Positions 1 to 64,000 of a stretch of DNA of 64,000 bases are shown here, in pieces. Position numbers and translations under genes: made by a program. Numbering within the stretch: position 1 is the stretch's first letter; each line of letters opens with the position of its first letter. Source of the DNA: Pseudomonadales bacterium (GTDB lineage Bacteria; Pseudomonadota; Gammaproteobacteria; Pseudomonadales; Pseudohongiellaceae); NCBI GenBank assembly GCA_023257655.1, contig JALRBQ010000092.1, forward strand, positions 1-64,000, in the 5' to 3' direction. The notes under the pieces are model-generated. The model was given only the letters and a program-made list of their open reading frames with translations. It had not been told where the DNA came from and made no database searches.

Positions 1-55
1 TTTGCAATTTTTTATTTTTTATATTTTCATCGTTTTTCTTATTTTCCATATATAT

Positions 56-1087
56 TTAATAACCAATATATTGTAGAGGATTTGATGTGGAAGCGGAAGT
101 TGTAAAACTATCGGGAATACCATATACTACTGCTTCCAAAGGACCAAAATTATCATTATCAGTCGGTAAATTTGGAGTTGAATCGCCCTGATAATGTCCC
201 GTTGTTTGCCCTCCTCCGTCGCTATGACTTCCCCAACCACCCCATAAAATCCACGATGTATTTCCTCCTGTTGAGCCAATAGTATTATCTGAATTGACCA
301 CAATGCTTTTCACAAAAATATATCTAATATAAGAAGTATATGGTGTGAATCCCTGGTCGTGTATTCTTACTACTTCCTGGCGAGAAGTCCATTCCGAATC
401 TGCTGACCTGTGGAATGTTAATGTTCGTCCTATGATTGAAGAAGCAGATGACGATGTGCCTAACGCCCAAACGAGATTTCTTCCGCTGAAATATCTATCC
501 ATTACAAATTTTATATCTATATATACCTTTGATGAAAATGGTCTAAATACTACTTTAAAATCTGTATGTGGTTGATAAAATGTGTTTTCGGTAATAGTCC
601 CACCTCCGTTTCCAGCCCCATTCCCGTATCCTAAACGATGGTAGGACACCAATTCACTATGAATAGATGTTATTCCTATTATCATAGGAATTCCACTCGC
701 ATAATAATGGTATTGCTTCATTGCGTTAATTTCACCATTAACATCTAATTCAAAATTCGGCGATGTATCTTTAATACCAATAAATCCATCACTGCGGTTA
801 ATACTCATTTGAATTTCAGCAGTTCCATCATTACCCTGGTCTGTTATAAATTGTAGTTTATTGTCATAACTATTAAATCGTATTCCAGCACCCTGATAAT
901 ATTGAGAAGCATTCCCCAAACTATCAGTAAATATTATTTCACTGGAAATAGGCACACTATTACTTCCATTTAATCTTAGTCTAACCACGCCAGTAGAATC
1001 ACCAATTTCTAAATCACAATTAGGATTGCTATTTTTTATACCAACATTTTCATTAATATAAATTTCACTTCCATTATTAGACCATTG
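56..1087 (-). CDS. Virus- or phage-like fibre/structural protein, 5' end lost at a contig join
   Basis: The minus-strand frame runs from the join near 1087 to a TAA at 56-58, about 343 residues with no proper start, so the N-terminus is missing. Two copies of a motif typical of tail-fibre and fibril proteins are visible: VGIKNSNPNCDLEIGD near the N-terminal end and IGIKDTSPNFELDVNGE about 70 residues later. Both fit the widespread pattern vGI...sP...L.v.G. The C-terminal half is rich in Gly, Ser, Thr and aromatic residues and ends in PLQYIGY. Base composition and codon use (many AAT, ATT, TTA) differ sharply from everything to the right. The 55 bases after the stop are A/T tracts. The source could be a phage or a large algal virus. 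Host and exact family cannot be told from sequence alone. Confidence 0.6.
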   Translation of the reverse strand, partial: QWSNNGSEIYINENVGIKNSNPNCDLEIGDSTGVVRLRLNGSNSVPISSEIIFTDSLGNASQYYQGAGIRFNSYDNKLQFITDQGNDGTAEIQMSINRSDGFIGIKDTSPNFELDVNGEINAMKQYHYYASGIPMIIGITSIHSELVSYHRLGYGNGAGNGGGTITENTFYQPHTDFKVVFRPFSSKVYIDIKFVMDRYFSGRNLVWALGTSSSASSIIGRTLTFHRSADSEWTSRQEVVRIHDQGFTPYTSYIRYIFVKSIVVNSDNTIGSTGGNTSWILWGGWGSHSDGGGQTTGHYQGDSTPNLPTDNDNFGPLEAVVYGIPDSFTTSASTSNPLQYIGY

Positions 1088-1092
1088 CGTTG
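1080..1092. other. Abrupt composition change and double gene truncation (probable chimeric join)
   Basis: Left of about 1085 the DNA is A+T rich and codes on the minus strand. Right of it the DNA is G+C richer and codes on the plus strand. The fibre gene loses its 5' end here. The NRDE gene begins exactly at what should be its second codon: the expected ATG-TGC reads CAT-TGC. Two unrelated genes truncated head to head at one point, with only a few bases of possible microhomology, suggest an assembly or cloning chimera rather than biological integration. No att site, target duplication or integrase is seen. Confidence 0.65.
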
Positions 1093-1868
1093 TTATTTTT
1101 GCTCATCAGGCTGATGCCCGCTTCCCCCTGATAGTTGCCGCGAACCGAGACGAATTTTACGCCCGTCCCACTCAACAAGCCGACTTCTGGACCGATGCCG
1201 GATTGCCCTCGCCCTTGCTTGCTGGCAAGGATCTCCTGGCGGGCGGTACCTGGCTGGGGATGACGGCGAGCGGCCGGTTCGCGGCCGTCACCAATATCCG
1301 GGACCCGTCTCAGCAGGAACCCCGACCTCATTCCCGCGGCGAGCTGACACGGGATTTTCTGCAAGGCACGGCAACGCCGGCGGACTACTGTCAGGCACTC
1401 GCAACGCGGCTGGACGATTATGCCGGTTTCAACTTGCTCGTGGGGGACCGCGCGACGCTGTGCTACTTGAACAACCAGACTCGCCAAGTTGAAGAACTCG
1501 TCCCCGGTGTCTACGGCCTCTCCAATGGCCGCTTGAACTCACCCTGGCCGAAGGTGCGCAAGGGTCGTGAACGACTGCAGGAATTACTGCTGCGCGACGT
1601 AACGCCAGACACGGATGACCTGTTACTGATGATGAGGGATGCCGAACAGGCGAGTGATGCCGAGCTGCCCGACACCGGCGTACCTGTTGCACTGGAACGC
1701 ACGCTGTCTTCGGCATTTATCCGCAATGCCGAACGCCGTTACGGAACACTCTGTTCCACCGCCATACTGATCGACGCCCAGGGTGGCTGTCGCTTCAGTG
1801 AACAGAATTTTGACGAGAACGGTGCAGCCGGGAGTGCCCATCACTATCGATTCACTTTGCAGCCCTGA
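1086..1868 (+). CDS. NRDE/TANGO2-family protein, start codon lost at the join
   Basis: The frame is open from the join and reads C-V-V-I-F-A-H-Q followed by the family signature AANRDEFYARPT, then GGTWLGM and a TNIRDP stretch. These are the hallmarks of the NRDE (TANGO2-like) family, whose members normally begin Met-Cys with the Cys as the putative N-terminal nucleophile. Here TGC at 1086-1088 is that Cys, and the preceding triplet is CAT instead of ATG. About 260 residues remain, a normal full length, so only the initiator is missing. The first ordinary in-frame start is TTG at 1203, which would remove the signature. The gene was therefore probably intact in its source genome and cut by the join. 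Its molecular function is not settled; Ntn-hydrolase-like chemistry and haem or lipid handling have been proposed for relatives. Confidence 0.85.
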   Translation, partial: CVVIFAHQADARFPLIVAANRDEFYARPTQQADFWTDAGLPSPLLAGKDLLAGGTWLGMTASGRFAAVTNIRDPSQQEPRPHSRGELTRDFLQGTATPADYCQALATRLDDYAGFNLLVGDRATLCYLNNQTRQVEELVPGVYGLSNGRLNSPWPKVRKGRERLQELLLRDVTPDTDDLLLMMRDAEQASDAELPDTGVPVALERTLSSAFIRNAERRYGTLCSTAILIDAQGGCRFSEQNFDENGAAGSAHHYRFTLQP

Positions 1869-1989
1869 CTGCAAATCCGTTTGCGTACTTTATTGAGAAC
1901 CTGACAAGCAATCTGACTAATAAACCAATCTCTGACCTGACAATTACCCCTGGTGTGCGGTGCGAGCACACCATCGCTCCGGAGGTGCC

Positions 1990-2571
1990 ATGTATATTCC
2001 CAAACACTTCGCCATCAACGACAGTGCCGAGATTGATCGCTTCATTACCGAGAATGGATTCGGTGAGCTGATCTCCAGTGTCAACGGTGCGTTGTTTGCG
2101 ACACATCTCCCGCTACTCTATTCGCCGGCGAAGCGCCTTCTGCGCGGACACATTGCACGGGCAAATCCGCAATGGCAGGAGCTTGCGGGACAACGTGTGC
2201 TGGTAATTCTATCGGGAGCCCACGGCTACATCAGTCCAAGCTGGTATTCCGATCCGGGTGTCCCTACCTGGAACTATCAGGCTGTCCACCTCACAGGTAT
2301 CGCGACCTTCACCGACGATCCTTCGAGTTTGCATGAAATCGTGACCGGTCTCACCGCTCAGTATGAGGCGCGCCTGCCCGCGCCCTGGACACCCGACTAC
2401 GACGCGGCAAAGCTGCGTGGCATCATGGGTATCGAGATTGCCATTGAAAACATCGAATGCAAGTACAAATTGAGCCAGAACCGCAGCGCGATTGAGCAGG
2501 CGCGCGCTACCGAGGAGCTGCGCAGGGCCGGCAACAGGGCGCTGGCCGACGCCATGGGTCGCGTGCAATGA
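1990..2571 (+). CDS. PaiB-like FMN-binding negative transcriptional regulator family protein
   Basis: The 193-residue protein begins MYIPKHFAI and contains the block SWYSDPGVPTWNYQAVHLTG at about residues 84-103. That block is characteristic of the PaiB family, a split-barrel flavin-binding fold. The ATG at 1990 was chosen because GGAGGT at 1981-1986 lies just before it and family members start this way; an in-frame start ten codons upstream lacks this support. In Bacillus the family was named for negative effects on sporulation and protease genes. Most proteobacterial members are uncharacterised FMN-binding proteins, so a regulatory role here is only family transfer. The gene stands alone, about 120 bases after the NRDE gene and 80 before the ferritin-like gene. 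Confidence 0.85.
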   Translation: MYIPKHFAINDSAEIDRFITENGFGELISSVNGALFATHLPLLYSPAKRLLRGHIARANPQWQELAGQRVLVILSGAHGYISPSWYSDPGVPTWNYQAVHLTGIATFTDDPSSLHEIVTGLTAQYEARLPAPWTPDYDAAKLRGIMGIEIAIENIECKYKLSQNRSAIEQARATEELRRAGNRALADAMGRVQ

Positions 2572-2651
2572 GCGTTCGAGCTTCGTCTTTCATGCTGAAT
2601 TAGCGTAAAATGCCTGCCCAGCTTACGAAGTAATTTCGACAGGAGATAGTT

Positions 2652-2939
2652 ATGGCAAACGAAGGCTACCACGAGCCAATCGCTGAACTCACCGACGAAA
2701 CTCGCGATATGCACCGAGCAATTACCTCCCTGATGGAAGAACTCGAAGCCGTTGACTGGTATAACCAGCGCGTCGATGCTTGTAAGGATCCGGAATTAAA
2801 GAGCATCCTCTAACACAATCGCGATGAGGAGAAAGAACACGCCGCCATGGTTCTCGAATGGATTCGTCGTCGCGACCCCTGTTTCGACAAGGAACTGAAG
2901 GACTACCTCTTCACGGAGAAATCGCTGTCTCATGATTGA
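2652..2939 (+). pseudogene. Encapsulated-ferritin-like (EncFtn) gene interrupted by an in-frame TAA
   Basis: From ATG 2652, with AGGAGA at 2641-2646 upstream, the frame reads MANEGYHEPIAELTDE, then MEELEAVDWYNQRVDA. A TAA stands at 2811-2813 (codon 54), and the same frame continues HNRDEEKEHAAMVLEWIRR to YLFTEKSLSHD and TGA at 2937-2939. Joined across the stop this is a normal EncFtn protein of about 95 residues. The expected iron-site residues are present on both sides: the Glu pair of MEELEAVDWY, and the Glu pair and His of HNRDEEKEH. EncFtn relatives are ferroxidases usually packed in encapsulin shells; no encapsulin gene is visible here. Nothing else in the gene has decayed, so the stop is a recent mutation, a consensus error, or a readthrough site. 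The 3' end overlaps the next gene by 8 bases. Confidence 0.8.
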
Positions 2940-3540
2940 TTCCAGAGAAGCCTTGGAACGACTGAAAGCTGGCAACAAGCGTTATCTGTCGGATGACATT
3001 CCGCCGATTCAGATCAATGCCGAGAGCCGCAGACAATTACTCAAATCCCAGAATCCATTTGCGATCATCCTCGGCTGCTCCGATTCCCGGGTCCCTGCCG
3101 AAATCATTTTTGGTCAGGGCCTTGGTGACCTGTTCGTGATTCGTGTTGCCGGTAATGTGGTCGCCCCCTCTCAGATCGGCAGCATCGAATTCGCCGCCGA
3201 AGCCTTCGGCACGTCACTCGTTGTTGTACTGGGCCACACAATGTGTGGCGCTGTCGAAGCCACTATCGAGCAGCTGAAACAACCGACCGAGTCGCGTTCC
3301 CCTCACCTGCACTCCATCGTCAGTCGCATTCGGCCCGGTGTTGAACCCTTGCTGGATGCCGCGAGCAATGACAAGGCTGATCTCATGCGCCTTGCCGTGC
3401 GCGCCAACATCGACACATCCGTTACGAACCTCAGGCACGGCTCCAGGATTCTCGAGAATCTGATCGAGGAAAAGAAGCTGCTAATTGTAGGTGCCGAATA
3501 CTGCCTGGAGACTGGTACAGTCGAGTTCTTCGACGAATAA
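2932..3540 (+). CDS. Beta-class carbonic anhydrase
   Basis: The 202-residue protein catalyses reversible CO2 hydration in the cytoplasm. Zinc ligands of the beta class are visible: Cys49 and Asp51 in GCSDSRVPAE, then His102 and Cys105 in GHTMCGAV, with Arg53 forming the usual Asp-Arg dyad. Other family blocks are DLFVIRVAGN and GSIEFAAE. The length is typical of short bacterial beta enzymes. The ATG at 2932 lies inside the last codons of the ferritin-like gene, overlapping it by 8 bases in another frame. The two genes are therefore probably co-transcribed and translationally coupled. No separate ribosome site is obvious beyond GGAG at 2915-2918. Confidence 0.95.
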   Translation: MIDSREALERLKAGNKRYLSDDIPPIQINAESRRQLLKSQNPFAIILGCSDSRVPAEIIFGQGLGDLFVIRVAGNVVAPSQIGSIEFAAEAFGTSLVVVLGHTMCGAVEATIEQLKQPTESRSPHLHSIVSRIRPGVEPLLDAASNDKADLMRLAVRANIDTSVTNLRHGSRILENLIEEKKLLIVGAEYCLETGTVEFFDE

Positions 3541-3573
3541 GCACGACACTTCACTCCGTCACTGAGACGCAGC

Positions 3574-4170
3574 ATGAACGGACACTTCCAGATCACAACG
3601 GTGCGCCTCCGATTACGCCAGTGGCGTGACTCCGATCGCGCTGACTTCGCCAGGCTCACCGCTGATCCCGAGGTGATGGCTTTCTTTCCGGCGACGCTGA
3701 GTCGGGACGAGAGTGATGCGCTCGTTACCCGCTTGCAGGATCTGATCGCTGACAATGGCTTCGGTTTCTGGGCGGTAGAACTACTTGAGTCGGGAGAATG
3801 TATCGGCTTCATCGGTTTGCATGAAGTCCTCGACCTGCCTTGCGGACCGGGCATCGAGATCGGCTGGCGACTGGCGCGCGCACACTGGGGCAAGGGTTAT
3901 GCCACCGAGGGGGCTCTGGCCGCGCGTGACTTCGCTTTTGCACAGCTTGATCTCGACGAGTTGATCGCGCTGGCAGTCGTGGCGAATTTCCCCTCACGGG
4001 CTGTGATGACACGGATTGGCATGACTGACACTGGCAGGAACTTCGCGCATCCCCGCATCGCCGCCGACAGTCCGCTGAGCGAACACGTGCTGTATTCGCT
4101 GCAGAAGTCTGATTACGAGCAGCTCGAGAAAGCCGGCACTGCTATCGTGGAATGGATTTCCACAAACTAG
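3574..4170 (+). CDS. GNAT-family N-acetyltransferase, RimJ/RimL type
   Basis: The 198-residue protein opens with TVRLRLRQWRDSDRADFARL and later has IEIGWRLARAHWGKGYATEG. This is the acetyl-CoA-binding motif A (R/Q-x-x-G-K/x-G/A) of the GNAT fold as seen in the Acetyltransf_3 group. The substrate (a ribosomal protein N-terminus, antibiotic or metabolite) cannot be inferred. The gene follows carbonic anhydrase by 33 bases and may share its transcript. It converges on ptsP, whose stop lies 12 bases beyond. Confidence 0.88.
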   Translation: MNGHFQITTVRLRLRQWRDSDRADFARLTADPEVMAFFPATLSRDESDALVTRLQDLIADNGFGFWAVELLESGECIGFIGLHEVLDLPCGPGIEIGWRLARAHWGKGYATEGALAARDFAFAQLDLDELIALAVVANFPSRAVMTRIGMTDTGRNFAHPRIAADSPLSEHVLYSLQKSDYEQLEKAGTAIVEWISTN

Positions 4171-4182
4171 ATTGGGAAATTC

Positions 4183-6456
4183 CTAGTTCGTGCGAGAAGA
4201 GCGTAACAATCTGTCTACACCAGCATTGTAGAGGGCGAGGTCCACTGCGCTTCGAATCATCTGCGCGTCATCCAGTTCCATCACTTGCTCAAGCAGATCC
4301 TGCGCAGCATCCATCGTGATGCTGCGGATCACTGACTTCACCTTCAGCAGGGTAGAGGCGTTCATGGAAAGTATATCGAATCCCATCGCCATCAGTAGCA
4401 CAGCGGCACCCGGATCGCCTGCCATCTCGCCACAGATGCTGACAGGTTTGCCTTGCTTCTGTGCCTCGGTGACCACCTGACGCAAGGCCGCTAGTACCGC
4501 CGGATGGAAGGCTGTATAGAGGTTGGCAACACGCGGGTTATTGCGATCCACCGCGAGCAGGTACTGGGTCAGGTCGTTGCTTCCGATCGAGATGAAATCC
4601 ACCATCTTCGCCAGCACACGGGTCTGGTAGACTGCGGCCGGCAATTCGATCATGACTCCAATCGGCGGAAATTTCACTTCCAGTCCTTCCTGAATCAATT
4701 CGCGATACGACTTCTTGATCAGCTGCATCGCCGAGTTCACTTCATGCACATTGCTGATCATCGGCAACATGATCTGCAAATTTTCCAGTCCGATACTTGC
4801 GCGCAACATCGCCCGAATCTGCGCGGTGAAAATTTCAGGATGATCCAGCGTGACACGAATGCCGCGCCAGCCGAGGAATGGATTGGCTTCTTCAATTGGA
4901 AAATACGGCAGCGATTTGTCTCCACCAACGTCCAGCGTACGCATCGTCACTTGTTTCGGGGCAAACGCTTCCAGCTGTTCCCGGTAAATCTCGGCTTGTT
5001 CTTTCTCACTCGGAAATCGTTCGCGCAACAGGAATGGCACTTCTGTTCGAAACAGACCAATGCCCTCTGCACCCTGATCCAGTGAACGAACCACATCAGA
5101 CAACAGACCGGTATTTACCCACAGATGGACGCGATGCTTGTCGGCAGTTTCACAGGGCAAGTCCTTCAGGCCTTCCAGACCCGCAGTTAATTGTTCCTGT
5201 TCCTTGATGGTTTCGAGATAGCGGTTGCGCAGCTGATCCGATGGATTGCTGATGATCTCGCCCTTGTAGCCATCGACAATCACCTCCCGATCATTCAATT
5301 GACCATAGGGCAGATCAATGACACCCATGACCGTGGGAATACCCATAGATCGCGCGAGAATAGCAACGTGTGAAGTTCCCGATCCCTTGATGGAGATCAG
5401 TCCCTTGAGTTTTTCCTTGGGTATCTCCGCCAGCATTGAAGGCGTGAGTTCTTCACTGACAAGAATGGTGTCATCGCGATACTCGGTGACCAGCGGTTCT
5501 TTCTCTTGCAGATAAAACAACACGCGACTGCAAAGATCCTTGATGTCCAGAGCACGTTCACGCAGGTAAGGGTCGTTCATCTCTTCGAATGTGCGCACGT
5601 GCTCATTGGCGACATAGGCCAGCGCACCTTGAGCCCAGAATCCTTGCCTGATGCGTTCGACCACCTCGTTGCCCAGTGCGCCGTCGTCCAGCATGCGGAC
5701 ATAGACGTCAAACAACTGGCGTTCTTCCTCGGCCACCTGGCCTGCCAGTCTTGCATGCAGTTCGCGCATGTCATTGCGCACGGCATTGAGACAGGATCTG
5801 AAGAACTCGATCTCGGCATTGATGTCTTTCGCGCGCTTGTCCGGAATCTGCCGCAAGTCCGCGTGGGGAAACACCACTACGGCATGGCCGATGGCAACGC
5901 CTGAGGAACCGGATACTCCGGTGAATACCGTGTCTGATGTCTTCTGGCCAGAAGGACTGATGCCCTCGATCGCCCCGGTTGCCTCAGCGTGGGCAATCAC
6001 GCCGGCAAGCTGAGCCGACAGGGTGATCAGAAACGCCTCCTCCTCTTCGTCGAAGCGGCGACGCTCGCGGTGCTGTACCACGAGGACACCCAAAACCGAG
6101 CGATGGTGGATGATGGGAACACCCAGGAAAGAGTGAAACTCTTCCTCACCGGTTTCCCGCAGATAATGGAAGCTTGGATGCAAGGGTGCATCCTGCAGGT
6201 TGATCGGTTCCGCGTGCTTGGCGACGAGGCCAACGAGACCCTCGCCGATCGCGAGGCTGACATGTCCGACGGCTTCTTTCTTGAGACCCTCGGAGGCCAT
6301 CAGCACATGGCAATTGATATCCGTATCGAGCAGATAGACTGAGCAGACCTGGGTATTCAGCGTGCTGCGAACACTGGTGACGATGATATCCAGCGCGGAC
6401 TTCAAGTCCTTCGCCGTATTCACCTTCTGCACTATCCTACGCAGTTGTTCCAGCAT
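4183..6456 (-). CDS. ptsP: Phosphoenolpyruvate-protein phosphotransferase PtsP (enzyme I of the nitrogen PTS)
   Basis: The 757-residue cytoplasmic enzyme takes phosphate from PEP and passes it to NPr in the regulatory nitrogen PTS. Residues about 17-155 form a GAF domain, the mark of PtsP against sugar-PTS enzyme I. Then come the NPr-binding helical part, the swivelling phosphohistidine domain with His363 in GSGTSHVAILAR, and a C-terminal PEP-binding barrel with the late motif SICGEMAGDP. Length and order match gammaproteobacterial PtsP, which reports glutamine/2-oxoglutarate through its GAF domain. It lies downstream of rppH on the same strand, as in E. coli and Pseudomonas, separated by about 190 bases that hold a tandem repeat. 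No npr or ptsN gene is in the window. Confidence 0.96.
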   Translation of the reverse strand: MLEQLRRIVQKVNTAKDLKSALDIIVTSVRSTLNTQVCSVYLLDTDINCHVLMASEGLKKEAVGHVSLAIGEGLVGLVAKHAEPINLQDAPLHPSFHYLRETGEEEFHSFLGVPIIHHRSVLGVLVVQHRERRRFDEEEEAFLITLSAQLAGVIAHAEATGAIEGISPSGQKTSDTVFTGVSGSSGVAIGHAVVVFPHADLRQIPDKRAKDINAEIEFFRSCLNAVRNDMRELHARLAGQVAEEERQLFDVYVRMLDDGALGNEVVERIRQGFWAQGALAYVANEHVRTFEEMNDPYLRERALDIKDLCSRVLFYLQEKEPLVTEYRDDTILVSEELTPSMLAEIPKEKLKGLISIKGSGTSHVAILARSMGIPTVMGVIDLPYGQLNDREVIVDGYKGEIISNPSDQLRNRYLETIKEQEQLTAGLEGLKDLPCETADKHRVHLWVNTGLLSDVVRSLDQGAEGIGLFRTEVPFLLRERFPSEKEQAEIYREQLEAFAPKQVTMRTLDVGGDKSLPYFPIEEANPFLGWRGIRVTLDHPEIFTAQIRAMLRASIGLENLQIMLPMISNVHEVNSAMQLIKKSYRELIQEGLEVKFPPIGVMIELPAAVYQTRVLAKMVDFISIGSNDLTQYLLAVDRNNPRVANLYTAFHPAVLAALRQVVTEAQKQGKPVSICGEMAGDPGAAVLLMAMGFDILSMNASTLLKVKSVIRSITMDAAQDLLEQVMELDDAQMIRSAVDLALYNAGVDRLLRSSRTN

Positions 6457-6507
6457 GCCTGCTTCCGTTTCGAAATGGGAATGTCACCAGGGTTGGCACC
6501 TTCTTTT

Positions 6508-6585
6508 CGAAGGCCTTGGTTGTCGAAGGCCTTGGTCATCAAAGGCCTTGGTCACAAAGGACTTTGATCACGAAGGGCCATGCTT
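6508..6585. repeat. Imperfect 15-16 bp tandem repeat in the ptsP leader
   Basis: About five head-to-tail units with the core AAGGCCTTGGT are visible. They start at 6508 (CGAAGGCCTTGGTTGT), 6524 (CGAAGGCCTTGGTCAT), 6540 (CAAAGGCCTTGGTCA), 6555 (CAAAGGACTTTGATCA) and 6571 (CGAAGGGCCATGCTT). Each core contains the palindrome AAGGCCTT or a decayed form. The array lies between the rppH stop and the ptsP start, so a ptsP mRNA from rppH would carry it in its leader. The last units are the most degenerate. It could be a protein-binding array, an RNA structure or a neutral microsatellite. Confidence 0.75.
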
Positions 6586-6648
6586 CCTGATTATTGAATT
6601 TATGGTGTCAGCAATTCCCGGGAATCGTTGCTTTGTTCTTATTAGTGG

Positions 6649-7140
6649 TTACTGATTGATATAGTCGTTGAGAGGGTGAAGCAATTCCTTCAGCGCCTTG
6701 CGATACACATCGCGCTTGAATTCAATGACCTGATTAATCGGGTACCAATAGCTTACCCAGCGCCAGTCATCAAACTCAGGTTCTTCGGAAGCACTCAATT
6801 TAACCCGACTGTCATCAGTTTCCAGCCCGAGAAGAAACCACTTCTGTTTCTGTCCGATACAGAGCGGATCACTGTTTCGGCGAATATAGTTGTTGGGTAA
6901 GCGATAATGCAGCCATTCATCTGTCTGGTGCAAGACCCGCACATCGTCTGCCGCCAGGCCGACCTCTTCCTGCAGTTCCCTGTAGAGCGCTTCTTCGACA
7001 GTCTCTGTCTCATTGATGCCACCCTGGGGAAATTGCCAGGCATTCTGGCCGATGCGCTTCGCCCAGAGCAACTGGCCTGCGCGATTGCATATCACTATCC
7101 CGACGTTCGAGCGAAAGCCCGCTGAATCGATCACACTCAT
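6649..7140 (-). CDS. rppH: RNA pyrophosphohydrolase RppH (Nudix)
   Basis: The 163-residue enzyme removes pyrophosphate from the 5' end of triphosphorylated mRNA and so triggers RNase E decay. The Nudix box lies at residues 40-62 with the pattern G-x5-E-x7-RELQEEVG. The surrounding blocks [11 protein letters not shown] and [10 protein letters not shown] are those of RppH/NudH rather than other Nudix enzymes. The length fits the family. It is followed on the minus strand by ptsP, a conserved gammaproteobacterial pair. Confidence 0.96.
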
Positions 7141-7336
7141 CAGTCCTTAGACAGAGTAAAACGGTTATTGTTTCACAGTCAGTTGGCGATGATCAATCAT
7201 CAGCAATTCGGATGCAAAGAGATTGTCGTTAGATATCAAACGTTTATAAAAAGACGGCTACAGTTGGCGAGACGCTGGCGAGGTCCGGATACCGCTGCGG
7301 CCGCCAGGACGCTGCTGTGGGCAAGGGCAAAGCGGG

Positions 7337-7342
7337 TATAAT
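7337..7342 (+). promoter_or_regulatory. Possible sigma70 -10 box for the HAD/imelysin pair
   Basis: A perfect TATAAT lies 40 bases before the ATG at 7382. No good -35 hexamer is seen 16-18 bases upstream (the stretch reads GCTGTG). It is therefore a candidate that rests on the -10 match and position alone. Confidence 0.4.
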
Positions 7343-7381
7343 GCGACGCTATTGGCAAGGCCTGGCCGCATGGGAGCAAGG

Positions 7382-8047
7382 ATGGCACGTAAACTGGCGT
7401 TATTCGATCTGGACAATACCCTTCTGGCGGGTGACAGCGACCATGCCTGGGGCGAGTTTCTGATAGCGAAGCGGCTGGTCGATGAGTCCAGTCATCGTCT
7501 CACCAATGATCGCTTCTACCAGCAATACCGGGATGGCGTGCTCGATATTCACGGGTACGTGAATTTTACCCTGCAACCCATCCTGGGTTTGGATGCGGCA
7601 CAACGTGAGGCCTTGCATCGGGAATTCATGGCGCAGGCTGTGACCAGGCTCTTTCTCGCCAAGGCTGATGCGCTGGTGGCAGAACATCGGAATGCCGGCG
7701 ATCTCACTATCATCATCACCGCCACCAATGAATTCATCACACGCCCCATTGCCGACCGTTTCCAGGTCGATCACTTGATTGCTACCGACCTGGAGATGAA
7801 AGCCGGGTATTTCACCGGCAAGATTCGGGGCACACCCTGTTATCAATCCGGCAAGGTGGACAAGCTAAAGCAATGGCTCATGACCGGTGCGCCTGATTTG
7901 CGCATCGAAGACGCCGTCTTCTATAGCGACTCGATCAATGATCTGCCGTTACTCGAACGGGTCGGGACTCCCATGGTCGTCGACCCCGACGACAGGCTTC
8001 GAGCAACGGCAACGACCAGGGGATGGGAAATTATCAGCCTGCGATGA
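7382..8047 (+). CDS. HAD-IB family phosphatase (SerB/RsgI-like haloacid dehalogenase)
   Basis: The 221-residue protein carries HAD motif I LALFDLDNTLLAGDS near the N-terminus (nucleophile and acid Asp in DLDNT). Motif II is IIITATNEFIT, and motif IV is FYSDSINDLPLLE. This is the HAD-subfamily IB hydrolase pattern shared with phosphoserine phosphatase and several phospholipid or histidinol phosphatases. The substrate is not predictable. ATG 7382 was chosen because GGAGCAAGG lies just before it; an ATG four codons earlier is also possible. The stop is 7 bases from the start of the imelysin lipoprotein, suggesting one transcript. Confidence 0.9.
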   Translation: MARKLALFDLDNTLLAGDSDHAWGEFLIAKRLVDESSHRLTNDRFYQQYRDGVLDIHGYVNFTLQPILGLDAAQREALHREFMAQAVTRLFLAKADALVAEHRNAGDLTIIITATNEFITRPIADRFQVDHLIATDLEMKAGYFTGKIRGTPCYQSGKVDKLKQWLMTGAPDLRIEDAVFYSDSINDLPLLERVGTPMVVDPDDRLRATATTRGWEIISLR

Positions 8048-8054
8048 GCGATTC

Positions 8055-9329
8055 ATGAAACAACCCTCTGCATCGTGGCAACTGTTGCGCACATTACTGC
8101 GGCGTCTCGGTTGGATGCTGCTGCTCGGTGTCCTGCTCGCCGGTTGCGAGCGGGAACCGGCAACCCTGCCGGAGCAGCCGAGTGCAGAAACCGTCGCCAC
8201 CTCGCCGCGACCTTCGAGCTCCAGTATCGAACGCACGGCTAACTTGCGCGACTTTACCCTGGACTACACCCACCAGATTCCTGTCAATCTTGCCGAAATT
8301 CAAACGGCGGTGCTGGTCTTGCAAGACGCCATTCGTACCCTGCTCGCCACTCCCGGAAACGACTCGCTGGATGCGGCGCGAGACGCCTGGTTGCAGGCCC
8401 ATGGGGCTTACGAGCGAGGCGCGCTGGATCGCTATTTTGCCAATCTCGTACTGCCGCAGTCGCAGGCTCTTGAATTGTTCCAGTTACGCTACCGGATCAA
8501 TCAGTGGCCTATTCTGCCGGGCTATCTAGACGCGGTTGAGGGCTATGCCGATAGCGGCATCGTGAATGACATCACCGTCGATCTCACGCCGGAGAATTTG
8601 CGGCAGCAACACGGCGCTTTCGATCTTTCAGAGGCAACCTTGGGATTTCATGTCATCGAATTTTTGCTATGGGGCTCGAACAGCGATGGTAATTCCCCAC
8701 GTGGTTTTGAAGACTTCGTGCAGATACGGGAATCCGAATCGGCAGATTCCGATGACGGTATTGCTGCGGCCCAACTACCCGCGAATCGACGCCGGGCCTT
8801 GCTGTCACTGACGAGCGATCAACTCGTTCTGGATGTGGAGGCCATGCAGACACTGTGGCGAAATTACAGCGTCGACGTGCAGGCGGCGATTCCAGGGATG
8901 GATGCTCCGGTCTTGCTGGACAGGTTGATGCGAGCCATGACCGAGATGCTCTCCGAAGAGTTGCTGGTGCGCTCTCTCTACCCCATGCTCAATGGCGATT
9001 TCGAAGACAGCATCCAGTCGCCATATAGTCATTCGACACAGATCGCCGTTTCGGCACAGCTCAGTGGTCTGGATCGACTGTTGCTGGAACATCAATCGGC
9101 GGCCGGTCTCAACCTCGATGCGCTCATCAATACACTGTCTGCTAACTTCACTGATTTTTTCTATCAGAATTTCGACGCCAGCAAAGAGTGCCTCGTACTT
9201 TTATACAACGAAATTGAAATACCGGAGAATATTGCGTCGGCCCAGAAGACCGAATTCGCAATCGTGGAATGTATCAATCTGGTGACGAACATGATCGACC
9301 ACCTGGATCAGGTACGCACGAGCCTGTAG
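8055..9329 (+). CDS. Imelysin-family (iron-regulated, IrpA-like) lipoprotein
   Basis: The 424-residue protein starts with a charged region, a hydrophobic stretch and the lipobox LLAGC, with Cys31 as lipidation site. It should be anchored in the inner or outer membrane facing the periplasm. The imelysin domain follows, including the diagnostic GFHVIEFLLWG block with the G-x-H-x-x-E signature and a long helical C-terminal half. Imelysin-like proteins are usually iron- or metal-linked periplasmic proteins; peptidase activity is no longer assumed. ATG 8055 was selected because it begins the signal peptide directly. The frame stays open upstream only by overlap with the phosphatase gene. The gene converges on a GcvR-like gene 15 bases away. 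Confidence 0.88.
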   Translation: MKQPSASWQLLRTLLRRLGWMLLLGVLLAGCEREPATLPEQPSAETVATSPRPSSSSIERTANLRDFTLDYTHQIPVNLAEIQTAVLVLQDAIRTLLATPGNDSLDAARDAWLQAHGAYERGALDRYFANLVLPQSQALELFQLRYRINQWPILPGYLDAVEGYADSGIVNDITVDLTPENLRQQHGAFDLSEATLGFHVIEFLLWGSNSDGNSPRGFEDFVQIRESESADSDDGIAAAQLPANRRRALLSLTSDQLVLDVEAMQTLWRNYSVDVQAAIPGMDAPVLLDRLMRAMTEMLSEELLVRSLYPMLNGDFEDSIQSPYSHSTQIAVSAQLSGLDRLLLEHQSAAGLNLDALINTLSANFTDFFYQNFDASKECLVLLYNEIEIPENIASAQKTEFAIVECINLVTNMIDHLDQVRTSL

Positions 9330-9344
9330 CACCGCTTCACTCGA

Positions 9345-9857
9345 TTAGCCGAGCTGAATTTCCACGATCAGGTCATCGGCGAGTTTTTCCAGCGCAGTTT
9401 GCAGGGTCGCCAGTTCGGTTTCCGATGGCACCTTCAATTGTGCCTGCGCCTTGAAGAGCACATCACCTGTCATTGGTGCCGGCACGCAATCTGTTTCGAG
9501 ATCTTCGACATTGACGCCGAGCTTTGCCAACACATGGCTGATTTCACGAATGATGCCAGGTCTATCATTACCTACGAGATTCAGCGTCACAGTCTGCTGG
9601 TTTTCAGAGGCAGACTCCGGTTCAGCTTTCTCGATTACCAGCTTCAGACCTGAACTCAGGTTGCCGAGCGCCGCGGTAAGATTGTCCGCCTGCTCATCCG
9701 GAACACTTACTCGCAGGATACCGGCAAACTTGCCTGCCAACTGGGACATGCTACTTTCCAGCCAGTTACCTGAGTGAATGGCTATTGTTTCGGCGAGTTG
9801 TTCCACCAGGCCTGGTTTGTCTTTCCCGATCAGGGTCAACACGAGATAAGTTGTCAT
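9345..9857 (-). CDS. ACT-domain protein of the glycine cleavage repressor (GcvR) family
   Basis: The 170-residue protein contains two ACT domains. One is N-terminal, beginning YLVLTLIGKDKPGLVEQLA, and one starts near residue 90 with LNLVGNDRPGIIREISHVL. This two-ACT layout and length match GcvR, which in E. coli binds GcvA and glycine to repress gcvTHP. A complete gcvTHP set lies 24 kb away in the same window, which makes a regulatory link plausible but not proven. No gcvA (LysR-type) gene is present here. It sits just downstream of polB on the minus strand with a 29-base gap. Confidence 0.8.
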   Translation of the reverse strand: MTTYLVLTLIGKDKPGLVEQLAETIAIHSGNWLESSMSQLAGKFAGILRVSVPDEQADNLTAALGNLSSGLKLVIEKAEPESASENQQTVTLNLVGNDRPGIIREISHVLAKLGVNVEDLETDCVPAPMTGDVLFKAQAQLKVPSETELATLQTALEKLADDLIVEIQLG

Positions 9858-9886
9858 AAGAGTCTTGTTTCCTTGCTGGCTAGCAC

Positions 9887-12295
9887 TCAGAACAATCCCA
9901 TCTGCCTGTTCAGAATTTCGTCCATCGACGATTCCTTGAAGATCAGAATGGCATCGGCTATTGGTGCGAGTTGTTTGTCGATATAGAAATCCATGTCAAT
10001 TGGAGAAGTGCGATATTGACGTGGTTCCGGTCCGCCAGTCGTCATGATGTATTCTATCCAGCCACCCGACTGATACAGGCTCGGCAAATTGCGCTCTCTG
10101 CGAATCGCCTCGGCTTTGCGTGCTGCCTGTACGTGGGGTGGTACATTCTTCTGGTAATCATCAAGCTTGCGACGCAGGCGCTTGCGTAGAACCAATTCCT
10201 TCTCGAATTTTCCTGCCAGTATATCTTTGACAAGCTGTTTTACGTAACCCTCATACGGTTGATCAAAGAATATTTTCTCATACAGGGTACGCTGGAACTC
10301 CCGCGCCAGTGGTGACCAGTCGCTACGGACGGATTCCAGCCCCTTGAACACCATTCGATAGGCGCCCTTGCCGGTTGGATCTCCGATCAGACCAGCATAG
10401 CGTTTCTTGCTACCGGCATCGGAGCCTCGAATCGTCGGCATCAGGAAACGGCTGAAATGCGTCTCGTATTCCATTTCCAGATAACTGTGTACTCGAAACT
10501 TTGATTCCAGTTCCTGAGCCCACCACGCATTCATCTCTGACGCGAGTTGCTTGCCGATGCGATCGACGTCGCCGTTTGTGTCTGACTGAATAAGGACAAA
10601 CAGGGAGTCGGTATCGCCATAGATGACTTCAAATCCACGCGACTCCAGATACTTTTTGCTGTTGATGATAATCTCGTGACCGCGTCGAGTTATGGAACTG
10701 ACGAGGCGCGTGTCGAAGAATCGGCACCCGGTAGTCCCCAGCACTCCATAAAACGAGTTCATAATGATCTTGATCGCCTGAGATAACACCGAGTTACGAT
10801 CCGCCTTGGCCCTGTCTCGCGCCGACCACAGCGTGGTAATCAGTTCAGGCAGTATGGTTTCGGTACGTGAAAATCTGCCATCATCAAAACCGGGGATCGC
10901 ATCTTGCTCAATCTGCCCCATAACAAGTGCTAACGGATCGACATGAAAGGTACGAATGATGCTGGGGTACAGGCTCTTGAAGTCAAGCACGATGACATCG
11001 TCGTGAATCCCGGGGATGGAATCCATTACGTAGCCCCCAGGGCTCATGTTCGAGTCTGGGATGTTTTCCAGTGACGGTGCCACGAAACCCTTGCGATGCA
11101 GCCGCGGCAGATACAGAAAATCAAAGGCAGCGACGGAACCTCCATAGCGATCGAGTTCGAGGCCGGTCAGCAGGCTGCGCTCGATTGCAAACGCCAGCAG
11201 TTTTTCTTTCGCAAAAATATCCCACACGAGTCGACAGTCTTCGAGGTTATAGCGTGCCAATGCCGGCTTGTCTGCGGCGAACAGCGCGGTGATTTCCTGT
11301 CCCCGCTGATCGACATCGTCAATCAGCTTGCCACGACCAAGAATCTGCTGCGCGACATATTCCAGTGAGAAGTTTTCAAACTGGTAAGTGGCACTGCGCA
11401 TTAGCTCGATACCGTCGAGTACGGCGCGCCCCGGCAGCAGCGCGTAGTAGCGCTCATTGCCTTCGCGAGCCTTGCGCCAGGTGACCGGGGTGCAGTCGCG
11501 CCCGAGCTCCAGGACCAGATTGAGTCTGTCACAGAATTGCTGCAGGCAACGCAGGTCGAAGTTGACAATGTTCCAGCCCATGAGCACATCGGGATCCAGT
11601 CGACGAATCATCGCCATGAAAGCCAGCAACAACTCAGCTTCGCTCCTGAAGTACTCTAGATGTATTTCCGGTCCCAGCTCGTCAGATGGCGCCGACGGGC
11701 GGGCACTGTCGAGCATCAATATGCTGGCGACGTTATCTCCGAACAGAGCGATGGAATAAAGGCTGCTGGCGTCATAGTCTGTCTCGATATCGATCGAGAT
11801 AGCATTGAGTGTCGGCCGAAAGTCGGTGGCAGCCAGCTGACCGGCGAGCACCTCGGTGAAGTCTTCGGCATCCCGAAACTCTCCCGTGATCACAGCTGCA
11901 CCTGTCACGAATCGCTCCATCAGGTATCGGTCGGGAGGTTTGATGTCAAATTCCACGAGGTCAACCCGATTGGCGAGTAGTCTGTCGCGAATCTGGAATA
12001 ACTGACGCTGACTATGGAAATACAGCGCAGAGACAGGCTGGTGCGAAAAATTTTTCAGCTGGGTTGTGGCGGTACGCCACTGACCCTGACGTGCATTGGT
12101 TTTAAGTAACGGGATGACGCGATTGGCGTCTGCGGTGGGATAGAAGCACACCGCTTCCTGCCGGGGTACTCGCAGTCGGAACGGACCGCGGGCGGTGGCA
12201 AACCAGAAGACTAACTCGATTCCCGCGGCAGTCTCTATCCACTGCCGCGTGAGAATCAAGCCTTGTTCGGAGGTCGAACGTGTAGTCAATGGCAA
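9887..12295 (-). CDS. polB: DNA polymerase II (family B, PolB)
   Basis: The protein of about 800 residues is the SOS-associated repair and translesion polymerase of gammaproteobacteria. The 3'-5' exonuclease motifs are SIDIETDYD (Exo I), GWNIVNFDL (Exo II) and YNLEDCRL (Exo III). The polymerase motifs are VLDFKSLYPSII (A), KIIMNSFYGVLG (B) and IYGDTDSLF (C). All catalytic acids are present, so both activities should be intact. The N-terminus GLILTRQW aligns with the start of E. coli Pol II, so the true start is probably TTG 12295 (or TTG 12289). A longer frame to 12376 would overlap the molybdenum enzyme gene and lacks support. The gene follows that gene closely on the same strand. Confidence 0.95.
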   Translation of the reverse strand: MPLTTRSTSEQGLILTRQWIETAAGIELVFWFATARGPFRLRVPRQEAVCFYPTADANRVIPLLKTNARQGQWRTATTQLKNFSHQPVSALYFHSQRQLFQIRDRLLANRVDLVEFDIKPPDRYLMERFVTGAAVITGEFRDAEDFTEVLAGQLAATDFRPTLNAISIDIETDYDASSLYSIALFGDNVASILMLDSARPSAPSDELGPEIHLEYFRSEAELLLAFMAMIRRLDPDVLMGWNIVNFDLRCLQQFCDRLNLVLELGRDCTPVTWRKAREGNERYYALLPGRAVLDGIELMRSATYQFENFSLEYVAQQILGRGKLIDDVDQRGQEITALFAADKPALARYNLEDCRLVWDIFAKEKLLAFAIERSLLTGLELDRYGGSVAAFDFLYLPRLHRKGFVAPSLENIPDSNMSPGGYVMDSIPGIHDDVIVLDFKSLYPSIIRTFHVDPLALVMGQIEQDAIPGFDDGRFSRTETILPELITTLWSARDRAKADRNSVLSQAIKIIMNSFYGVLGTTGCRFFDTRLVSSITRRGHEIIINSKKYLESRGFEVIYGDTDSLFVLIQSDTNGDVDRIGKQLASEMNAWWAQELESKFRVHSYLEMEYETHFSRFLMPTIRGSDAGSKKRYAGLIGDPTGKGAYRMVFKGLESVRSDWSPLAREFQRTLYEKIFFDQPYEGYVKQLVKDILAGKFEKELVLRKRLRRKLDDYQKNVPPHVQAARKAEAIRRERNLPSLYQSGGWIEYIMTTGGPEPRQYRTSPIDMDFYIDKQLAPIADAILIFKESSMDEILNRQMGLF

Positions 12296-12333
12296 CTGAT
12301 GCTCGACTCGTTGTGCCCGATCCGGTTGTGAAA

Positions 12334-13485
12334 CTATATGCGAATCGTGCGCGGGAACTGACCGAAGTCTTCCCAATAACTGACCTTCTCTGGTAACTCT
12401 TCCTGAGTTGCTTGCACATTACCATTGATGTCGGTAACGCGAGAGACGAGCGTGTGATCGCCGGGTGTAGCATTTTCCCAGTCAAAATTAAACAGCTTCC
12501 ACGCATATTTGGTCGATCGGGGATTAATCTCAGCCCGTTGCCAGGGACCATCGTCAATCTTTACCTCGACGCTGCGCAAGGGTGTTCCGTCATTCAGGAC
12601 AAAGCCCTGGATGCGGTGCGACCCACCGGACTCGACGACGCGAATGATCGCCGACTTCAGATTCATCATCGTCACGGAATTTTCAACCCAACGTTCGATT
12701 CCGCCCACGTTTTCTTTCTTCAGGGTGACATAGTCACGACCCATGAAGCGGCCCATGAAGCGCGTGTTCTGCACGTGAATCTGGTTCAACCACTTCACGT
12801 TAGCGACACCGTACCAACCCGGAACCAAAAGTCGTACCGGCTTACCATGATAGTAGGGCAGTGGCTCACCGTTCATTTGCAGCGCGAGCATATTCTCTGG
12901 TCGCATCGCATCCTCGATGGAGAGTCCACGAGCAAACGCGGATTCGACTTCACGCCCGCGAATTTCTTCGTTGCCAATGTCGCTGCCGAAGAAGACCACC
13001 TCTTTGGCTCCCGGTTGGATGCCGGCGCGCTCCAGCAGGGGCGCCAGACTCACTCCGCCCCAAAGCGCGTTGCCAATCAGACCATGAAACAGACGCTGGC
13101 TGTTACCACCGCATTCAAACCCGACTTGCTGTTCGATCTGCGCCATGTTCTGCAGGTCTTGCAGAGTAAACTCGAGTTCATTGTCGACCATGCCAGTGAT
13201 CTTCAACCGATAGGTCGACTCATCAATATCGGGCTGGCCGTAGTGCTGAATGATGTAGAAGTCGTCATTATCGGTGAAGTAGCTCGTGATCTCGCGCGTA
13301 TCCAGATAATGATTGGCAGCGGGGCGGGCTGGTGTGACCTGGAAATTTTCAGGAACATCGGTGAAGGGAATCAGCTTGTCACCCTGCGCCAATGCAGGAA
13401 GAATCAAATTGGGCATTGCTGCGAGAACACCCGTACCGAGTGCGCCCTTGAGAAGTGTTCTGCGACCATTATCTTCGGGATTCAT
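12334..13485 (-). CDS. Tat-exported sulfite-oxidase-family molybdopterin oxidoreductase
   Basis: The 383-residue protein has a twin-arginine signal (NGRRTLLKGALG, cleaved after LPALAQ). It therefore folds with its molybdenum cofactor in the cytoplasm and acts in the periplasm. The Mo-ligand Cys lies in VGFECGGNSQ. The downstream blocks PLPYYHGKPVRLLVPGWYG and NVKWLNQI are typical of the SUOX/SoxC/SorA group, and the last 100 residues form the Ig-like dimerisation domain. The natural substrate could be sulfite or another oxyanion. No cytochrome partner is adjacent. The start ATG 13485 follows AGAGAGACAC. PolB begins shortly after its stop on the same strand. Confidence 0.9.
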   Translation of the reverse strand: MNPEDNGRRTLLKGALGTGVLAAMPNLILPALAQGDKLIPFTDVPENFQVTPARPAANHYLDTREITSYFTDNDDFYIIQHYGQPDIDESTYRLKITGMVDNELEFTLQDLQNMAQIEQQVGFECGGNSQRLFHGLIGNALWGGVSLAPLLERAGIQPGAKEVVFFGSDIGNEEIRGREVESAFARGLSIEDAMRPENMLALQMNGEPLPYYHGKPVRLLVPGWYGVANVKWLNQIHVQNTRFMGRFMGRDYVTLKKENVGGIERWVENSVTMMNLKSAIIRVVESGGSHRIQGFVLNDGTPLRSVEVKIDDGPWQRAEINPRSTKYAWKLFNFDWENATPGDHTLVSRVTDINGNVQATQEELPEKVSYWEDFGQFPRTIRI

Positions 13486-13682
13486 GTGTCTCTCTCTTGA
13501 TTAGAACTTGTTTTGAGTCGTAATTGCCGACTGTGGGACGGTTGAGTTCTGTGGCGAAATACTGTCCCGAACGATACCACACCGCCAGAATTGTCACCAT
13601 GTGTTGGTGGCGCCGATTCAAAATTGCTAATTCCGGCGTAGCGTGTATCTTACGGTGGCATCGAGCAGGGCAAGCAAGGGAA

Positions 13683-14159
13683 ATGACTCAACATCCGCAT
13701 TCCATGAACTCACCCGCCTATGAAATCGTTTTACCACTGGATTCCCCAACCACGGAGGAAACCGGCACCAAGCGTGAGAAGTGGTGGCAAGACATTGCCC
13801 GATTTTCCGAGTGGCCTGCCTGGCTACCTGCGGCAAAGCTCATTGAGTTGACGACGTCCGGTGAGCCGGGCCGTGGTACCGGCTTCAACATAATCCTTCA
13901 GGGTGCCTTGGAACATTGGCGGGTGAGCTACTGGAGCCCGGGCTATCGGGCCGTGTTCCAGATCAGCGCGCCGGGATACCGCGGAGCGCTCGCTCTGGAA
14001 TTATTGGATGCGGATTCGCCCATGCTGCAATTGCGATTAACCGCAGATATCTCCTACCGCGGCTGGCGACGCGGCTTCACCCCACTCCTCCGTCGCCGGT
14101 TTCAGCACCGACTGTCACAGTTCGCGGTCGCACTGCAGACACAGTTGCTGCAATCCTGA
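13683..14159 (+). CDS. Hypothetical protein, probable SRPBCC/START-like fold
   Basis: The product is about 158 residues beginning MTQHPHSMNSPAYEIVLPLD. The block WWQDIARFSEWPAWLPAA, then GTGFNIILQGALEHWRVSYWSPGYRA, resembles SRPBCC (polyketide-cyclase-like) proteins, in which a helix is followed by curved antiparallel strands. No catalytic residue can be assigned. ATG 13683 is preceded by CAAGGGAA; the open frame extends 53 codons upstream but that part looks non-coding. ATG 13704 is an alternative. It is transcribed divergently from the molybdenum enzyme gene about 200 bases away. Confidence 0.6.
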   Translation: MTQHPHSMNSPAYEIVLPLDSPTTEETGTKREKWWQDIARFSEWPAWLPAAKLIELTTSGEPGRGTGFNIILQGALEHWRVSYWSPGYRAVFQISAPGYRGALALELLDADSPMLQLRLTADISYRGWRRGFTPLLRRRFQHRLSQFAVALQTQLLQS

Positions 14160-14442
14160 GTTGGTGTCAGTAGATCACCAGATGGTGTGGTTTCCATGGC
14201 ATTCGCACACTACTTGTTGCGCTCTCCTGCAACTGGGAATTGACTGTTATAGATTCTCTACAAGTCGCTGATTTTGCAGCAATTTCTAGATAATGTGCGC
14301 AAAATAACACCTCTGATGTCGTTATCTGGTATCTTCTGACCGGGTCAAAACATCCGGATATAACAAAGAATTAGCTTCGGAACCTCTGGTTGGGATTCAC
14401 AACAACATAAACGCTGAAGTCATACAGAACATTCTCGATAAG

Positions 14443-16704
14443 TTGGAGCCGAATGAATCGGTGCAGCTGTCCTACGAGAATTTGCAGAAGGGTATCGACA
14501 ATTACCATGTTGACGTAAAGTTTAGCAAAAAATTCACTGCCGACGTCAAGAAGCTGGTACCGGTACTCATTACCCTGATTGCGGTTGCCAAACCGAAGAA
14601 CTGGGATAACACAGCGCTGTTCGACAAGTTGCGCTCAAGCTATGTCGATCTGTTGACAGTCCTGATACACCGCGAGAAAACCGACCTGACTGCAAGTGAA
14701 ATCTGCTTCCTGCAATTTGCCCCGATCAAACTCACTCTCAAGACAGTACGAGCGCAGTTGGACAGCGAAGTCGCCACCACGGCCGAGCATCGCAACAAGG
14801 GTTCTTCAGAGGCGCTCACGACCGACCAGCGATTGTTCTGGCTTAAGAAAAATTACGACGCCATCCTGTACAACACGAACAAGGTTATCTTCGGCCAGTT
14901 GCAGCGCGCAGAAGAACGCCAGCTCAGCAGCGTCCGCAACCAGTATCTTGGTAATGAGTACAAGTTCACAGTCGAAGCGATGTTCAACCCTCTGTTGTTC
15001 GCATCCGAACTCAGTGCCCTGCTCTTGTTGCTGAATGAATACAGTCTGTGGAACTGGAATGCTGAAGATGCCGGCTTTATCGAATTGAATGAGGAGTTAG
15101 AGCAACTCCTCGCGAAAAGGTTGAAGCAACCGCTGATCGATCCGCTCAAAACCGAAGACGAGCAGACACGCAGTTCCGAAATTCACGACGAGCTCGGTGG
15201 TCTATTCGCGACCCAACCGTTTCTGGGTCTGGCCCATGACTCCAAGTCACAGATCAGCGAAGAGTTCAGCTGGTTTGAAAATCTCGTCAACATCGAGTTG
15301 CTGTTCAACACCCAGCGCCATGATGACGAACTGCAGGAACTGCGCAAACAACAAGGCTTTGGTGCCTGGTGGCGGGCGCGGAATGAGCTGGGCCAGTTCA
15401 AGAAAGTGCTCAAAGCGTTTACGAAGTTGCTGAAATCCAAAAAGGTACTCGGTCAGTTACTCGCCACCAACTACATGCGGCGATCGCTGAATCCGGTCAT
15501 CATGGAACTGGTGGATCTCAAGACCGTGGTGCAATACCTGTGTGGCAGCATTCCCGTGGCGAAGGTACAGGACAGCATTACCGGACCGACGAAGTTGAAT
15601 GCCGAACAGCTGAAAGCACTCGAGACCCTCAAGGACAAGATCAAGGAACGTATCGGCAAGTCGGATCTCAACGACGCCTATCGACTGTTGTGTGATTTCA
15701 GCCGTTATCGCCAGCACCTCAAGTTCTATCGCTTCGCACATCGGACCTTCAATCGATTTGCCCTGCGGACTGCCGCCGATGAGCTGAAGCTGTCGCAGAC
15801 AGCCGGTACGCTTTACCACCTGCCGACCAGTGCGGAAATCGAGGAAGACGATGAACGCATTTGTCATCACGCCATTCTCAAGGCGGATGTGAGAGGTTCA
15901 ACGACGGTTACCGATGAATTGCAGAACAAGGGCCTGAATCCGGCCTCTTATTTCAGCATGCGCTTTTTTAATCCCATCAACCAGATTCTGGAGACTTACG
16001 GCGCGCAGAAGGTGTTCATTGAAGGTGACGCCATCATCCTCAGCTTCCTCGAATATGAACACACGCCGCAGCAATGGTTCGCTGTGGCTCGTGCCTGTGG
16101 CAATGCGCGCGACATGCTGAAGATCGTCGGCTCAAACAACCGTTATTCCACACAGATGGGATTGCCACTGCTCGAGCTTGGAATCGGCATCTGCTATTCC
16201 AACGAGGCGCCACGCTATCTGTATGACGAAGACAAACCGATCATGATCTCAGGTGCGATAGGCCTGGCCGACCGGATGTCATCCTGTTCCTGGAATCTGC
16301 GTGCAGCGATTCAGAAGAGCCTGTTCAATATCGAGGTGTTGCGGATCGCCGATGGCGAGAAGGAGAAGGGCGAAAAGGGCCAACACTTTGTACGTTACAA
16401 CGTGAACGGCATTTTGATCGACGATGTTGCCTTCGCCAAGATGCGCAAGGAAATCGCTCTGAAGAGTATTCGCATGAAACTCAATGGCAAGGATTACTTG
16501 TTCCATGCCGGGCAATACCCCGACACAAGCGGACGCAAGAAAGACCTCGTTATTCGCGAAGGCAAGATCGGGATCTGGCGAGATTCCCAGATACACGATG
16601 ATCCCGAAAGCACTACCAGCTATTACGAGGTTGTCGTGAACCGCAAGGTGACGCCCTTGGTGCTGGAGGCAATCGCCAGCAAGCAGAAGGCCGCCGCTGG
16701 CTAA
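14443..16704 (+). CDS. Large protein with a divergent C-terminal class III nucleotidyl cyclase-like domain
   Basis: The 753-residue soluble protein has an N-terminal 450-residue all-helical, charged region of no recognised family. After it come four blocks in the order of a class III cyclase catalytic domain: ILKADVRGSTTVTDEL (first metal Asp), KVFIEGDAIILSF (second metal Asp in G-D), ELGIGICYSNEAP, and ISGAIGLADRMSS. Substrate-choice residues cannot be assigned with confidence, so it may make cAMP or cGMP or be a degenerate sensor. The start is uncertain: TTG 14443 is the first ordinary start and has no good ribosome site. The frame is open back to 14293, and a non-canonical ATT start near 14395 is possible. 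There is no membrane segment or signal peptide. Confidence 0.7.
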   Translation: MEPNESVQLSYENLQKGIDNYHVDVKFSKKFTADVKKLVPVLITLIAVAKPKNWDNTALFDKLRSSYVDLLTVLIHREKTDLTASEICFLQFAPIKLTLKTVRAQLDSEVATTAEHRNKGSSEALTTDQRLFWLKKNYDAILYNTNKVIFGQLQRAEERQLSSVRNQYLGNEYKFTVEAMFNPLLFASELSALLLLLNEYSLWNWNAEDAGFIELNEELEQLLAKRLKQPLIDPLKTEDEQTRSSEIHDELGGLFATQPFLGLAHDSKSQISEEFSWFENLVNIELLFNTQRHDDELQELRKQQGFGAWWRARNELGQFKKVLKAFTKLLKSKKVLGQLLATNYMRRSLNPVIMELVDLKTVVQYLCGSIPVAKVQDSITGPTKLNAEQLKALETLKDKIKERIGKSDLNDAYRLLCDFSRYRQHLKFYRFAHRTFNRFALRTAADELKLSQTAGTLYHLPTSAEIEEDDERICHHAILKADVRGSTTVTDELQNKGLNPASYFSMRFFNPINQILETYGAQKVFIEGDAIILSFLEYEHTPQQWFAVARACGNARDMLKIVGSNNRYSTQMGLPLLELGIGICYSNEAPRYLYDEDKPIMISGAIGLADRMSSCSWNLRAAIQKSLFNIEVLRIADGEKEKGEKGQHFVRYNVNGILIDDVAFAKMRKEIALKSIRMKLNGKDYLFHAGQYPDTSGRKKDLVIREGKIGIWRDSQIHDDPESTTSYYEVVVNRKVTPLVLEAIASKQKAAAG

Positions 16705-16725
16705 CACCCGACCCGCGCAAACTAC

Positions 16726-17268
16726 CTAGTGGTGATGGCCACCGACACCGTGCACGTGACCATGGGCGATCTCTTCTTCAGTCGCATCCCGGATAGCGAC
16801 CACTTCCACTGCATAGAACAGGGTGCGCCCCGCAAGTGGGTGATTGAAATCGACGTCGGCGTTGAACTTGCCAGGCTTTCCGACAATGACATTGCGCCGA
16901 CCGTGTTTCGTTTGAACGACAGCCAATGCCCCGCGCTGTAACTTGCTGTTTCCAGGAAAATGCAGGTGTTTGATCGGTACCCGTTGTATCGCTTTCGGAT
17001 CCCGCTGACCGTATGCCTCATCCGGAGTCAGGGTGATTTCTATCGCATCCCCGACACGCTTGCCCGCCAGGGCCTTTTCCAGCCCCGTTATCACGTTGTG
17101 AAACCCATGCAGATAGAGTAACGGCTGGGCATCGTGGGATTCCTCCATCCACTCACTGCGGGTGCCGTCCGGCATAACCTCCGCCAAGCGATAGTGAAAA
17201 CTGACTACTTTGTTGTCTGCGATCGCCTCCGATTCCGGGTTCGTGGCGGGAATTTCCTGATCTGCCAT
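16726..17268 (-). CDS. slyD: FKBP-type peptidyl-prolyl isomerase SlyD-like
   Basis: The 180-residue cytoplasmic chaperone has the FKBP-SlyD order: NKVVSFHYRLAE, then YLHGFHNVITGLEKALAGK, VGDAIEITLTPDEAYG, the inserted-flap chaperone region, and FNHPLAGRTLFYAVEV. A short metal-binding tail HGHVHGVGGHHH ends it, similar in kind to but shorter than the tail of E. coli SlyD, which delivers nickel to hydrogenase. The N-terminus carries about 18 extra residues before the first strand. It converges on the cyclase-like gene with a 21-base gap. Confidence 0.92.
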   Translation of the reverse strand: MADQEIPATNPESEAIADNKVVSFHYRLAEVMPDGTRSEWMEESHDAQPLLYLHGFHNVITGLEKALAGKRVGDAIEITLTPDEAYGQRDPKAIQRVPIKHLHFPGNSKLQRGALAVVQTKHGRRNVIVGKPGKFNADVDFNHPLAGRTLFYAVEVVAIRDATEEEIAHGHVHGVGGHHH

Positions 17269-17679
17269 GTTGGGGGTGCCTCCGTGAGAATTGGCGGATT
17301 TTAGGGTAAGCCGACTGGGAATGACAGAGGCCCAGCGGGAACCCGAACCTCACTCACCGCACTCCAAAAAGGACAATTTTCGTCAGTTTTGCAGAGATTT
17401 GTCACATTTTGAAAATGAATAGCGTGATTTCTAAACTGAAATTTGTAGTTAGTATTGACTATTTCTTGCAAGAATTTGGGCTTTACCCACAAATTTCGAG
17501 AAATTATTACCACAAGAAATTCATTGTGTTAGCGTAAATTTCAGCCGAAAGCCGTTAATTTTACGGAATCGGCGAGCAGTGACAGAAGCAGGATCAAGGC
17601 GAACAACCCAGGTTGCCAGGCACCGGACTTTATTTGCTGACTGCAGAACATTTTCAGACTAATTCAGTGGGCATTTACT
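17269..17679. other. 411-base A+T-rich intergenic region
   Basis: No coding frame is convincing. Roughly 17370-17560 is clearly richer in A+T than its surroundings and contains several AAATTTC/GAAATTT-like words (for example near 17440, 17490 and 17535). It lies between the divergently transcribed slyD and XRE regulator genes, so it should hold both promoters and may hold regulator-binding sites. A TTGACT occurs at about 17455, but no matching -10 box is clear. Confidence 0.5.
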
Positions 17680-17988
17680 ATGAAACTACCGCAATATTCG
17701 AAGTTTTCTCCCATTACCGTGGCCGTTAAGAAGAACGTCCGCCAACTGCGACTCGACGCAGGCTACTCGATGAACGAGGGGGCCCGCATGCTTGGCGTGT
17801 CGCGCAAGCAATTGGAAGACATTGAGACGATTCGCAATTATGGCTGTCATCTCGATCTCGAGCTGATCGCAAAATTGAAAGTCATCTACAAATGCTCGCT
17901 AGATGACCTGATCGGTGAACTGCCGGAAGACTACTATTCCGATTACTTCGTCCGCCCTCGCAAGCGCCTCGGTTCCAAGTCCCGTTAG
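17680..17988 (+). CDS. Small XRE-type helix-turn-helix transcriptional regulator
   Basis: The 102-residue protein contains one HTH domain: VKKNVRQLRLDAGYSMNEGARMLGVSRKQLEDIE at about residues 12-45, followed by the rest of the five-helix XRE bundle (LELIAKLKVIYKCSLDDLIG). It has no ligand domain, so it probably acts as a simple DNA-binding switch. The unusual A+T-rich upstream region may be its own operator. The C-terminal tail RPRKRLGSKSR is basic. Neither a toxin partner nor phage genes are adjacent, so this is unlikely to be an antitoxin or phage repressor. Confidence 0.85.
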   Translation: MKLPQYSKFSPITVAVKKNVRQLRLDAGYSMNEGARMLGVSRKQLEDIETIRNYGCHLDLELIAKLKVIYKCSLDDLIGELPEDYYSDYFVRPRKRLGSKSR

Positions 17989-18110
17989 ACACCTGACACC
18001 ACCGTCGGCCCCAGCGTTCGGACAGCGCTTCGATCGACGGCAAACGGTGGTGTATCACCCGCTCCCTCGTGCCCGACCGGGCAGCAATAGCCCGACTATC
18101 GAGTTTCGTG

Positions 18111-18116
18111 TATACT
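18111..18116 (+). promoter_or_regulatory. Possible -10 box upstream of the 58-residue protein gene
   Basis: TATACT lies 34 bases before the ATG at 18150 in a context GTGTATACTT. No clear -35 element is present, so this is a weak candidate. Confidence 0.35.
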
Positions 18117-18149
18117 TGCGTCCTTTTGACGCAAAGAGAAAGTGGAGTT

Positions 18150-18326
18150 ATGACGAACAAAGCGAAAAAGGAAGCGGTGGTTGGCAGTCGCGCGGACCTC
18201 AAGCAGCACATCGATGCCTTCATCAAGGCCGGTGGCAAGGTGCAACAGATTCCCTCTGGCGTAAGTGGCCAGACCTCAACAAGTGGACCACGCCAGATCG
18301 TACTCAGTCACAAAACCAGTTCGTAA
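18150..18326 (+). CDS. Small basic protein of 58 residues, function unknown
   Basis: ATG 18150 is preceded by GTGGAG and opens a 58-residue frame beginning MTNKAKKEAVVGSRADLKQ. Its middle, IDAFIKAGGKVQQIPSGVSG, resembles a short motif (helix, then GGKv..ip.g) that recurs in small gammaproteobacterial proteins, including the C-terminal part of the RNA-polymerase-binding protein SutA. That similarity is from memory and weak. It lacks the acidic N-terminal tail of SutA. It may be a small nucleic-acid or RNA polymerase associated protein. Confidence 0.6.
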   Translation: MTNKAKKEAVVGSRADLKQHIDAFIKAGGKVQQIPSGVSGQTSTSGPRQIVLSHKTSS

Positions 18327-18422
18327 TCGACGTTCAACGCCAACCCTGATTCTCCTGATCGCTGCAGTGTTTTCACTGTGTCCGCCCTCGCTGGCTGACT
18401 TCAGGCAAATCCCGGCGAGTGC

Positions 18423-19397
18423 CTACAACTGGCTCACGGCATAGCCTTTACTGGCCAGCAACTGCAGCAAACCCTGTTCTCCTACCAGATGCGCAGCCCC
18501 GACCAGCACGAACTCGGTCGGACTGTCCGTGAGCAGTGCCTCGATCTCGGGCAGCCAACGCAGATTCCGACTCAGCAACAACGAGTCGTACAGTGCCGGT
18601 GCTTCCTCGCGCATCGAGGCGACAAACAGGTCGGACAGCGCCTCGGCATCGCCGGATCGCCAGGCGTTGATCATGTCCTGCATCATGGTATCGGTCTCTT
18701 CCAGCTCCTGCAGTGACACCAGGATAAACTCGCTCTCGTCGCCCTCGCCCATGGCAGCGAGAAAACCGATTTGTTCCTGCAGCGTCTCGAACTGGCCGAT
18801 CGCCTTGCCATCGGCGACTGCCTTTGTATTGAAGTGCATGTCCACCCCTTCCGGGGTGAATCCCATGCGCTGGAATTCCATCACCTGCAACGTGCTAACC
18901 ACCATGCCTGGTTTCATCTTCTCCAACATCATCAGTGGCAAGCCGACTTTGGCCGTATGTGCCGACAGTGCCTCATAGGCTTCGGTATTGAGCACCGTCT
19001 TGAGTGAGCGCTCATCGTTGTAAATGAGTTGCTGCAACATCTGCACCTGCACTGCCATATCATTCATGGCGCTGATGTCGGTCTCGAAATACACTTTTGA
19101 TGAAGCCGCGTAAGCCTGTTCAAATTCTGTAGGCAAAGGGTAATCGCTGGCTCGTAACAGATGCACGGTACCACCCAGATAAACAGTGTTATCACCGGAA
19201 CGTACCTGCCACACTGAAGTCTCACCAATGGCGAGTGTCGATGTGGTCAACGTGAGTACGCCGAGACATAGGAGACGCGGCAATCCTTGCATCACGCGGT
19301 GTTGGTCTACTCGTTGAATTTTCAGACGGTGACCATTTGCAGGAAAGCACCGCTGTTTTATGCGCATGATCAACTGACAAATCAGGCTTAGCGACAT
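18423..19397 (-). CDS. TraB/GumN (Tiki-like) family protein
   Basis: The protein of about 324 residues has a hydrophobic export signal (LPRLLCLGVLTLTTSTLAIG). Then come the TraB/GumN blocks: SVWQVRSGDNTVYLGGTVHLL, YFETDI and the C-terminal FVLVGAAHLVGEQGLLQLL. The GTVH and GAAHLVG histidines are the conserved metal-site residues of the Tiki-like superfamily, some members of which are metalloproteases. Start 19397 (MSLSLICQ) has a clear AAGGATGAG before it. An ATG at 19292, right at the signal peptide, is a reasonable alternative because the longer form puts about 35 residues before the hydrophobic segment. Confidence 0.85.
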   Translation of the reverse strand: MSLSLICQLIMRIKQRCFPANGHRLKIQRVDQHRVMQGLPRLLCLGVLTLTTSTLAIGETSVWQVRSGDNTVYLGGTVHLLRASDYPLPTEFEQAYAASSKVYFETDISAMNDMAVQVQMLQQLIYNDERSLKTVLNTEAYEALSAHTAKVGLPLMMLEKMKPGMVVSTLQVMEFQRMGFTPEGVDMHFNTKAVADGKAIGQFETLQEQIGFLAAMGEGDESEFILVSLQELEETDTMMQDMINAWRSGDAEALSDLFVASMREEAPALYDSLLLSRNLRWLPEIEALLTDSPTEFVLVGAAHLVGEQGLLQLLASKGYAVSQL

Positions 19398-19505
19398 TGT
19401 CTCATCCTTTCCGCTTTGCGGTGTGTACTCTGTGTAGGGTAAAAGGTAGCATGCCTGATCGAGGTGCAAAAGCACTCTGAAATCATCACCGACGCGCCGC
19501 TTCCC

Positions 19506-19865
19506 ATGTCAAAACTCGTCTTCAAACTTCGCCACGTCCCGGACGATGAGGCTGAAGCCATCCGCCAACTGCTCGATGAACATGAGATCGCGTTCTTCGA
19601 GACTTCTGCCGGCAATTGGGGCATCTCGCTACCGGCGCTATGGATCAGGGATGAACAGGATTTTGACCGGGCTCGGGCCTTGATCGACGACTATCAGCAG
19701 CAACGCAGTCAGCACATGCGTTCGGTGTATGAAGAGCAACGGCAGCGCGGTGAGGTAAGAACCTTGTGGCACAGCTTCATCGAGGCGCCACTGAGATTCA
19801 TTGTTTATGTAGGCCTTGCGCTACTGGTATTGTGCTTTTCGGTCAGGGTTTTTCTCTCGTTCTGA
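19506..19865 (+). CDS. DUF6164-like small membrane-anchored protein
   Basis: The 119-residue protein starts MSKLVFKLRHVPDDEAEAIR and has GNWGISLPALWIRDEQDFDRA. This pattern matches the uncharacterised DUF6164 proteins, which resemble the signal-transducing DUF2007 fold. Its last 25 residues form one transmembrane helix (FIVYVGLALLVLCFSV), so the N-terminal domain is likely held at the inner membrane on the cytoplasmic side. ATG 19506 was preferred over an in-frame start 14 codons earlier because the conserved part begins there. It converges on the PilZ gene 6 bases away. Confidence 0.75.
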   Translation: MSKLVFKLRHVPDDEAEAIRQLLDEHEIAFFETSAGNWGISLPALWIRDEQDFDRARALIDDYQQQRSQHMRSVYEEQRQRGEVRTLWHSFIEAPLRFIVYVGLALLVLCFSVRVFLSF

Positions 19866-19871
19866 ACCGGG

Positions 19872-20234
19872 TTAACCGTACGCCGAATCATAATCGATGC
19901 GACGCAATGAGAGACTTTCCATTTCTCGTTCGAGCTCGTCGTCCGGTCCGAACCAGGCATCCTCCATGATGTCCATGAAACGCAATGCAATCTCTTGCTG
20001 GTTTGCGCGCACCACCTGTACTGGCAATGATGGCATCGTGCTGTCCCAGCCCTCGCCGTAGATGCGTACATCGAGCTCCATCATTACGAAGAAAGGCAAT
20101 TCCTCATTGGGTTTCAGCAACAGTCCGCTACGTGACATATTCTGAATTTCACAAGTGACGGTTCCCAATAGCGGGTGCGTGAGGCTCGCCCAGTAATCTA
20201 CGGTGATACGGCGGTAATGTCGGCGCTCTGCCAT
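19872..20234 (-). CDS. PilZ-domain protein, candidate c-di-GMP receptor
   Basis: The protein of about 120 residues consists of a single PilZ domain. The N-terminal MAERRHYRRI supplies the RxxxR-type arginine motif, and IQNMSRSGLLLKP corresponds to the second (D/N)xSxxG motif, with Asn in place of Asp. Both elements for c-di-GMP binding are therefore nearly canonical. Start 20234 has GAGGG 8 bases upstream; an upstream start at 20264 lacks one. No cyclase or phosphodiesterase is adjacent, and the nucleotidyl-cyclase-like gene is 3 kb away. Confidence 0.85.
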   Translation of the reverse strand: MAERRHYRRITVDYWASLTHPLLGTVTCEIQNMSRSGLLLKPNEELPFFVMMELDVRIYGEGWDSTMPSLPVQVVRANQQEIALRFMDIMEDAWFGPDDELEREMESLSLRRIDYDSAYG

Positions 20235-20419
20235 GGCAATGCCCTCATGTTTGTTCACGGTCATTCGTATCGATACCCAGAATTATAGGGATTTGACTCC
20301 ACTCTATTTTGAACCACGGCGCGCTTTATCAATTGTCCGTGTGACAGGCGCCACACTTTGGCGAAAAAAGCGTCGGCGATTGATTGACGTCAGCAACTGG
20401 CGCCCGTTGCCATTCATTC

Positions 20420-20448
20420 TTTACAGCCTGGAAATTGTGTTATATAAA
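20420..20448 (+). promoter_or_regulatory. Sigma70-type promoter for the candidate ncRNA
   Basis: TTTACA at 20420-20425 and TATAAA at 20443-20448 are separated by exactly 17 bases. Each hexamer differs from consensus at one position. It reads into a region with no long gene on the plus strand and predicts a transcript start near 20455. This is one of the best promoter matches in the window. Confidence 0.7.
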
Positions 20449-20454
20449 CGAGTC

Positions 20455-20690
20455 AGTTCTTTGTTAGGAGTTCTAGCAGGGGGAACTTTCTGGCAATCCG
20501 TGACTACCCTGGAATTAAAAGGAGGTGATCCCATCAATAGTCCATCTATTAAGGGAGCCTCCAGTTACACACACTAGCGCAAGCTCGAACGTGTAATTGG
20601 AGGGGAATGCTCGTGGTGACACGACACTCCTGAGCTCCCATACGGTGAAGATCCCGTTGTCGGCTCTGTCGACAACGGGATTTTTTTTGG
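20455..20690 (+). ncRNA. Candidate structured small RNA, about 235 nt, family not recognised
   Basis: A strong promoter upstream and a strong Rho-independent terminator downstream delimit a plus-strand transcript with no convincing protein frame, in the gap between two minus-strand genes. Hand folding gives four hairpins. (1) AGTTC 20469-20473 pairs with GAACT 20483-20487. (2) GGAGG 20521-20525 pairs with CCTCC 20558-20562, enclosing CCC/GGG and AATAG/CTATT. (3) CAGTTACAC near 20562-20570 pairs with GTGTAATTG near 20591-20599, with an inner AGC-GCAA-GCT tetraloop. (4) TCGTG 20611-20615 pairs with CACGA 20620-20624, closed by GTGA. Two GNRA-type loops and a nested stem are more structure than chance would give. 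Many GGA words occur, as in CsrA/RsmA-binding RNAs, but the usual loop arrangement is not evident. It does not look like 6S, SRP, tmRNA or RNase P RNA. Confidence 0.65.
20651..20688 (+). terminator. Strong Rho-independent terminator of the candidate ncRNA
   Basis: A 12-bp perfect stem, ATCCCGTTGTCG at 20651-20662 against CGACAACGGGAT at 20670-20681, has a 7-base loop and runs directly into a T tract to 20688. On the other strand no T tract follows, so it works only for plus-strand transcription. It therefore cannot be the terminator of lhr, which ends at 20749 on the minus strand. Confidence 0.9.
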
Positions 20691-20748
20691 CAGGGGAAAG
20701 TTCTGTGATAATTGACAGCCTGCCGCGACGCGTCAAGGCTATTGCTGC

Positions 20749-23700
20749 TTAGCGTGTTCCGAGGTAACTGCGTAGCCGCGGTGGAAAGCGCTGTTGTTGC
20801 AGTGCCTGTTGCAGGTTCCACCGCTCATCTTCCGCGACATCGCGCAGGAAATGAATTTCACCGGCATCGAGTACGGCAACCGGAATACCGCCGCGATACA
20901 GCACACGATTGCTGTTAAGGCGCGCCAGTTTGCGCGTGGGTAAGAGCAGGTTCAACAAATTAAGCGGATCGGTAGCTGCCAGTGAATAATAGGGCTTGTG
21001 TCTGGCAGATTTACCTTCGGTATTGGCAAATCGGCGCAATTCATCGACTGTGTTGTTGAAGGCAAATTGCTCGCCACCGACGCCGGCAATGAAACGACCT
21101 CCACGAATTACACCGCGTAGCTCCATCCAGCGCAGCGTCTGCAGGAGCACACGCCATGGCGGAGCAAAAGATTCCCGCTCCAGAATGCCGCGAAACAGCA
21201 CTCCCCACCGTTGCAGGTAGATGCTCACGAGCCGTTCGCGTTGCTCTTCATTCAGCACATCCCACTGCGAGGGTCCGCGTTTTGTGGCGGCGGGCTCCGG
21301 TGTCTGTTGCCCGATTTCCAGCAAACTCCAGCGTCCCGCGTCTTCGACTCCGAACATCGCCTTGCGCCCGCGGCGTCGATGAGAACCGGGCTTCTTGCCC
21401 GCAGGAGTGAGCAAGGCGCGCAATCCGGTGAAGCTGTCACTGGTGAGGCGGCCTGCGCTGACTAGTTCAGCGAGGCTGCTCTCGAGCTGGGTTCGGAGCA
21501 GACCGGTGCGACTCTGGATCTGATCGAAGAAGCTGGCACCGTGTAGCCGCAAGTCGGCTTCCACTTGCGCCGCTGCGCCGCTCACTACCGGCGACTCGCC
21601 GGCTTCCTGTTGGGCCGCAGCCAGGGCCTTCCAGATATCCAGATTGGCGCGGCAGGCGAGTGTAATGGGCGTACTCTTTACCGGTCCGCTGGTCTTTTTC
21701 TGCAGACTCCTGATTGTCGGTGCGCTGTAGCGACCCCAGCAAACCCGGCCACTGATGCACAGGGCGTCCAACCAAACGGGGTCATAGTCCTTGACCCGTG
21801 ATGGGTACAGATTCGCCTCCCAACTCGCCGCCGGAGCGGCAATGCCATCCAGCAGATTCAGGCAAGCCTGTAGCTGCGTCTGTCCATCAAGGCCGGGCAG
21901 TCTGACGGCATCCTGTTGGTTCACGGGTAACAATTGATGCCTGTCAAACAGGAATTCGGTGTAGGACTCCAGCGAAACCGGTTTGATGCGTTTGCGGTGA
22001 GCATCGATGGTGTAACGGTGAATGCGTTGCAATAATCGCCGCTCACACCATTCAGTCTCACGCTCCTGCTGTCCTGCTGTGGCGGGTGAGAACTGGCCCC
22101 GGAAGGCGTAGCCCTCGACCTCCAGCGCGATCAGTGCGGCATTAATTGTAGCCACCTTGAGATTGAGTTCCCGACTGAGCTGGCTTGCTGTTACTGGCCC
22201 CACTCCCTCCAGTCGACCCTGGACAATTTCTTTCAGCGCTGTTTCCGGATGCCACTGTTGACCCTGCAGAAAAGCAGGCAATGATTGAGTGTCGGTCAGC
22301 GCGAAAACCGCGGCAAAACAGGGAAATCGTTCTGTAGCGACCCAGATGCCTTGCGCAATGGCCGGTAGGTGCACGATGCGCTGCTGTGCCAACAAGCGTT
22401 CCTGCCAAACTGCATAACGATGCCTGTCAAATTCTTCTGCCGTCATATAACAGATGCTGAGCAGGGCATCGTGCAGTTCCTCAGCATTGTTGACGAAGGG
22501 CCATGCCTCCTCTCGCACCCGTTGAATCGCCTCGGGGTCAAGCAGGCTGTAGTCTCGTGCCTCTGCCGGATCGGTCCAGCTGCGATTGCGAATCGCATTC
22601 GTACGACGCTCCTCGAATGGCGCATCATCGAGAAAGGCATAGGGCCTGGCGTTGATGATTTCCTGGGCAAACGGCGACGGCTCACGCAAATCTTTGGCAA
22701 TGAGCGTCAATTGGCCTCGCTCGATGGCCGTAATCAATTCCAGCAAGGCGTCAATATCCATCGCCTCGGTCAGACAGTCATGAATAGTTTGCTGCACCAG
22801 CGGATGCTCGGGAATTTCACGCTTGCCGGTGAGATTTTCCTGACACGCGATCTGATCCGGGAAAACATGCGCGACGAGATCCTCGGCGTCCATGCGCTGG
22901 AACTGGGGCGGTACGCGCTTGCCGCTGCGGTTACGCTGAATCGCGAGAGAACGAGTTGCATTCCAGCGCCATCTGACTTCAAACATCGGCGCATCGAGCA
23001 GTGCCTGAATCAATACATCGCGCACGGTGGCGGATTGCAGGTAGCGATACACCTCGTCAAGCTGAAAGCTGTGCACGGAGCCGAGCGAGATGACGATGCT
23101 GTCTTCATTTGCAGCAGCCTGTAGCTCGAAATTGAATGAGCGGCAAAAGCGCTTGCGCAGCGCGAGCCCCCAGCCACGGTTGATGCGGCTGCCAAATGGC
23201 GAATGGATGACGACGTGCATGTCTCCGACTTCGTCGAAAAATCTTTCCATCACAAGCGTCTCACGGGTCGGCATGACCCCAAGCGCTTGCATTCCGGTTT
23301 GCAAATACTCGACGAGCTGCAACGCGCCGGCACGTGGCAAATTCACATTGTCGACTACCCATTGGACGGCCGCATTGGCCGAGTCGTCAGTCAGCAGATC
23401 GGCGATGTTCTGCCGCAGATGTGAAACCGCCATCGACAATTCATGGGTGCGACCTGGCCCTTCTCCAAACCAGAACGGAATTGTGGGCGGCATACCCTGA
23501 GCATCACGCACGCGAACCTTGAGGCCATCGATGCGCAGCATCTGCCAGCTGTGGGTGCCGAGAGTAAAGACATCCCCCGGCAGCGCTTCGAGCGCAAAAT
23601 CTTCATTGAGACTACCAACCACGGTGTCTTCCGGGTCCAGTACGACCTGGTAATCAAACATATCCGGTATCGCACCACCATTGGTGAGTGCAACCAGGTT

Positions 23701-25200
23701 AGCGCCACGTCGTGCCCGCACCCGATTGTTGATTGCATCAAGGTGCAGGTGTGCGCCGCGCCGTCCGCGGCGACTGGTATAGCCCTCCGCCAGCATGCGC
23801 ACCAAAGTCTCGAATTCGGTGTACTGTAAATCGCGGTAAGCGTAAGCGTTGGTAAAGAGACGAAACAGGTCCTGCATCGCCCAGCCTTCGGCACTGGCAT
23901 CGGGATTGAAGGTAGTGGAAGAGACTTCGGCCACGATCTGCTGGGACAGAATATCGGAGGGCTGCTCCGGCATGACAATTCGATCGAGTTCTCCCTGGCC
24001 GATGCTGTGCAGCAAGGCAGTTGCCTCAACCAGATCGTCACGAGTCAGGGGAAACAGAATGCCCTTCGGCCGCCCGTGAATCGAGTGACCGCTGCGACCG
24101 ACGCGCTGCAGAAACGTGGCGATGCTTTTCGGCGATGAGAACTGCACGACAAGATCGACCGAGCCAATGTCGATGCCCAGCTCCATCGATGCCGTCGCGA
24201 CCAGCACCTTCAGAGCCCCGGCCTTGAGTTTTTGTTCGGCCGCAAAGCGATGGTCCTTGCTCATGCTGCCGTGATGGGAGCACACGGCGTTCTCCCCCAG
24301 GCGTTCGGCGAGTGCCAGCGCCAGCCGCTCCGAGAGTCGGCGCGTATTCACAAATACCAGGGTGGTGTCATGGGAATTGATGAGCTCGACCAGCCGCTTG
24401 TACAGCTCTTCCCATACCTCGTTGCTCATTAATGCCGACAGAGCTGAGCCCGGTACCTCGATGCTGATATCAATCTGTCGACGGAAGCCGGTATCGACAA
24501 TTTCACAGTCCACGCTGTCGGCTGTGCAATGGGCATTACCCACCAGATAGCGCGCTACCATTTCGATCGGTTTCTGGGTAGCCGAAAGGCCGATGCGTTG
24601 CAACGCCTGACCTGAGTGACTCTGAACGAGGTGTTGCAGGCGCTCGATGGAGAGCGCCAGATGGGCACCGCGTTTGTCACCCAGCATGGCGTGAATCTCA
24701 TCCACGATCAGGGTCGACACGCTGGCGAGCATGGCGCGACCGCTGGCACTCGTCAGTAACAGATACAGGGACTCGGGGGTCGTCACCAGGATATGGGGCG
24801 GCTTCTTCGCCATCTTCTGGCGTTCGCTGGCAGGCGTATCGCCCGTGCGCACGGCTACCCGAATGTCCACGGGATGCTCGCCACACAGGTGCAAGTGCTC
24901 GGCGATGCCGTCTAGGGGTTGTTCCAGATTCTTCTGGATGTCGTTGCTGAGCGCCTTCAGGGGCGAGACGTAGAGAATCTGAACCCCATCCTCCAACTGC
25001 TGGCTGAGGTCGCGCTGGACCAGGGTATCGATGGCGGCGTAGAAGGCGGCGAGAGTCTTGCCGCTGCCGGTTGGGGCGGAGATCAGCGTGTGACGCCCTG
25101 CCTTGATGGCAGGCCAGGCCTGGGCCTGGGCGGCGGTAGGCTCGCCAAAACGACTGCGAAACCAGCTCTGGCAGGCGGGATGGAATTGCGCGAGTGCCAC
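20749..25200 (-). CDS. lhr: Lhr-type large ATP-dependent helicase
   Basis: The 1483-residue protein matches full-length bacterial Lhr (long form). Superfamily 2 helicase motifs are visible: the Q-motif region EPTAAQAQAWPAI, Walker A APTGSGKT, the Walker B box DEIH, SAT-like GLSATQ, and motif VI QRVGRSGHS. The Lhr-core winged-helix and beta-barrel parts follow. The extra C-terminal 600 residues correspond to the Lhr-CTD that oligomerises in E. coli and mycobacterial Lhr. The enzyme translocates 3'-5' on ssDNA and unwinds RNA:DNA hybrids, with links to DNA repair. The start is a GTG at 25198-25200 behind AAGGTGG. A LexA-like palindrome lies just upstream. Confidence 0.96.
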   Translation of the reverse strand: MALAQFHPACQSWFRSRFGEPTAAQAQAWPAIKAGRHTLISAPTGSGKTLAAFYAAIDTLVQRDLSQQLEDGVQILYVSPLKALSNDIQKNLEQPLDGIAEHLHLCGEHPVDIRVAVRTGDTPASERQKMAKKPPHILVTTPESLYLLLTSASGRAMLASVSTLIVDEIHAMLGDKRGAHLALSIERLQHLVQSHSGQALQRIGLSATQKPIEMVARYLVGNAHCTADSVDCEIVDTGFRRQIDISIEVPGSALSALMSNEVWEELYKRLVELINSHDTTLVFVNTRRLSERLALALAERLGENAVCSHHGSMSKDHRFAAEQKLKAGALKVLVATASMELGIDIGSVDLVVQFSSPKSIATFLQRVGRSGHSIHGRPKGILFPLTRDDLVEATALLHSIGQGELDRIVMPEQPSDILSQQIVAEVSSTTFNPDASAEGWAMQDLFRLFTNAYAYRDLQYTEFETLVRMLAEGYTSRRGRRGAHLHLDAINNRVRARRGANLVALTNGGAIPDMFDYQVVLDPEDTVVGSLNEDFALEALPGDVFTLGTHSWQMLRIDGLKVRVRDAQGMPPTIPFWFGEGPGRTHELSMAVSHLRQNIADLLTDDSANAAVQWVVDNVNLPRAGALQLVEYLQTGMQALGVMPTRETLVMERFFDEVGDMHVVIHSPFGSRINRGWGLALRKRFCRSFNFELQAAANEDSIVISLGSVHSFQLDEVYRYLQSATVRDVLIQALLDAPMFEVRWRWNATRSLAIQRNRSGKRVPPQFQRMDAEDLVAHVFPDQIACQENLTGKREIPEHPLVQQTIHDCLTEAMDIDALLELITAIERGQLTLIAKDLREPSPFAQEIINARPYAFLDDAPFEERRTNAIRNRSWTDPAEARDYSLLDPEAIQRVREEAWPFVNNAEELHDALLSICYMTAEEFDRHRYAVWQERLLAQQRIVHLPAIAQGIWVATERFPCFAAVFALTDTQSLPAFLQGQQWHPETALKEIVQGRLEGVGPVTASQLSRELNLKVATINAALIALEVEGYAFRGQFSPATAGQQERETEWCERRLLQRIHRYTIDAHRKRIKPVSLESYTEFLFDRHQLLPVNQQDAVRLPGLDGQTQLQACLNLLDGIAAPAASWEANLYPSRVKDYDPVWLDALCISGRVCWGRYSAPTIRSLQKKTSGPVKSTPITLACRANLDIWKALAAAQQEAGESPVVSGAAAQVEADLRLHGASFFDQIQSRTGLLRTQLESSLAELVSAGRLTSDSFTGLRALLTPAGKKPGSHRRRGRKAMFGVEDAGRWSLLEIGQQTPEPAATKRGPSQWDVLNEEQRERLVSIYLQRWGVLFRGILERESFAPPWRVLLQTLRWMELRGVIRGGRFIAGVGGEQFAFNNTVDELRRFANTEGKSARHKPYYSLAATDPLNLLNLLLPTRKLARLNSNRVLYRGGIPVAVLDAGEIHFLRDVAEDERWNLQQALQQQRFPPRLRSYLGTR

Positions 25201-25221
25201 GGGTTACGCCACCTTCAGATA

Positions 25222-25237
25222 CTGTACGGGCGTACAG
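25222..25237. promoter_or_regulatory. LexA-like (SOS box type) palindrome at the lhr promoter
   Basis: CTGTACGGGCGTACAG is an inverted repeat of the form CTGT-N8-ACAG, the spacing of the gammaproteobacterial SOS box, with TA before it as in the consensus. The central eight bases are G+C rich, unlike the A+T-rich core of the E. coli site, so affinity may be modest. It overlaps the predicted -10/start region of lhr and lies 22 bases before the lhr start codon. Confidence 0.5.
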
Positions 25238-25264
25238 GTTAGTGCGGCCCACCGGAGATTGCAA
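25236..25264 (-). promoter_or_regulatory. Possible lhr promoter
   Basis: Reading on the minus strand, TTGCAA (25264-25259) and TAACCT (25241-25236) are 17 bases apart. The -10 match is partial. The LexA-like palindrome begins at the end of this -10, a position where a repressor would block transcription. Confidence 0.35.
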
Positions 25265-25288
25265 GCGGGCCGTGGGCGGTCAGCGGAT

Positions 25289-25317
25289 TTGACAGCACTA
25301 CCCATCGCGGCTAGCTT
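25289..25317 (+). promoter_or_regulatory. Possible lepB promoter
   Basis: A perfect -35 TTGACA at 25289-25294 is followed 17 bases later by TAGCTT at 25312-25317, a weak -10. The distance to the lepB start at 25382 is suitable. Confidence 0.4.
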
Positions 25318-25381
25318 ATAGAACCCCGTTCCGGGGCGCATTTGGCACACAGCCTGACTTATGCAGAGGGTGTTTTACTTC

Positions 25382-26077
25382 ATGTCCAATTTTACCAGCG
25401 CCACGTTCAGTGCCCGAATCCGCAGCTATCTTGGCCTGTTCTGGAAAGAAAATCGTCAATTCTTCCTGTTGTTGTTCTGCATCGTCTTCTTCAAGAGCGC
25501 TATCGCCGATCTTAGCTCAATCTCCGGCGCGTCGATGCAGCCGACCCTGCTTGACGGTGACAAGGTGTGGGTCAACAAGCTGGCTTACGACGTGAAGATT
25601 CCGTTCACTGAAATCTCGCTGGCAGAAGTCTCCGATCCCCAGCGTGGTGATGTCATCATCATCGACTCCAAGAAAGCCGACAAACGACTCGTCAAACGCA
25701 TCGTCGGAATTCCCGGTGATACGATCTACATGCAGAACAATGCTCTCGTCATCAATGGTGAGGCCGCCGGCTATGAGGTGCTGTCTCGCGACGACGACAA
25801 TGTCATCATTCTTGAAGAACTGCCCAATCGCGCCCATCAGGCCAAGCTTTCGCGCCAGTTCTTCAGCCGCACGAGTCGCAGCTACGGACCCACCGTGGTT
25901 CCCGAAGGCCAGTATTTTGTGCTCGGCGACAATCGGGATAACAGCGCTGACAGTCGGGTCTACAGCTTCGTCCCGCGCGAAGAAATTATCGGCCGCTCAG
26001 CGTCAGTGGTCTTTTCTCTCGATAGTGAACACAACTATCTGCCACGGGGTGAGCGCTTCCTGTCTGAAATAGAATAG
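25382..26077 (+). CDS. lepB: Signal peptidase I
   Basis: The 231-residue inner-membrane serine protease cleaves Sec and Tat signal peptides. One transmembrane segment (FFLLLFCIVFFKSAIADL) is followed by the catalytic Ser51 in SGASMQPTL, the general base Lys105 in RLVKRIVG, and the conserved box LGDNRDNSADSR. E. coli LepB has two N-terminal membrane segments and 324 residues. This single-segment, shorter form is common in marine gammaproteobacteria. ATG 25361, seven codons upstream, is an alternative start. No lepA or rnc neighbours are present, so this may be a second copy in the genome. Confidence 0.93.
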   Translation: MSNFTSATFSARIRSYLGLFWKENRQFFLLLFCIVFFKSAIADLSSISGASMQPTLLDGDKVWVNKLAYDVKIPFTEISLAEVSDPQRGDVIIIDSKKADKRLVKRIVGIPGDTIYMQNNALVINGEAAGYEVLSRDDDNVIILEELPNRAHQAKLSRQFFSRTSRSYGPTVVPEGQYFVLGDNRDNSADSRVYSFVPREEIIGRSASVVFSLDSEHNYLPRGERFLSEIE

Positions 26078-26130
26078 GACGCTGCAATAAAATCTGCCGC
26101 GGTGGGTTCTAGTAGGAGTGATCGAGACTC

Positions 26131-26175
26131 TTCACACATCAACTATTCACGCATCAACTCTTCACGCATCACTGG
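26131..26175. repeat. Three 15-bp tandem repeats in the selenoprotein leader
   Basis: Units TTCACACATCAACTA (26131), TTCACGCATCAACTC (26146) and TTCACGCATCACTGG (26161) follow each other directly, sharing TTCAC-CATCA. They end 19 bases before the start codon at 26195. They could be read in frame with the gene if a GTG at 26102 were used. However, the signal peptide starts at 26195, so they are more likely 5' untranslated sequence. Confidence 0.8.
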
Positions 26176-26194
26176 ACCTAGACAGGATTTGATT

Positions 26195-26782
26195 ATGATT
26201 CAGCTTCTTGACCGCGCCAGACAATCCGCGAGCCTGCTACTGGCAACGCTGTTCCTTATCTCTTTATCAACGTTTTCCCAGGCCCAGGATTTCGTCTGGT
26301 CGCCGGACTTCCCGGTTGGCAGTTCGATTCCTGACATCTCGGCACAGGATCAGGACGGCAACGTGCAGACGTTCGATGACCTCGTCGGCGAGAAGGGCCT
26401 GCTGTTCATGTTGAGCCGCTCCTTCGACTGGTGACCCTACTGTAAAGCTCAGCTCGTGCAGCTGACCGAAATCAGTGACCAGTTTGTCGCCATGGGCATT
26501 AACGTGGCTACGCTTACCTATGACCCGATCAGCCTGTTGAAGGATGTGCAGAAAGACCAGGACATCGCCTTCACGCTCCTGCACGATGAGGAGGTAAAGA
26601 TTGTGAATGCCTTCGGCGTGCGCAATCTGGATTATGAACCGGGGCATCGTGCCTACGGCATTCCTTATCCGGGCATTTTCCTGATCAGCCCCGACGGCGT
26701 AATTCGCTACAAGTTTGCCGAGGCCCGTTATCAGGACCGTCCGGATTTCGCCGACGTGCTGGAAGCCGCCGCAGACATGTAG
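26195..26782 (+). CDS. Exported peroxiredoxin-like selenoprotein with a UxxC redox motif (in-frame TGA = Sec80)
   Basis: From ATG 26195 (AGGA eight bases before) the frame gives a Sec signal peptide (LLLATLFLISLSTFSQA) and then a thioredoxin-fold AhpC/TSA-like domain. At 26432-26434 a TGA interrupts at residue 80 in the context SFDW-TGA-PYCKAQL. The frame then continues to TAG at 26780-26782 with typical Prx-like sequence (GINVATLTYD, GIPYPGIFLISPDGVIRYKF). Cys homologues of this family have C-P-x-C at this spot, so the TGA sits exactly on the catalytic cysteine and reads as selenocysteine, giving Sec80-Pro-Tyr-Cys83. A SECIS-like hairpin follows at the correct distance. Total length is 195 residues, normal for the family. 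Plain termination would leave a useless 79-residue stub. selA, selB, selC and selD must lie elsewhere. Confidence 0.85.
26449..26465 (+). promoter_or_regulatory. Bacterial SECIS-like hairpin
   Basis: The stem CAGCT (26450-26454) pairs with AGCTG (26460-26464), extended by T26449-A26465. The apical loop is CGTGC, with G at its second position. Twenty bases separate the TGA from the loop. This fits the loose bacterial rules: apical loop with a G in its first two positions, about 16-37 nt after the UGA. Confidence 0.65.
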
Positions 26783-26800
26783 AACAGATGGCGATGAACG

Positions 26801-26828
26801 ACGGGAAGCCCAGGCTTCCCGTTTTTTT
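26801..26828 (+). terminator. Rho-independent terminator after the selenoprotein gene
   Basis: ACGGGAAG at 26801-26808 pairs with CTTCCCGT at 26815-26822 around a 6-base loop, and a run of seven T follows to 26828. It lies 19 bases after the TAG, which supports translation of the whole frame through the internal TGA as the natural gene end. Confidence 0.9.
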
Positions 26829-27024
26829 GTCCGTCGTACCGCGCTTGCTGCACAACCCACTCGATCGACTCCCTTTGTTACCGCGCCTCTGACCCGAGTA
26901 GCAACTCCGGGCAACGACCCGGGCGCATGCGTGCAAAATGCGGGTTTACAAGTCGGTACTTTGTTGTACTCTTGCCCGTACTCGACAGGCACCCAGGGAA
27001 TTCACGAAGTAATCGAAAGGAAGT

Positions 27025-29277
27025 ATGCACATGACCCGCGATGGATGGCGCCCGTTGCCTGCCCAAATTCTTACACTCACTCTCCTGCTAGCTACCCTCC
27101 TCCCGCTGGCGACGTCGCAGGCACAGTCGAGTTCCGACTTTAGCATTCCGCGCGTGACATCCCGGCCGGATATTGACGGCAACGTTGGCTCACAGGAATG
27201 GCAGGCGGCGACCCGTGTCTCTCTCGATATCGAGACCAGCCCCGGTGAAAACATTCCCTCGGCCGTCACCGCAGAAGCCTTCCTGATGGAAGACGGCGAG
27301 ACGCTTTATGTGGCATTTATCGCCCCCGATCCTGACCCCTCACGCATTCGCGCCTTCTATCGCGACCGGGACAGTATCGGACGTGACGACCGCATCGGCA
27401 TCGTACTCGATACCTTCAATGATCAGCGGCGTGCCTTCGAGTTCATGGTTAACCCGCTTGGCATTCAGTTCGATGCCATCTTTGATGACATCAACAACAA
27501 CGAAGACGCTTCGTGGAATGCGATCTGGGATAGCGCAGGAGTCATCGGCGCTACCGGGTACAGTGTGGAGATGGCGATACCGCTCAAGCAATTGCGCTTC
27601 AATCGAAGCGAAACCGACCAGATCTGGGGTATCGGTCTCGTGCGTCACTATCCGCGCGATCGCCCCTATCGCATCAACAACGCACCGATCGAGCTCAACG
27701 GCAATTGCTTCCTGTGCGAGTTCGACAAGGCAAGCGGCTTCGCCAATATCGAACCGAGCCGAAATCTCGAGATCATTCCTACGGTGACAGCGACCTCCAT
27801 CGAGACGCGTGACCCTGCCACCGGAGTGACCGAACGCGCGTCGATCGATCCCGAGGCCAGTGTGGATGTGCGCTGGGGAATTACACAGGATATTTATTTC
27901 AATGGCACGCTCAATCCCGATTTCTCCCAGATTGAAGCCGACAGCCCCCAACTCGCTGTCAATGAGACCTTCAGTCTGTTCTTTCCCGAGCGACGTACCT
28001 TCTTCCTCGACGGCGCCGACTATTTCAACAGCTATGTCAATCTCGTGCACACGCGCAATATCGCTTCACCGGACTTTGGCCTCAAACTCACCGGCAAATC
28101 CGGCGCCCATAGCTATGGAGTGCTGAGTGCCAATGATGATGTGACGAGCTTCCTCATACCGAACAGTCTCAGCTCCAGCGTCGCCTCACTGGGTGAGATC
28201 GGTAGCGACATCGCGATAGCCCGCTATCGCTACGACGTCGGCAACAACTCCAGCCTCGGCACAACTATCACCGATCGCCGCGGCGGCGATTATGAAAACA
28301 CGGTGATGTCGATTGACGGCGTCTTCGAACTGACCGATCAGGACACTCTGTATGTACAAACGATGCGATCGGAATCGGCTTACCCCGATGCCATACAGAC
28401 ACGTTATGGTCAGGATGCCAGTCTGAGCGATTCCTCGACCGTGCTGGAATATACCCACTTTGATCGCACCTGGGACTGGCGCTTCCAGTATTTCGACTAC
28501 GGCAGGGACTTCCGTGCCGACCTCGGTTTCCTCAATCGGGTGGACTACAAGAAGGAAGTTTACACGGTGGGCCGCAGCTGGCGCTGGTCCGGCGACAGTT
28601 TCTTTTCCCGTATCCGTTTCGCCGCCGACTACGATCGCACCGTCGACCAGGCTGGCAAGGTGCTCGAGGAAGAGATGGAGTATTTCATCAACATGAACGG
28701 ACCTTTGCAGTCCCGACTCAACGGCCTGTTTGGCGGCAGCAAGACTTACTGGAATGGCAAGTATTTCCAGGAACACTTCAACCAGATCGACTTTGGCTTT
28801 ACACCAACGACGAATCTGCAGCTTGGCATGCTCATACGTATCGAGGACGTCGTCGATTTCGCCAACACCCGGCTCGGCAAGTCGACTCGCTATGGACCGG
28901 ATTTCCGCTATCAGTGGGGCGAGCACCTGCAATTCGATTTCGACTACAGCTACCAGGAATTCAAGTCGGACGGGGAACACCTGTTCACCGCGCGACTGGC
29001 GGATCTTCGCGCCACTTACCAGTTCAGCTCGCGGAGCTTCCTGCGCTTTACCCTGCAATCGGTGGACACCGAGCGCGTGCCTGAACGGTATGTGCGAACC
29101 GTGCAGCGTACGAACAAGGAACTCACTTCTCAGTTGCTTTACAGCTACAAGGTAAACGCGGCGACGCGTTTCTATGTCGGCTATTCGGACGCCGGGTTCC
29201 AGAACGACAGCTATGACTCCATCGAGCGCACGGATCGCGCGTTATTCGCCAAATTCAGTTACGCCTGGCTGCCCTAG
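27025..29277 (+). CDS. DUF5916 outer-membrane protein with an N-terminal CBM9-like domain
   Basis: The 750-residue protein has a signal peptide (ILTLTLLLATLLPLATSQA). Next is a carbohydrate-binding-family-9-like domain (residues about 45-210, with RPDIDGNVGSQEWQAA, ETLYVAFIAPDPDPSRIRA and GYSVEMAIPLKQLRF). The C-terminal half is a DUF5916 beta-barrel with many alternating aromatic strands (WRFQYFDYGRDFRADLGF, RFYVGYSDAGFQ), ending FSYAWLP. Such proteins occur near TonB-dependent receptors and peptidase or glycan-use genes in marine bacteria; their job is unknown. ATG 27025 or 27031 could start, both behind AAAGGAAGT. The gene stands between the selenoprotein and cupin genes on the same strand. 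Confidence 0.85.
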   Translation: MHMTRDGWRPLPAQILTLTLLLATLLPLATSQAQSSSDFSIPRVTSRPDIDGNVGSQEWQAATRVSLDIETSPGENIPSAVTAEAFLMEDGETLYVAFIAPDPDPSRIRAFYRDRDSIGRDDRIGIVLDTFNDQRRAFEFMVNPLGIQFDAIFDDINNNEDASWNAIWDSAGVIGATGYSVEMAIPLKQLRFNRSETDQIWGIGLVRHYPRDRPYRINNAPIELNGNCFLCEFDKASGFANIEPSRNLEIIPTVTATSIETRDPATGVTERASIDPEASVDVRWGITQDIYFNGTLNPDFSQIEADSPQLAVNETFSLFFPERRTFFLDGADYFNSYVNLVHTRNIASPDFGLKLTGKSGAHSYGVLSANDDVTSFLIPNSLSSSVASLGEIGSDIAIARYRYDVGNNSSLGTTITDRRGGDYENTVMSIDGVFELTDQDTLYVQTMRSESAYPDAIQTRYGQDASLSDSSTVLEYTHFDRTWDWRFQYFDYGRDFRADLGFLNRVDYKKEVYTVGRSWRWSGDSFFSRIRFAADYDRTVDQAGKVLEEEMEYFINMNGPLQSRLNGLFGGSKTYWNGKYFQEHFNQIDFGFTPTTNLQLGMLIRIEDVVDFANTRLGKSTRYGPDFRYQWGEHLQFDFDYSYQEFKSDGEHLFTARLADLRATYQFSSRSFLRFTLQSVDTERVPERYVRTVQRTNKELTSQLLYSYKVNAATRFYVGYSDAGFQNDSYDSIERTDRALFAKFSYAWLP

Positions 29278-29386
29278 CGAGCTTTCTGAGGCTGGCGCGA
29301 CCCGGTAGTGCGCCCATGCGACATCTGGTGTATAAGAATCTTGTCAGCAGGCGACCGCCCTGCCCTCGCGTACAAGGAGAATAACA

Positions 29387-29884
29387 ATGAAGCGACTACT
29401 GATTGGCTGTTGCCTGCTGCTGGGTCTGGGAGCAAATGCACAGGACTCAGGTGCGCCGCCCGCCCTGTATAAATCGGAAGCCGAGATCATGGCGCAATTG
29501 GAGGCGGCGGCGCAGGCATCGGCCTCCGCCGGTGGCTGGTCTGTTACCATCTCCCCGGGTGTTTCCATCCGCCGGCGCAGCAGCTCGGTCGTGCAGTACG
29601 CCGTAGTACATCCCTATAGCGTGGAGATCTATCGCATTCTGGAAGGCAGTGGAACACTCGTTACCGGGGGCCGCCTCAATCTTCCGCTCGCGGAATCCAC
29701 TGACCCCAACCTGATTCGCACACAAAACGGTGTGACCGGCGGCCTCGCGCGCCACGTGAGTGCCGGTGACGTCCTGGTTCTGCAGCCAGGCACTCCGCAT
29801 TTCTTCAGTACGGTCGATGGTGACTCCATCACTTATATGGAGTCACGCATTCAGATTACGACGCACCCGGTCTATTACCAGTAA
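29387..29884 (+). CDS. Secreted single-domain cupin protein
   Basis: The 165-residue protein has a short signal peptide (MKRLLIGCCLLLGLGANA). Its cupin fold shows motif 1, HPYSVEIYRILEGSGTLVTGG, and motif 2, SAGDVLVLQPGTPHFFS. Motif 1 begins with a single His and contains a Glu; motif 2 supplies PxxPH-like His, so one metal site is feasible. The start follows AAGGAGA at 29371-29377. A substrate cannot be named; its neighbours suggest a periplasmic role linked to TonB-dependent uptake. An efficient bidirectional terminator follows. Confidence 0.85.
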   Translation: MKRLLIGCCLLLGLGANAQDSGAPPALYKSEAEIMAQLEAAAQASASAGGWSVTISPGVSIRRRSSSVVQYAVVHPYSVEIYRILEGSGTLVTGGRLNLPLAESTDPNLIRTQNGVTGGLARHVSAGDVLVLQPGTPHFFSTVDGDSITYMESRIQITTHPVYYQ

Positions 29885-29931
29885 GGCTGAAGCAGCATCT
29901 GAATCAAGTTCGCTGAGCTGGAATTGATTAC

Positions 29932-29963
29932 AAAAAAAAGTGGGCCATAGCGGCCCACTTTTT
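29932..29963. terminator. Bidirectional Rho-independent terminator
   Basis: AAAAAGTGGGCC at 29935-29946 and GGCCCACTTTTT at 29952-29963 form a 12-bp stem with a 5-base loop. T tracts lie on both strands. It can end the plus-strand cupin transcript and the minus-strand receptor transcript, which converge here. Confidence 0.92.
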
Positions 29964-29987
29964 CTACTGCGGTTAACGCTGTCCGAA

Positions 29988-32900
29988 TCAGAATGTCTTG
30001 CGCAGACCGATCTCGAACGTTCTTCCCAATGGACTGCCGATGCGCGGATCGTAGCCCATCTCCTGACGTGACTCGGGCGGATCTTCATCCAGAATATTCA
30101 CCACCGAGAAGCTCAGTGTGGCGAAATCCCAATCCCAGATGTAATGGAAGCTGGTGGACCACCAATCATCCCCGATCACCCCGAAGTACGAAGGGGCAAG
30201 TGCATTACTTGTTCCAGGCTCCCGACCACTGGGAACCAGCGCCGCTTCATTGATGCTGCCATCAGCCAGAATGTAACGCTCATCGACAACACCCTCGATA
30301 TACTCGGTCACAAGCCGGAAGTTATGTGCGCCGCGCGAGTAGTTTAAGTTCAAGTTGGCACGGGTTTCCGGTGCCGCATTGGCGATGGTGGCAAAGTTCA
30401 GCGTACCGAGTCGATCGTCACCTGGATCCAGCAGGTAACCATCGAGGGTTGTCTCGGAGAACTCAAACGTCTCGACCTTGGTGATGGTCGCGCCGAGGCG
30501 AATCTGGCCATCGAAGGCGTTGAAGCTGTAGTCCGCGGTGATATCGTAACCGGCAGTGTGCTGGCCTGGACCATTACCGAACGCGGTTGTGATATTCGCG
30601 AAGTTATCCGCGCTGGTAACACCCTGGACACAGGCACCCCCGTTGAAGGCGACACGACCGATCAGCGGATGCGAACAATCCGCCAGCGCCGTGCCATTCG
30701 TCGGGACGTTGCCTGAGCCGCTGGGCGAGATGCTGAACACTGCGTTGGCGATAGTGTTCGCCGACGCCAGCAATCCGAGTTCGTCTTCCGTCTCGATGTC
30801 GAAGTAGTCGACGATCAAACGGAAGTCGTGGTCATCGCCGAAGCCACGCGACTGCCAGATTACCCCGGTGCTCCAGACTGTGGCCGTTTCCGGCTCGATG
30901 CCAGATTCGGTGATCGTCTGTGCACCGCGCCAGTTACCCGCCGCGATGGTATAGCTGTTCACACCATTGTTGACGTTTCCTGGTACGATGCCGGCACCTG
31001 GCGCCTGATAGTTGGTGCCATAGGAGCCACGGAACGCAATATTGTCTGTGGCGTCCCACTTGCCGGAAACCTTGTACACCGTCGCATCGAGATCGCCGGT
31101 GAACGACTCGTTACGCGCAGCGGCGGTGATATACAGATTCTCGAGCAGCGGCAGGTTCAATTCCGCGAAATAAGAGAACTGTTCCTGGGCGGTGGAGTCG
31201 GGCGTATTGGTTCCGAAGAAGAAGAATGGTCCGGGCTCATCCGGCAGACAACCGGTATAACGCGGATCGGTTGGCGGCACGGGCACCTGTTCGGGCCAGG
31301 CGCAAGGCTGACTGCCGTTATACAACGGATCGGTCACACTGTCGTGGAATCGGGTATCCCGGTACTGCACGCCGGCGCCCCAGGCCACTGTACCACCTGG
31401 CAGTTCAATCGGTGTCGGGCCACTCAGGACAAAATCTAGCGTCACGTTCCAGTTGATGTTTTCCGAACGACGTTCATTGAACAACCAGTCGATCAGCCTC
31501 GGATCGTTGGTGAGACTCGAGTTATAGCTCGGGTTTGCCAGACCCAGCATAGGCTGGCTGGCAAAGTTGGAGGCGAACGGGTTATACCAGTGACAGTCGT
31601 TTTTGCCTGCGGCAGCCGGGTTCTGAATACCGAATCGCGTCGGATCGAGGTCGGGGGCATTACAGTTCGGGCCACCGAAACCCATTACCGCCTGTTGCAG
31701 GTTCGCGCCGATGATGTCCGGTGCGGTGTTGGTGGAGTGAGACTGGTTATACGTTAATGCCATATCATAATTGATAGGCGTATCGCGGAACTCGAATTCC
31801 CCCGAGAAACCTGTAGACATGTGCCAATAGTTGGTCACGTTCAGGTTTGGCGTACTGTGACTGTCGCCTTCGGCATAGACATCATTGCCGCCGTGTGCGA
31901 AGGCTCGATAGGTCACCGGTGTGAAGCCCTGGGTTCGGCCGTAGGCGGAGGTCTGATCAAAGCCAGTGCGAGCAGCGAATTCCTGTACGAAGGGATTTTC
32001 TTTCGGCACATAGATTTGGTAGGTGGCTCCGTTGGCCCGCGCCGGACCACGAATCACCGGCTGCGAGGGCGATCCGTACTGGTGTGGTGAATAGCTTCTG
32101 GCGAAAGCAGTCCGCAGATAGAACTGCATGTTGTCAGAGATATCGGTCGTCACCTGGCCGTAGAGGCGGAAGAATTCATTTTCTTCAATCAGGTTGTAGT
32201 AGGGAATGTAGTTGTACTTACAGGTGTAAGAGTTCACGTAGGCACCGCCCACGGCCTCACAGGACTCCTGGGTAAAGTCAGAGACGATACCGGCGGAGGG
32301 ACTACCCCATTCCCCGTTGGCTGTATCCCCCGGTGTTGCGGGCAGCGTTCCTCGCGGCAACCAGCCTGCCAGATTGGTCAGTGTCGACCACGGCGCCGGA
32401 TTCACGGCGTTCGGCAGACTCGTGAAACTGCGGTCCAGTGAGTCCAGTTCGGAACGATGATCCCATTCGGCGGCGATCATGATATTGGTATCACCAATTT
32501 GCCAGCCACCAGCACCGGCGATATTCCAGTCGCCATCGGAGCCGTCGATATTTTTATAGGACGAAGACAGCTCGAAACCCTGCATGTCATCCCGCGTGAT
32601 GAAGTTGACAACACCGCCGGTAGCGTCGGCACCGTAGGTTACCGCGGCTCCATCTTTCAGAATCTCGATGCGTGACACGACCGACGAGGGGAAGATCGAC
32701 GAGTTCTCGGAGGAACGGCGGCCGTTAAACAGCGTCAAGGTCTTATCCGCGCCGATGCCCCGCAAGTTATAACCCACGTTGCTGGTCAGGCCGGATCCAC
32801 TGAAATAATAGGCTTCGCCAGTAGTCGGTCCCGATGAGGTCAGGCTCTTGACGAACTCCAGGGCAGTCGGATTGCCGATTTCCCGCAGGTCGTCCATGGT

Positions 32901-33080
32901 GAAGACTTCCACCGGCAAGGCCGCGTCTTCAGGTGTTCCACGGATCAAGGATCCGGTTACGATGATTTCTTCGAGCTCCGGGTCCTGCGCCAACGCAGTT
33001 CCTGCCACGGGCAGTAATGACATTGAAACAGCGGCACAGAGGAGTTTTATCCGGAATGGATTTGCGCTTAAAGATTGCAT
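29988..33080 (-). CDS. TonB-dependent outer-membrane receptor
   Basis: The protein of about 1030 residues has a signal peptide ending VAGTALA. A TonB-box-like segment ELEEIIVTGS follows, then a plug domain (VGYNLRGIGADKTLTLFNGRR, SRIEILKDGAAVTYGADATGGVVNFI) and a 22-strand barrel ending EIGLRKTF with the terminal Phe needed for outer-membrane insertion. The plug type and length (over 1000 residues, several Cys pairs in extracellular loops) are those of the large carbohydrate/peptide-type receptors rather than small siderophore receptors. ATG 33080 is preceded by AGGGAGAG; an upstream TTG is less likely. The substrate is unknown. Confidence 0.93.
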   Translation of the reverse strand: MQSLSANPFRIKLLCAAVSMSLLPVAGTALAQDPELEEIIVTGSLIRGTPEDAALPVEVFTMDDLREIGNPTALEFVKSLTSSGPTTGEAYYFSGSGLTSNVGYNLRGIGADKTLTLFNGRRSSENSSIFPSSVVSRIEILKDGAAVTYGADATGGVVNFITRDDMQGFELSSSYKNIDGSDGDWNIAGAGGWQIGDTNIMIAAEWDHRSELDSLDRSFTSLPNAVNPAPWSTLTNLAGWLPRGTLPATPGDTANGEWGSPSAGIVSDFTQESCEAVGGAYVNSYTCKYNYIPYYNLIEENEFFRLYGQVTTDISDNMQFYLRTAFARSYSPHQYGSPSQPVIRGPARANGATYQIYVPKENPFVQEFAARTGFDQTSAYGRTQGFTPVTYRAFAHGGNDVYAEGDSHSTPNLNVTNYWHMSTGFSGEFEFRDTPINYDMALTYNQSHSTNTAPDIIGANLQQAVMGFGGPNCNAPDLDPTRFGIQNPAAAGKNDCHWYNPFASNFASQPMLGLANPSYNSSLTNDPRLIDWLFNERRSENINWNVTLDFVLSGPTPIELPGGTVAWGAGVQYRDTRFHDSVTDPLYNGSQPCAWPEQVPVPPTDPRYTGCLPDEPGPFFFFGTNTPDSTAQEQFSYFAELNLPLLENLYITAAARNESFTGDLDATVYKVSGKWDATDNIAFRGSYGTNYQAPGAGIVPGNVNNGVNSYTIAAGNWRGAQTITESGIEPETATVWSTGVIWQSRGFGDDHDFRLIVDYFDIETEDELGLLASANTIANAVFSISPSGSGNVPTNGTALADCSHPLIGRVAFNGGACVQGVTSADNFANITTAFGNGPGQHTAGYDITADYSFNAFDGQIRLGATITKVETFEFSETTLDGYLLDPGDDRLGTLNFATIANAAPETRANLNLNYSRGAHNFRLVTEYIEGVVDERYILADGSINEAALVPSGREPGTSNALAPSYFGVIGDDWWSTSFHYIWDWDFATLSFSVVNILDEDPPESRQEMGYDPRIGSPLGRTFEIGLRKTF

Positions 33081-33639
33081 GAGCAACTCTCCCTAACGAG
33101 GAATTATCAGGCAATCCTTAAGTCTGAAACTACTGAGGCTTGGGGACTGCCTTCTTATTAGTAGTGCTTCAAACTACAAACTACGTAGGTTAAATGTTAT
33201 GTTTACTGCGTGGTTCCGACACCGCATCAGTCGAAACTCTCGTTAATATGAGCCATTGGCACAAAATGTCAACATATTCCGGCTCCGAACATGACCTGGA
33301 TTAAAGCGATTTCAAGGCTGTAGCTTGCAATCGGGACCGGAAACTTCAACTCGCTCTTTTGCAAGGATTTTTTGGCGCGGCCTCGAGCCCGCCACCGGCC
33401 GCGGTACGGCCGGGCGCCTGATTCAACCCACCTGGACGTGTCAATTCCCTGTAAATCTGGGTTATGCTGGCGACAAGAGCAAGCACCCGAATCGCCAAAC
33501 CAGTGCAGCTGCGCTGCACAGATTACAACGGGAGCTGTTGTAGAATTTCGCGCCAATCCTTCCCTTGATTGCTATTAAAAATCGCTGCCCCTCGGTAGAA
33601 TGCGAGCCTTGACGCAAAGCATTCAGAAAGGAATCGCCG
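33081..33639. other. 559-base region between the divergent TonB receptor and gcvT genes
   Basis: No gene was found. Two perfect hairpins are visible: CCGGCCG/CGGCCGG at 33395-33413 and GTGCAGC/GCTGCAC at 33503-33519. Neither is followed by a T tract. The latter lies about 120 bases before gcvT and might mark a regulatory site. The conserved core of a glycine riboswitch was looked for and not seen. Confidence 0.5.
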
Positions 33640-34728
33640 GTGGGAAAACAGACAGCACTCTATCAGCAACATATCGACGCTGGCGCCAAGATGGTGGATT
33701 TTGCCGGCTGGGATATGCCGATCAATTACGGTTCCCAAATTGAAGAACACAATGCCGTGCGCGGCGATGCTGGCGTGTTCGATGTGTCCCACATGACTGT
33801 TGTGGATGTCTCTGGAAGGGATGCCACCGAATACCTCCGTCATCTGCTCGCGAACGACGTCGCCAAACTCGATGTGCCCGGTCGCGCCCTCTACAGTGGC
33901 ATGCTGAATGAAGACGGTGGTGTCATCGACGACCTGATCGTCTACCGGATGAGCTTTGGTTATCGGGTGGTCGTAAACTGCGCAACCCGGATGAAGGATC
34001 TGGCCTGGATGGCACAGCAGACTTCCGGTTATTCCGTTTCGGTTGAAGAACGGCCACGGCTGGCGATTTTGGCCGTGCATGGCCCAAACTCCATCGACAA
34101 GGTGACGGCGCTGCTGCCGGCTGAACAGGCTGACGCAGTCAGGCAACTGGGTAATTTCCGGGGCGTCGAATTCGACCCCTGGTTCATCGCCCGCACAGGT
34201 TACACCGGCGAGAAAGGCCTGGAACTGATAATTCCCGAAACCGACGCGTTGACCCTGTGGGTCAAGCTGCTCTCCAGCGGTGTGCGACCCATCGGGCTGG
34301 GTGCCCGCGACACCCTGCGGCTCGAAGCCGGCATGAACCTGTATGGTCATGACATGGACGAATCCGTCTCGCCAATCGCCGCCAATATGGAGTTCTCTGT
34401 CGCCTGGCGGCCCGAAGACCGGGACTTTGTCGGACGCACCGCCATTACCGAACACCGCAAGCAGCAGCAAGCCGGCAAATTACCTTGCCTCACCGGCCTG
34501 GTTCTGGAACAGCGCGGAGTGTTGCGGGAAGGGCAGAAGGTTGTGACTGATTGTGGCGAAGGCATTATTACCTCTGGCAGCTTCTCCCCTACGTTGAAGC
34601 ATTCCATTGCATTAGCTAGAATTCCGGTCAACAGCAAGTCCTGTCAGGTCGACATCCGCGGCACGCTCACACCAGTCAGAATCGTGAAGCCGAATTTCGT
34701 CAGATTTGGTAAGAAAATTTTCGACTAG
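33640..34728 (+). CDS. gcvT: Glycine cleavage system aminomethyltransferase (T protein)
   Basis: The 362-residue enzyme transfers the methylene group from the lipoyl arm of H protein to tetrahydrofolate, releasing ammonia. Characteristic blocks are MVDFAGWDMPINYGSQIEEH, AGVFDVSHM, DDLIVYR, GYTGEKGLELI, and GLGARDTLRLEAGMNLYGHDM. The catalytic Asp lies in the GARDTLRLE region. The start is GTG 33640 behind AGAAAGGAA. It is the first gene of a gcvT-gcvH-gcvP operon, with 61 and 101 bases between genes. Confidence 0.97.
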   Translation: MGKQTALYQQHIDAGAKMVDFAGWDMPINYGSQIEEHNAVRGDAGVFDVSHMTVVDVSGRDATEYLRHLLANDVAKLDVPGRALYSGMLNEDGGVIDDLIVYRMSFGYRVVVNCATRMKDLAWMAQQTSGYSVSVEERPRLAILAVHGPNSIDKVTALLPAEQADAVRQLGNFRGVEFDPWFIARTGYTGEKGLELIIPETDALTLWVKLLSSGVRPIGLGARDTLRLEAGMNLYGHDMDESVSPIAANMEFSVAWRPEDRDFVGRTAITEHRKQQQAGKLPCLTGLVLEQRGVLREGQKVVTDCGEGIITSGSFSPTLKHSIALARIPVNSKSCQVDIRGTLTPVRIVKPNFVRFGKKIFD

Positions 34729-34789
34729 TAGTCGAAGCAACCGCTTTCCAACGTAGAGCCCTATTCCAGTTCAGCATGAGGAACACCGA

Positions 34790-35176
34790 GTGAGCAATTA
34801 TCCTGATAACCTGAAGTATGCCGCCAGCCACGAATGGGTCCGCATCGATGATGAGGGCAACGCCACGGTCGGCATCAGCTACCATGCCCAGGATGCTCTC
34901 GGTGACATCGTTTTCGTTGAATTGCCGGAAGTTGGTACCACAGTACATGCCAAGGAAGAAGTCGCCGTGGTGGAGTCTGTCAAGGCCGCCTCCGATATCT
35001 ATAGCCCCGTTTCCGGCGAGATCATCGCTGTCAATGGCGACCTGGTGGACGCTCCCGAAACGGTGAATGCCCAACCCTACGATGGGGGCTGGTTTTTCAA
35101 GGTTGCGATGAGCGATGAATCCGAGCTGGAAGAGTTGATGGATGCCGACGCTTACGCCGAGCATTGCGACGACTAG
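34790..35176 (+). CDS. gcvH: Glycine cleavage system H protein
   Basis: The 128-residue lipoyl carrier shuttles intermediates between P, T and L proteins. The lipoylation site is Lys65 in VESVKAASD, and the N-terminal block [14 protein letters not shown] is family-typical. The start is GTG 34790 with TGAGGA upstream. It lies between gcvT and gcvP in the usual order. Confidence 0.97.
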
Positions 35177-35277
35177 ACTCGTTGCCGGAGATTCACCGGC
35201 GCGTAACCAATGTATGACCCCGGGGATCGGCATGCTGTAAAGCTGCCGATCCTTCCATTTTCTATTCAAGGACTCTA

Positions 35278-38238
35278 ATGCAAACGCAATCCACTCCGGA
35301 AACCAGCTCCGCCAAGGCCGGCAACGACTCCGCCCCTACCTTGGAAACCTTGCAATATCGGGATGAGTTTATCGACCGACACATCGGTCCCGATGCAGAC
35401 CAGATCGCCGAGATGCTGGCCACCCTGAATGTGGATTCCCTGCAGCAACTGGTGGCAAAAACCGTTCCCGCTGCCATTGCCCTGGACAAACCGCTGGCTT
35501 TGGGCGCACCGATGACCGAGAGCGCGGCGCTGGCGCGCCTGAAGGGGATTGCCGCGAAAAACAAGGCCTACCGTTCATTCATCGGCCTCGGTTATTACGA
35601 TACCCATACCCCCAATGTCATTCTCCGTAACGTGCTGGAGAACCCTGGCTGGTACACTGCGTATACTCCGTATCAGCCCGAAATATCCCAGGGCCGGCTG
35701 GAATGTCTGTTGAACTTCCAGCAGATGATCCTGGACCTGACTGCCATGGACCTCGCAAACGCTTCCTTGCTGGACGAAGCCACAGCCGCGGCCGAAGCTA
35801 TGGCGTTGGCGAAGCGGGTCAGCAAGAGCCGCGGCTCCAACCGTTTCTTCGTCGACGAGCACTGTTTCCCCCAAACCATTGATGTCATCAAGACGCGCGC
35901 CGAATGTTTCGGTTTCGAGCTGGTGATCGGTTCTATCGACGCGATGCCGGACAGTGGCCTGTTTGGGGCGATCTTCCAATACCCTTCAAAGCACGGCCTG
36001 GTTACAGATCTGACCGATCGCATCGCCGCCCTCCATGCTCAGGACGCAATCGCCGTTGTCGCCGCCGACCTCATGAGTCTGGCGCTGCTGAAGCCGCCGG
36101 GGGAGATGGGAGCCGATGTCGTGGTCGGCACCACCCAGCGCTTCGGCGTCCCCATGGGCTACGGTGGCCCGCATGCCGCGTACTTCGCGACCAAGGATGA
36201 CTACAAACGCTCGGTACCAGGCCGTATCATCGGCGTCTCTGTCGACACTCGTGGTCGTCAGGCCTTCCGCATGGCCTTGCAGACCCGCGAGCAACATATC
36301 CGCCGCGAGAAGGCGAACAGCAACATCTGCACTGCTCAGGTTTTACTCGCCAATATCTCGGCACTGTACGCGATGTACCACGGACCGGAGGGCGTCCGTA
36401 AGATTGCCTCTCGTATTCATCGACTGACTGCAATCCTTGCTCAGGGTCTCGTAAATACCGGCCTGACTCCGGTGAATTCCTGCTTTTTCGATACCCTGAC
36501 CCTGGCGGTTGCGCCGGAAGTGGCGGCCGCCGTGCGTGAGCGGGCCGCGCACGCCAATATCAATCTGCGCTTCGACGAAACAGACGGCCAGCCGCTGATT
36601 GGCATCAGTCTGGATGAATGCACAACTCCTGCTGAGGTCGAGAAATTGTGGCAGGTTCTGCTCGGGAATAAGGCGGAATCCCTGTCGGTAGCTGTTATCG
36701 ACGATGCAATCTCCCGTGGCGAATTGCCGGCAATTATCCCCGACAGCCTGCAGCGCCGCAGCAGTTACCTGCAGCACCCTCATTTCAATCGCTATCACAG
36801 CGAAACCGAGATGCTGCGTTATCTGAAGCGACTTGAAGACAAGGATATTTCCCTTACACACGCCATGATCCCACTCGGCTCCTGCACGATGAAACTCAAT
36901 GCAAGCGCCGAGATGATTCCGATCAGCTGGCCAGAATTTGCAAAGCCTCATCCCTTCACTCCTGTGGAGCAGATGCAGGGTTACCAGCAGATGATCAAGG
37001 AACTGGAAGACATGCTGGCCGAGATCACCGGCTTTGACGCAGTCAGCATGCAACCGAATTCCGGCGCGCAGGGCGAATACGCAGGGCTGTTGGCAATTCG
37101 CAAATATCACATGGCCATGGGTCAATCACAGCGCAATGTCTGTCTAATTCCCAGCTCGGCCCATGGCACCAATCCCGCCAGCGCACAAATGATCAGCATG
37201 AAGGTCGTATTGGTCGCCTGTGACGACGACGGCAATATCGACATTGCAGATCTCGAAGCGAAAGCCAAGCTCCATGCTGAAAATCTCGCCGCCCTCATGA
37301 TTACCTATCCATCGACACATGGTGTGTATGAAGAAGGTGTGCGCAAGATCTGTCAAATCATTCATGACCACGGTGGTCAGGTCTACATGGACGGTGCCAA
37401 CCTCAATGCTCAGGTTGGAGTGGCAAAGCCCGCAGAAATCGGTGCCGATGTTTCGCACGTGAATCTGCACAAAACGTTCTGTATTCCTCATGGCGGCGGC
37501 GGCCCAGGCATGGGACCAATCGGCGTCAAGAAACATCTCGCTCCTTATGTGGCCAATCACTCAGTGATCACACTTGTGGGTCCGGAAGCTGGCAACTCGG
37601 CTGTTTCTGCCGCGCCCTGGGGCAGTTCAGGCATTCTGCCGATTTCGTGGATGTATATCGCGATGATGGGTGGTATCGGCTTGTTGCGCGCGACCCAGGT
37701 GGCGATTCTCAGTGCGAACTATATCGCCGTGAAACTCGCTCCGCACTTTCCGGTGTTATACACCGGCCGCAATGGCATGGTAGCGCATGAATGCATCATC
37801 GATCTGCGCCCGCTGAAGCAAGCCTCCGGGATTAGTGAAGAGGATGTTGCAAAGCGCTTGATGGATTTCGGTTTCCACGCACCAACAATGTCTTTCCCGG
37901 TGGCAGGCACACTCATGATCGAACCTACCGAGAGCGAATCAAAGCAGGAACTCGATCGCTTTATCGATGCCATGATCCAGATTCGGCAGGAAATAGCGCT
38001 GGTGGAGACTGGCGCGATCGACGCGAACAACAACATGCTCAAACATGCGCCGCATACACTCGCCGATATGCTGGATGAAAACTGGGATCGCCCTTATTCC
38101 AAGCTGCAGGCAGCTTATCCTGGCAAAACCAGCAATGGTGTCAGCAACAAGTATTGGCCCAGCGTTAACCGCATCGACAATGTCTACGGCGATCGCAATC
38201 TGTTCTGCGCCTGTCCGGGCATGGAGATTTATAGCTAG
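35278..38238 (+). CDS. gcvP: Glycine dehydrogenase (decarboxylating), P protein
   Basis: The 986-residue PLP enzyme decarboxylates glycine onto the lipoyl arm of H protein. It is the single-chain form, with an N-terminal ([34 protein letters not shown]) and a C-terminal aminotransferase-like half. The PLP lysine lies in [19 protein letters not shown]. The length is normal (about 950-990). The L protein (lpd) is not here, as usual. Its stop overlaps the end of a truncated YbjQ gene on the other strand by four bases. Confidence 0.98.
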
Positions 38239-38387
38239 CCAACAGAGCTTCCCGAAGCCGGATCGCAGTTCGCTGCGCCGAAGATGTCTTTGAAGATATT
38301 GGCACCGAGTATGGCCTCGCCGACGACGATGCCGCAGTAGTCAGTAATTTCCTTCCCTTGCAGCGTCGGTGTAGTGGATCGAATCAT
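38235..38387 (-). pseudogene. Truncated YbjQ/UPF0145 family gene (5' part only)
   Basis: From ATG 38387, with AGGGAGA upstream, 50 codons read [19 protein letters not shown], then [18 protein letters not shown]. This is the N-terminal third of the YbjQ (UPF0145, putative heavy-metal-binding) family, whose members are normally about 105 residues. After DIFGA the match stops, 12 unrelated residues follow, and a TAG lies over the end of gcvP. The distal two thirds are therefore deleted. The break sits directly at the gcvP 3' end, so a deletion that joined gcvP to this gene is likely. Confidence 0.75.
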
Positions 38388-38429
38388 GTCTGTTCTCCCT
38401 TGCGTGTGGATGAAGGTCTTCCGGGCGGG

Positions 38430-38732
38430 CTATGAACGTGTTGCGGAAATCCAGCGCTCTCCTGACGGCGTGTCGGCAACAAAGCGAATCAACGGATGCC
38501 GATCATGTTCGCCTGCCAGTTCACGCAACCGGTCACCGTACCGGTTGCGTTCCGGCAACACGATGGCGAGTCGCACATTGTAATTCGTGAATTTCTGAAA
38601 TAACTCGCCCGCGATGCCGGTACGCAAATCAAAGAAAGCGTCACCGAGATCAGCCTCGGTCACGACCAGTCCCGGTTTCCCGAAACAGCTGGCAAGCAAA
38701 TCCATCACATCATTGGGCGAGTGCAGGGCCAT
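38430..38732 (-). CDS. DUF4180 domain protein
   Basis: The 100-residue protein fits DUF4180, with the core FFDLRTGIAGELFQKFTNYNVRLAIV and the C-terminal FVADTPSGERWI. Function is unknown; related domains resemble the STAS/SpoIIAA-like fold. ATG 38732 is preceded by GAGGAG, which lies inside the end of the DUF1330 gene only 3 bases upstream, so the two are likely translationally coupled. The truncated YbjQ gene follows 42 bases downstream. Confidence 0.8.
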   Translation of the reverse strand: MALHSPNDVMDLLASCFGKPGLVVTEADLGDAFFDLRTGIAGELFQKFTNYNVRLAIVLPERNRYGDRLRELAGEHDRHPLIRFVADTPSGERWISATRS

Positions 38733-38735
38733 GGC

Positions 38736-39101
38736 TCAACTCCTCGGCGGCAAGCTATGCACGATGGTGAGACACTTGAGAGTGGTCCCGGCACGTCGGT
38801 GTTCCGAAATTGCCTGATACTCGGCGTCTGCATACCAGTCGCGCGCAGCCTGCTCGGAGGGAAACTTGAACAAAATCACGCGACCCTCTGGAGGATTCTC
38901 ACCTTCGAGTGTGAGCGGCTTGTCATCAAACGTGAGAAATTCGCCGCCATAGCGCTTGAGGATCGGGAAGAATCCCTTCTCATAATTCAGGTACGTCGCC
39001 GCGTCTCTCACGACCAGGTTCGCCAACATGAACACGGGCAAGGTCGCTGTCGAAGATTCGGTGTTCGTCATTGTTGTCTCCGTCATCGTTGTCTCTGTCA
39101 T
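38736..39101 (-). CDS. DUF1330 (dimeric alpha-beta barrel) protein
   Basis: The protein of about 121 residues has the DUF1330 ferredoxin-like core: FMLANLVVRDAATYLNYEKG, then LEGENPPEGRVILFKFPSEQAARDWYADAEYQ. The N-terminus is repetitive (MTETTMTETTMTNTESS), produced by 15-base repeats at 39074-39101 that offer three in-frame ATGs. The third (at 39071-39073) has GGAG seven bases before it and may be the main start. The gene begins two bases after the MAPEG stop. Function is unknown; such barrels often bind small hydrophobic compounds. Confidence 0.85.
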   Translation of the reverse strand: MTETTMTETTMTNTESSTATLPVFMLANLVVRDAATYLNYEKGFFPILKRYGGEFLTFDDKPLTLEGENPPEGRVILFKFPSEQAARDWYADAEYQAISEHRRAGTTLKCLTIVHSLPPRS

Positions 39102-39103
39102 TA

Positions 39104-39505
39104 CTATTCGGCGGCCATCATGATGGCAATCCACATGGCCAGAACCGCCAGATTACCCAGCCCGAAAACCAGCAGCCGGTGCATGACATTGTTATAACCC
39201 AAATGTATGAAGGTATGAAGCGTCCGCGCAACGACGAACGCCCAGGCGCAGGCGACGGCGAGACGACTGTCCAGGCCCAGCGCCAGATAGACGGCTCCCC
39301 CTGCATAGAACAGGGTTGGCACCTCAAACAGATTGCTGAAATGGCGTGTCGACTTGGTGATGAATTCGGGCACTTCCTGGCCCTGCATCAGTGCATAATA
39401 CTTCAGTGATACCGTGCCCTTGTTTACCGAACCTACGCGGGCCCGTGCGGTGATAATCATGACCGCATTGGTTAACAGTACCAGCACGAACATTGGATAG
39501 AGCAT
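39104..39505 (-). CDS. MAPEG-family membrane protein
   Basis: The 133-residue protein with four predicted transmembrane helices has the MAPEG signature RTLHTFIHLGYNNVMHRL near the C-terminus. It also has FSNLFEVPTLFYAGG, which matches bacterial members related to glutathione transferases of the microsomal type. It is first in a minus-strand operon MAPEG-DUF1330-DUF4180-(YbjQ remnant). Confidence 0.87.
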   Translation of the reverse strand: MLYPMFVLVLLTNAVMIITARARVGSVNKGTVSLKYYALMQGQEVPEFITKSTRHFSNLFEVPTLFYAGGAVYLALGLDSRLAVACAWAFVVARTLHTFIHLGYNNVMHRLLVFGLGNLAVLAMWIAIMMAAE

Positions 39506-39644
39506 GTAACCCCCTTTTACGCTTGTTTCTCGCTATGGTGACTCGCGAATTTTGTATGAAACGCTTCGCAAGGCAGTATAATTCCTGCTCTCGTACTTAC
39601 AAGGCAACTCTTTCCAGGGGTTGTTGTCAACCAGGGATACTCAC

Positions 39645-40982
39645 TTGAACGCAGCTTTATTCGCCAATCACATCGCAGGGCTCGTGGCCAACTATGAGAA
39701 TGCGCTGGCACGCGCCCAACAGAGCGGACTGACCGCTGACTCCGTCCTGCTGCATAGCGGAACCGAACACACTTATTTCGGCGACGATCGTCACGTCAGT
39801 TTTCAGTCATTCGGACACTTGAATCACTGGTTACCCGTGAATCGACCGAATCAGTTTATCTGGTTTACCCCGGGGGACAAACCGGTGTACTTCCAGGTTA
39901 TTCCTGATGATTTCTGGTACGAACAATCCGTTTCCAATGAAGACTGGTGGGCGCAGCAGTTCCGGATTGTGCGCGTCAATGACGTCAAGCTGGTACAGGA
40001 GCAATTGACCGGCAAGAATTTCTATTACCTGGGCGAAAATACCAAGCTGGCCGCCGATTGGGGCGTTACTGCGGACCGCAGCAATCCCCCGCTGCTGCTT
40101 GCCTATCTGGATTTTCAACGCGCCATCAAATCCAGCTACGAGTTGGAGCAGCTGCGCGAGGCGAGTCGTCTGGGTGTTCAAGGTCACGCCGCCGCTCGCC
40201 AGGCATTTCTGCGCGGCGGCAACGAATACGAGATACACATGGCCTTCCTGCAGGCGTGTTCATTGCTGGAGGAAGAGAGTCCCTACACGAACATTGTCGC
40301 GCTGGATGAGAAAGCCGCCATCCTGCATTACCAGAACAAGCGCCGTGCTCCCGGTGCGAACAGCAACGTATTGCTTATCGATGCCGGCTGCCGTGTCAAT
40401 CGCTACGGCTCGGACATAACCCGCACCTGGACCAAGGACTCTGCTCACCCCGTGTTCAAGTCACTCGTGCAGGGTATGATCGATCTGGAACTGAGTCTGG
40501 TCGATACACTCAAGCCCGGCATGGCCTACCGCGAACTGCAAACGCTCGCGCTGCGAGGCATTGCGAAGCTGCTGATTGAACATGAAGTGTGCTCGGGCAC
40601 AGTTGACTCCCTTGCCGAGCAGAATATTCCGCAGTGGTTCATGCCGCATGGCGTGGGACATTTGTTAGGAATACAAGTCCATGATGTTGGCGGCCATCAG
40701 CTCGACGAGTCCGGCACCAAATTGCCGCCCCCACCGGAATCTCCCAGCCTGCGCAATACCCGAATCATGAAAGAGAACATGGTCTTCACTGTGGAACCGG
40801 GGTTGTATTTCATCCCGATGATTCTGGAGAAAAAGCGTTCGGAAGAGGCGGGCAAGCTGCTCAACTGGAAACTTATCGATGCGCTCTATAGCAGCGGCGG
40901 CATCCGAATTGAGGACAACGTCAGGGTAATGCCCGATGTCGCCGAGAATCTTACTCGCCAGTTCGAAACTTCCACACTCTGA
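39645..40982 (+). CDS. pepQ: Xaa-Pro dipeptidase (prolidase) PepQ
   Basis: The protein of about 445 residues cleaves Xaa-Pro dipeptides. The five metal ligands of the creatinase/prolidase fold are visible in order: Asp in LIDAGCR, Asp in SDITRTW, His in HGVGHLLGIQVHD, Glu in TVEPGLYF, and Glu in GIRIEDNV. Length and the VHDVGG block match gammaproteobacterial PepQ. TTG 39645 was chosen because it is preceded by CCAGGGA and the family-like N-terminus starts there; TTG 39621 is also possible. Relatives hydrolyse organophosphate esters as a side reaction. Confidence 0.94.
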   Translation: MNAALFANHIAGLVANYENALARAQQSGLTADSVLLHSGTEHTYFGDDRHVSFQSFGHLNHWLPVNRPNQFIWFTPGDKPVYFQVIPDDFWYEQSVSNEDWWAQQFRIVRVNDVKLVQEQLTGKNFYYLGENTKLAADWGVTADRSNPPLLLAYLDFQRAIKSSYELEQLREASRLGVQGHAAARQAFLRGGNEYEIHMAFLQACSLLEEESPYTNIVALDEKAAILHYQNKRRAPGANSNVLLIDAGCRVNRYGSDITRTWTKDSAHPVFKSLVQGMIDLELSLVDTLKPGMAYRELQTLALRGIAKLLIEHEVCSGTVDSLAEQNIPQWFMPHGVGHLLGIQVHDVGGHQLDESGTKLPPPPESPSLRNTRIMKENMVFTVEPGLYFIPMILEKKRSEEAGKLLNWKLIDALYSSGGIRIEDNVRVMPDVAENLTRQFETSTL

Positions 40983-40988
40983 ACCCAG

Positions 40989-42272
40989 CTAGTTCGCAGG
41001 CAGCAATTCAGCAATCAGGCTCATCAGTGCAGGCAAGGCGTTGCGGTTAGCCTGCACCAGAGTCTGGCCGGCCTGCCCCATCCCCTGTCTGCGCGACTGA
41101 TCCTTCAAGAGTGCAATCACCGCCGCGGCCAGTTCATCGGCGTTCTGCACCGTCAGCAGCGCACCCGCCGACTCCAGTTGCCGACAGATTGTCGCAAAAT
41201 TGAACTGTGAGGGCCCGGTAATAACAGGCACGCCGAGCGCCGCCGGCTCGAGCACGTTCTGGCAACCGGTATTCACCAGACTGCCACCGACAAAGGCGAT
41301 TGTCGCGAGGCGGGTATAGCGCAGCATCTCTCCCATGGAGTCACCGAGCACAATTTGATCGGCATCTGCCACTGGCTTGTTACTGCTACGGCGCAGCAAC
41401 CGATAGCCCGCTTCTTCACACAGCCTTGCGACTCTGTCGAAGCGTTCCGGGTGTCGTGGTATCAACAACAGCAGTAAATCAGGGCGACGCGTCAGGCATT
41501 GTCGGAAGGCAGCCAGAACTTTGGGCTCCTCTCCGTCGCGAGTACTGGCCGCAAGCAACACCGGTCTGCCGGAATGTCGAATCGAATCGAAGATGGATAT
41601 GCCCTTCTCCTCGCCGGCGGAAATATCGACCAGAAACTTCAGACTACCCGTGACATGCACTCTGGCAGCGTCGGCACCCAGCATCACAAACCGTCGCGCA
41701 TCCGGCTCGGCCTGTGCCGCAATGGCATCGATCTGCTGCAGCATCGTGCGTGTCGTCACACCCAGGCGTTGGTATCCGCGAGCTGACCGTTCCGATAATC
41801 TGGCATTTGCGAGCAGCAGTCGCACGCCACGTGCATGACACTGGTGAATCAGGTTCGGCCACAACTCGGTTTCCATCAAGACCAGCAATGTCGGATCGTA
41901 TATTCGGAGAAAACGCGAGACTGCCCCGGGCAGATCATAGGGAATATAGCGATGATAGACCTTGTCACCGAACAGGCTGATAACCCGGTCCGAGCCCGTT
42001 GGGGTCATGGTCGTAACGAGAATCTGTGCCTGCGGGTATTGTTCGCGCAGACGATGGACAAGTGGTGCAGCCGCAGCGGATTCTCCGACCGAGACCGCGT
42101 GCACCCACAAGGTCATGCGTGAGCGGTCAAATCCTGCGGGAGTGTGCGCCAGGGCGAAACGCTCACCCATACGGCGTCGATAGGCTGGAGCGCGCAGCGA
42201 GCGCAGTAAGACGCGCAGGCAGATGAAAGGCACCGCGACATAGAACAGGGCGCTATAAAGCAGACGATACAT
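40989..42272 (-). CDS. waaA: 3-deoxy-D-manno-octulosonic acid (Kdo) transferase
   Basis: The 427-residue inner-membrane-associated GT30 enzyme adds Kdo from CMP-Kdo to the lipid A precursor. Family blocks are MGERFALAH, LWVHAVSVGESAAAAPLV, TTMTPTGSDRV, YIPYDLPGAVSRFL, LVLMETELWPNLIHQC and VTGSLKFLVD. The Glu in SVGES is the presumed catalytic base. One N-terminal membrane anchor is present. It is 10 kb from the LPS core cluster. Its stop converges on pepQ with 6 bases between. Confidence 0.96.
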   Translation of the reverse strand: MYRLLYSALFYVAVPFICLRVLLRSLRAPAYRRRMGERFALAHTPAGFDRSRMTLWVHAVSVGESAAAAPLVHRLREQYPQAQILVTTMTPTGSDRVISLFGDKVYHRYIPYDLPGAVSRFLRIYDPTLLVLMETELWPNLIHQCHARGVRLLLANARLSERSARGYQRLGVTTRTMLQQIDAIAAQAEPDARRFVMLGADAARVHVTGSLKFLVDISAGEEKGISIFDSIRHSGRPVLLAASTRDGEEPKVLAAFRQCLTRRPDLLLLLIPRHPERFDRVARLCEEAGYRLLRRSSNKPVADADQIVLGDSMGEMLRYTRLATIAFVGGSLVNTGCQNVLEPAALGVPVITGPSQFNFATICRQLESAGALLTVQNADELAAAVIALLKDQSRRQGMGQAGQTLVQANRNALPALMSLIAELLPAN

Positions 42273-42461
42273 GATGTTGTGGGTTACTCAATGGCCCTGA
42301 TGCCGCGTTGGGAAATCTGGTTCCTAGCCGATATACTTTTGTTAGCGTTACCTTTTGATCAGAGTAGAGCGTTGCATCGTAATACGGATTCAAGGTAGCA
42401 CAGACTGACACGCTCGTCGTCGCGTTCAGGCTGTCAACAAGACAAGCGACTAAGGTAACCA

Positions 42462-43661
42462 ATGACACAGACCTATTCAACCGACATCGTGATCTTCGGC
42501 GGCGGCATTGCGGGTCTGTGGATGTTGAACCGGCTACGCAATGAAGGCTACGACGCGATACTGATCGAATCGAAGACACTCGGAGGCGGGCAGACCATCG
42601 CCTCCCAGGGCATCATTCATGGTGGACTGAAATATGCGATCAGCGGATCACTCGCGGGTGCCGCCTCAGCGACATCACTTATGCCACAACGCTGGCGAGA
42701 CTGTCTCGTTGGTAAAGGTGATGTCGATCTCAAGAACTGCGAGATTCTCAATGACCACTATTATATGTGGTCAGATTCCGGCTTGCGCTCCAAACTGAAA
42801 ACTTTTCTTGGGAGCAAGAGCCTCCAAGGTCGGGTAGAGGCAGTCGCTGCTGCCAATTATCCGCGTTTCTTTCGGGACGCAACGGTCAAGGGCAGCTTGT
42901 ACCGACTCCCGGACTTTGTGATCAACACCTCTTCACTGTTGACGACGCTCGCCAACAATTACCCCAAGGCAATCTTTAAAGTGGCGAGCAAGCGCGTGCG
43001 CTTCAAACCTGCCGGCAACGGCGCAATCAACGAGATCGCCATCGCCGGTGACGACCAAAACATTGCAATCACCTGTCAGCGCATCGTGTTCTGTGCCGGG
43101 GAGGGCAACCAGCTACTGATCCAGAAGGCAGGGTTGCTGACCCCGAAGACACAGGTACGGCCGTTGAAGATGGTCTATCTGAAAGACCCTGACCTGCCTC
43201 GCGTTTTCGTGCATTGTATTGGCGACAATTTCAGTCTGACTCCGGAACTGACAGTAACATCGCACTCCGATACCGAGGGCACTCCGGTGTGGTACCTGGG
43301 TGGCGAACTCGCCGAGAGCGGCGTCAAGCGCGATGACGCTGAGCAGCTTGTAGCAGCACAGACAATTCTGCGTCAGAAGTTCCCCTGGCTGCAGCTCAAG
43401 AACCCGGCCTGGCATTGCTTCATGATCAATCGGGCGGAACCGGATATTGCCAATAATTTCCGACCGGACGACGCCTACCTGCTGGAAGAGAAGAACGTCG
43501 TGGTGGCCTGGCCTACCAAACTCACACTGAGCCCGTCACTGGCCGATAAACTCTTAACGCATCTACAAAAAAACGGGGTTATGCCGCGTGTGCATAACAA
43601 CCCTTACAAGCTGACCCGGTCGCTGGATCCACCGCGACTCGCCAAGAGTTACTGGGATTGA
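42462..43661 (+). CDS. FAD-dependent oxidoreductase of the DAO/glycerol-3-phosphate dehydrogenase type
   Basis: The 399-residue protein opens with a Rossmann FAD motif DIVIFGGGIAGLWMLNRL and LIESKTLGGGQTIASQGIIHGGLKY. The latter resembles the DAO family (compare GlpA-like and L-2-hydroxyglutarate oxidase enzymes). No Cys cluster or membrane segment is seen. The substrate is unknown. The following aldo-keto reductase starts two bases after its stop, so the pair is probably one operon and may act on linked redox steps. Confidence 0.85.
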   Translation: MTQTYSTDIVIFGGGIAGLWMLNRLRNEGYDAILIESKTLGGGQTIASQGIIHGGLKYAISGSLAGAASATSLMPQRWRDCLVGKGDVDLKNCEILNDHYYMWSDSGLRSKLKTFLGSKSLQGRVEAVAAANYPRFFRDATVKGSLYRLPDFVINTSSLLTTLANNYPKAIFKVASKRVRFKPAGNGAINEIAIAGDDQNIAITCQRIVFCAGEGNQLLIQKAGLLTPKTQVRPLKMVYLKDPDLPRVFVHCIGDNFSLTPELTVTSHSDTEGTPVWYLGGELAESGVKRDDAEQLVAAQTILRQKFPWLQLKNPAWHCFMINRAEPDIANNFRPDDAYLLEEKNVVVAWPTKLTLSPSLADKLLTHLQKNGVMPRVHNNPYKLTRSLDPPRLAKSYWD

Positions 43662-43663
43662 CG

Positions 43664-44446
43664 ATGACGATCAGAAAGCGGCCACTCGGACAGACTGGCA
43701 TGGAAGTCTCCTGCCTGGGATTGGGAACCGTAAAATTTGGCCGCAATCACGAAGTGAAGTATCCCACCAGCTTTGCCTTACCTGAAGATCGCCAGGTTGC
43801 CTCGCTGCTTGATCAAGCCAGGGATCTCGGCATTAATCTGCTCGATACCGCGCCCGCCTATGGCAGCGCGGAACAACGCCTTGGCCGATTGTTACGGCAG
43901 CGAGACGAATGGATAATTTCCACCAAGGTTGGCGAGGAATTTACCAATGGCAAATCGTTCTTTGATTTCAGTGCCGCCCACACGCGTCGCAGTGTCGAGC
44001 GCAGCCTGCGAAACATCAACACCGACTACCTCGACATCGTCCTGATCCATTCCGACGGGCGCGATGAACAAATTCTCGATGCCACGGACTGCCTGCAAAC
44101 CTTGCGCGCGATGCAACAGGAAGGACTCATTCGCGCTATCGGCATGTCCACCAAAACGCCGGCGGGTGGTCTGCGTGCGGTACAGGAAACCGATGTCGTC
44201 ATGGCCACCTACAACAAGCTCATGCTTGATGACAGCATCGTTATTGACAGTGCCCGTGAACACAACAAGGGCATCCTGATCAAGAAAGCGCTGAACAGCG
44301 GCCATGCCTGCACTAACGGTGGTGACAGTGCCGCAGCCAGCCTGCAGTTTGCCTTGCAGAAGTCCGGTGTGTCGACCGTGATCATCGGTACTATTAATGC
44401 GGCACATCTCGCGGCGAATGCAGCGGCAGTCGCTTCAGTACAGTGA
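43664..44446 (+). CDS. Aldo/keto reductase
   Basis: The protein of about 260 residues has the AKR barrel. GMEVSCLGLGTVKFGRN is at the start, LLDTAPAYGSAEQRLGRLL contains the catalytic Asp and Tyr, and ISTKVGEEF and IVLIHSDGRDEQ contain the Lys and His of the tetrad. It is shorter than the usual 300-330 residues because loops are reduced. ATG 43664 was preferred to a TTG six bases earlier. Its close spacing with the FAD enzyme upstream suggests a shared pathway. Confidence 0.88.
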   Translation: MTIRKRPLGQTGMEVSCLGLGTVKFGRNHEVKYPTSFALPEDRQVASLLDQARDLGINLLDTAPAYGSAEQRLGRLLRQRDEWIISTKVGEEFTNGKSFFDFSAAHTRRSVERSLRNINTDYLDIVLIHSDGRDEQILDATDCLQTLRAMQQEGLIRAIGMSTKTPAGGLRAVQETDVVMATYNKLMLDDSIVIDSAREHNKGILIKKALNSGHACTNGGDSAAASLQFALQKSGVSTVIIGTINAAHLAANAAAVASVQ

Positions 44447-44748
44447 AGGCGAGTGGAATACCGTAACGGAGGACCACCAGATCATTAATACCGGCACGTC
44501 GGACTAGACCTAATTGAGTCTCAGCACCACCAAGGCGGCGGATAGCTGTGAGCATCCGGATTCCGACAAGGTGTTGGCCTGGTGTGAAGCGCCTGGGTCA
44601 AAACTGCGGCACATTACCCGGCTCGATGCGGCGGTAGACTACTTCGACGGCGAACTATAAACTGCGCCCCGATCGAGGGGATCACCCACGCTCACCCGAA
44701 CCGCCCTCGACCCTGAATTCGTGATCTTCACATAGCTGCGAGCCTGTT
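44447..44748. other. 302-base spacer with a possible small open frame
   Basis: A plus-strand frame of 48 codons runs from TTG 44514 to TAA 44658-44660. It encodes Cys-containing sequence (DSCEHPDSDKVLAWCEAPG, then LDAAVDYFDGEL). Composition looks coding-like, but there is no ribosome site and no recognised family. It could be a remnant of a longer gene. Nothing else is visible here. Confidence 0.3.
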
Positions 44749-45021
44749 ATGGACTGGAAAATATTTTTGACGATTTTTGCCTCTGTCTTCATCGCCGAAT
44801 TAGGGGACAAGACACAATTGGCCACCATGTTATTCGCTGCCGACAAGGAAGTAAGCAAAACGACGGTGTTTCTCGCGGCTTCCGCCGCACTGATTGTGGC
44901 CTCTGCCATGGGTGTGCTGGCAGGCAGCCTGCTCTCTGAAACCATTAATGAGAAGGTGCTGCATTATATCGCGGGTGTCGGTTTTCTGTTGATTGGCTCA
45001 TACACCATTTATACCGCCTAG
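44749..45021 (+). CDS. Single-module GDT1/TMEM165 (UPF0016) family cation transporter
   Basis: The 90-residue, three-helix membrane protein contains the family signature ELGDKTQLATM in its first helix. GDT1 proteins exchange Mn2+ or Ca2+; most have two such modules in one chain. Single-module forms like this are expected to work as homo- or heterodimers. No second module gene is adjacent, so a homodimer is the simplest assumption. Confidence 0.85.
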   Translation: MDWKIFLTIFASVFIAELGDKTQLATMLFAADKEVSKTTVFLAASAALIVASAMGVLAGSLLSETINEKVLHYIAGVGFLLIGSYTIYTA

Positions 45022-45277
45022 ATTACTACTGGCTGAATTTATATCGTCTCGATGTAATTCGACCGGGTGTAGATCGACCAGCTGTGAAGCAGCAGTCGCG
45101 CAGCATCATTGCAGGTCGCAGTCGCTTCCCGCGCGTCTCCCCATAGATAAACTGTTAAAGCCAGTCATCTGGCAGGTAGCCCGTTCGACCCGAGGCTGGT
45201 GCGATATCCCAAAGAAAATACCCTGGCCAGGGCATTCGCTATCGTGCCAGGCGCAGGCCCAGCTAAGCACGTGATCA

Positions 45278-45307
45278 TTTACATCTTTCAAGTATTTGCG
45301 CTAGATT
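45278..45307 (+). promoter_or_regulatory. Probable promoter of the GST gene
   Basis: TTTACA at 45278-45283 and TAGATT at 45302-45307 are 18 bases apart. The start of transcription would fall near 45314, which supports ATG 45344 rather than an ATG at 45308-45313 as the translation start. The rest of 45022-45343 (about 320 bases after the GDT1-like gene) contains no gene; a palindrome CCCTGGCCAGGG lies near 45222. Confidence 0.5.
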
Positions 45308-45343
45308 GTGATGCATCTGAAGTCGCCCTCAGAGTCGACCCAC

Positions 45344-46096
45344 ATGCCGACCGTAACAATCAGAGTCATTGGATCCTATCTGTCACCTTACGTGCGCAAG
45401 GTGCTCGCCTGTCTCGAAATCAAAGGCATCGCCTATGAGATCGATCCTATTGTGCCATTCTTTGGTAACGATGAATTTGCCAGACTCAGCCCTCTACGAC
45501 GCATACCCGTTCTGATCGATGGCGGAACCGCGCTGTCGGACTCCACGGTAATCTGTGAATACCTGAATGAAAAATACCCGCAGATTTCCCTGCTTCCCGA
45601 GAGTCCGGAAGCGCGTTCACGGGCACGTTGGTTCGAGGAATACGCCGATTCCCGACTGGGTGAGGTGTTTGTCTGGCACTTCTTCAATCAACTGGTTATC
45701 AAGAAATTTGTCTGGGGCGCCGCGCCCGACCACACTGTACTCGAGAAAGCCCAGCGCGAGGAAATCCCCCAGATTCTCGATTATCTGGAGGGCGTCTTGC
45801 CCGAAGTCGGCTTTCTGTTCGCGTCACTCTCAATCGCCGACATCGCACTCGCCTCATTTTTCCGCAACGCGGCCTTCGTTCGGTTCGAGGTTGATGCCAC
45901 ACGTTGGCCGCGTACTGCCGGCTACGTGTCGAGGGTGTTGGCAACCGATGGCTTCATGCGAATACGTCAGTACGAAGAACTCTGCATTCGTACAGCGCTG
46001 CCTGAACATCGTTCCGCTCTGCTGGCCGCCGGGGCACCCATTGCAGGGACCACACTGGGAACGGACACACCCCGTCCCGGATTCTTTACTGTGTAA
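45344..46096 (+). CDS. Glutathione S-transferase family protein
   Basis: The protein of about 250 residues has an N-terminal thioredoxin-like domain with the active-site block VIGSYLSPYVRKVLACLEIKG (Ser type), cis-Pro in RRIPVLIDGG, and the glutathione-binding ALSDSTVICEYL. An all-helical C-terminal domain with SIADIALASFFRN follows. A longer start at 45308 is disfavoured by the promoter position. The tail beyond residue 215 is longer than in most GSTs. The detoxification substrate is unknown. Confidence 0.88.
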   Translation: MPTVTIRVIGSYLSPYVRKVLACLEIKGIAYEIDPIVPFFGNDEFARLSPLRRIPVLIDGGTALSDSTVICEYLNEKYPQISLLPESPEARSRARWFEEYADSRLGEVFVWHFFNQLVIKKFVWGAAPDHTVLEKAQREEIPQILDYLEGVLPEVGFLFASLSIADIALASFFRNAAFVRFEVDATRWPRTAGYVSRVLATDGFMRIRQYEELCIRTALPEHRSALLAAGAPIAGTTLGTDTPRPGFFTV

Positions 46097-46216
46097 ATAA
46101 TGTTCGCAGTGTCGCGATAGACACTTTCTGCCCAGCGTGCTCTCGAGGAAACCATGACAGCATCCGTTAATGTACGATTTTCTGGCGCCCTACCGGCGCC
46201 CTGTTGAGCGTGTGCG

Positions 46217-47944
46217 TTGAGTACTGATCACCTGCTGGTCACCCTGCTGAGCTGTATCTTCTTCATGGGTCTCGTCGCCTGGTTTTCCTATCGACAGTCC
46301 CGGGGCGAAACCAGCACAGGCGAGGGTTATTTCCTCGCCGGTCGCGGGCTCGGCGCGGTATTCATTGCCGGTTCACTGTTGCTGACAAACCTTTCGGCTG
46401 AACAGCTTATTGGTCTGAATGGCTCGGCATATGGTTATAACCTCTCCAGTATGGCCTGGGAGGTGACCGCGGCGGTTGCGACAGTGTGCATGGCGTTCGT
46501 CTTTCTGCCACGCTACCTGGCTGGCGCGTTTTCCACACTGCCCCAGTTTCTCAATGATCGTTATGACGATGGAGTCAGGCGACTGACCGTCATTCTTTTC
46601 ATGCTTGGATATGGTCTGGTTACCATACCAGGTGTGTTGTACTCCGGTTCAATTGCCGTACTGCAACTTTTTGATGTCCCCAATCTGTTGGACCTCAGCT
46701 ACAGCCAGAGTCTGGTTCTGACAATTATTACAATTGGTTGTATCGGTTCTGTGTATGCGATCTTCGGGGGTCTCAAGGCGGTCGCCGTCTCCGATACCAT
46801 CAACGGACTGGGTTTGCTGATCGTCGGGGTTGCAGTGCCCTTGCTGGGTCTGTCACAACTCGGCGACGGCAGTATCGGTACGGGACTCAGGATCATCGGT
46901 ACCACGCATACAGAAAAACTGAATGCCATCGGTGGTGATGCCGACCCTACTCCTTTCGCGACCCTGTTCACGGGCATGGTGTTGGCGAATCTGTTCTATT
47001 GGTGTACGAACCAGTACGTGATTCAACGCACGCTCGCCGCTCGCGATCTGGCCCAGGGTCAGAAAGGCGTATTGCTCTCGGGATTCTTCAAGGTGCTTGT
47101 CCCCTTCCTGATGATGATACCGGGCATCATCGCCTACCATCTCTACGGTCCAGGTCTGGCAAGCATTGATCTCGCCTACCCGCGACTGATACGCGATGTG
47201 CTCCCTGTTTATGCCACCGGCTTCTTCCTGGCTGTATTGCTGGGCGCGGTATTCAGTTCCTTCAACTCACTGATCAACAGCGCGGCCACCCTGTTTTGTC
47301 TCGATGTATACCAGCCGCTTTTACGGCGAACGGTGAGTGACGCACACATGGTACGCGTGGCAAAGTTTGCCAGTGTCGCCATCGCATTATTCTCCTTTGT
47401 CGTCGCCCCTCTGCTGCAGTTTGCGCCCGAGGGCTTGTGGCAAATCATTCGCATCTTTACCGGTTTCTATAATATTCCGGTCATTGCGATCGTGTTGATC
47501 GGTCTGTTCACGCACCACGTACCTGCTCTGGGTGCAAAGATCGCAGTTGGCTTTCATGTAATTGCCTACGGTCTGTTACAGTTCGGTTTGCGGGAATTCA
47601 TCGACATTCACTTTTTGCATCTGTACGCTATTCTGTTCGTAATCGAGGTGGGGATTATGCTGGTTGTTGGCAGAATTCGACCTCGACAGGAAGCCTGGAG
47701 CTACCATCGAAAAGAAAAAGTAGACCTGACCCCGTGGAAACATGCGGCCCCTTGTGCAGTCAGCCTCCTGTCCTGCGTAGTCGCGGTCTACCTGCTATTC
47801 TCACCGGTGGGGCTGGTCGGCGGATTAAGCAAGGCTTTCTGGCCGCTCATTGGTCTGCTCATTACCGGTAATGTGCTGGGCTGGCTCTGGTCAGCGCGGC
47901 AACCGGGAGTCAATTCACCAGTGCAGGGAAACCCCGGAGAGTAA
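46217..47944 (+). CDS. Sodium:solute symporter (SSS family, SglT-like)
   Basis: The 575-residue polytopic membrane protein has 13-14 hydrophobic segments. It shows SSS blocks GYFLAGRGLGAVFIAGSLL and LSAEQLIGLNGSAYGYNL near the N-terminus, with VFSSFNSLINSAATLFCLDVY in the Na2-site helix. This group transports sugars, polyols, myo-inositol or similar solutes with Na+. Its start TTG 46217 has only weak support. It leads a four-gene block in which the next gene starts 4 bases after its stop, so its solute is probably the substrate of the enzymes that follow. Confidence 0.93.
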   Translation: MSTDHLLVTLLSCIFFMGLVAWFSYRQSRGETSTGEGYFLAGRGLGAVFIAGSLLLTNLSAEQLIGLNGSAYGYNLSSMAWEVTAAVATVCMAFVFLPRYLAGAFSTLPQFLNDRYDDGVRRLTVILFMLGYGLVTIPGVLYSGSIAVLQLFDVPNLLDLSYSQSLVLTIITIGCIGSVYAIFGGLKAVAVSDTINGLGLLIVGVAVPLLGLSQLGDGSIGTGLRIIGTTHTEKLNAIGGDADPTPFATLFTGMVLANLFYWCTNQYVIQRTLAARDLAQGQKGVLLSGFFKVLVPFLMMIPGIIAYHLYGPGLASIDLAYPRLIRDVLPVYATGFFLAVLLGAVFSSFNSLINSAATLFCLDVYQPLLRRTVSDAHMVRVAKFASVAIALFSFVVAPLLQFAPEGLWQIIRIFTGFYNIPVIAIVLIGLFTHHVPALGAKIAVGFHVIAYGLLQFGLREFIDIHFLHLYAILFVIEVGIMLVVGRIRPRQEAWSYHRKEKVDLTPWKHAAPCAVSLLSCVVAVYLLFSPVGLVGGLSKAFWPLIGLLITGNVLGWLWSARQPGVNSPVQGNPGE

Positions 47945-47947
47945 GGC

Positions 47948-49165
47948 ATGTCAGCCGTTCCTTTTTATTCTGAATCTGCGGCCGCCCGACGGGCTCGGGT
48001 CGAGGCCATGGCACTGCCCGGACCGAACCCGCAGTTCGGGCTCGCCATCATCGGCGCTGGCATGATCGGGCGTGAACACCTGCGCGTCGCGACGCTGCTA
48101 GGCCGGGCCCGGGTCATCGGTTTGTATGACACCGAGCCGACCAGTGTTCAGCGCAGTCTCGCTGACTTTGCCACCTATGCTCCGACTAGCCTCGCTCCGC
48201 CGCGCGTCTATGCCAGTCTCGAGGAGATCTGTGCTGACCCTGCAGTGGACGGCATTTTCGTCTGTACTCCGAATTTCACGCATCACGATCTTGCAGTTCA
48301 ACTGCTTCCCTGCGGCAAGCCCCTGTTTGTCGAGAAACCCATGGCAACCACGCTGGCAGACGCCGCCCATCTGCTGGAGCTCGCCGCCAGTAACACCGGC
48401 TTCCTGCAGCTAGGCATGCAGTACCGCTTCAAGGCTCAGTATGTCGAGGCTTTTAAGGCTGCGCGCGAAGGTGCACTCGGCAACATCAAGACCATCAGCA
48501 TGAGCGAGTACCGCCCTCCGTTCCTTGACAAGGTCGGTCAGTGGAACAAGTTTAATCGCTTCTCAGGCGGCACATTGGTGGAAAAATGTTGCCATTATTT
48601 CGACCTGATCAATCTCATGGCACAATCCGAACCCCATCGTGTCTATGCCACTGGTGGCCAGGCGGTCAATTTTCGGGATTTCGAGCAGGATGGCGAACGT
48701 TCCGACATCGATGACCACGCCTTCGTCATCATCGACTACGCCAACGGCGTACGAGCCAGCTTTACACTGAACATGTTTGCCCAGGAGCTCTACGAGGAAA
48801 TGATCGTTACTGGCGAACACGGCAGGCTGCTTGCCACCGAGCACTCCACCTTCAAGCGCGAGGAGGCCTCACGTGCGACGATCCAGGTGGAGGTAACCGG
48901 ACACCCCTATTACCAACCCTCTGTGGTGACCTACCCTGCTGTGATTGAGCGCAGCGGTCATCACGGTGCCACATTCTTTGAACACGAGGCGTTTATCGAC
49001 CGACTTGAAGGCAAGGCAACAGACGCGGCGACACCCTTGCAGGGATTATGGGCTATCATCGTCGCCAGCGCCGCCCAGGCATCCATCGCCGGTGGCGAAC
49101 CCGTCTCCATTCCGGATTTTTTGATCGCTAACAGGCTGCATCGCGCCACCAAGGAAACCGCATGA
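47948..49165 (+). CDS. Gfo/Idh/MocA-family NAD(P)-dependent oxidoreductase
   Basis: The 405-residue enzyme begins with about 30 extra residues, then the Rossmann motif LAIIGAGMIGREHLRVA. The catalytic Lys lies in the conserved FVEKPMATTL. The C-terminal alpha/beta domain has SGGTLVEKCCHYFDLINLM, whose His is the usual second catalytic residue. Members oxidise sugars, inositols and related alcohols. It overlaps the next gene by four bases (ATGA). Confidence 0.93.
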   Translation: MSAVPFYSESAAARRARVEAMALPGPNPQFGLAIIGAGMIGREHLRVATLLGRARVIGLYDTEPTSVQRSLADFATYAPTSLAPPRVYASLEEICADPAVDGIFVCTPNFTHHDLAVQLLPCGKPLFVEKPMATTLADAAHLLELAASNTGFLQLGMQYRFKAQYVEAFKAAREGALGNIKTISMSEYRPPFLDKVGQWNKFNRFSGGTLVEKCCHYFDLINLMAQSEPHRVYATGGQAVNFRDFEQDGERSDIDDHAFVIIDYANGVRASFTLNMFAQELYEEMIVTGEHGRLLATEHSTFKREEASRATIQVEVTGHPYYQPSVVTYPAVIERSGHHGATFFEHEAFIDRLEGKATDAATPLQGLWAIIVASAAQASIAGGEPVSIPDFLIANRLHRATKETA

Positions 49166-50145
49166 CACAGCAAACCTCACTTCCGCTCGCAGCCGGGCAA
49201 CTGCCGACAGTCGGGCTGGGTCTCTGGAAGATCGATCGGGCACAGACGGCGGCTACCGTCGTCGACGCCATCGCCACTGGCTATCGCCATCTGGACAGCG
49301 CTGCCGATTATGGCAATGAGGCAGAAGCGGGTGCCGGCATTCGTCAGGCCCTGGAACGGGGACTCTGTCGCCGCGAGGAGTTGTGGGTTACCTCGAAGCT
49401 GTGGAATACCTTTCACCGTCCTGAACATGTCCGTGCCGCCTGTGAAAAATCCCTGGCTGATCTGGGTCTGGACTATCTTGATCTGTATCTGATCCATTTT
49501 CCCATCGCACTGAAGTACGTGGATTTTGCCACGCGCTACCCGCCGGAATGGTTCCATGATCCGGATGCGGACCACCCCGCGATGCAGATCGATCCGGTAC
49601 CGTTGCACGTAACCTGGGCAGCAATGGAAACGCTTGTCGATGCCGATCTCGTGCGTAACATCGGCGTCTGCAATTACAGCAGTGCACTCTTGCATGACCT
49701 TATGGCCTACAGCCGCATCAAGCCGTCGATGTTGCAGATCGAGTCGCATCCCTATCTCACCCAGGAACGTCTGCTACGACTGGCCGCGAATTACAACTTG
49801 CCCGTAACGGCTTTCTCTCCTCTGGGCGCCTTGTCTTATGTGCCATTGAATATGGCAGAAACGAGTGAATCCGTGCTCGAACAAAACGTTGTCAAACAGG
49901 CGGCTGTCCGCACCGGACGCACACCGGCTCAGGTGGTTTTGCGCTGGGGCATTCAACGCGGCACCGCGATTATTCCGAAGACCAGCAAGCCCGAGCGTCT
50001 ACGCGAGAATCTTGCACTATTCGATTTCTCACTGACCGAGGCGGAGATGCAGGCGATCTCGGCACTGAACAGCAATCGTCGATACAATGACCCGGCCGTG
50101 TTCTGCGAGCTTGCCTTCAACACGTTCTATCCTATCTACGACTGA
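49162..50145 (+). CDS. Aldo/keto reductase, xylose-reductase-like (AKR2 type)
   Basis: The 327-residue enzyme has the catalytic tetrad in GYRHLDSAADYGNE (Asp and Tyr), WVTSKLW (Lys) and YLIHFPIALKYV (His). The stretch after the His, through TRYPPEW, is the insertion typical of aldose/xylose reductases. The NADP-site block IIPKTSKPERLREN is at the C-terminus. Overlap with the preceding dehydrogenase gene implies co-translation, and together they could interconvert a sugar, its polyol and a keto form. Confidence 0.92.
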   Translation: MTQQTSLPLAAGQLPTVGLGLWKIDRAQTAATVVDAIATGYRHLDSAADYGNEAEAGAGIRQALERGLCRREELWVTSKLWNTFHRPEHVRAACEKSLADLGLDYLDLYLIHFPIALKYVDFATRYPPEWFHDPDADHPAMQIDPVPLHVTWAAMETLVDADLVRNIGVCNYSSALLHDLMAYSRIKPSMLQIESHPYLTQERLLRLAANYNLPVTAFSPLGALSYVPLNMAETSESVLEQNVVKQAAVRTGRTPAQVVLRWGIQRGTAIIPKTSKPERLRENLALFDFSLTEAEMQAISALNSNRRYNDPAVFCELAFNTFYPIYD

Positions 50146-50156
50146 TACTGGTAACC

Positions 50157-51134
50157 ATGACGCACACCGATTTTCGACAGGTAGCACTCGCCTCGCAGAA
50201 ACAGTTCGATACCGTGTTCCCGGTGGTGCTGGAGCCCGGCTCTGCAACTCCGGATCTCGCCAGCACCGTCGAGCGGATTCGCCACAACCGTGAGTATTTA
50301 CTGGATTTGCTGGGAATCCATGGCGCGGTCCTGCTCCGCAATTTCCCGATCAGCTCCGATAAAGATTTCGATGCGGTCGTTAAAGCTTTTGAGTTGGCGA
50401 ATTTTACGTATGCCGAGTCGCTATCAAACGCGGTGCGCAAGAACCGAACTGAGCGGGTGTTTACGGCGAATGAGGCCCCACCTGAAGTCGAGATTTTTCT
50501 GCATCACGAGATGGCGCAGACACCAATCTACCCATCCCGATTGTTGTTCTTTTGTGAGCAAGCCGCCGATTCCGGCGGCGCGACTCCGCTTTGCCGATCC
50601 GATGTGCTGCTGTCACGACTGGATGCCGCGCTGCCCGAATTTACCGCGGCCTGTCGTCGGTTAGGTGCCCGGTACACAAATGTGATGCCGGCCGCTGCGG
50701 ACATTGCCTCAGGCCAGGGTCGCAGTTGGCAAGACACCCTCAGTGTGGAGACTGCCGCAGATGCCGAAGCCAGGCTACGTGCACTCGGGTACAGCTTTGA
50801 ATGGCTGCGCGACGGCAGTCTGCGTGTGACCACTGCCACCCTGCCCGTGGTTCGCACACTCGCCGATGGTCGCGAGGTATTTTTCAATCAATTGATCGCT
50901 GCCTTCTGCGGCTGGCAGGATGCCCGCAACGTGGCCCGTAAATCCATCACCTTTGGCGATGGCTCAGAGATACCAGTGGCAGCTATGGAACAGGTAGTGC
51001 GCCTCAGTCAGGAGCTGGTCTTCGACACTCCCTGGCAAACGGGTGACGTGGCACTGGTAGACAATTTCCTGGTCATGCACGGGCGACGTCCATTTCAGGG
51101 TACGCGCCGAGTACTCGCCTCACTGGCGAAGTAA
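50157..51134 (+). CDS. TauD/TfdA-like Fe(II)/2-oxoglutarate-dependent oxygenase
   Basis: The 325-residue protein belongs to the clavaminate-synthase-like/TauD superfamily. The first metal ligands are in FLHHEMAQTPIYPSRLLFFC, an H-x-E variant of the common H-x-D. The distal His and the 2-oxoglutarate Arg are in NFLVMHGRRPFQGTRRVL. It follows the AKR gene by 11 bases and ends the cluster. It may hydroxylate or demethylate the transported compound to make it available to the dehydrogenases. The substrate is unknown. Confidence 0.9.
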   Translation: MTHTDFRQVALASQKQFDTVFPVVLEPGSATPDLASTVERIRHNREYLLDLLGIHGAVLLRNFPISSDKDFDAVVKAFELANFTYAESLSNAVRKNRTERVFTANEAPPEVEIFLHHEMAQTPIYPSRLLFFCEQAADSGGATPLCRSDVLLSRLDAALPEFTAACRRLGARYTNVMPAAADIASGQGRSWQDTLSVETAADAEARLRALGYSFEWLRDGSLRVTTATLPVVRTLADGREVFFNQLIAAFCGWQDARNVARKSITFGDGSEIPVAAMEQVVRLSQELVFDTPWQTGDVALVDNFLVMHGRRPFQGTRRVLASLAK

Positions 51135-51494
51135 TCCGCTTCCGCCGACCTGCCCTTCCCAATCATCGGCCATGGCACAGCACCTGCCAGGCTTTCTGGT
51201 ATTGCAGGGAGTCTATGGGTCGACCCCTGAACTACCTGAACTCTGGCGTGCGCGAGAGGCAACAGTGCCTGCTTTCGATTTACACGCCTGTGGGTTCATC
51301 TCCTGAGCTTATCTCGCCACTCACCCGAGCTTAAGGGCTTGAGCTGGCTCAATTTTTTTGTCTGCGCAAGAATAAACTGATATAAGTTCAAACTGACCGG
51401 CCCCTCCCAGCATAAACTAGCCGTACCTCGGAGTGACCTGATCTGCACCAGCCAGCTTCTATCAGGCCGGGGTGCATTTGGTGACCAGAAGGTT
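51135..51494. other. 360-base intergenic region with a weak terminator
   Basis: No gene was seen. TTGAGC-TG-GCTCAA at 51339-51352 followed by a T run to 51359 is a short terminator-like element for the upstream four-gene cluster. The two-base loop forces fraying, so it is weak. The promoter of the PAS-kinase gene should lie between 51360 and 51480. Confidence 0.45.
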
Positions 51495-52676
51495 ATGGAA
51501 AATTATAAAAAGTTCTTCGATCTCTCCCTCGACATCATGTGCATAGCCACCCCTGACGGAAGATTGGAAAGAGTCAATGGCGTCTTCACCGAATGTCTTG
51601 GATACCCGCACGACGACTTGTTGTCGATGCGATACTTCGACCTGATTCACCCCGATGATTTAAAGGCAAGCGAGAGGGAACTTACCGATCTTGGGTCCGG
51701 GCATTTGACCAAGAACTTCGAAAACCGATGTCGGCACGCCGATCGCAGCTACCGGATCATTTCATGGTCGGCTTCCGCTGATTCAGAAAGCAATCTCATC
51801 TTTGCCATGGGTCGCGAGATAACCAATCAGGTTGTTGAACAGGATCGGCTTGGTCAGATCGAAACCGCCCTGATTGCCGACAAGATAATCTCCGAAACTG
51901 ACAGGAGGGGTGACATCATTTTCCTTAATGACGAATCTTGCAGGCTTAGCGGCTATAGCAGAGAAGAACTGCTAGGAAAGAATCATCGTCTGCTTAACTC
52001 TGCCTATCATCCAAAACAATTTTTTGATGATCTCTGGCAAAAAGTTTCCGCGGGAGAAGTATGGTCTGGTCTGATACGAAACCAGAAAAAGAATGGAGAT
52101 TATTTCTATCTACAGACCCTGATTATCCCGATGTTCGACATGATGGGTACGATTTCTTCCTACCTAAGCGTTTGCCAGGATCAGACCAACAGTGTGATGC
52201 ATGAGGGTGCATTCACCCGGACACTTGAGATTCTGAATGAAACGAGTGCTATAGCCAAAGTAGGTGGTTGGGAACTGGATGTGGCAAGCGGCGAACTCAC
52301 CTGGACTGACGAGACATTCAAGATTCTCGAAGTTGAAAAACAGCATGGCCAGAAGCCAATGCTGCCCGAAGGATTACAGTTGTTTATCCCTGAGCACATT
52401 CCTCTCGTTGAAGAAGCCGTCAATCGTGCGATGACTACGGGGGAGCCCTATGCGCTGGAGGTTCAGGCAAGGACTGCCAAAGGCAATGTCTTGTGGGTCT
52501 ATACCAACGGGAAGGCAAACTACGCTGACGGGAAGATCGTGTCATTATCCGGCACGATTCAGGACATTCAGGCGCGAAAAACCGCAGAAATCAAATACGA
52601 GGAAGAACGTCAGAAGAGCCTGCATGCAGCAAAAAATGGTATCTCTCGGAGAGCTTGCAGCAAGCATGGCGCATGA
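51495..52676 (+). CDS. PAS-domain sensor half of a histidine kinase, broken by a frameshift
   Basis: The frame encodes about 390 residues with three PAS-type domains. The first starts FDLSLDIMCIATPDGRLERVN, the second has IIFLNDESCRLSGYSREELLGKNHRLLN, and the third has LNETSAIAKVGGWELDVASGELTWTDE followed by a PAC-like GTIQDIQARK. A short coiled helix (KYEEERQKSLHAAK) should lead into the kinase dimerisation helix. At the A6 run 52631-52636 the reading frame changes and the protein ends after 13 out-of-frame residues at TGA 52674-52676. The kinase core continues in the +1 frame. There is no membrane segment, so the sensor would be cytoplasmic. Confidence 0.75.
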   Translation: MENYKKFFDLSLDIMCIATPDGRLERVNGVFTECLGYPHDDLLSMRYFDLIHPDDLKASERELTDLGSGHLTKNFENRCRHADRSYRIISWSASADSESNLIFAMGREITNQVVEQDRLGQIETALIADKIISETDRRGDIIFLNDESCRLSGYSREELLGKNHRLLNSAYHPKQFFDDLWQKVSAGEVWSGLIRNQKKNGDYFYLQTLIIPMFDMMGTISSYLSVCQDQTNSVMHEGAFTRTLEILNETSAIAKVGGWELDVASGELTWTDETFKILEVEKQHGQKPMLPEGLQLFIPEHIPLVEEAVNRAMTTGEPYALEVQARTAKGNVLWVYTNGKANYADGKIVSLSGTIQDIQARKTAEIKYEEERQKSLHAAKNGISRRACSKHGA

Positions 52677-53295
52677 TATCAATAACCCTCTTGGGGTGAT
52701 TCTTGGCTATGCAGATCTGCTTATCCAGACCAATGCTGTTGCACCTTCACATGTGAAGAAGGTCGAGTCGATAAAGAAAGCAAGTGCTCGCATTCAGCAC
52801 ATCGTGCAAAGCCTGCGGAAGTACTCCAGGACAGACTCCGAGAAAAAGTTTGAAAACTGTAATCTGCAGTTGGTGATTGAAGAAGCCATTGAGTTGGCGC
52901 GTCCACGTCTGAAGAACGAGTCAGTTGAAGTGCGTTTGCAAAATTCGGTTATTGGCGAGATTTTCTGCAATCATATCGAGATTGAACAAGTGCTGTTAAA
53001 CCTCATCAATAATTCAATCGATGCAGTCAGCCGACTCGATGACAAGTGGATCGCTATCGAAACCATCGCGGAACCGGATAAATATTGCGTTTCAATTACC
53101 GATTCCGGACTGGGGATTGCCAGTGAACTACAATACAGAATCTTCGAAACCTTTTTCACCACTAAGACGGCCGACAGGGGTACCGGTCTCGGCCTGTCAA
53201 TTATTGTTGGGATTCTGGAAGAGCACGATGCGCAGATTGATTACCTGCTCAACAACGGCCATACCTGTTTCAAGCTAAGCTTTAACAAGGCGTAA
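52624..53295 (+). CDS. Histidine kinase core (HisKA-HATPase), second part of the frameshifted gene
   Basis: In the +1 frame after the A6 run the sequence continues MVSLGELAASMAHDINNPLG with the phospho-acceptor His in the H-box. It then has the N-box LLNLINNSIDAV, G1 DSGLGI, F-box FETFFTTK and G2 GTGLGLS. All catalytic motifs are present up to TAA 53293-53295. Removing one A at 52631-52636 would give one continuous kinase of about 600 residues. If the shift is real, ATG 52624 or 52636 could restart translation and make a soluble kinase core. The receiver gene begins 4 bases after its stop. Confidence 0.8.
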   Translation: MQQKMVSLGELAASMAHDINNPLGVILGYADLLIQTNAVAPSHVKKVESIKKASARIQHIVQSLRKYSRTDSEKKFENCNLQLVIEEAIELARPRLKNESVEVRLQNSVIGEIFCNHIEIEQVLLNLINNSIDAVSRLDDKWIAIETIAEPDKYCVSITDSGLGIASELQYRIFETFFTTKTADRGTGLGLSIIVGILEEHDAQIDYLLNNGHTCFKLSFNKA

Positions 53296-53299
53296 TTTG

Positions 53300-53650
53300 A
53301 TGACGGAGAAATTCGAAATCTACTACCTGGACGATGAGCAAGATCTCTGTGACATCGTGGAAGAGTACGGTGAAATTGCCAACATTGCTGTTTCGACATT
53401 CACCAATCATGAGAATGCAATTGCGGCTTGTGCAGACACAGAACCGGATATCCTGTTTATTGACTATCGATTACAGGGAATCACTGGAGACAAAGTTGCA
53501 CAGCGAATTTCCGATGCGGTTACCAAGGTTCTCGTTACTGTGGAGTTACAGCCCCCGACGCTGGCCGGGTTTTCGTCTGTGCTGGCGAAGCCATTCGACC
53601 TTAAAGACTTCCTTGAGATTATTACCAAATACCGCGAGGCGAAATTCTAG
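53300..53650 (+). CDS. Single-domain response regulator (receiver only)
   Basis: The 116-residue protein is a stand-alone receiver domain. The acidic pocket is Asp11-Asp12 in YYLDDEQ, the phospho-acceptor is Asp55 in LFIDYRLQG, and the switch Thr80 and Lys97 are in VLVTVE and LAKPF. It has no output domain, so it should act by protein contact or as a phosphate relay for the kinase upstream. Confidence 0.88.
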   Translation: MTEKFEIYYLDDEQDLCDIVEEYGEIANIAVSTFTNHENAIAACADTEPDILFIDYRLQGITGDKVAQRISDAVTKVLVTVELQPPTLAGFSSVLAKPFDLKDFLEIITKYREAKF

Positions 53651-53748
53651 AGCAACAAGCGCAATCGTAATTTTTTGAGTCTTCTACCAGCAACCGTCTC
53701 ACGCCGTTTTGGATATCATGCTCCGTGTTGCGCTCGCAATTACCTTAC

Positions 53749-55185
53749 TCATTTCCTGTCATCAAGACCCTTCATTTTGTCGACGATTGCCGAGGTTGAG
53801 CAATCGTCCAGAAACTCCAGCACAGCCACCTGCCCGCCGTAGGATTGAACGTAGTCGCCGCCGACCACCTGATCGATAGAATAGTCACCGCCCTTCACCA
53901 GCACATCGGGTTGCAGATTCTGCAACAGCGTCTCTGGTGTGTCTTCGCTGAAGCTCACTACCCAGTCGACGGCCTCGAGACCGGCAAGAACTGCCATGCG
54001 GCGTTCCACCGGATTAATTGGCCGTCCCACACCCTTAAGGCGACGCACGGAATCATCGTCGTTGATGGCGACAATCAGGCGTCGCCCCAGTTTGCGCGCT
54101 TGCGCCAGATAACCAACGTGACCCGCGTGGATGATATCGAAACAGCCATTGGTAAAGACAATCGTCTCGCCGTGAGCCTTGGCATCCTGTACCGCGATTT
54201 GCAGTTGCTCGGCCGTCATAACTCCACGTCCAGCCCCCTGTTCAGCCAGTACAGCGCGTCGTAGCTCCGGTGCGCTGATGGCTGCCGTACCCAGTTTGCC
54301 GACGACGAGACCAGCCGCCATATTGGCGAGCCCTACGGCGTCGGCAATGTCGTGTCCCGCCGCCATGGCCGCCGCCAGCACCGAGATAACGGTATCGCCA
54401 GCGCCAGTGACGTCGAAGACTTCTTGCGCACGGGCGGGCAAGTGCAACTCCGGCAAGTCGGGCCGAATCAGTGTCATCCCGTGCTCCCCGCGCGTAATCA
54501 GCAAGGCCTGCAGTTCCAGGGATTTCAGCAATTGCAGACCTTTGTTGACGAATTCCTCTTCGCTTGTACAACGACCTACCACTGCCTCAAATTCCACGAG
54601 GTTAGGTGTCAGCAAGGTGGCTCCTCGGTATTTCTCGAAATTCGTTCCTTTCGGATCGACGATGACCGGAAGCTTGCGCTTGCGGGCGAGCGCGATGAGG
54701 GAAGCCACATCTCCCAGCCCGCCCTTGGCGTAGTCCGATAACACGATAGTTTGCGCATTCTCCAGCAATGCCTCGAATCTCGCTGGCAATCCGGCGATGT
54801 CAGTCGCATCAAAGGGCTGTTCGAAATCGAGGCGAATCAGTTGCTGATGGCGACTGATGACGCGCAATTTGGTAATCGTGGGTTTATCAGGAGAAACCAG
54901 AAAATCACAATAGACGCCGGCGGCGTTGAGTCGGGACTTCAGCTCTTCACCGGTGTCGTCGTTGCCGACGACGCCGATCAGACTGGTTGCAGATCCGAGC
55001 GCGGCAATATTGAGTGCCACGTTGCCTGCACCACCCGGCCGCCCCTCACGATTGCCGACATGAACCACAGGCACCGGAGCCTCCGGGGAAACCCGCAGGG
55101 CGTCTCCATGCCAGTATCGGTCCAGCATGACGTCGCCGACCACCAATACCCTGGCTTGTTGAAATGGAGGCATATCCAGTTTCAT
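53749..55185 (-). CDS. hldE: Bifunctional D-glycero-beta-D-manno-heptose-7-phosphate kinase / heptose-1-phosphate adenylyltransferase
   Basis: The 478-residue enzyme supplies ADP-heptose for the LPS inner core. The N-terminal ribokinase-type domain has VVGDVMLDRYWHGD, GGAGNVALNIAALG and the catalytic VTGAGDTVISVLA. The C-terminal nucleotidyltransferase starts near residue 345 with VFTNGCFDIIHAGHVGYL (HxGH). Both active sites look intact. It lies 8 kb from the core transferase operon and diverges from lpxL. Confidence 0.97.
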   Translation of the reverse strand: MKLDMPPFQQARVLVVGDVMLDRYWHGDALRVSPEAPVPVVHVGNREGRPGGAGNVALNIAALGSATSLIGVVGNDDTGEELKSRLNAAGVYCDFLVSPDKPTITKLRVISRHQQLIRLDFEQPFDATDIAGLPARFEALLENAQTIVLSDYAKGGLGDVASLIALARKRKLPVIVDPKGTNFEKYRGATLLTPNLVEFEAVVGRCTSEEEFVNKGLQLLKSLELQALLITRGEHGMTLIRPDLPELHLPARAQEVFDVTGAGDTVISVLAAAMAAGHDIADAVGLANMAAGLVVGKLGTAAISAPELRRAVLAEQGAGRGVMTAEQLQIAVQDAKAHGETIVFTNGCFDIIHAGHVGYLAQARKLGRRLIVAINDDDSVRRLKGVGRPINPVERRMAVLAGLEAVDWVVSFSEDTPETLLQNLQPDVLVKGGDYSIDQVVGGDYVQSYGGQVAVLEFLDDCSTSAIVDKMKGLDDRK

Positions 55186-55290
55186 GTGCTCGTCCCCGTG
55201 CTGACTGCGCTTGTCTCAGGCGCAAGATCATATCATAGTGCTTTTGCCGTGTAGATCAGGCCTTCCAGCGCTGAGAATGCCCGGTGGTTC

Positions 55291-55299
55291 TGCTACAAT
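55291..55299 (+). promoter_or_regulatory. Extended -10 element for the acyltransferase gene
   Basis: TGCTACAAT has the TGn extension and a near-consensus -10 (TACAAT). A start of transcription near 55306 argues for translation from ATG 55335 or later rather than an upstream GTG at 55284. Confidence 0.5.
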
Positions 55300-55334
55300 C
55301 CCGGACGCAGCAAGCATTGAACCCGAATGACCCG

Positions 55335-56294
55335 ATGGCGGGTCTGATGCCAACGGCGAGACCCGTGTCAAAACCTACTCAACACACAAAGTTCCGTTAT
55401 GCCTATCTCTGGCCTCGCTACTGGCCTACCTGGTTACTACTGTTCGGCATGTGGAGCGCAGCTCAATTGCCCTTCACCCTGCAAATGGCGTTGGGCCGAC
55501 AACTCGGGATACTGAGCTATCATTTTGCGCGTGAGCGCCGCCACATCTGTGAGGTAAATTTACGGCTGTGTTTTCCCGAACTGAACGAAGTGCAACATCG
55601 AAAGCTTGTGAGGGACACGTTTATCGCCAATGGCATTGGTTTCATTGAAATCGCAATCTCCTGGTACCGGGATGTCGAGGATTTTCGCCATCGGGTAACA
55701 GTGACCGGCTTCGAACATGTAGAGAGAGCAATGGCGAAGGGCAAGGGTGTACTGCTTGTCGGCGCGCACTTCTCCACGCTGGAGTTTGGTGGATTCCTGT
55801 TTAACCTGCTCGGCACAATGGATGTAACCTATCGTCCTAACAATAATCGTTTGTTTCAGGCCGCAATGCTGAAGGGGCGTCAGCGCTACTATCCACATGT
55901 TCTCGAACGCAGTGATGTACGGGGTGCCATGCGCAGCCTGAAGGAAGGCCGAATTCTCTGGTATGCTCCGGATCAGGATTACGGCGCCCGCCACTCGGTC
56001 TTTGTGCCATTCTTCGGTGTACCGGCTGCAACAATCACCGCAACGAGTCGGTTTGCCCGCTTCAATGACTCGGCCGTAGTGATGTACAGCCATTATCGAA
56101 ATGCAGATAACTCGGGTTATCATCTGTACTTCAGTGAACCACTGGCCGACTACCCTTCGGATGATGATGAGGCAGATGCACGCAGAATCAATGCTCTCAT
56201 CGAGACCGCGGTAAGACAGCAGCCGGAACAGTATCTCTGGCTCCACAAGCGATTCAAGACACAGGCTGAAGGCATTGCAGCCCGGCCTTACTAG
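55335..56294 (+). CDS. lpxL: Lipid A late acyltransferase (LpxL/HtrB family)
   Basis: The protein of about 319 residues transfers a secondary acyl chain to Kdo2-lipid IVA at the inner membrane. It has an N-terminal membrane anchor (WPTWLLLFGMWSAAQLPF), the HX4E active-site box in LLVGAHFSTLEFGGFL, and later WYAPDQDYG. These match LpxL/LpxM-type enzymes; distinguishing LpxL, LpxM and LpxP is not safe from motifs. The start ATG 55335 is set by the promoter; ATG 55347 is possible. The next gene begins 11 bases after its stop. Confidence 0.9.
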   Translation: MAGLMPTARPVSKPTQHTKFRYAYLWPRYWPTWLLLFGMWSAAQLPFTLQMALGRQLGILSYHFARERRHICEVNLRLCFPELNEVQHRKLVRDTFIANGIGFIEIAISWYRDVEDFRHRVTVTGFEHVERAMAKGKGVLLVGAHFSTLEFGGFLFNLLGTMDVTYRPNNNRLFQAAMLKGRQRYYPHVLERSDVRGAMRSLKEGRILWYAPDQDYGARHSVFVPFFGVPAATITATSRFARFNDSAVVMYSHYRNADNSGYHLYFSEPLADYPSDDDEADARRINALIETAVRQQPEQYLWLHKRFKTQAEGIAARPY

Positions 56295-56304
56295 AGCGAC
56301 CTGG

Positions 56305-57813
56305 GTGACACAGATAAATCTCAAGCAAGTCGACATCAGGCTCGGCGCAGTCGTCGTCAGCCTGCTGTTGTCGGTTTTCACGCTGCTATTGCCTGACACC
56401 CCCAACGACGACTCCTACACCTACATCCGTACGGCTGACATCTTTCTTAGTAACGGGCTGACCGCCGCCTTCGACTACTACTCGTGGGCAAGCTTTTCTG
56501 TGTTGGTCGGCCTCATTAGCAAGCTGGGATTGTCCCTGTTCGCCTCGGCTTTTCTTATTAATGCCCTCTTCTATGCGTTGATCGTCTACGCTTTCATCAG
56601 TATCGTTCGTGAGATAGATGACTCCCGGGATCTGTTGTTGTGGGCAGCGATCACGATACTCGTCTACCCGCAGTTCAACGAATACCGCTATCTCGTCTTA
56701 CGGGATGTGGGCTTCTGGGCACTGTCCCTGATAGCGTTCTGGCAGTATTTACGCTATGCCACCTCCGCTTCACTCATCACAGGGGCGTGTTTCTGTGCGG
56801 CGCTTATCGGTGCTACCCTGTTTCGCGCCGAGGCGCTCATCTACCTGGTGTTGACTCCGGCGGCCCTGTTCTTCGATACCCGAATCAGCTTGCCCAAACG
56901 CATACACCGCTTCCTGCGCCTGGAGATGATGGTTGCCGGGATTCTGCTCTTCGCGGCACTTGCCATCGCGTTGGCCGGACTCAATATCGTCACTTTGTTG
57001 CTGAATTTTGTCTCGGTGTACAAGCCCTTCCTGATGAATACGTTCTCGCCGCCACCGGAGCAGGCTTCGGTAGTTGGCGGCATCCTGTTCGGGGAATACG
57101 CCGCTGCCTACTCGCAGGAATATATCGGCTTGTTCATGGTAGCGGGCCTGTTCACCATATTGATAGTGAATCTGATCAATGGTGTTGGCGCTCCCTATCT
57201 CCTCATGTTGTGCTTCGGTGTATTGCGGCGCAAACCATCCGCGAATCGATCGCTCGTGGTGCCGCTAGTGATTTACCTGACTATCAATGCGGTCGTCTTG
57301 CTCGGTTTCCTGTTCATCACCCGCTACTTGTCCAGTCGCTACGCCATGCTGTTCTGCCTGATGCTGGCGCTACTCGTGCCGTGGATTCTCTGCCATATCT
57401 GGCGTGCTCGTACCGAGCGTAATCGACAACTGGTGCTGTCGCTGCTGATTCTCTTCGTCACGTATTGCGCAGTCGATTCCTTCCACAGCTTTGGAGACTA
57501 CAAGCAATTTGTTGTCGATTCCGTGGAGTGGCTGGCGGAGCATGAGGCGGCGACGCCGTTGCTGACCAATAACCATGCGATCGCCTATGGCAGCGGCATG
57601 GTAATCGCCTATGACAAGACGCAGCGTTATCTGGAGGAAGCAGCAATTCGCGACTGGCCAACCGGGGGCGTTGTGGCTATCGAGAGAAGTTTCAGGATGG
57701 ATGAGGTGCTGGCGCGGCTGGAGACTGCTCGTGTACTTGAGCGAGTCGCGCAGTTTGCAAATCCCGATGATGCCGAGAAGGGTATCGTGATCTATCGGCG
57801 CCTGCCTGATTGA
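56305..57813 (+). CDS. Multi-pass membrane protein, possible GT-C type glycosyltransferase
   Basis: The protein of about 500 residues has about 10-11 hydrophobic segments and a soluble C-terminal part of about 110 residues. After the first membrane helix comes TPNDDSYTYIRTADIFLSNG, an acidic loop in the place where GT39/GT83-like (PMT, ArnT) enzymes carry their catalytic Asp. The VYPQFNEYRYLVLRDVGFWAL region resembles those families in layout. This is consistent with a polyprenyl-linked sugar transferase acting on LPS core or O-units in the periplasm. Its GTG start and lack of a good ribosome site suggest translation coupled to lpxL. Confidence 0.6.
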   Translation: MTQINLKQVDIRLGAVVVSLLLSVFTLLLPDTPNDDSYTYIRTADIFLSNGLTAAFDYYSWASFSVLVGLISKLGLSLFASAFLINALFYALIVYAFISIVREIDDSRDLLLWAAITILVYPQFNEYRYLVLRDVGFWALSLIAFWQYLRYATSASLITGACFCAALIGATLFRAEALIYLVLTPAALFFDTRISLPKRIHRFLRLEMMVAGILLFAALAIALAGLNIVTLLLNFVSVYKPFLMNTFSPPPEQASVVGGILFGEYAAAYSQEYIGLFMVAGLFTILIVNLINGVGAPYLLMLCFGVLRRKPSANRSLVVPLVIYLTINAVVLLGFLFITRYLSSRYAMLFCLMLALLVPWILCHIWRARTERNRQLVLSLLILFVTYCAVDSFHSFGDYKQFVVDSVEWLAEHEAATPLLTNNHAIAYGSGMVIAYDKTQRYLEEAAIRDWPTGGVVAIERSFRMDEVLARLETARVLERVAQFANPDDAEKGIVIYRRLPD

Positions 57814-57831
57814 GTTGGCTTACGTCCCGAC

Positions 57832-59583
57832 TTACCAGGTCTCGCGCTCCTGCCGCTTCGTGACAAGCACATCCTGCAGGAACAGATAATTCAGATCAGT
57901 ACCGAGAAACACGTCAATTGCCTCGCTCGGTGAACACACCAGTGCCTCACCGGGACGATTCAGCGTGGTGTTGATCAACAGTCCGTGTCCGGTCTGCTTC
58001 TGGAACGCCGTCAGCAGCCGATGAAAATCGGGATTCACCTTTTCCCTCACTACCTGGGCACGCGTTGTCCCTTCTTGCTGATACACGATAGCGGCATACT
58101 GATCGCGCCATTGGGGTTTCACGACCCGGTTGATGCACATGTACTCGTCCTGTATTTCTCCCTCCATGAACTCGGGCGCGAAGGAATCGAGTACGCTGGC
58201 GGAGAATGGACGCCATTTCTCACGAAATTTCACCTGCTTGTTGATGAGGTCGGCAATGCCGGGCAGTGCCGGATTGGCGAGAATGCTGCGATGACCCAGC
58301 GCCCGGGAGCCGAACTCCATGCGACCGCGAAACCACGCCACCAGTTCGCCAGCGGCCAGCAGCTCCGCTGCCTTCTCGAAGGGATTGTCCAGCAATTCAT
58401 AGACCGGCTTGTCGCGATGCAATCGGCAAGCGCTGACGCACTGTTTGCTGGAGTAGAGCGGTCCCAGAAACACATGCCGAAGCCGGGCGATTTTCGCACC
58501 GGCGGCGTTACTGGCATAGGCCGCTGCACCGATCGCGGTACCGGAGTCGGCACAGGCCGGGTTGACAATCAGGGTCTTGACGCCAGGCAGGTCAGCCAGC
58601 CGCTGATTCAGACGAATGTTCATGGAGCCGGTGCCCGCCACTGCGAGGCGTCCGGTTTCCTTCAGGATATCGCCGAGATAGGTTTGAACCATGCGCGAGG
58701 CGATGTCTTCATACATCTTCTGGATCGCAGCCGCGTAATGCACGTAGGGGTCATCCACCAGATTACCCACCCGGCGTGGCCCCAACATGTCGACCAGCTC
58801 CTGACTGAAGTAGTGCCCGCGAGACTTGACCTTGAAGCGCCGGATTCCGACAGTGCCCACCAGATGCGTGTTTACCTTGAAGCGATTGCCTTCGAATCGC
58901 GCGAGACGTGAGAGATCGTATTTTTCAGGATCTCCGAACGGCGAGATCCCCATCACCTTATATTCGCCGTCCAGGATATCGAATCCAAGATAATCGGTTA
59001 TGCCGGCATACATGCCACACAGAGAGTCTGGGTTGTAAAACTCCCTGATCTTGACGATTTTGCCGTTCTCGCCATAACCGAGAAAGATACTGGAATATTC
59101 GCCCTTGGAATCGACGCAGAATATCGCCGTCTTCTTGTCGCTGCCTGTCATGTGATAACAGCTGCTAGCGTGTGCTAGCTGATGTTCTACAGGAACAAGT
59201 GTGATGTTTTTCTCAGAGATATGCAGCCGCTCGAGCAGCCCAGCGAGCTCTTTACGATATCGGTGGTAGCGTCGGTTGCCATTGAAGAGGGCGTCGAAAC
59301 TGCGATCCGGCGCATACCAGTGCCGATAGGCATAATGCCAGCGAGCCTTGCTGAACATAGAGGTAGGCGCGAAGGGGATCGCGACGTGAGTAATGTCTGC
59401 TGCCTTGACGCGGGCAATCTGCATGCAGCGACGAGCCGACAGGAAGGGCTGTTCTTCCTTCGCATGCTTACGGCGTATCAGTCGCTCTTCCTCTACCGCA
59501 GAAAGCAGACTGCCATCGATCATGAGTGCAGCGGCTGGATCGTGTCCTATCGCGCCTGCGAGTCCGAGTGTAATAATTGTCAT
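57832..59583 (-). CDS. Carbamoyltransferase of the NodU/CmcH/TobZ family
   Basis: The 583-residue enzyme uses carbamoyl phosphate and ATP to carbamoylate a hydroxyl group. Its N-terminal Kae1-like domain has ITLGLAGAIGHDPAAALM and the metal-site histidines in EHQLAHASSCY. The C-terminal YrdC-like part has GRMEFGSRALGHRSILANP and LINTTLNRPGEALV. In Pseudomonas a protein of this family (WapO) carbamoylates heptose of the LPS inner core. Here it ends an operon with waaC, waaG, waaP and a kinase, which supports that role. It begins 5 bases after the upstream kinase stop. Confidence 0.93.
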   Translation of the reverse strand: MTIITLGLAGAIGHDPAAALMIDGSLLSAVEEERLIRRKHAKEEQPFLSARRCMQIARVKAADITHVAIPFAPTSMFSKARWHYAYRHWYAPDRSFDALFNGNRRYHRYRKELAGLLERLHISEKNITLVPVEHQLAHASSCYHMTGSDKKTAIFCVDSKGEYSSIFLGYGENGKIVKIREFYNPDSLCGMYAGITDYLGFDILDGEYKVMGISPFGDPEKYDLSRLARFEGNRFKVNTHLVGTVGIRRFKVKSRGHYFSQELVDMLGPRRVGNLVDDPYVHYAAAIQKMYEDIASRMVQTYLGDILKETGRLAVAGTGSMNIRLNQRLADLPGVKTLIVNPACADSGTAIGAAAYASNAAGAKIARLRHVFLGPLYSSKQCVSACRLHRDKPVYELLDNPFEKAAELLAAGELVAWFRGRMEFGSRALGHRSILANPALPGIADLINKQVKFREKWRPFSASVLDSFAPEFMEGEIQDEYMCINRVVKPQWRDQYAAIVYQQEGTTRAQVVREKVNPDFHRLLTAFQKQTGHGLLINTTLNRPGEALVCSPSEAIDVFLGTDLNYLFLQDVLVTKRQERETW

Positions 59584-59588
59584 AGGCC

Positions 59589-61034
59589 TTACGCGTCGTG
59601 TTGCTCAAGCATTGCCTGAACCGGCTGCTCCAGTGGTGTGCCAATCCAGTTGCGGCGAAAGCGTTCAATATCCTTCTGCAGGGAGGAACGCGCCGCAGCT
59701 GCCGACCGGTGCCGTTTCGTGGCATCGAGGTCGATTACATACAGGCGTTCGTCGTGGTAGATGAAATTGGACGCCTTCATGTCTCCATGGCTGATATTGT
59801 ACTCTCTCATGACTTGAAAAAGCTGGTTAAACTGAGCCAGAATTTTACACTGCAGGTCCCCGTCAAGCCGGCCCTCCTCCAGCAATTGCAACACGCTTGG
59901 GGCAGGCACGTACTCACACAGAAACCAGGCCCGGCGCCGCAATAGCCAGCACAACCGTTCTTCAACAAACAGGCAGGGTTGCGGTGTTGCTACTCCCAAT
60001 GCCAGCAAAGTCGCTGCGCTGCGCCAGGACTTGTGGGCCCTGCTCGGTTGAAAGAGGCGCTTCAACCCGTGCAGAAATCCCTTGATATTGTAACGCTTTA
60101 GCACGTACTGCCGGCCCTCGTGGTCAATGAGAGCCACCGTGGAGGCGCCGCCATCCTTCAACATGGTACCGCCTGCCAGCGCCTGATCAGGATCCGCGAT
60201 AAGGCGTTCCAGCGCCGGAGAATGCCGGGTTCGGTCGTAGACCGCGAGTCGGGTCCGTGATTGCACCAGTCGAGTGGCCGTCGCAGAGCGAAACAGTTTG
60301 TTTTCGATGATGAACAGCCGCCGCTGGCGGGCCGATCGCACCGCGGTGGTGAGAGTCGCCAGGGACTCACCTTCCATGCCAGTGGAGTAACAGCCATAGT
60401 GTGAGAGCCAGTGGGGAATATTGACGTCCATTGCCACTGCCAGTTGTGCGAAGAACAGCCCGAGGTTGGCGCGACGTGCGGCTGGCGATAACGCCGTTGG
60501 ATGCTGCTTGATGTCATAACCATCCAGGACGTAGAGCCTGTCGCCCTCCAACATGAAGTTGTCCAGATGAATGTCATCCTGCTGAAGCCCTGCATCATGG
60601 CACTGCGCTATGCTGTCAATTGCCTTGTCCACGATGTCACGTCGCTCCGCGTCAATCGTCGCCGCAGTAAACAGGTCGAGCAAACTGCGTGCCTTCTCAA
60701 GATACTCAAACAAAATGACCCCCCCATCTCCCTCAGGGGTGTCGAAGACCCCGACGACTTCTGGAGTGAGAATGCCCGCGTCACGTAACTGCGTAACCCC
60801 GGTCAGGTCACGTTGCCGGTTCTGTTGCCAATGAGCGCGGCCGAAAAACAGTTTGGCGATGCAGGTAGTTCCCTTCCAGGTGGCCAACGCTACGAGGCGT
60901 TTGCGCGGCACGATGCGCAATATTGCCTGAATGTGCAGGGTGGTATCAGCGCCGGCATCGCGAAGGAAAATTTCGAACGGGACAGGAATATGCCTGCCCT
61001 TTTTAATGAGTTCTTTGCAAGTAAACTGGCTCAT
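59589..61034 (-). CDS. Two-domain LPS core kinase-like protein (tandem RIO/ABC1-type kinase folds)
   Basis: The 481-residue cytoplasmic protein contains two kinase-like lobes. The first (residues about 45-215) has LQQDDIHLDNFML and YVLDGYDI as catalytic-loop and metal-binding segments. The second (about 280-475) has ISHGDMKASNFIYH and YVIDLDATK. Both keep the Asp and Asn of the catalytic loop and a metal-binding Asp, so both may be active. Similar proteins stand next to waaP in Pseudomonas and phosphorylate inner-core heptoses or support WaaP. It starts three bases after the waaP stop. Confidence 0.88.
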   Translation of the reverse strand: MSQFTCKELIKKGRHIPVPFEIFLRDAGADTTLHIQAILRIVPRKRLVALATWKGTTCIAKLFFGRAHWQQNRQRDLTGVTQLRDAGILTPEVVGVFDTPEGDGGVILFEYLEKARSLLDLFTAATIDAERRDIVDKAIDSIAQCHDAGLQQDDIHLDNFMLEGDRLYVLDGYDIKQHPTALSPAARRANLGLFFAQLAVAMDVNIPHWLSHYGCYSTGMEGESLATLTTAVRSARQRRLFIIENKLFRSATATRLVQSRTRLAVYDRTRHSPALERLIADPDQALAGGTMLKDGGASTVALIDHEGRQYVLKRYNIKGFLHGLKRLFQPSRAHKSWRSAATLLALGVATPQPCLFVEERLCWLLRRRAWFLCEYVPAPSVLQLLEEGRLDGDLQCKILAQFNQLFQVMREYNISHGDMKASNFIYHDERLYVIDLDATKRHRSAAAARSSLQKDIERFRRNWIGTPLEQPVQAMLEQHDA

Positions 61035-61037
61035 TGA

Positions 61038-61826
61038 TCAACTCGCCGCACCTAACTTTTTATACATGGCAGCTGCACGACTCTCTACCGCCTGCCAGAA
61101 ACGGGATCGACGTGCAAATACTTCTCGCAAAGAGGCTTGTTCATAAACTCTGATGAAGCGCAGAAGATCCTTTCTGCTGAGCCCCAAATGCATTGCCGAA
61201 TAATACAGGCCGGCGACATCTTTCACGATCCAGCGCATCGGAAGGTGGCGCTTGATCAAGGCCCTGTGCAAGTCGATCAATGACAAGCGAAAGACATCCG
61301 ACTCGAGGTCCCCATCGAGGAGGAAGTGACAGAGATAGTAATCGCGGTGACATAAGCCACTTTTATGTACCTTTCGGCTGATGGTCGCCAGGCGTTCGGT
61401 GAGCCGACGTTTCTCAGCAAAACGAGGCGGCTGTTCCCGCCAGGTCCGGCAATAATCTTCGAGGCTGATGGTGGGCTGCAAGGCTTCGGTGATTATGAAT
61501 GACCTGATCGCTGCCGGATTCAGGCCGCGTTTGCCATAACCTGCGATCGTCATCGTATCGACGCCTACGCGTTCCAGATGTCGAATGGCCTCCCACTCAT
61601 TACGTGCACTCAGTATGGGGCTTCGCAACTGCACGAGATTCTTGAAAATTTCGCGCCAACCTACGCCGTAGTGAAATTTTGCGAAATAACTCTTGCCTTG
61701 CAAGTCAAACTGAAACGTCTTGCGCTGCGCCACCTGTCGATACACCTTGCCATCCAGTGTCGGTAGCAGGTCGAAGGGGTCCTGCTGTTGCCAGGCACGC
61801 TGCAATTCCTCATTGAGGTAAAACAC
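61038..61826 (-). CDS. waaP: LPS core heptose(I) kinase WaaP/RfaP
   Basis: The 262-residue kinase transfers phosphate from ATP to heptose I. Kinase-like motifs are KFHYGVGW (near the ATP lysine region), HKSGLCHRDYYLCHFLL (catalytic loop with Asp) and LSLIDLHRA (metal-binding Asp). The length is typical. The GTG start abuts the waaG stop. In Pseudomonas, WaaP is essential and core phosphate is needed for outer-membrane stability. Confidence 0.93.
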   Translation of the reverse strand: MFYLNEELQRAWQQQDPFDLLPTLDGKVYRQVAQRKTFQFDLQGKSYFAKFHYGVGWREIFKNLVQLRSPILSARNEWEAIRHLERVGVDTMTIAGYGKRGLNPAAIRSFIITEALQPTISLEDYCRTWREQPPRFAEKRRLTERLATISRKVHKSGLCHRDYYLCHFLLDGDLESDVFRLSLIDLHRALIKRHLPMRWIVKDVAGLYYSAMHLGLSRKDLLRFIRVYEQASLREVFARRSRFWQAVESRAAAMYKKLGAAS

Positions 61827-62963
61827 CTATCCCGCCCTCCGCTTCTCGCGAGCCTGCTGTTCGATGAGATCGACCGCGGCCTGTGGCAAGGTGTATAGCA
61901 CCTCGTTCTTGCCGTAGTTCAGTCCATTCTCAGACCAGGGCGCAGTCGGCAAGGCCTCCAGCATGGCCGCCAATCGCTGATTCAGTTCAGATTGCGAGAA
62001 CGGCTCGCTGCACACCTGCCCCGATTGCGCCTGTTCGATGTGAAAAGCGTACCCGCAGGTGGCGGTTGTCAATACCGGTAATCCGGCAATGGTGGCCTCC
62101 AACAGCACATATCCGGCACTTTCCTGGTAAGCCGGGTGCAACAGCAGGTCCGCTCCAGCGAAGAAGCGCGGAATATCGTCCCTGCCCGGCAACACATCAA
62201 ACCTGTCGCTGATCCCCAATTTGCGAGCCAGTCGCAGAAAGCGGTTGGGGCGATCCTGTCCCACCAGCAAATACCGACAACGCTGCCTTTGCGGCGCTGG
62301 CAGCGCGGCAATCGCCTGCAGGGCACGATCCACGCCTTTCACCCGGAAACCCGAGCCCACTTGCAGAATTAACTGGGTGTCCTCTGAAACGCCGAATTCG
62401 CTGCGGAATTGTTGCCGCACAGCGGGGTCGCGATTCAGCACCTTACGGTCGGTGGCGATACCTGGAGGCAGATCGTGCAGTCGCGATTCACAGCCGGGAT
62501 AGTACTGACTGAATTCCCGGCGCTGCTGTGGTGACAGCAGCAGAACCTGCGTCGGTGCATCGGCCTGAAAAACGGCGGCTTCATAGGTCATGAAGTGCTT
62601 ATAACGCTCGGTAAAGCGGTAATAGAAACCGCGCTGGGTTTGTGCCTTCGCCGCGAAGCAGGGATCGGCGGCAAAATAGACGTCCAGATGCGGCATCTTG
62701 TTGAATCCCACCACGAGATCGGTCGGCTGCCGGTCGAGAGCCTCAACGACCCATTGCGTAAACCGACGATAGACTCCGAGTCGGGTCAAGGCTTTTGCGG
62801 ACACCAGACGAACATCGAGTTGATCCGGAATCTCGCCTTGCCAGCTGCGGGTATATACCGTGACCTGATGACCTCGCTGCAGGCACTCTGTAACTATTCT
62901 CAGGAAATCCCGCTGCTGCCCTCCATAGGGAAAATAGGAATAGATCAGAAAGGTCAGATGCAT
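61827..62963 (-). CDS. waaG: LPS core glycosyltransferase family 4, WaaG-like
   Basis: The protein of about 378 residues starts MHLTFLIYSYFPYGGQQRDFLRI, the N-terminus of UDP-glucose:heptose glucosyltransferase I. It has GT4 C-terminal features LLVGQDRPNRFLRLARKLGI, HPAYQESAGYVLLEATIAGLPVL with the E-x7-E pattern, and later TATCGY. The start ATG 62963 is 10 bases after the waaC stop. The sugar added (glucose, galactose or N-acetylgalactosamine) is not certain. Confidence 0.9.
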   Translation of the reverse strand: MHLTFLIYSYFPYGGQQRDFLRIVTECLQRGHQVTVYTRSWQGEIPDQLDVRLVSAKALTRLGVYRRFTQWVVEALDRQPTDLVVGFNKMPHLDVYFAADPCFAAKAQTQRGFYYRFTERYKHFMTYEAAVFQADAPTQVLLLSPQQRREFSQYYPGCESRLHDLPPGIATDRKVLNRDPAVRQQFRSEFGVSEDTQLILQVGSGFRVKGVDRALQAIAALPAPQRQRCRYLLVGQDRPNRFLRLARKLGISDRFDVLPGRDDIPRFFAGADLLLHPAYQESAGYVLLEATIAGLPVLTTATCGYAFHIEQAQSGQVCSEPFSQSELNQRLAAMLEALPTAPWSENGLNYGKNEVLYTLPQAAVDLIEQQAREKRRAG

Positions 62964-62973
62964 TGTTCTTATT

Positions 62974-64000
62974 CTAGGTGCCAATCAGTTGTTCAAACTG
63001 TTGCCATACCGTATCGGGTTTATGGGTGGCAAAGCAAGGTGGCGTTACCGCGAAGGGCTGATCCTCGAAATCATCACTGAATCCCTGGCCGGTGTATGTG
63101 CAAGTCTTTTTTACACAGGGCGCACAAGCGAGACTGGAATTCAGGTGCAATTGGTTCGCTCCGAACGTGCCGGACAAATCAGGATTGGTTGCGCCATACA
63201 AAGAGATTGTCGGTTTGTTGAGCGCTGCCGACAGGTGCCCCAAACCGGTATCGACTGCAATGACGCCCTGAGACTGGAGAATATGCCCCGCGAGCCCGGT
63301 CAATGAAGTACGATCGAGTACTGTGACTCGGTTATTGTCTCGAGCAATGAACTGGGCACGTTGTCGTTCAGTCTCATTGCCCCAGGGCAACAAAATATCG
63401 TAATTGGCTGCGGCGGCAATTTGGGCGAGGTGACGCCAGTACATCTCAGGCCAATGCTTTGTCGCCCAGGTCGTACCATGGAGGAATACGACCTGACGCC
63501 GCACCGGAGCCGGCTCACCACCGCTAATGCATTCCAGATTGATGCCATAGTCGACAACATTTTTATTGTAGCTGTGTTGCAATGCACGAGAGAAAAGCTG
63601 TCGTACCCGGTCAACGGCGTGTTCGGTCCAGGGTACTGAATACACCTTGTTGTAGAACAGTGTGGCCAGCGGCTCCCTGATCGTACGGTCGCTGAGCCCA
63701 ATTGTCAGACCGTGAGAAAGCCGGCTGATAATACCGCTCTTTATCAGGCCCTGGGCATCAATAACCAGATCGTAATGTACAGCTTGCAGCTCCTGTTTGA
63801 ACGCGCGGAACTCAGTTTTTGTAGATGACTTCAGCAGATTGTGACGCCAGCGTCGCAGTGCGATCGGAATGACCCGATCCACAGCGGGATGCCAGGCTGG
63901 AACCTCGACAAAATTCTCTTCCACAACCCAATCGAACACGAGGTCGCGATGCGCTTGATGGGCATCAGTGACTGCCGGCAGGGTATGTATAACATCACCA
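62974..64000 (-). CDS. waaC: ADP-heptose:LPS heptosyltransferase I, cut by the window edge
   Basis: The visible 341 residues start inside the N-terminal motif: GDVIHTLPAVTDAH is read from the last bases, then FDWVVEENFVEVPAWHPAVDRVIPIALRRW. GT9 blocks are DLVIDAQGLIKSGIISRL, VVFLHGTTWATKHWP and VIAVDTGLGHLSAALNKPTISLYGATNPDL. Only about 11 residues are missing. It adds the first heptose to Kdo and is the first visible gene of the minus-strand core operon. Confidence 0.95.
   Translation of the reverse strand, partial: GDVIHTLPAVTDAHQAHRDLVFDWVVEENFVEVPAWHPAVDRVIPIALRRWRHNLLKSSTKTEFRAFKQELQAVHYDLVIDAQGLIKSGIISRLSHGLTIGLSDRTIREPLATLFYNKVYSVPWTEHAVDRVRQLFSRALQHSYNKNVVDYGINLECISGGEPAPVRRQVVFLHGTTWATKHWPEMYWRHLAQIAAAANYDILLPWGNETERQRAQFIARDNNRVTVLDRTSLTGLAGHILQSQGVIAVDTGLGHLSAALNKPTISLYGATNPDLSGTFGANQLHLNSSLACAPCVKKTCTYTGQGFSDDFEDQPFAVTPPCFATHKPDTVWQQFEQLIGT

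Follow-up and report, generated by a model that had tools for sequence, protein, structure and literature searches.

Peroxiredoxin-like (Prx-like) thiol:disulfide oxidoreductase selenoproteins with a UxxC motif and an AhpC/TSA domain (PF00578) have been described since 2005, i.e., as Prx-like protein in the Sargasso Sea survey and as Prx-like 1 in the GOS survey (PMC1088965, PMC2398784, PMC9312934, PMC13188914). For this family, they describe SECIS elements of the bacterial type, homologues with Cys and an occurrence in the sea (PMC1088965, PMC2398784, PMC9312934, PMC13188914). A first, sequence-only reading of the present locus had likewise named Cys homologues and UxxC Prx-like selenoproteins of marine metagenomes. 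For the Pseudomonadales as then sampled, a survey of 2006 names FdhA as the only selenoprotein (PMC1794560). Our search for literature on selenocysteine (Sec) in Pseudohongiella, and on peroxiredoxin selenoproteins in Pseudomonadales MAGs, returned nothing, which is weak evidence of absence.

We analyzed a gene at 26195–26782 on the forward strand of the window, i.e., of the whole 64,000-nucleotide stretch of DNA. A single in-frame TGA at residue 80 precedes the final TAG, and read with TGA as Sec the frame encodes a complete protein of 195 amino acids. The TGA (26432–26434) is the first position of a UPYC motif (...SRSFDW-U-P-Y-C-K...), and the TGT codon of Cys83, the probable resolving partner, lies at 26441–26443. 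By eye, we read a Shine-Dalgarno-like AGGA 7 nt 5' of the ATG (26184–26187) and a probable signal peptide comprising residues 1–30 (26195–26284, ...STFSQA|QDF), where the structure model has a helix at residues 2–25. An intrinsic terminator at 26800–26828, with a 10-pair stem in the hairpin proper (26800–26823) followed by a T tail, stands 3' of the TAG as had been noted before. Just 5' of the gene, at 26127–26171, a 15-nt direct repeat (ACTCTTCACRCATCA-like) occurs three times in tandem. At gathering scores, Rfam gave no match anywhere in the window.

Standard ORF calling with table 11 breaks the gene into two pieces, 26102–26434 and 26456–26782, as was foreseen from the sequence. This split is what an ordinary stop would produce, whether through a pseudogene, an assembly error or two separate genes. 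One PF00578 match (83.7 bits, cut-off 26) spans the TGA with both halves inside. We looked at residue 80 in homologues from 390 genomes of the order and 137 genomes of the family, together with eight loci from MAGs. Among the 145 loci read (L018–L162, i.e., the best-scoring matches and those fetched, with weaker Prx homologues left out), residue 80 was encoded by TGA in 95, TGC in 38 and TGT in 12, and by no other codon, and Cys83 was kept in all 145. The residue following U/C varied in single rows, as in WUGYC (L042) and WUSFC (L039). These counts include repeats: L048–L055 stem from a different collection, at least three of them (L048, L054, L055) being probable duplicates of contigs already included, and six genomes (G039, G404, G412, G482, G503, G509) contribute two loci each. 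Distinct 90-nt stretches numbered 85 for Sec and 48 for Cys forms.

In the window's genus, a match spanning residue 80 was read in 65 genomes, every one of which has TGA, and the order sample held a TGA orthologue in five of seven other species of this genus. Elsewhere in the family, the genera read had Cys; the exceptions were G431 and G404, and no further genome of the G404 genus gave a match. Positions that were invariant or nearly so in 52 sequences include G68, R75, W79, U/C80, C83, Q86, Y109, D110, P159, G160 and R182. After the TGA, dN/dS was 0.07–0.17 in five of ten relatives, synonymous sites being saturated in the other five, and this part of the protein is under strong constraint. 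Together with Cys as the sole alternative to TGA in the 145 loci read, this constraint and the selected SECIS described below make an ordinary stop at residue 80 exceedingly improbable.

We placed 136 rows, with residue 80 masked and L048–L055 and L040 left out, on a protein tree, a quick tree with long-branch warnings. It required three Sec/Cys changes, compared with a mean of about 39.5 after shuffling. One locus, L116:68–634 (+, genome G431), has TGA at residue 80 inside a Cys clade and an otherwise Cys genus, with SH-aLRT values of 90 for the pair and 99 for the group of five rows. Its downstream hairpin differs from that of the window gene. Either a return from Cys to Sec or an error in sequencing may account for the L116 TGA.

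The sequence-only reading had asked for the Sec genes in the same genome, and all four, selA, selB, selC and selD, were found. In the host assembly (3.11 Mb, 101 contigs, 93% complete), tRNA-Sec scored 66.9 bits (cut-off 47) and ARAGORN assigned it the anticodon tca. The genes for SelB (366 bits), SelA (554 bits) and SelD (261 bits) each exceeded their cut-offs. selD (G000:C88:20239–21156) lies within a 785-residue open frame that has no inner stops. As this frame is longer than SelD alone, selD may be part of a fusion, for example of the Ndh-SelD form named in PMC2398784. The best FdhA match in the host genome was far under the cut-off and had no TGA.

Among family genomes, a strong tRNA-Sec (at least 59 bits) was present in 61 of 67 with TGA and in 12 of 37 with Cys. 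Of 113 matching genomes, 104 enter this tally, nine with only partial or long-paralogue matches having been set aside. With strict filters, no strong tRNA-Sec was found in the remaining 6 of the 67 TGA-bearing genomes, which are 68–94% complete. From the 12 Cys genomes we conclude that Sec decoding is kept in some Cys-form species too, where it presumably serves other selenoproteins. The tRNA-Sec and its partner proteins also bear on the reading of UGA as one of the standard residues (Cys or Trp) through a changed code or a suppressor. UGA as Cys would match the Cys homologues, but the Sec machinery is complete, several homologous genes apparently end in TGA, and the hairpin considered next is enriched over synonymous recoding in TGA forms only. 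We give this reading hardly any credence.

The hairpin following the TGA (26449–26465) was claimed to be SECIS-like. It consists of six pairs (26449–26454 with 26460–26465) and a 5-nt loop, CGUGC (26455–26459), whose second position is a G (26456). The earlier description had placed it 20 nt beyond the TGA, which is right for the start of the loop, but the stem already begins 15 nt after the TGA. The criteria given for bacterial SECIS elements in PMC13188914, as quoted there, are a loop of 3–9 nt with G in its first two positions, a stem of 4–16 bp, a spacing of 16–37 nt and a minimum free energy of −7.5 kcal/mol or lower. Checked by hand, the window hairpin lies inside all four published criteria, with its 6-bp stem, 20-nt spacing and −11.8 kcal/mol (48- and 50-nt stretches).

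Fold energy alone distinguished this element only modestly. The 50-nt fold of −11.8 kcal/mol had a z score of −1.88, and 10 of 200 shuffles were equal or better. Against synonymous recoding, with codon use taken from elsewhere in the genes, the window hairpin had z −1.36 (p 0.07). The same comparison gave the Sec sequences a mean z score of −1.25 and the Cys sequences one of −0.10, and p ≤ 0.05 was reached by 11% of the 85 Sec and 8% of the Cys sequences. As the energies are weak, we built the case for a SECIS on pairing, covariation and codon invariance, and it is this comparative evidence that lifts the predicted hairpin above chance.

A complete 5-bp core was present in 81 of the 85 distinct Sec sequences, compared with 24.2 ± 4.2 after synonymous recoding (maximum 36 in 500 simulations). 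For the 48 Cys homologues the corresponding numbers were 13 and 9.8 ± 2.6. Codons +4 to +10 after the TGA were identical in 0.86–1.00 of same-amino-acid pairs among 62 Sec sequences (at least 56% identity to the window protein) versus 0.28–0.56 among 38 Cys sequences (at least 49% identity). This invariance stands despite synonymous sites that are nearly saturated between the window gene and 10 relatives. L024 was left out of the hairpin comparison.

Covariation was assessed in 34 chosen Sec sequences, i.e., all Sec loci below 56% identity and 11 closer ones. Pairs 21–31 and 22–30 had both sides changed in nine and seven sequences, respectively; of the other core pairs, two never vary and are thus uninformative, and the fifth is broken in three sequences. 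In total, 96.5% of cells were paired, and none of 500 shuffles reached the observed values for paired cells, double-change cells or covariation score. Two further measures, i.e., how many pairs were doubly changed and how many pair types occurred, did not exceed the shuffles. When the partner strand was slid, the signal was weaker every time, with at most 45.9% of cells paired (versus 96.5%) and a score of at most 0.155 (versus 0.282). We hence conclude that the hairpin downstream of the TGA is, on comparative evidence, under selection as a SECIS in the Sec forms. The SECIS claim of the first reading is thus borne out by the published criteria and backed by synonymous-site conservation and covariation.

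With the SECIS under selection, the TGA and its frame conserved, and genes for SelA, SelB, SelD and tRNA-Sec in the genome, UGA80 would be read as Sec and the 195-residue protein made. Pseudogene or assembly error, and likewise a changed code, were rejected given the cross-species TGA/Cys pattern, the constraint, the SECIS and the Sec machinery. We consider it very probable that the gene is a functional selenoprotein gene in which UGA80 specifies Sec; its product would most likely be a periplasmic UxxC thiol:disulfide redoxin.

Considering the fold, an AlphaFold2 model from a 52-row alignment reached a pLDDT of 94.6. Its best matches in the PDB were BCP/AhpE-type peroxiredoxins, followed closely by ResA-type oxidoreductases, and the protein would thus adopt a peroxiredoxin/ResA-type thioredoxin fold. 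In the TxxC/TxxU motif of peroxiredoxins, the third residue ahead of the peroxidatic Cys or Sec is Thr (or Ser), and their active-site Arg precedes a TFLI-like strand. In pairwise HMMER alignments, Cys83 fell on the Cys of TPGC (5enu) and of SPVC (2cx3), and Sec80 on the Thr of the former motif and the Ser of the latter, i.e., three residues ahead of this peroxidatic Cys. Sec80 hence stands where a peroxiredoxin has its Thr/Ser. The initial statement that the TGA takes the place of the catalytic Cys therefore applies to a thioredoxin-like CxxC motif and not to a peroxiredoxin, whose peroxidatic Cys aligns with Cys83. The probable cis-Pro, Pro159 (26669–26671, ...YPGIF...), lies opposite an Arg of 2cx3, and the 5enu Arg is opposite Tyr158; the window protein has no Arg in this stretch. 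Pro159 thus probably occupies the usual cis-Pro place, and the Arg of peroxiredoxins has a catalytic role.

The UxxC motif and the near-invariant Pro at the cis-Pro place favor thiol:disulfide exchange over classical peroxidase chemistry. In this exchange, the nucleophile would be Sec80 and the resolving residue Cys83, and the two would form a U80–C83 selenylsulfide. As a peroxiredoxin is also recognized by Pfam and NCBIfam, the reductase role is one that we infer. The same selenoprotein might instead work mainly as a periplasmic peroxidase, in which Sec80 with resolving Cys83, or Cys83 itself, reduces hydroperoxides. The AhpC-TSA domain score of 83.7 bits, the lead of peroxiredoxins among the fold matches and the peroxidatic position of Cys83 all speak for this; the PRK09437 peroxiredoxin model scored 50.2 bits, under its cut-off. 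A Sec at the Thr/Ser place of the TxxC motif and a Pro opposite the 2cx3 Arg (the 5enu Arg being one residue earlier) argue against it, as do a TxxU selenoperoxiredoxin with a leader already encoded in the same genome and the DsbD_N fusion of paralogues (see below). We regard a mainly peroxidatic role as possible but rather unlikely, and favor the thiol:disulfide redoxin.

Export of the Sec redoxin to the periplasm is part of this proposal. Signal peptides were recognized by eye in many relatives, two of them lipoprotein-like (L034, L037), and the window protein is probably exported and periplasmic as well. There it would most likely work as a thioredoxin-like redoxin, with electrons coming from a DsbD-like or thioredoxin-like donor. 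Some relatives also encode longer Sec paralogues (about 380 residues) whose C-terminal part is a DsbD_N-like domain (L150:1941–3098, +; L151, L152, L153, −). Three of the four were scanned, and this domain scored above the Pfam cut-off in two and below it in the third. The fusion hints at a DsbD-type electron donor for the Sec redoxin; in the window's own genome, no such Sec/DsbD_N fusion was found. Sec generally confers faster turnover than Cys and resistance to overoxidation. The Sec form may hence outdo the Cys forms of sister genera in both respects.

The host genome contains a second selenoprotein gene (G000:C14:85446–85985), for a peroxiredoxin that has a leader at its N terminus and Sec at the peroxidatic position (TGGU). 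Matches at E ≤ 1e-20 occurred in 70 of 81 genus genomes. Among the matches listed, the main group had one TGA each and five weak rows (36–38% identity) had none. In the 30 best-scoring loci, a 6-pair stem with a CGUGA loop was possible at nearly the same distance in all 30, and codons +5 to +10 were 93–100% identical. As codons +12, +13, +16, +18 and +19 were also 98–100% identical, this signal is less specific than that of the window gene. Moreover, the 48 nt are predicted to have a minimum-energy fold other than the proposed hairpin. CGUG opens the proposed loops of both genes. A SECIS-region model (R1) found no second convincing element in the genome, with 60 bits for its own gene and 18 bits (E 0.13) for the next hit, but this model misses the hairpin of the TxxU gene and is therefore not a general SECIS finder.

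The Sec redoxin gene is flanked by the gene for signal peptidase I, lepB (Peptidase_S26, 25361–26077, +), and by that for a DUF5916/CBM9-like protein (27025–29277, +). Among 38 Sec loci from the genus and from its near neighbor G404, 37 had lepB and 32 the DUF5916/CBM9 gene nearby; neither gene was found near the other 26 of the 64 loci examined with flanks (L019–L082). The order lepB – Sec redoxin – DUF5916/CBM9 (window 20749–29277) is largely kept in genus relatives, and a gene for an Lhr-like helicase often lies upstream on the other strand. As a tentative and rather doubtful extension, the lineage might run a periplasmic selenium redox relay composed of the UxxC redoxin, the TxxU selenoperoxiredoxin and, in some species, the DsbD_N-fused Sec-redoxin passing electrons to these two, with Sec regained from Cys at least once (G431, L116) and a SECIS arising de novo over the same codons.

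Standard ORF calling breaks this gene, and a Sec redoxin thus stays hidden behind a stop in two fragments. With two Sec redoxins, the host genome contrasts with the FdhA-only picture of the 2006 survey. As Sec and Cys sister groups occur within one bacterial family, they permit a comparison of what Sec costs and what it brings in proteins that are otherwise almost alike. Also, the SECIS signal, i.e., synonymous invariance in Sec forms and none in Cys forms, is a possible training set for SECIS predictors.

How does the protein compare with described systems? SelL carries a UxxU motif, in contrast to UxxC in the window protein. The SelL-related model NF040769 was its best NCBIfam match with 50.6 bits, below the 120-bit cut-off, and 51 of the 52 members of the A2 set match this model at E ≤ 1e-5. 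Sec peroxiredoxins (TxxU), one of which is encoded in the host genome, belong to the same Pfam fold family, but their Sec is peroxidatic (TGGU), whereas that of the window protein lies three residues earlier. With ResA/TlpA/DsbE reductases the protein shares a CxxC-type motif, probable export and a good structural match, yet it scored below the family cut-offs (32.7 bits for the ResA model), and its best Pfam domain is AhpC/TSA. The Prx-like selenoprotein family, whose reference is WP_010940744.1, is defined by the same PF00578 domain (83.7 bits for the window protein) and a UxxC or UxxU motif; with Prx-like 1, the window gene was matched by domain and motif only. It differs in its occurrence in Gammaproteobacteria/Pseudomonadales, in its genus-wide CGUG-loop SECIS and in the DsbD_N-fused paralogues of its relatives. 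By domain and motif, we conclude that the window gene is a well-supported additional member of the known Prx-like selenoprotein family and not a new kind.
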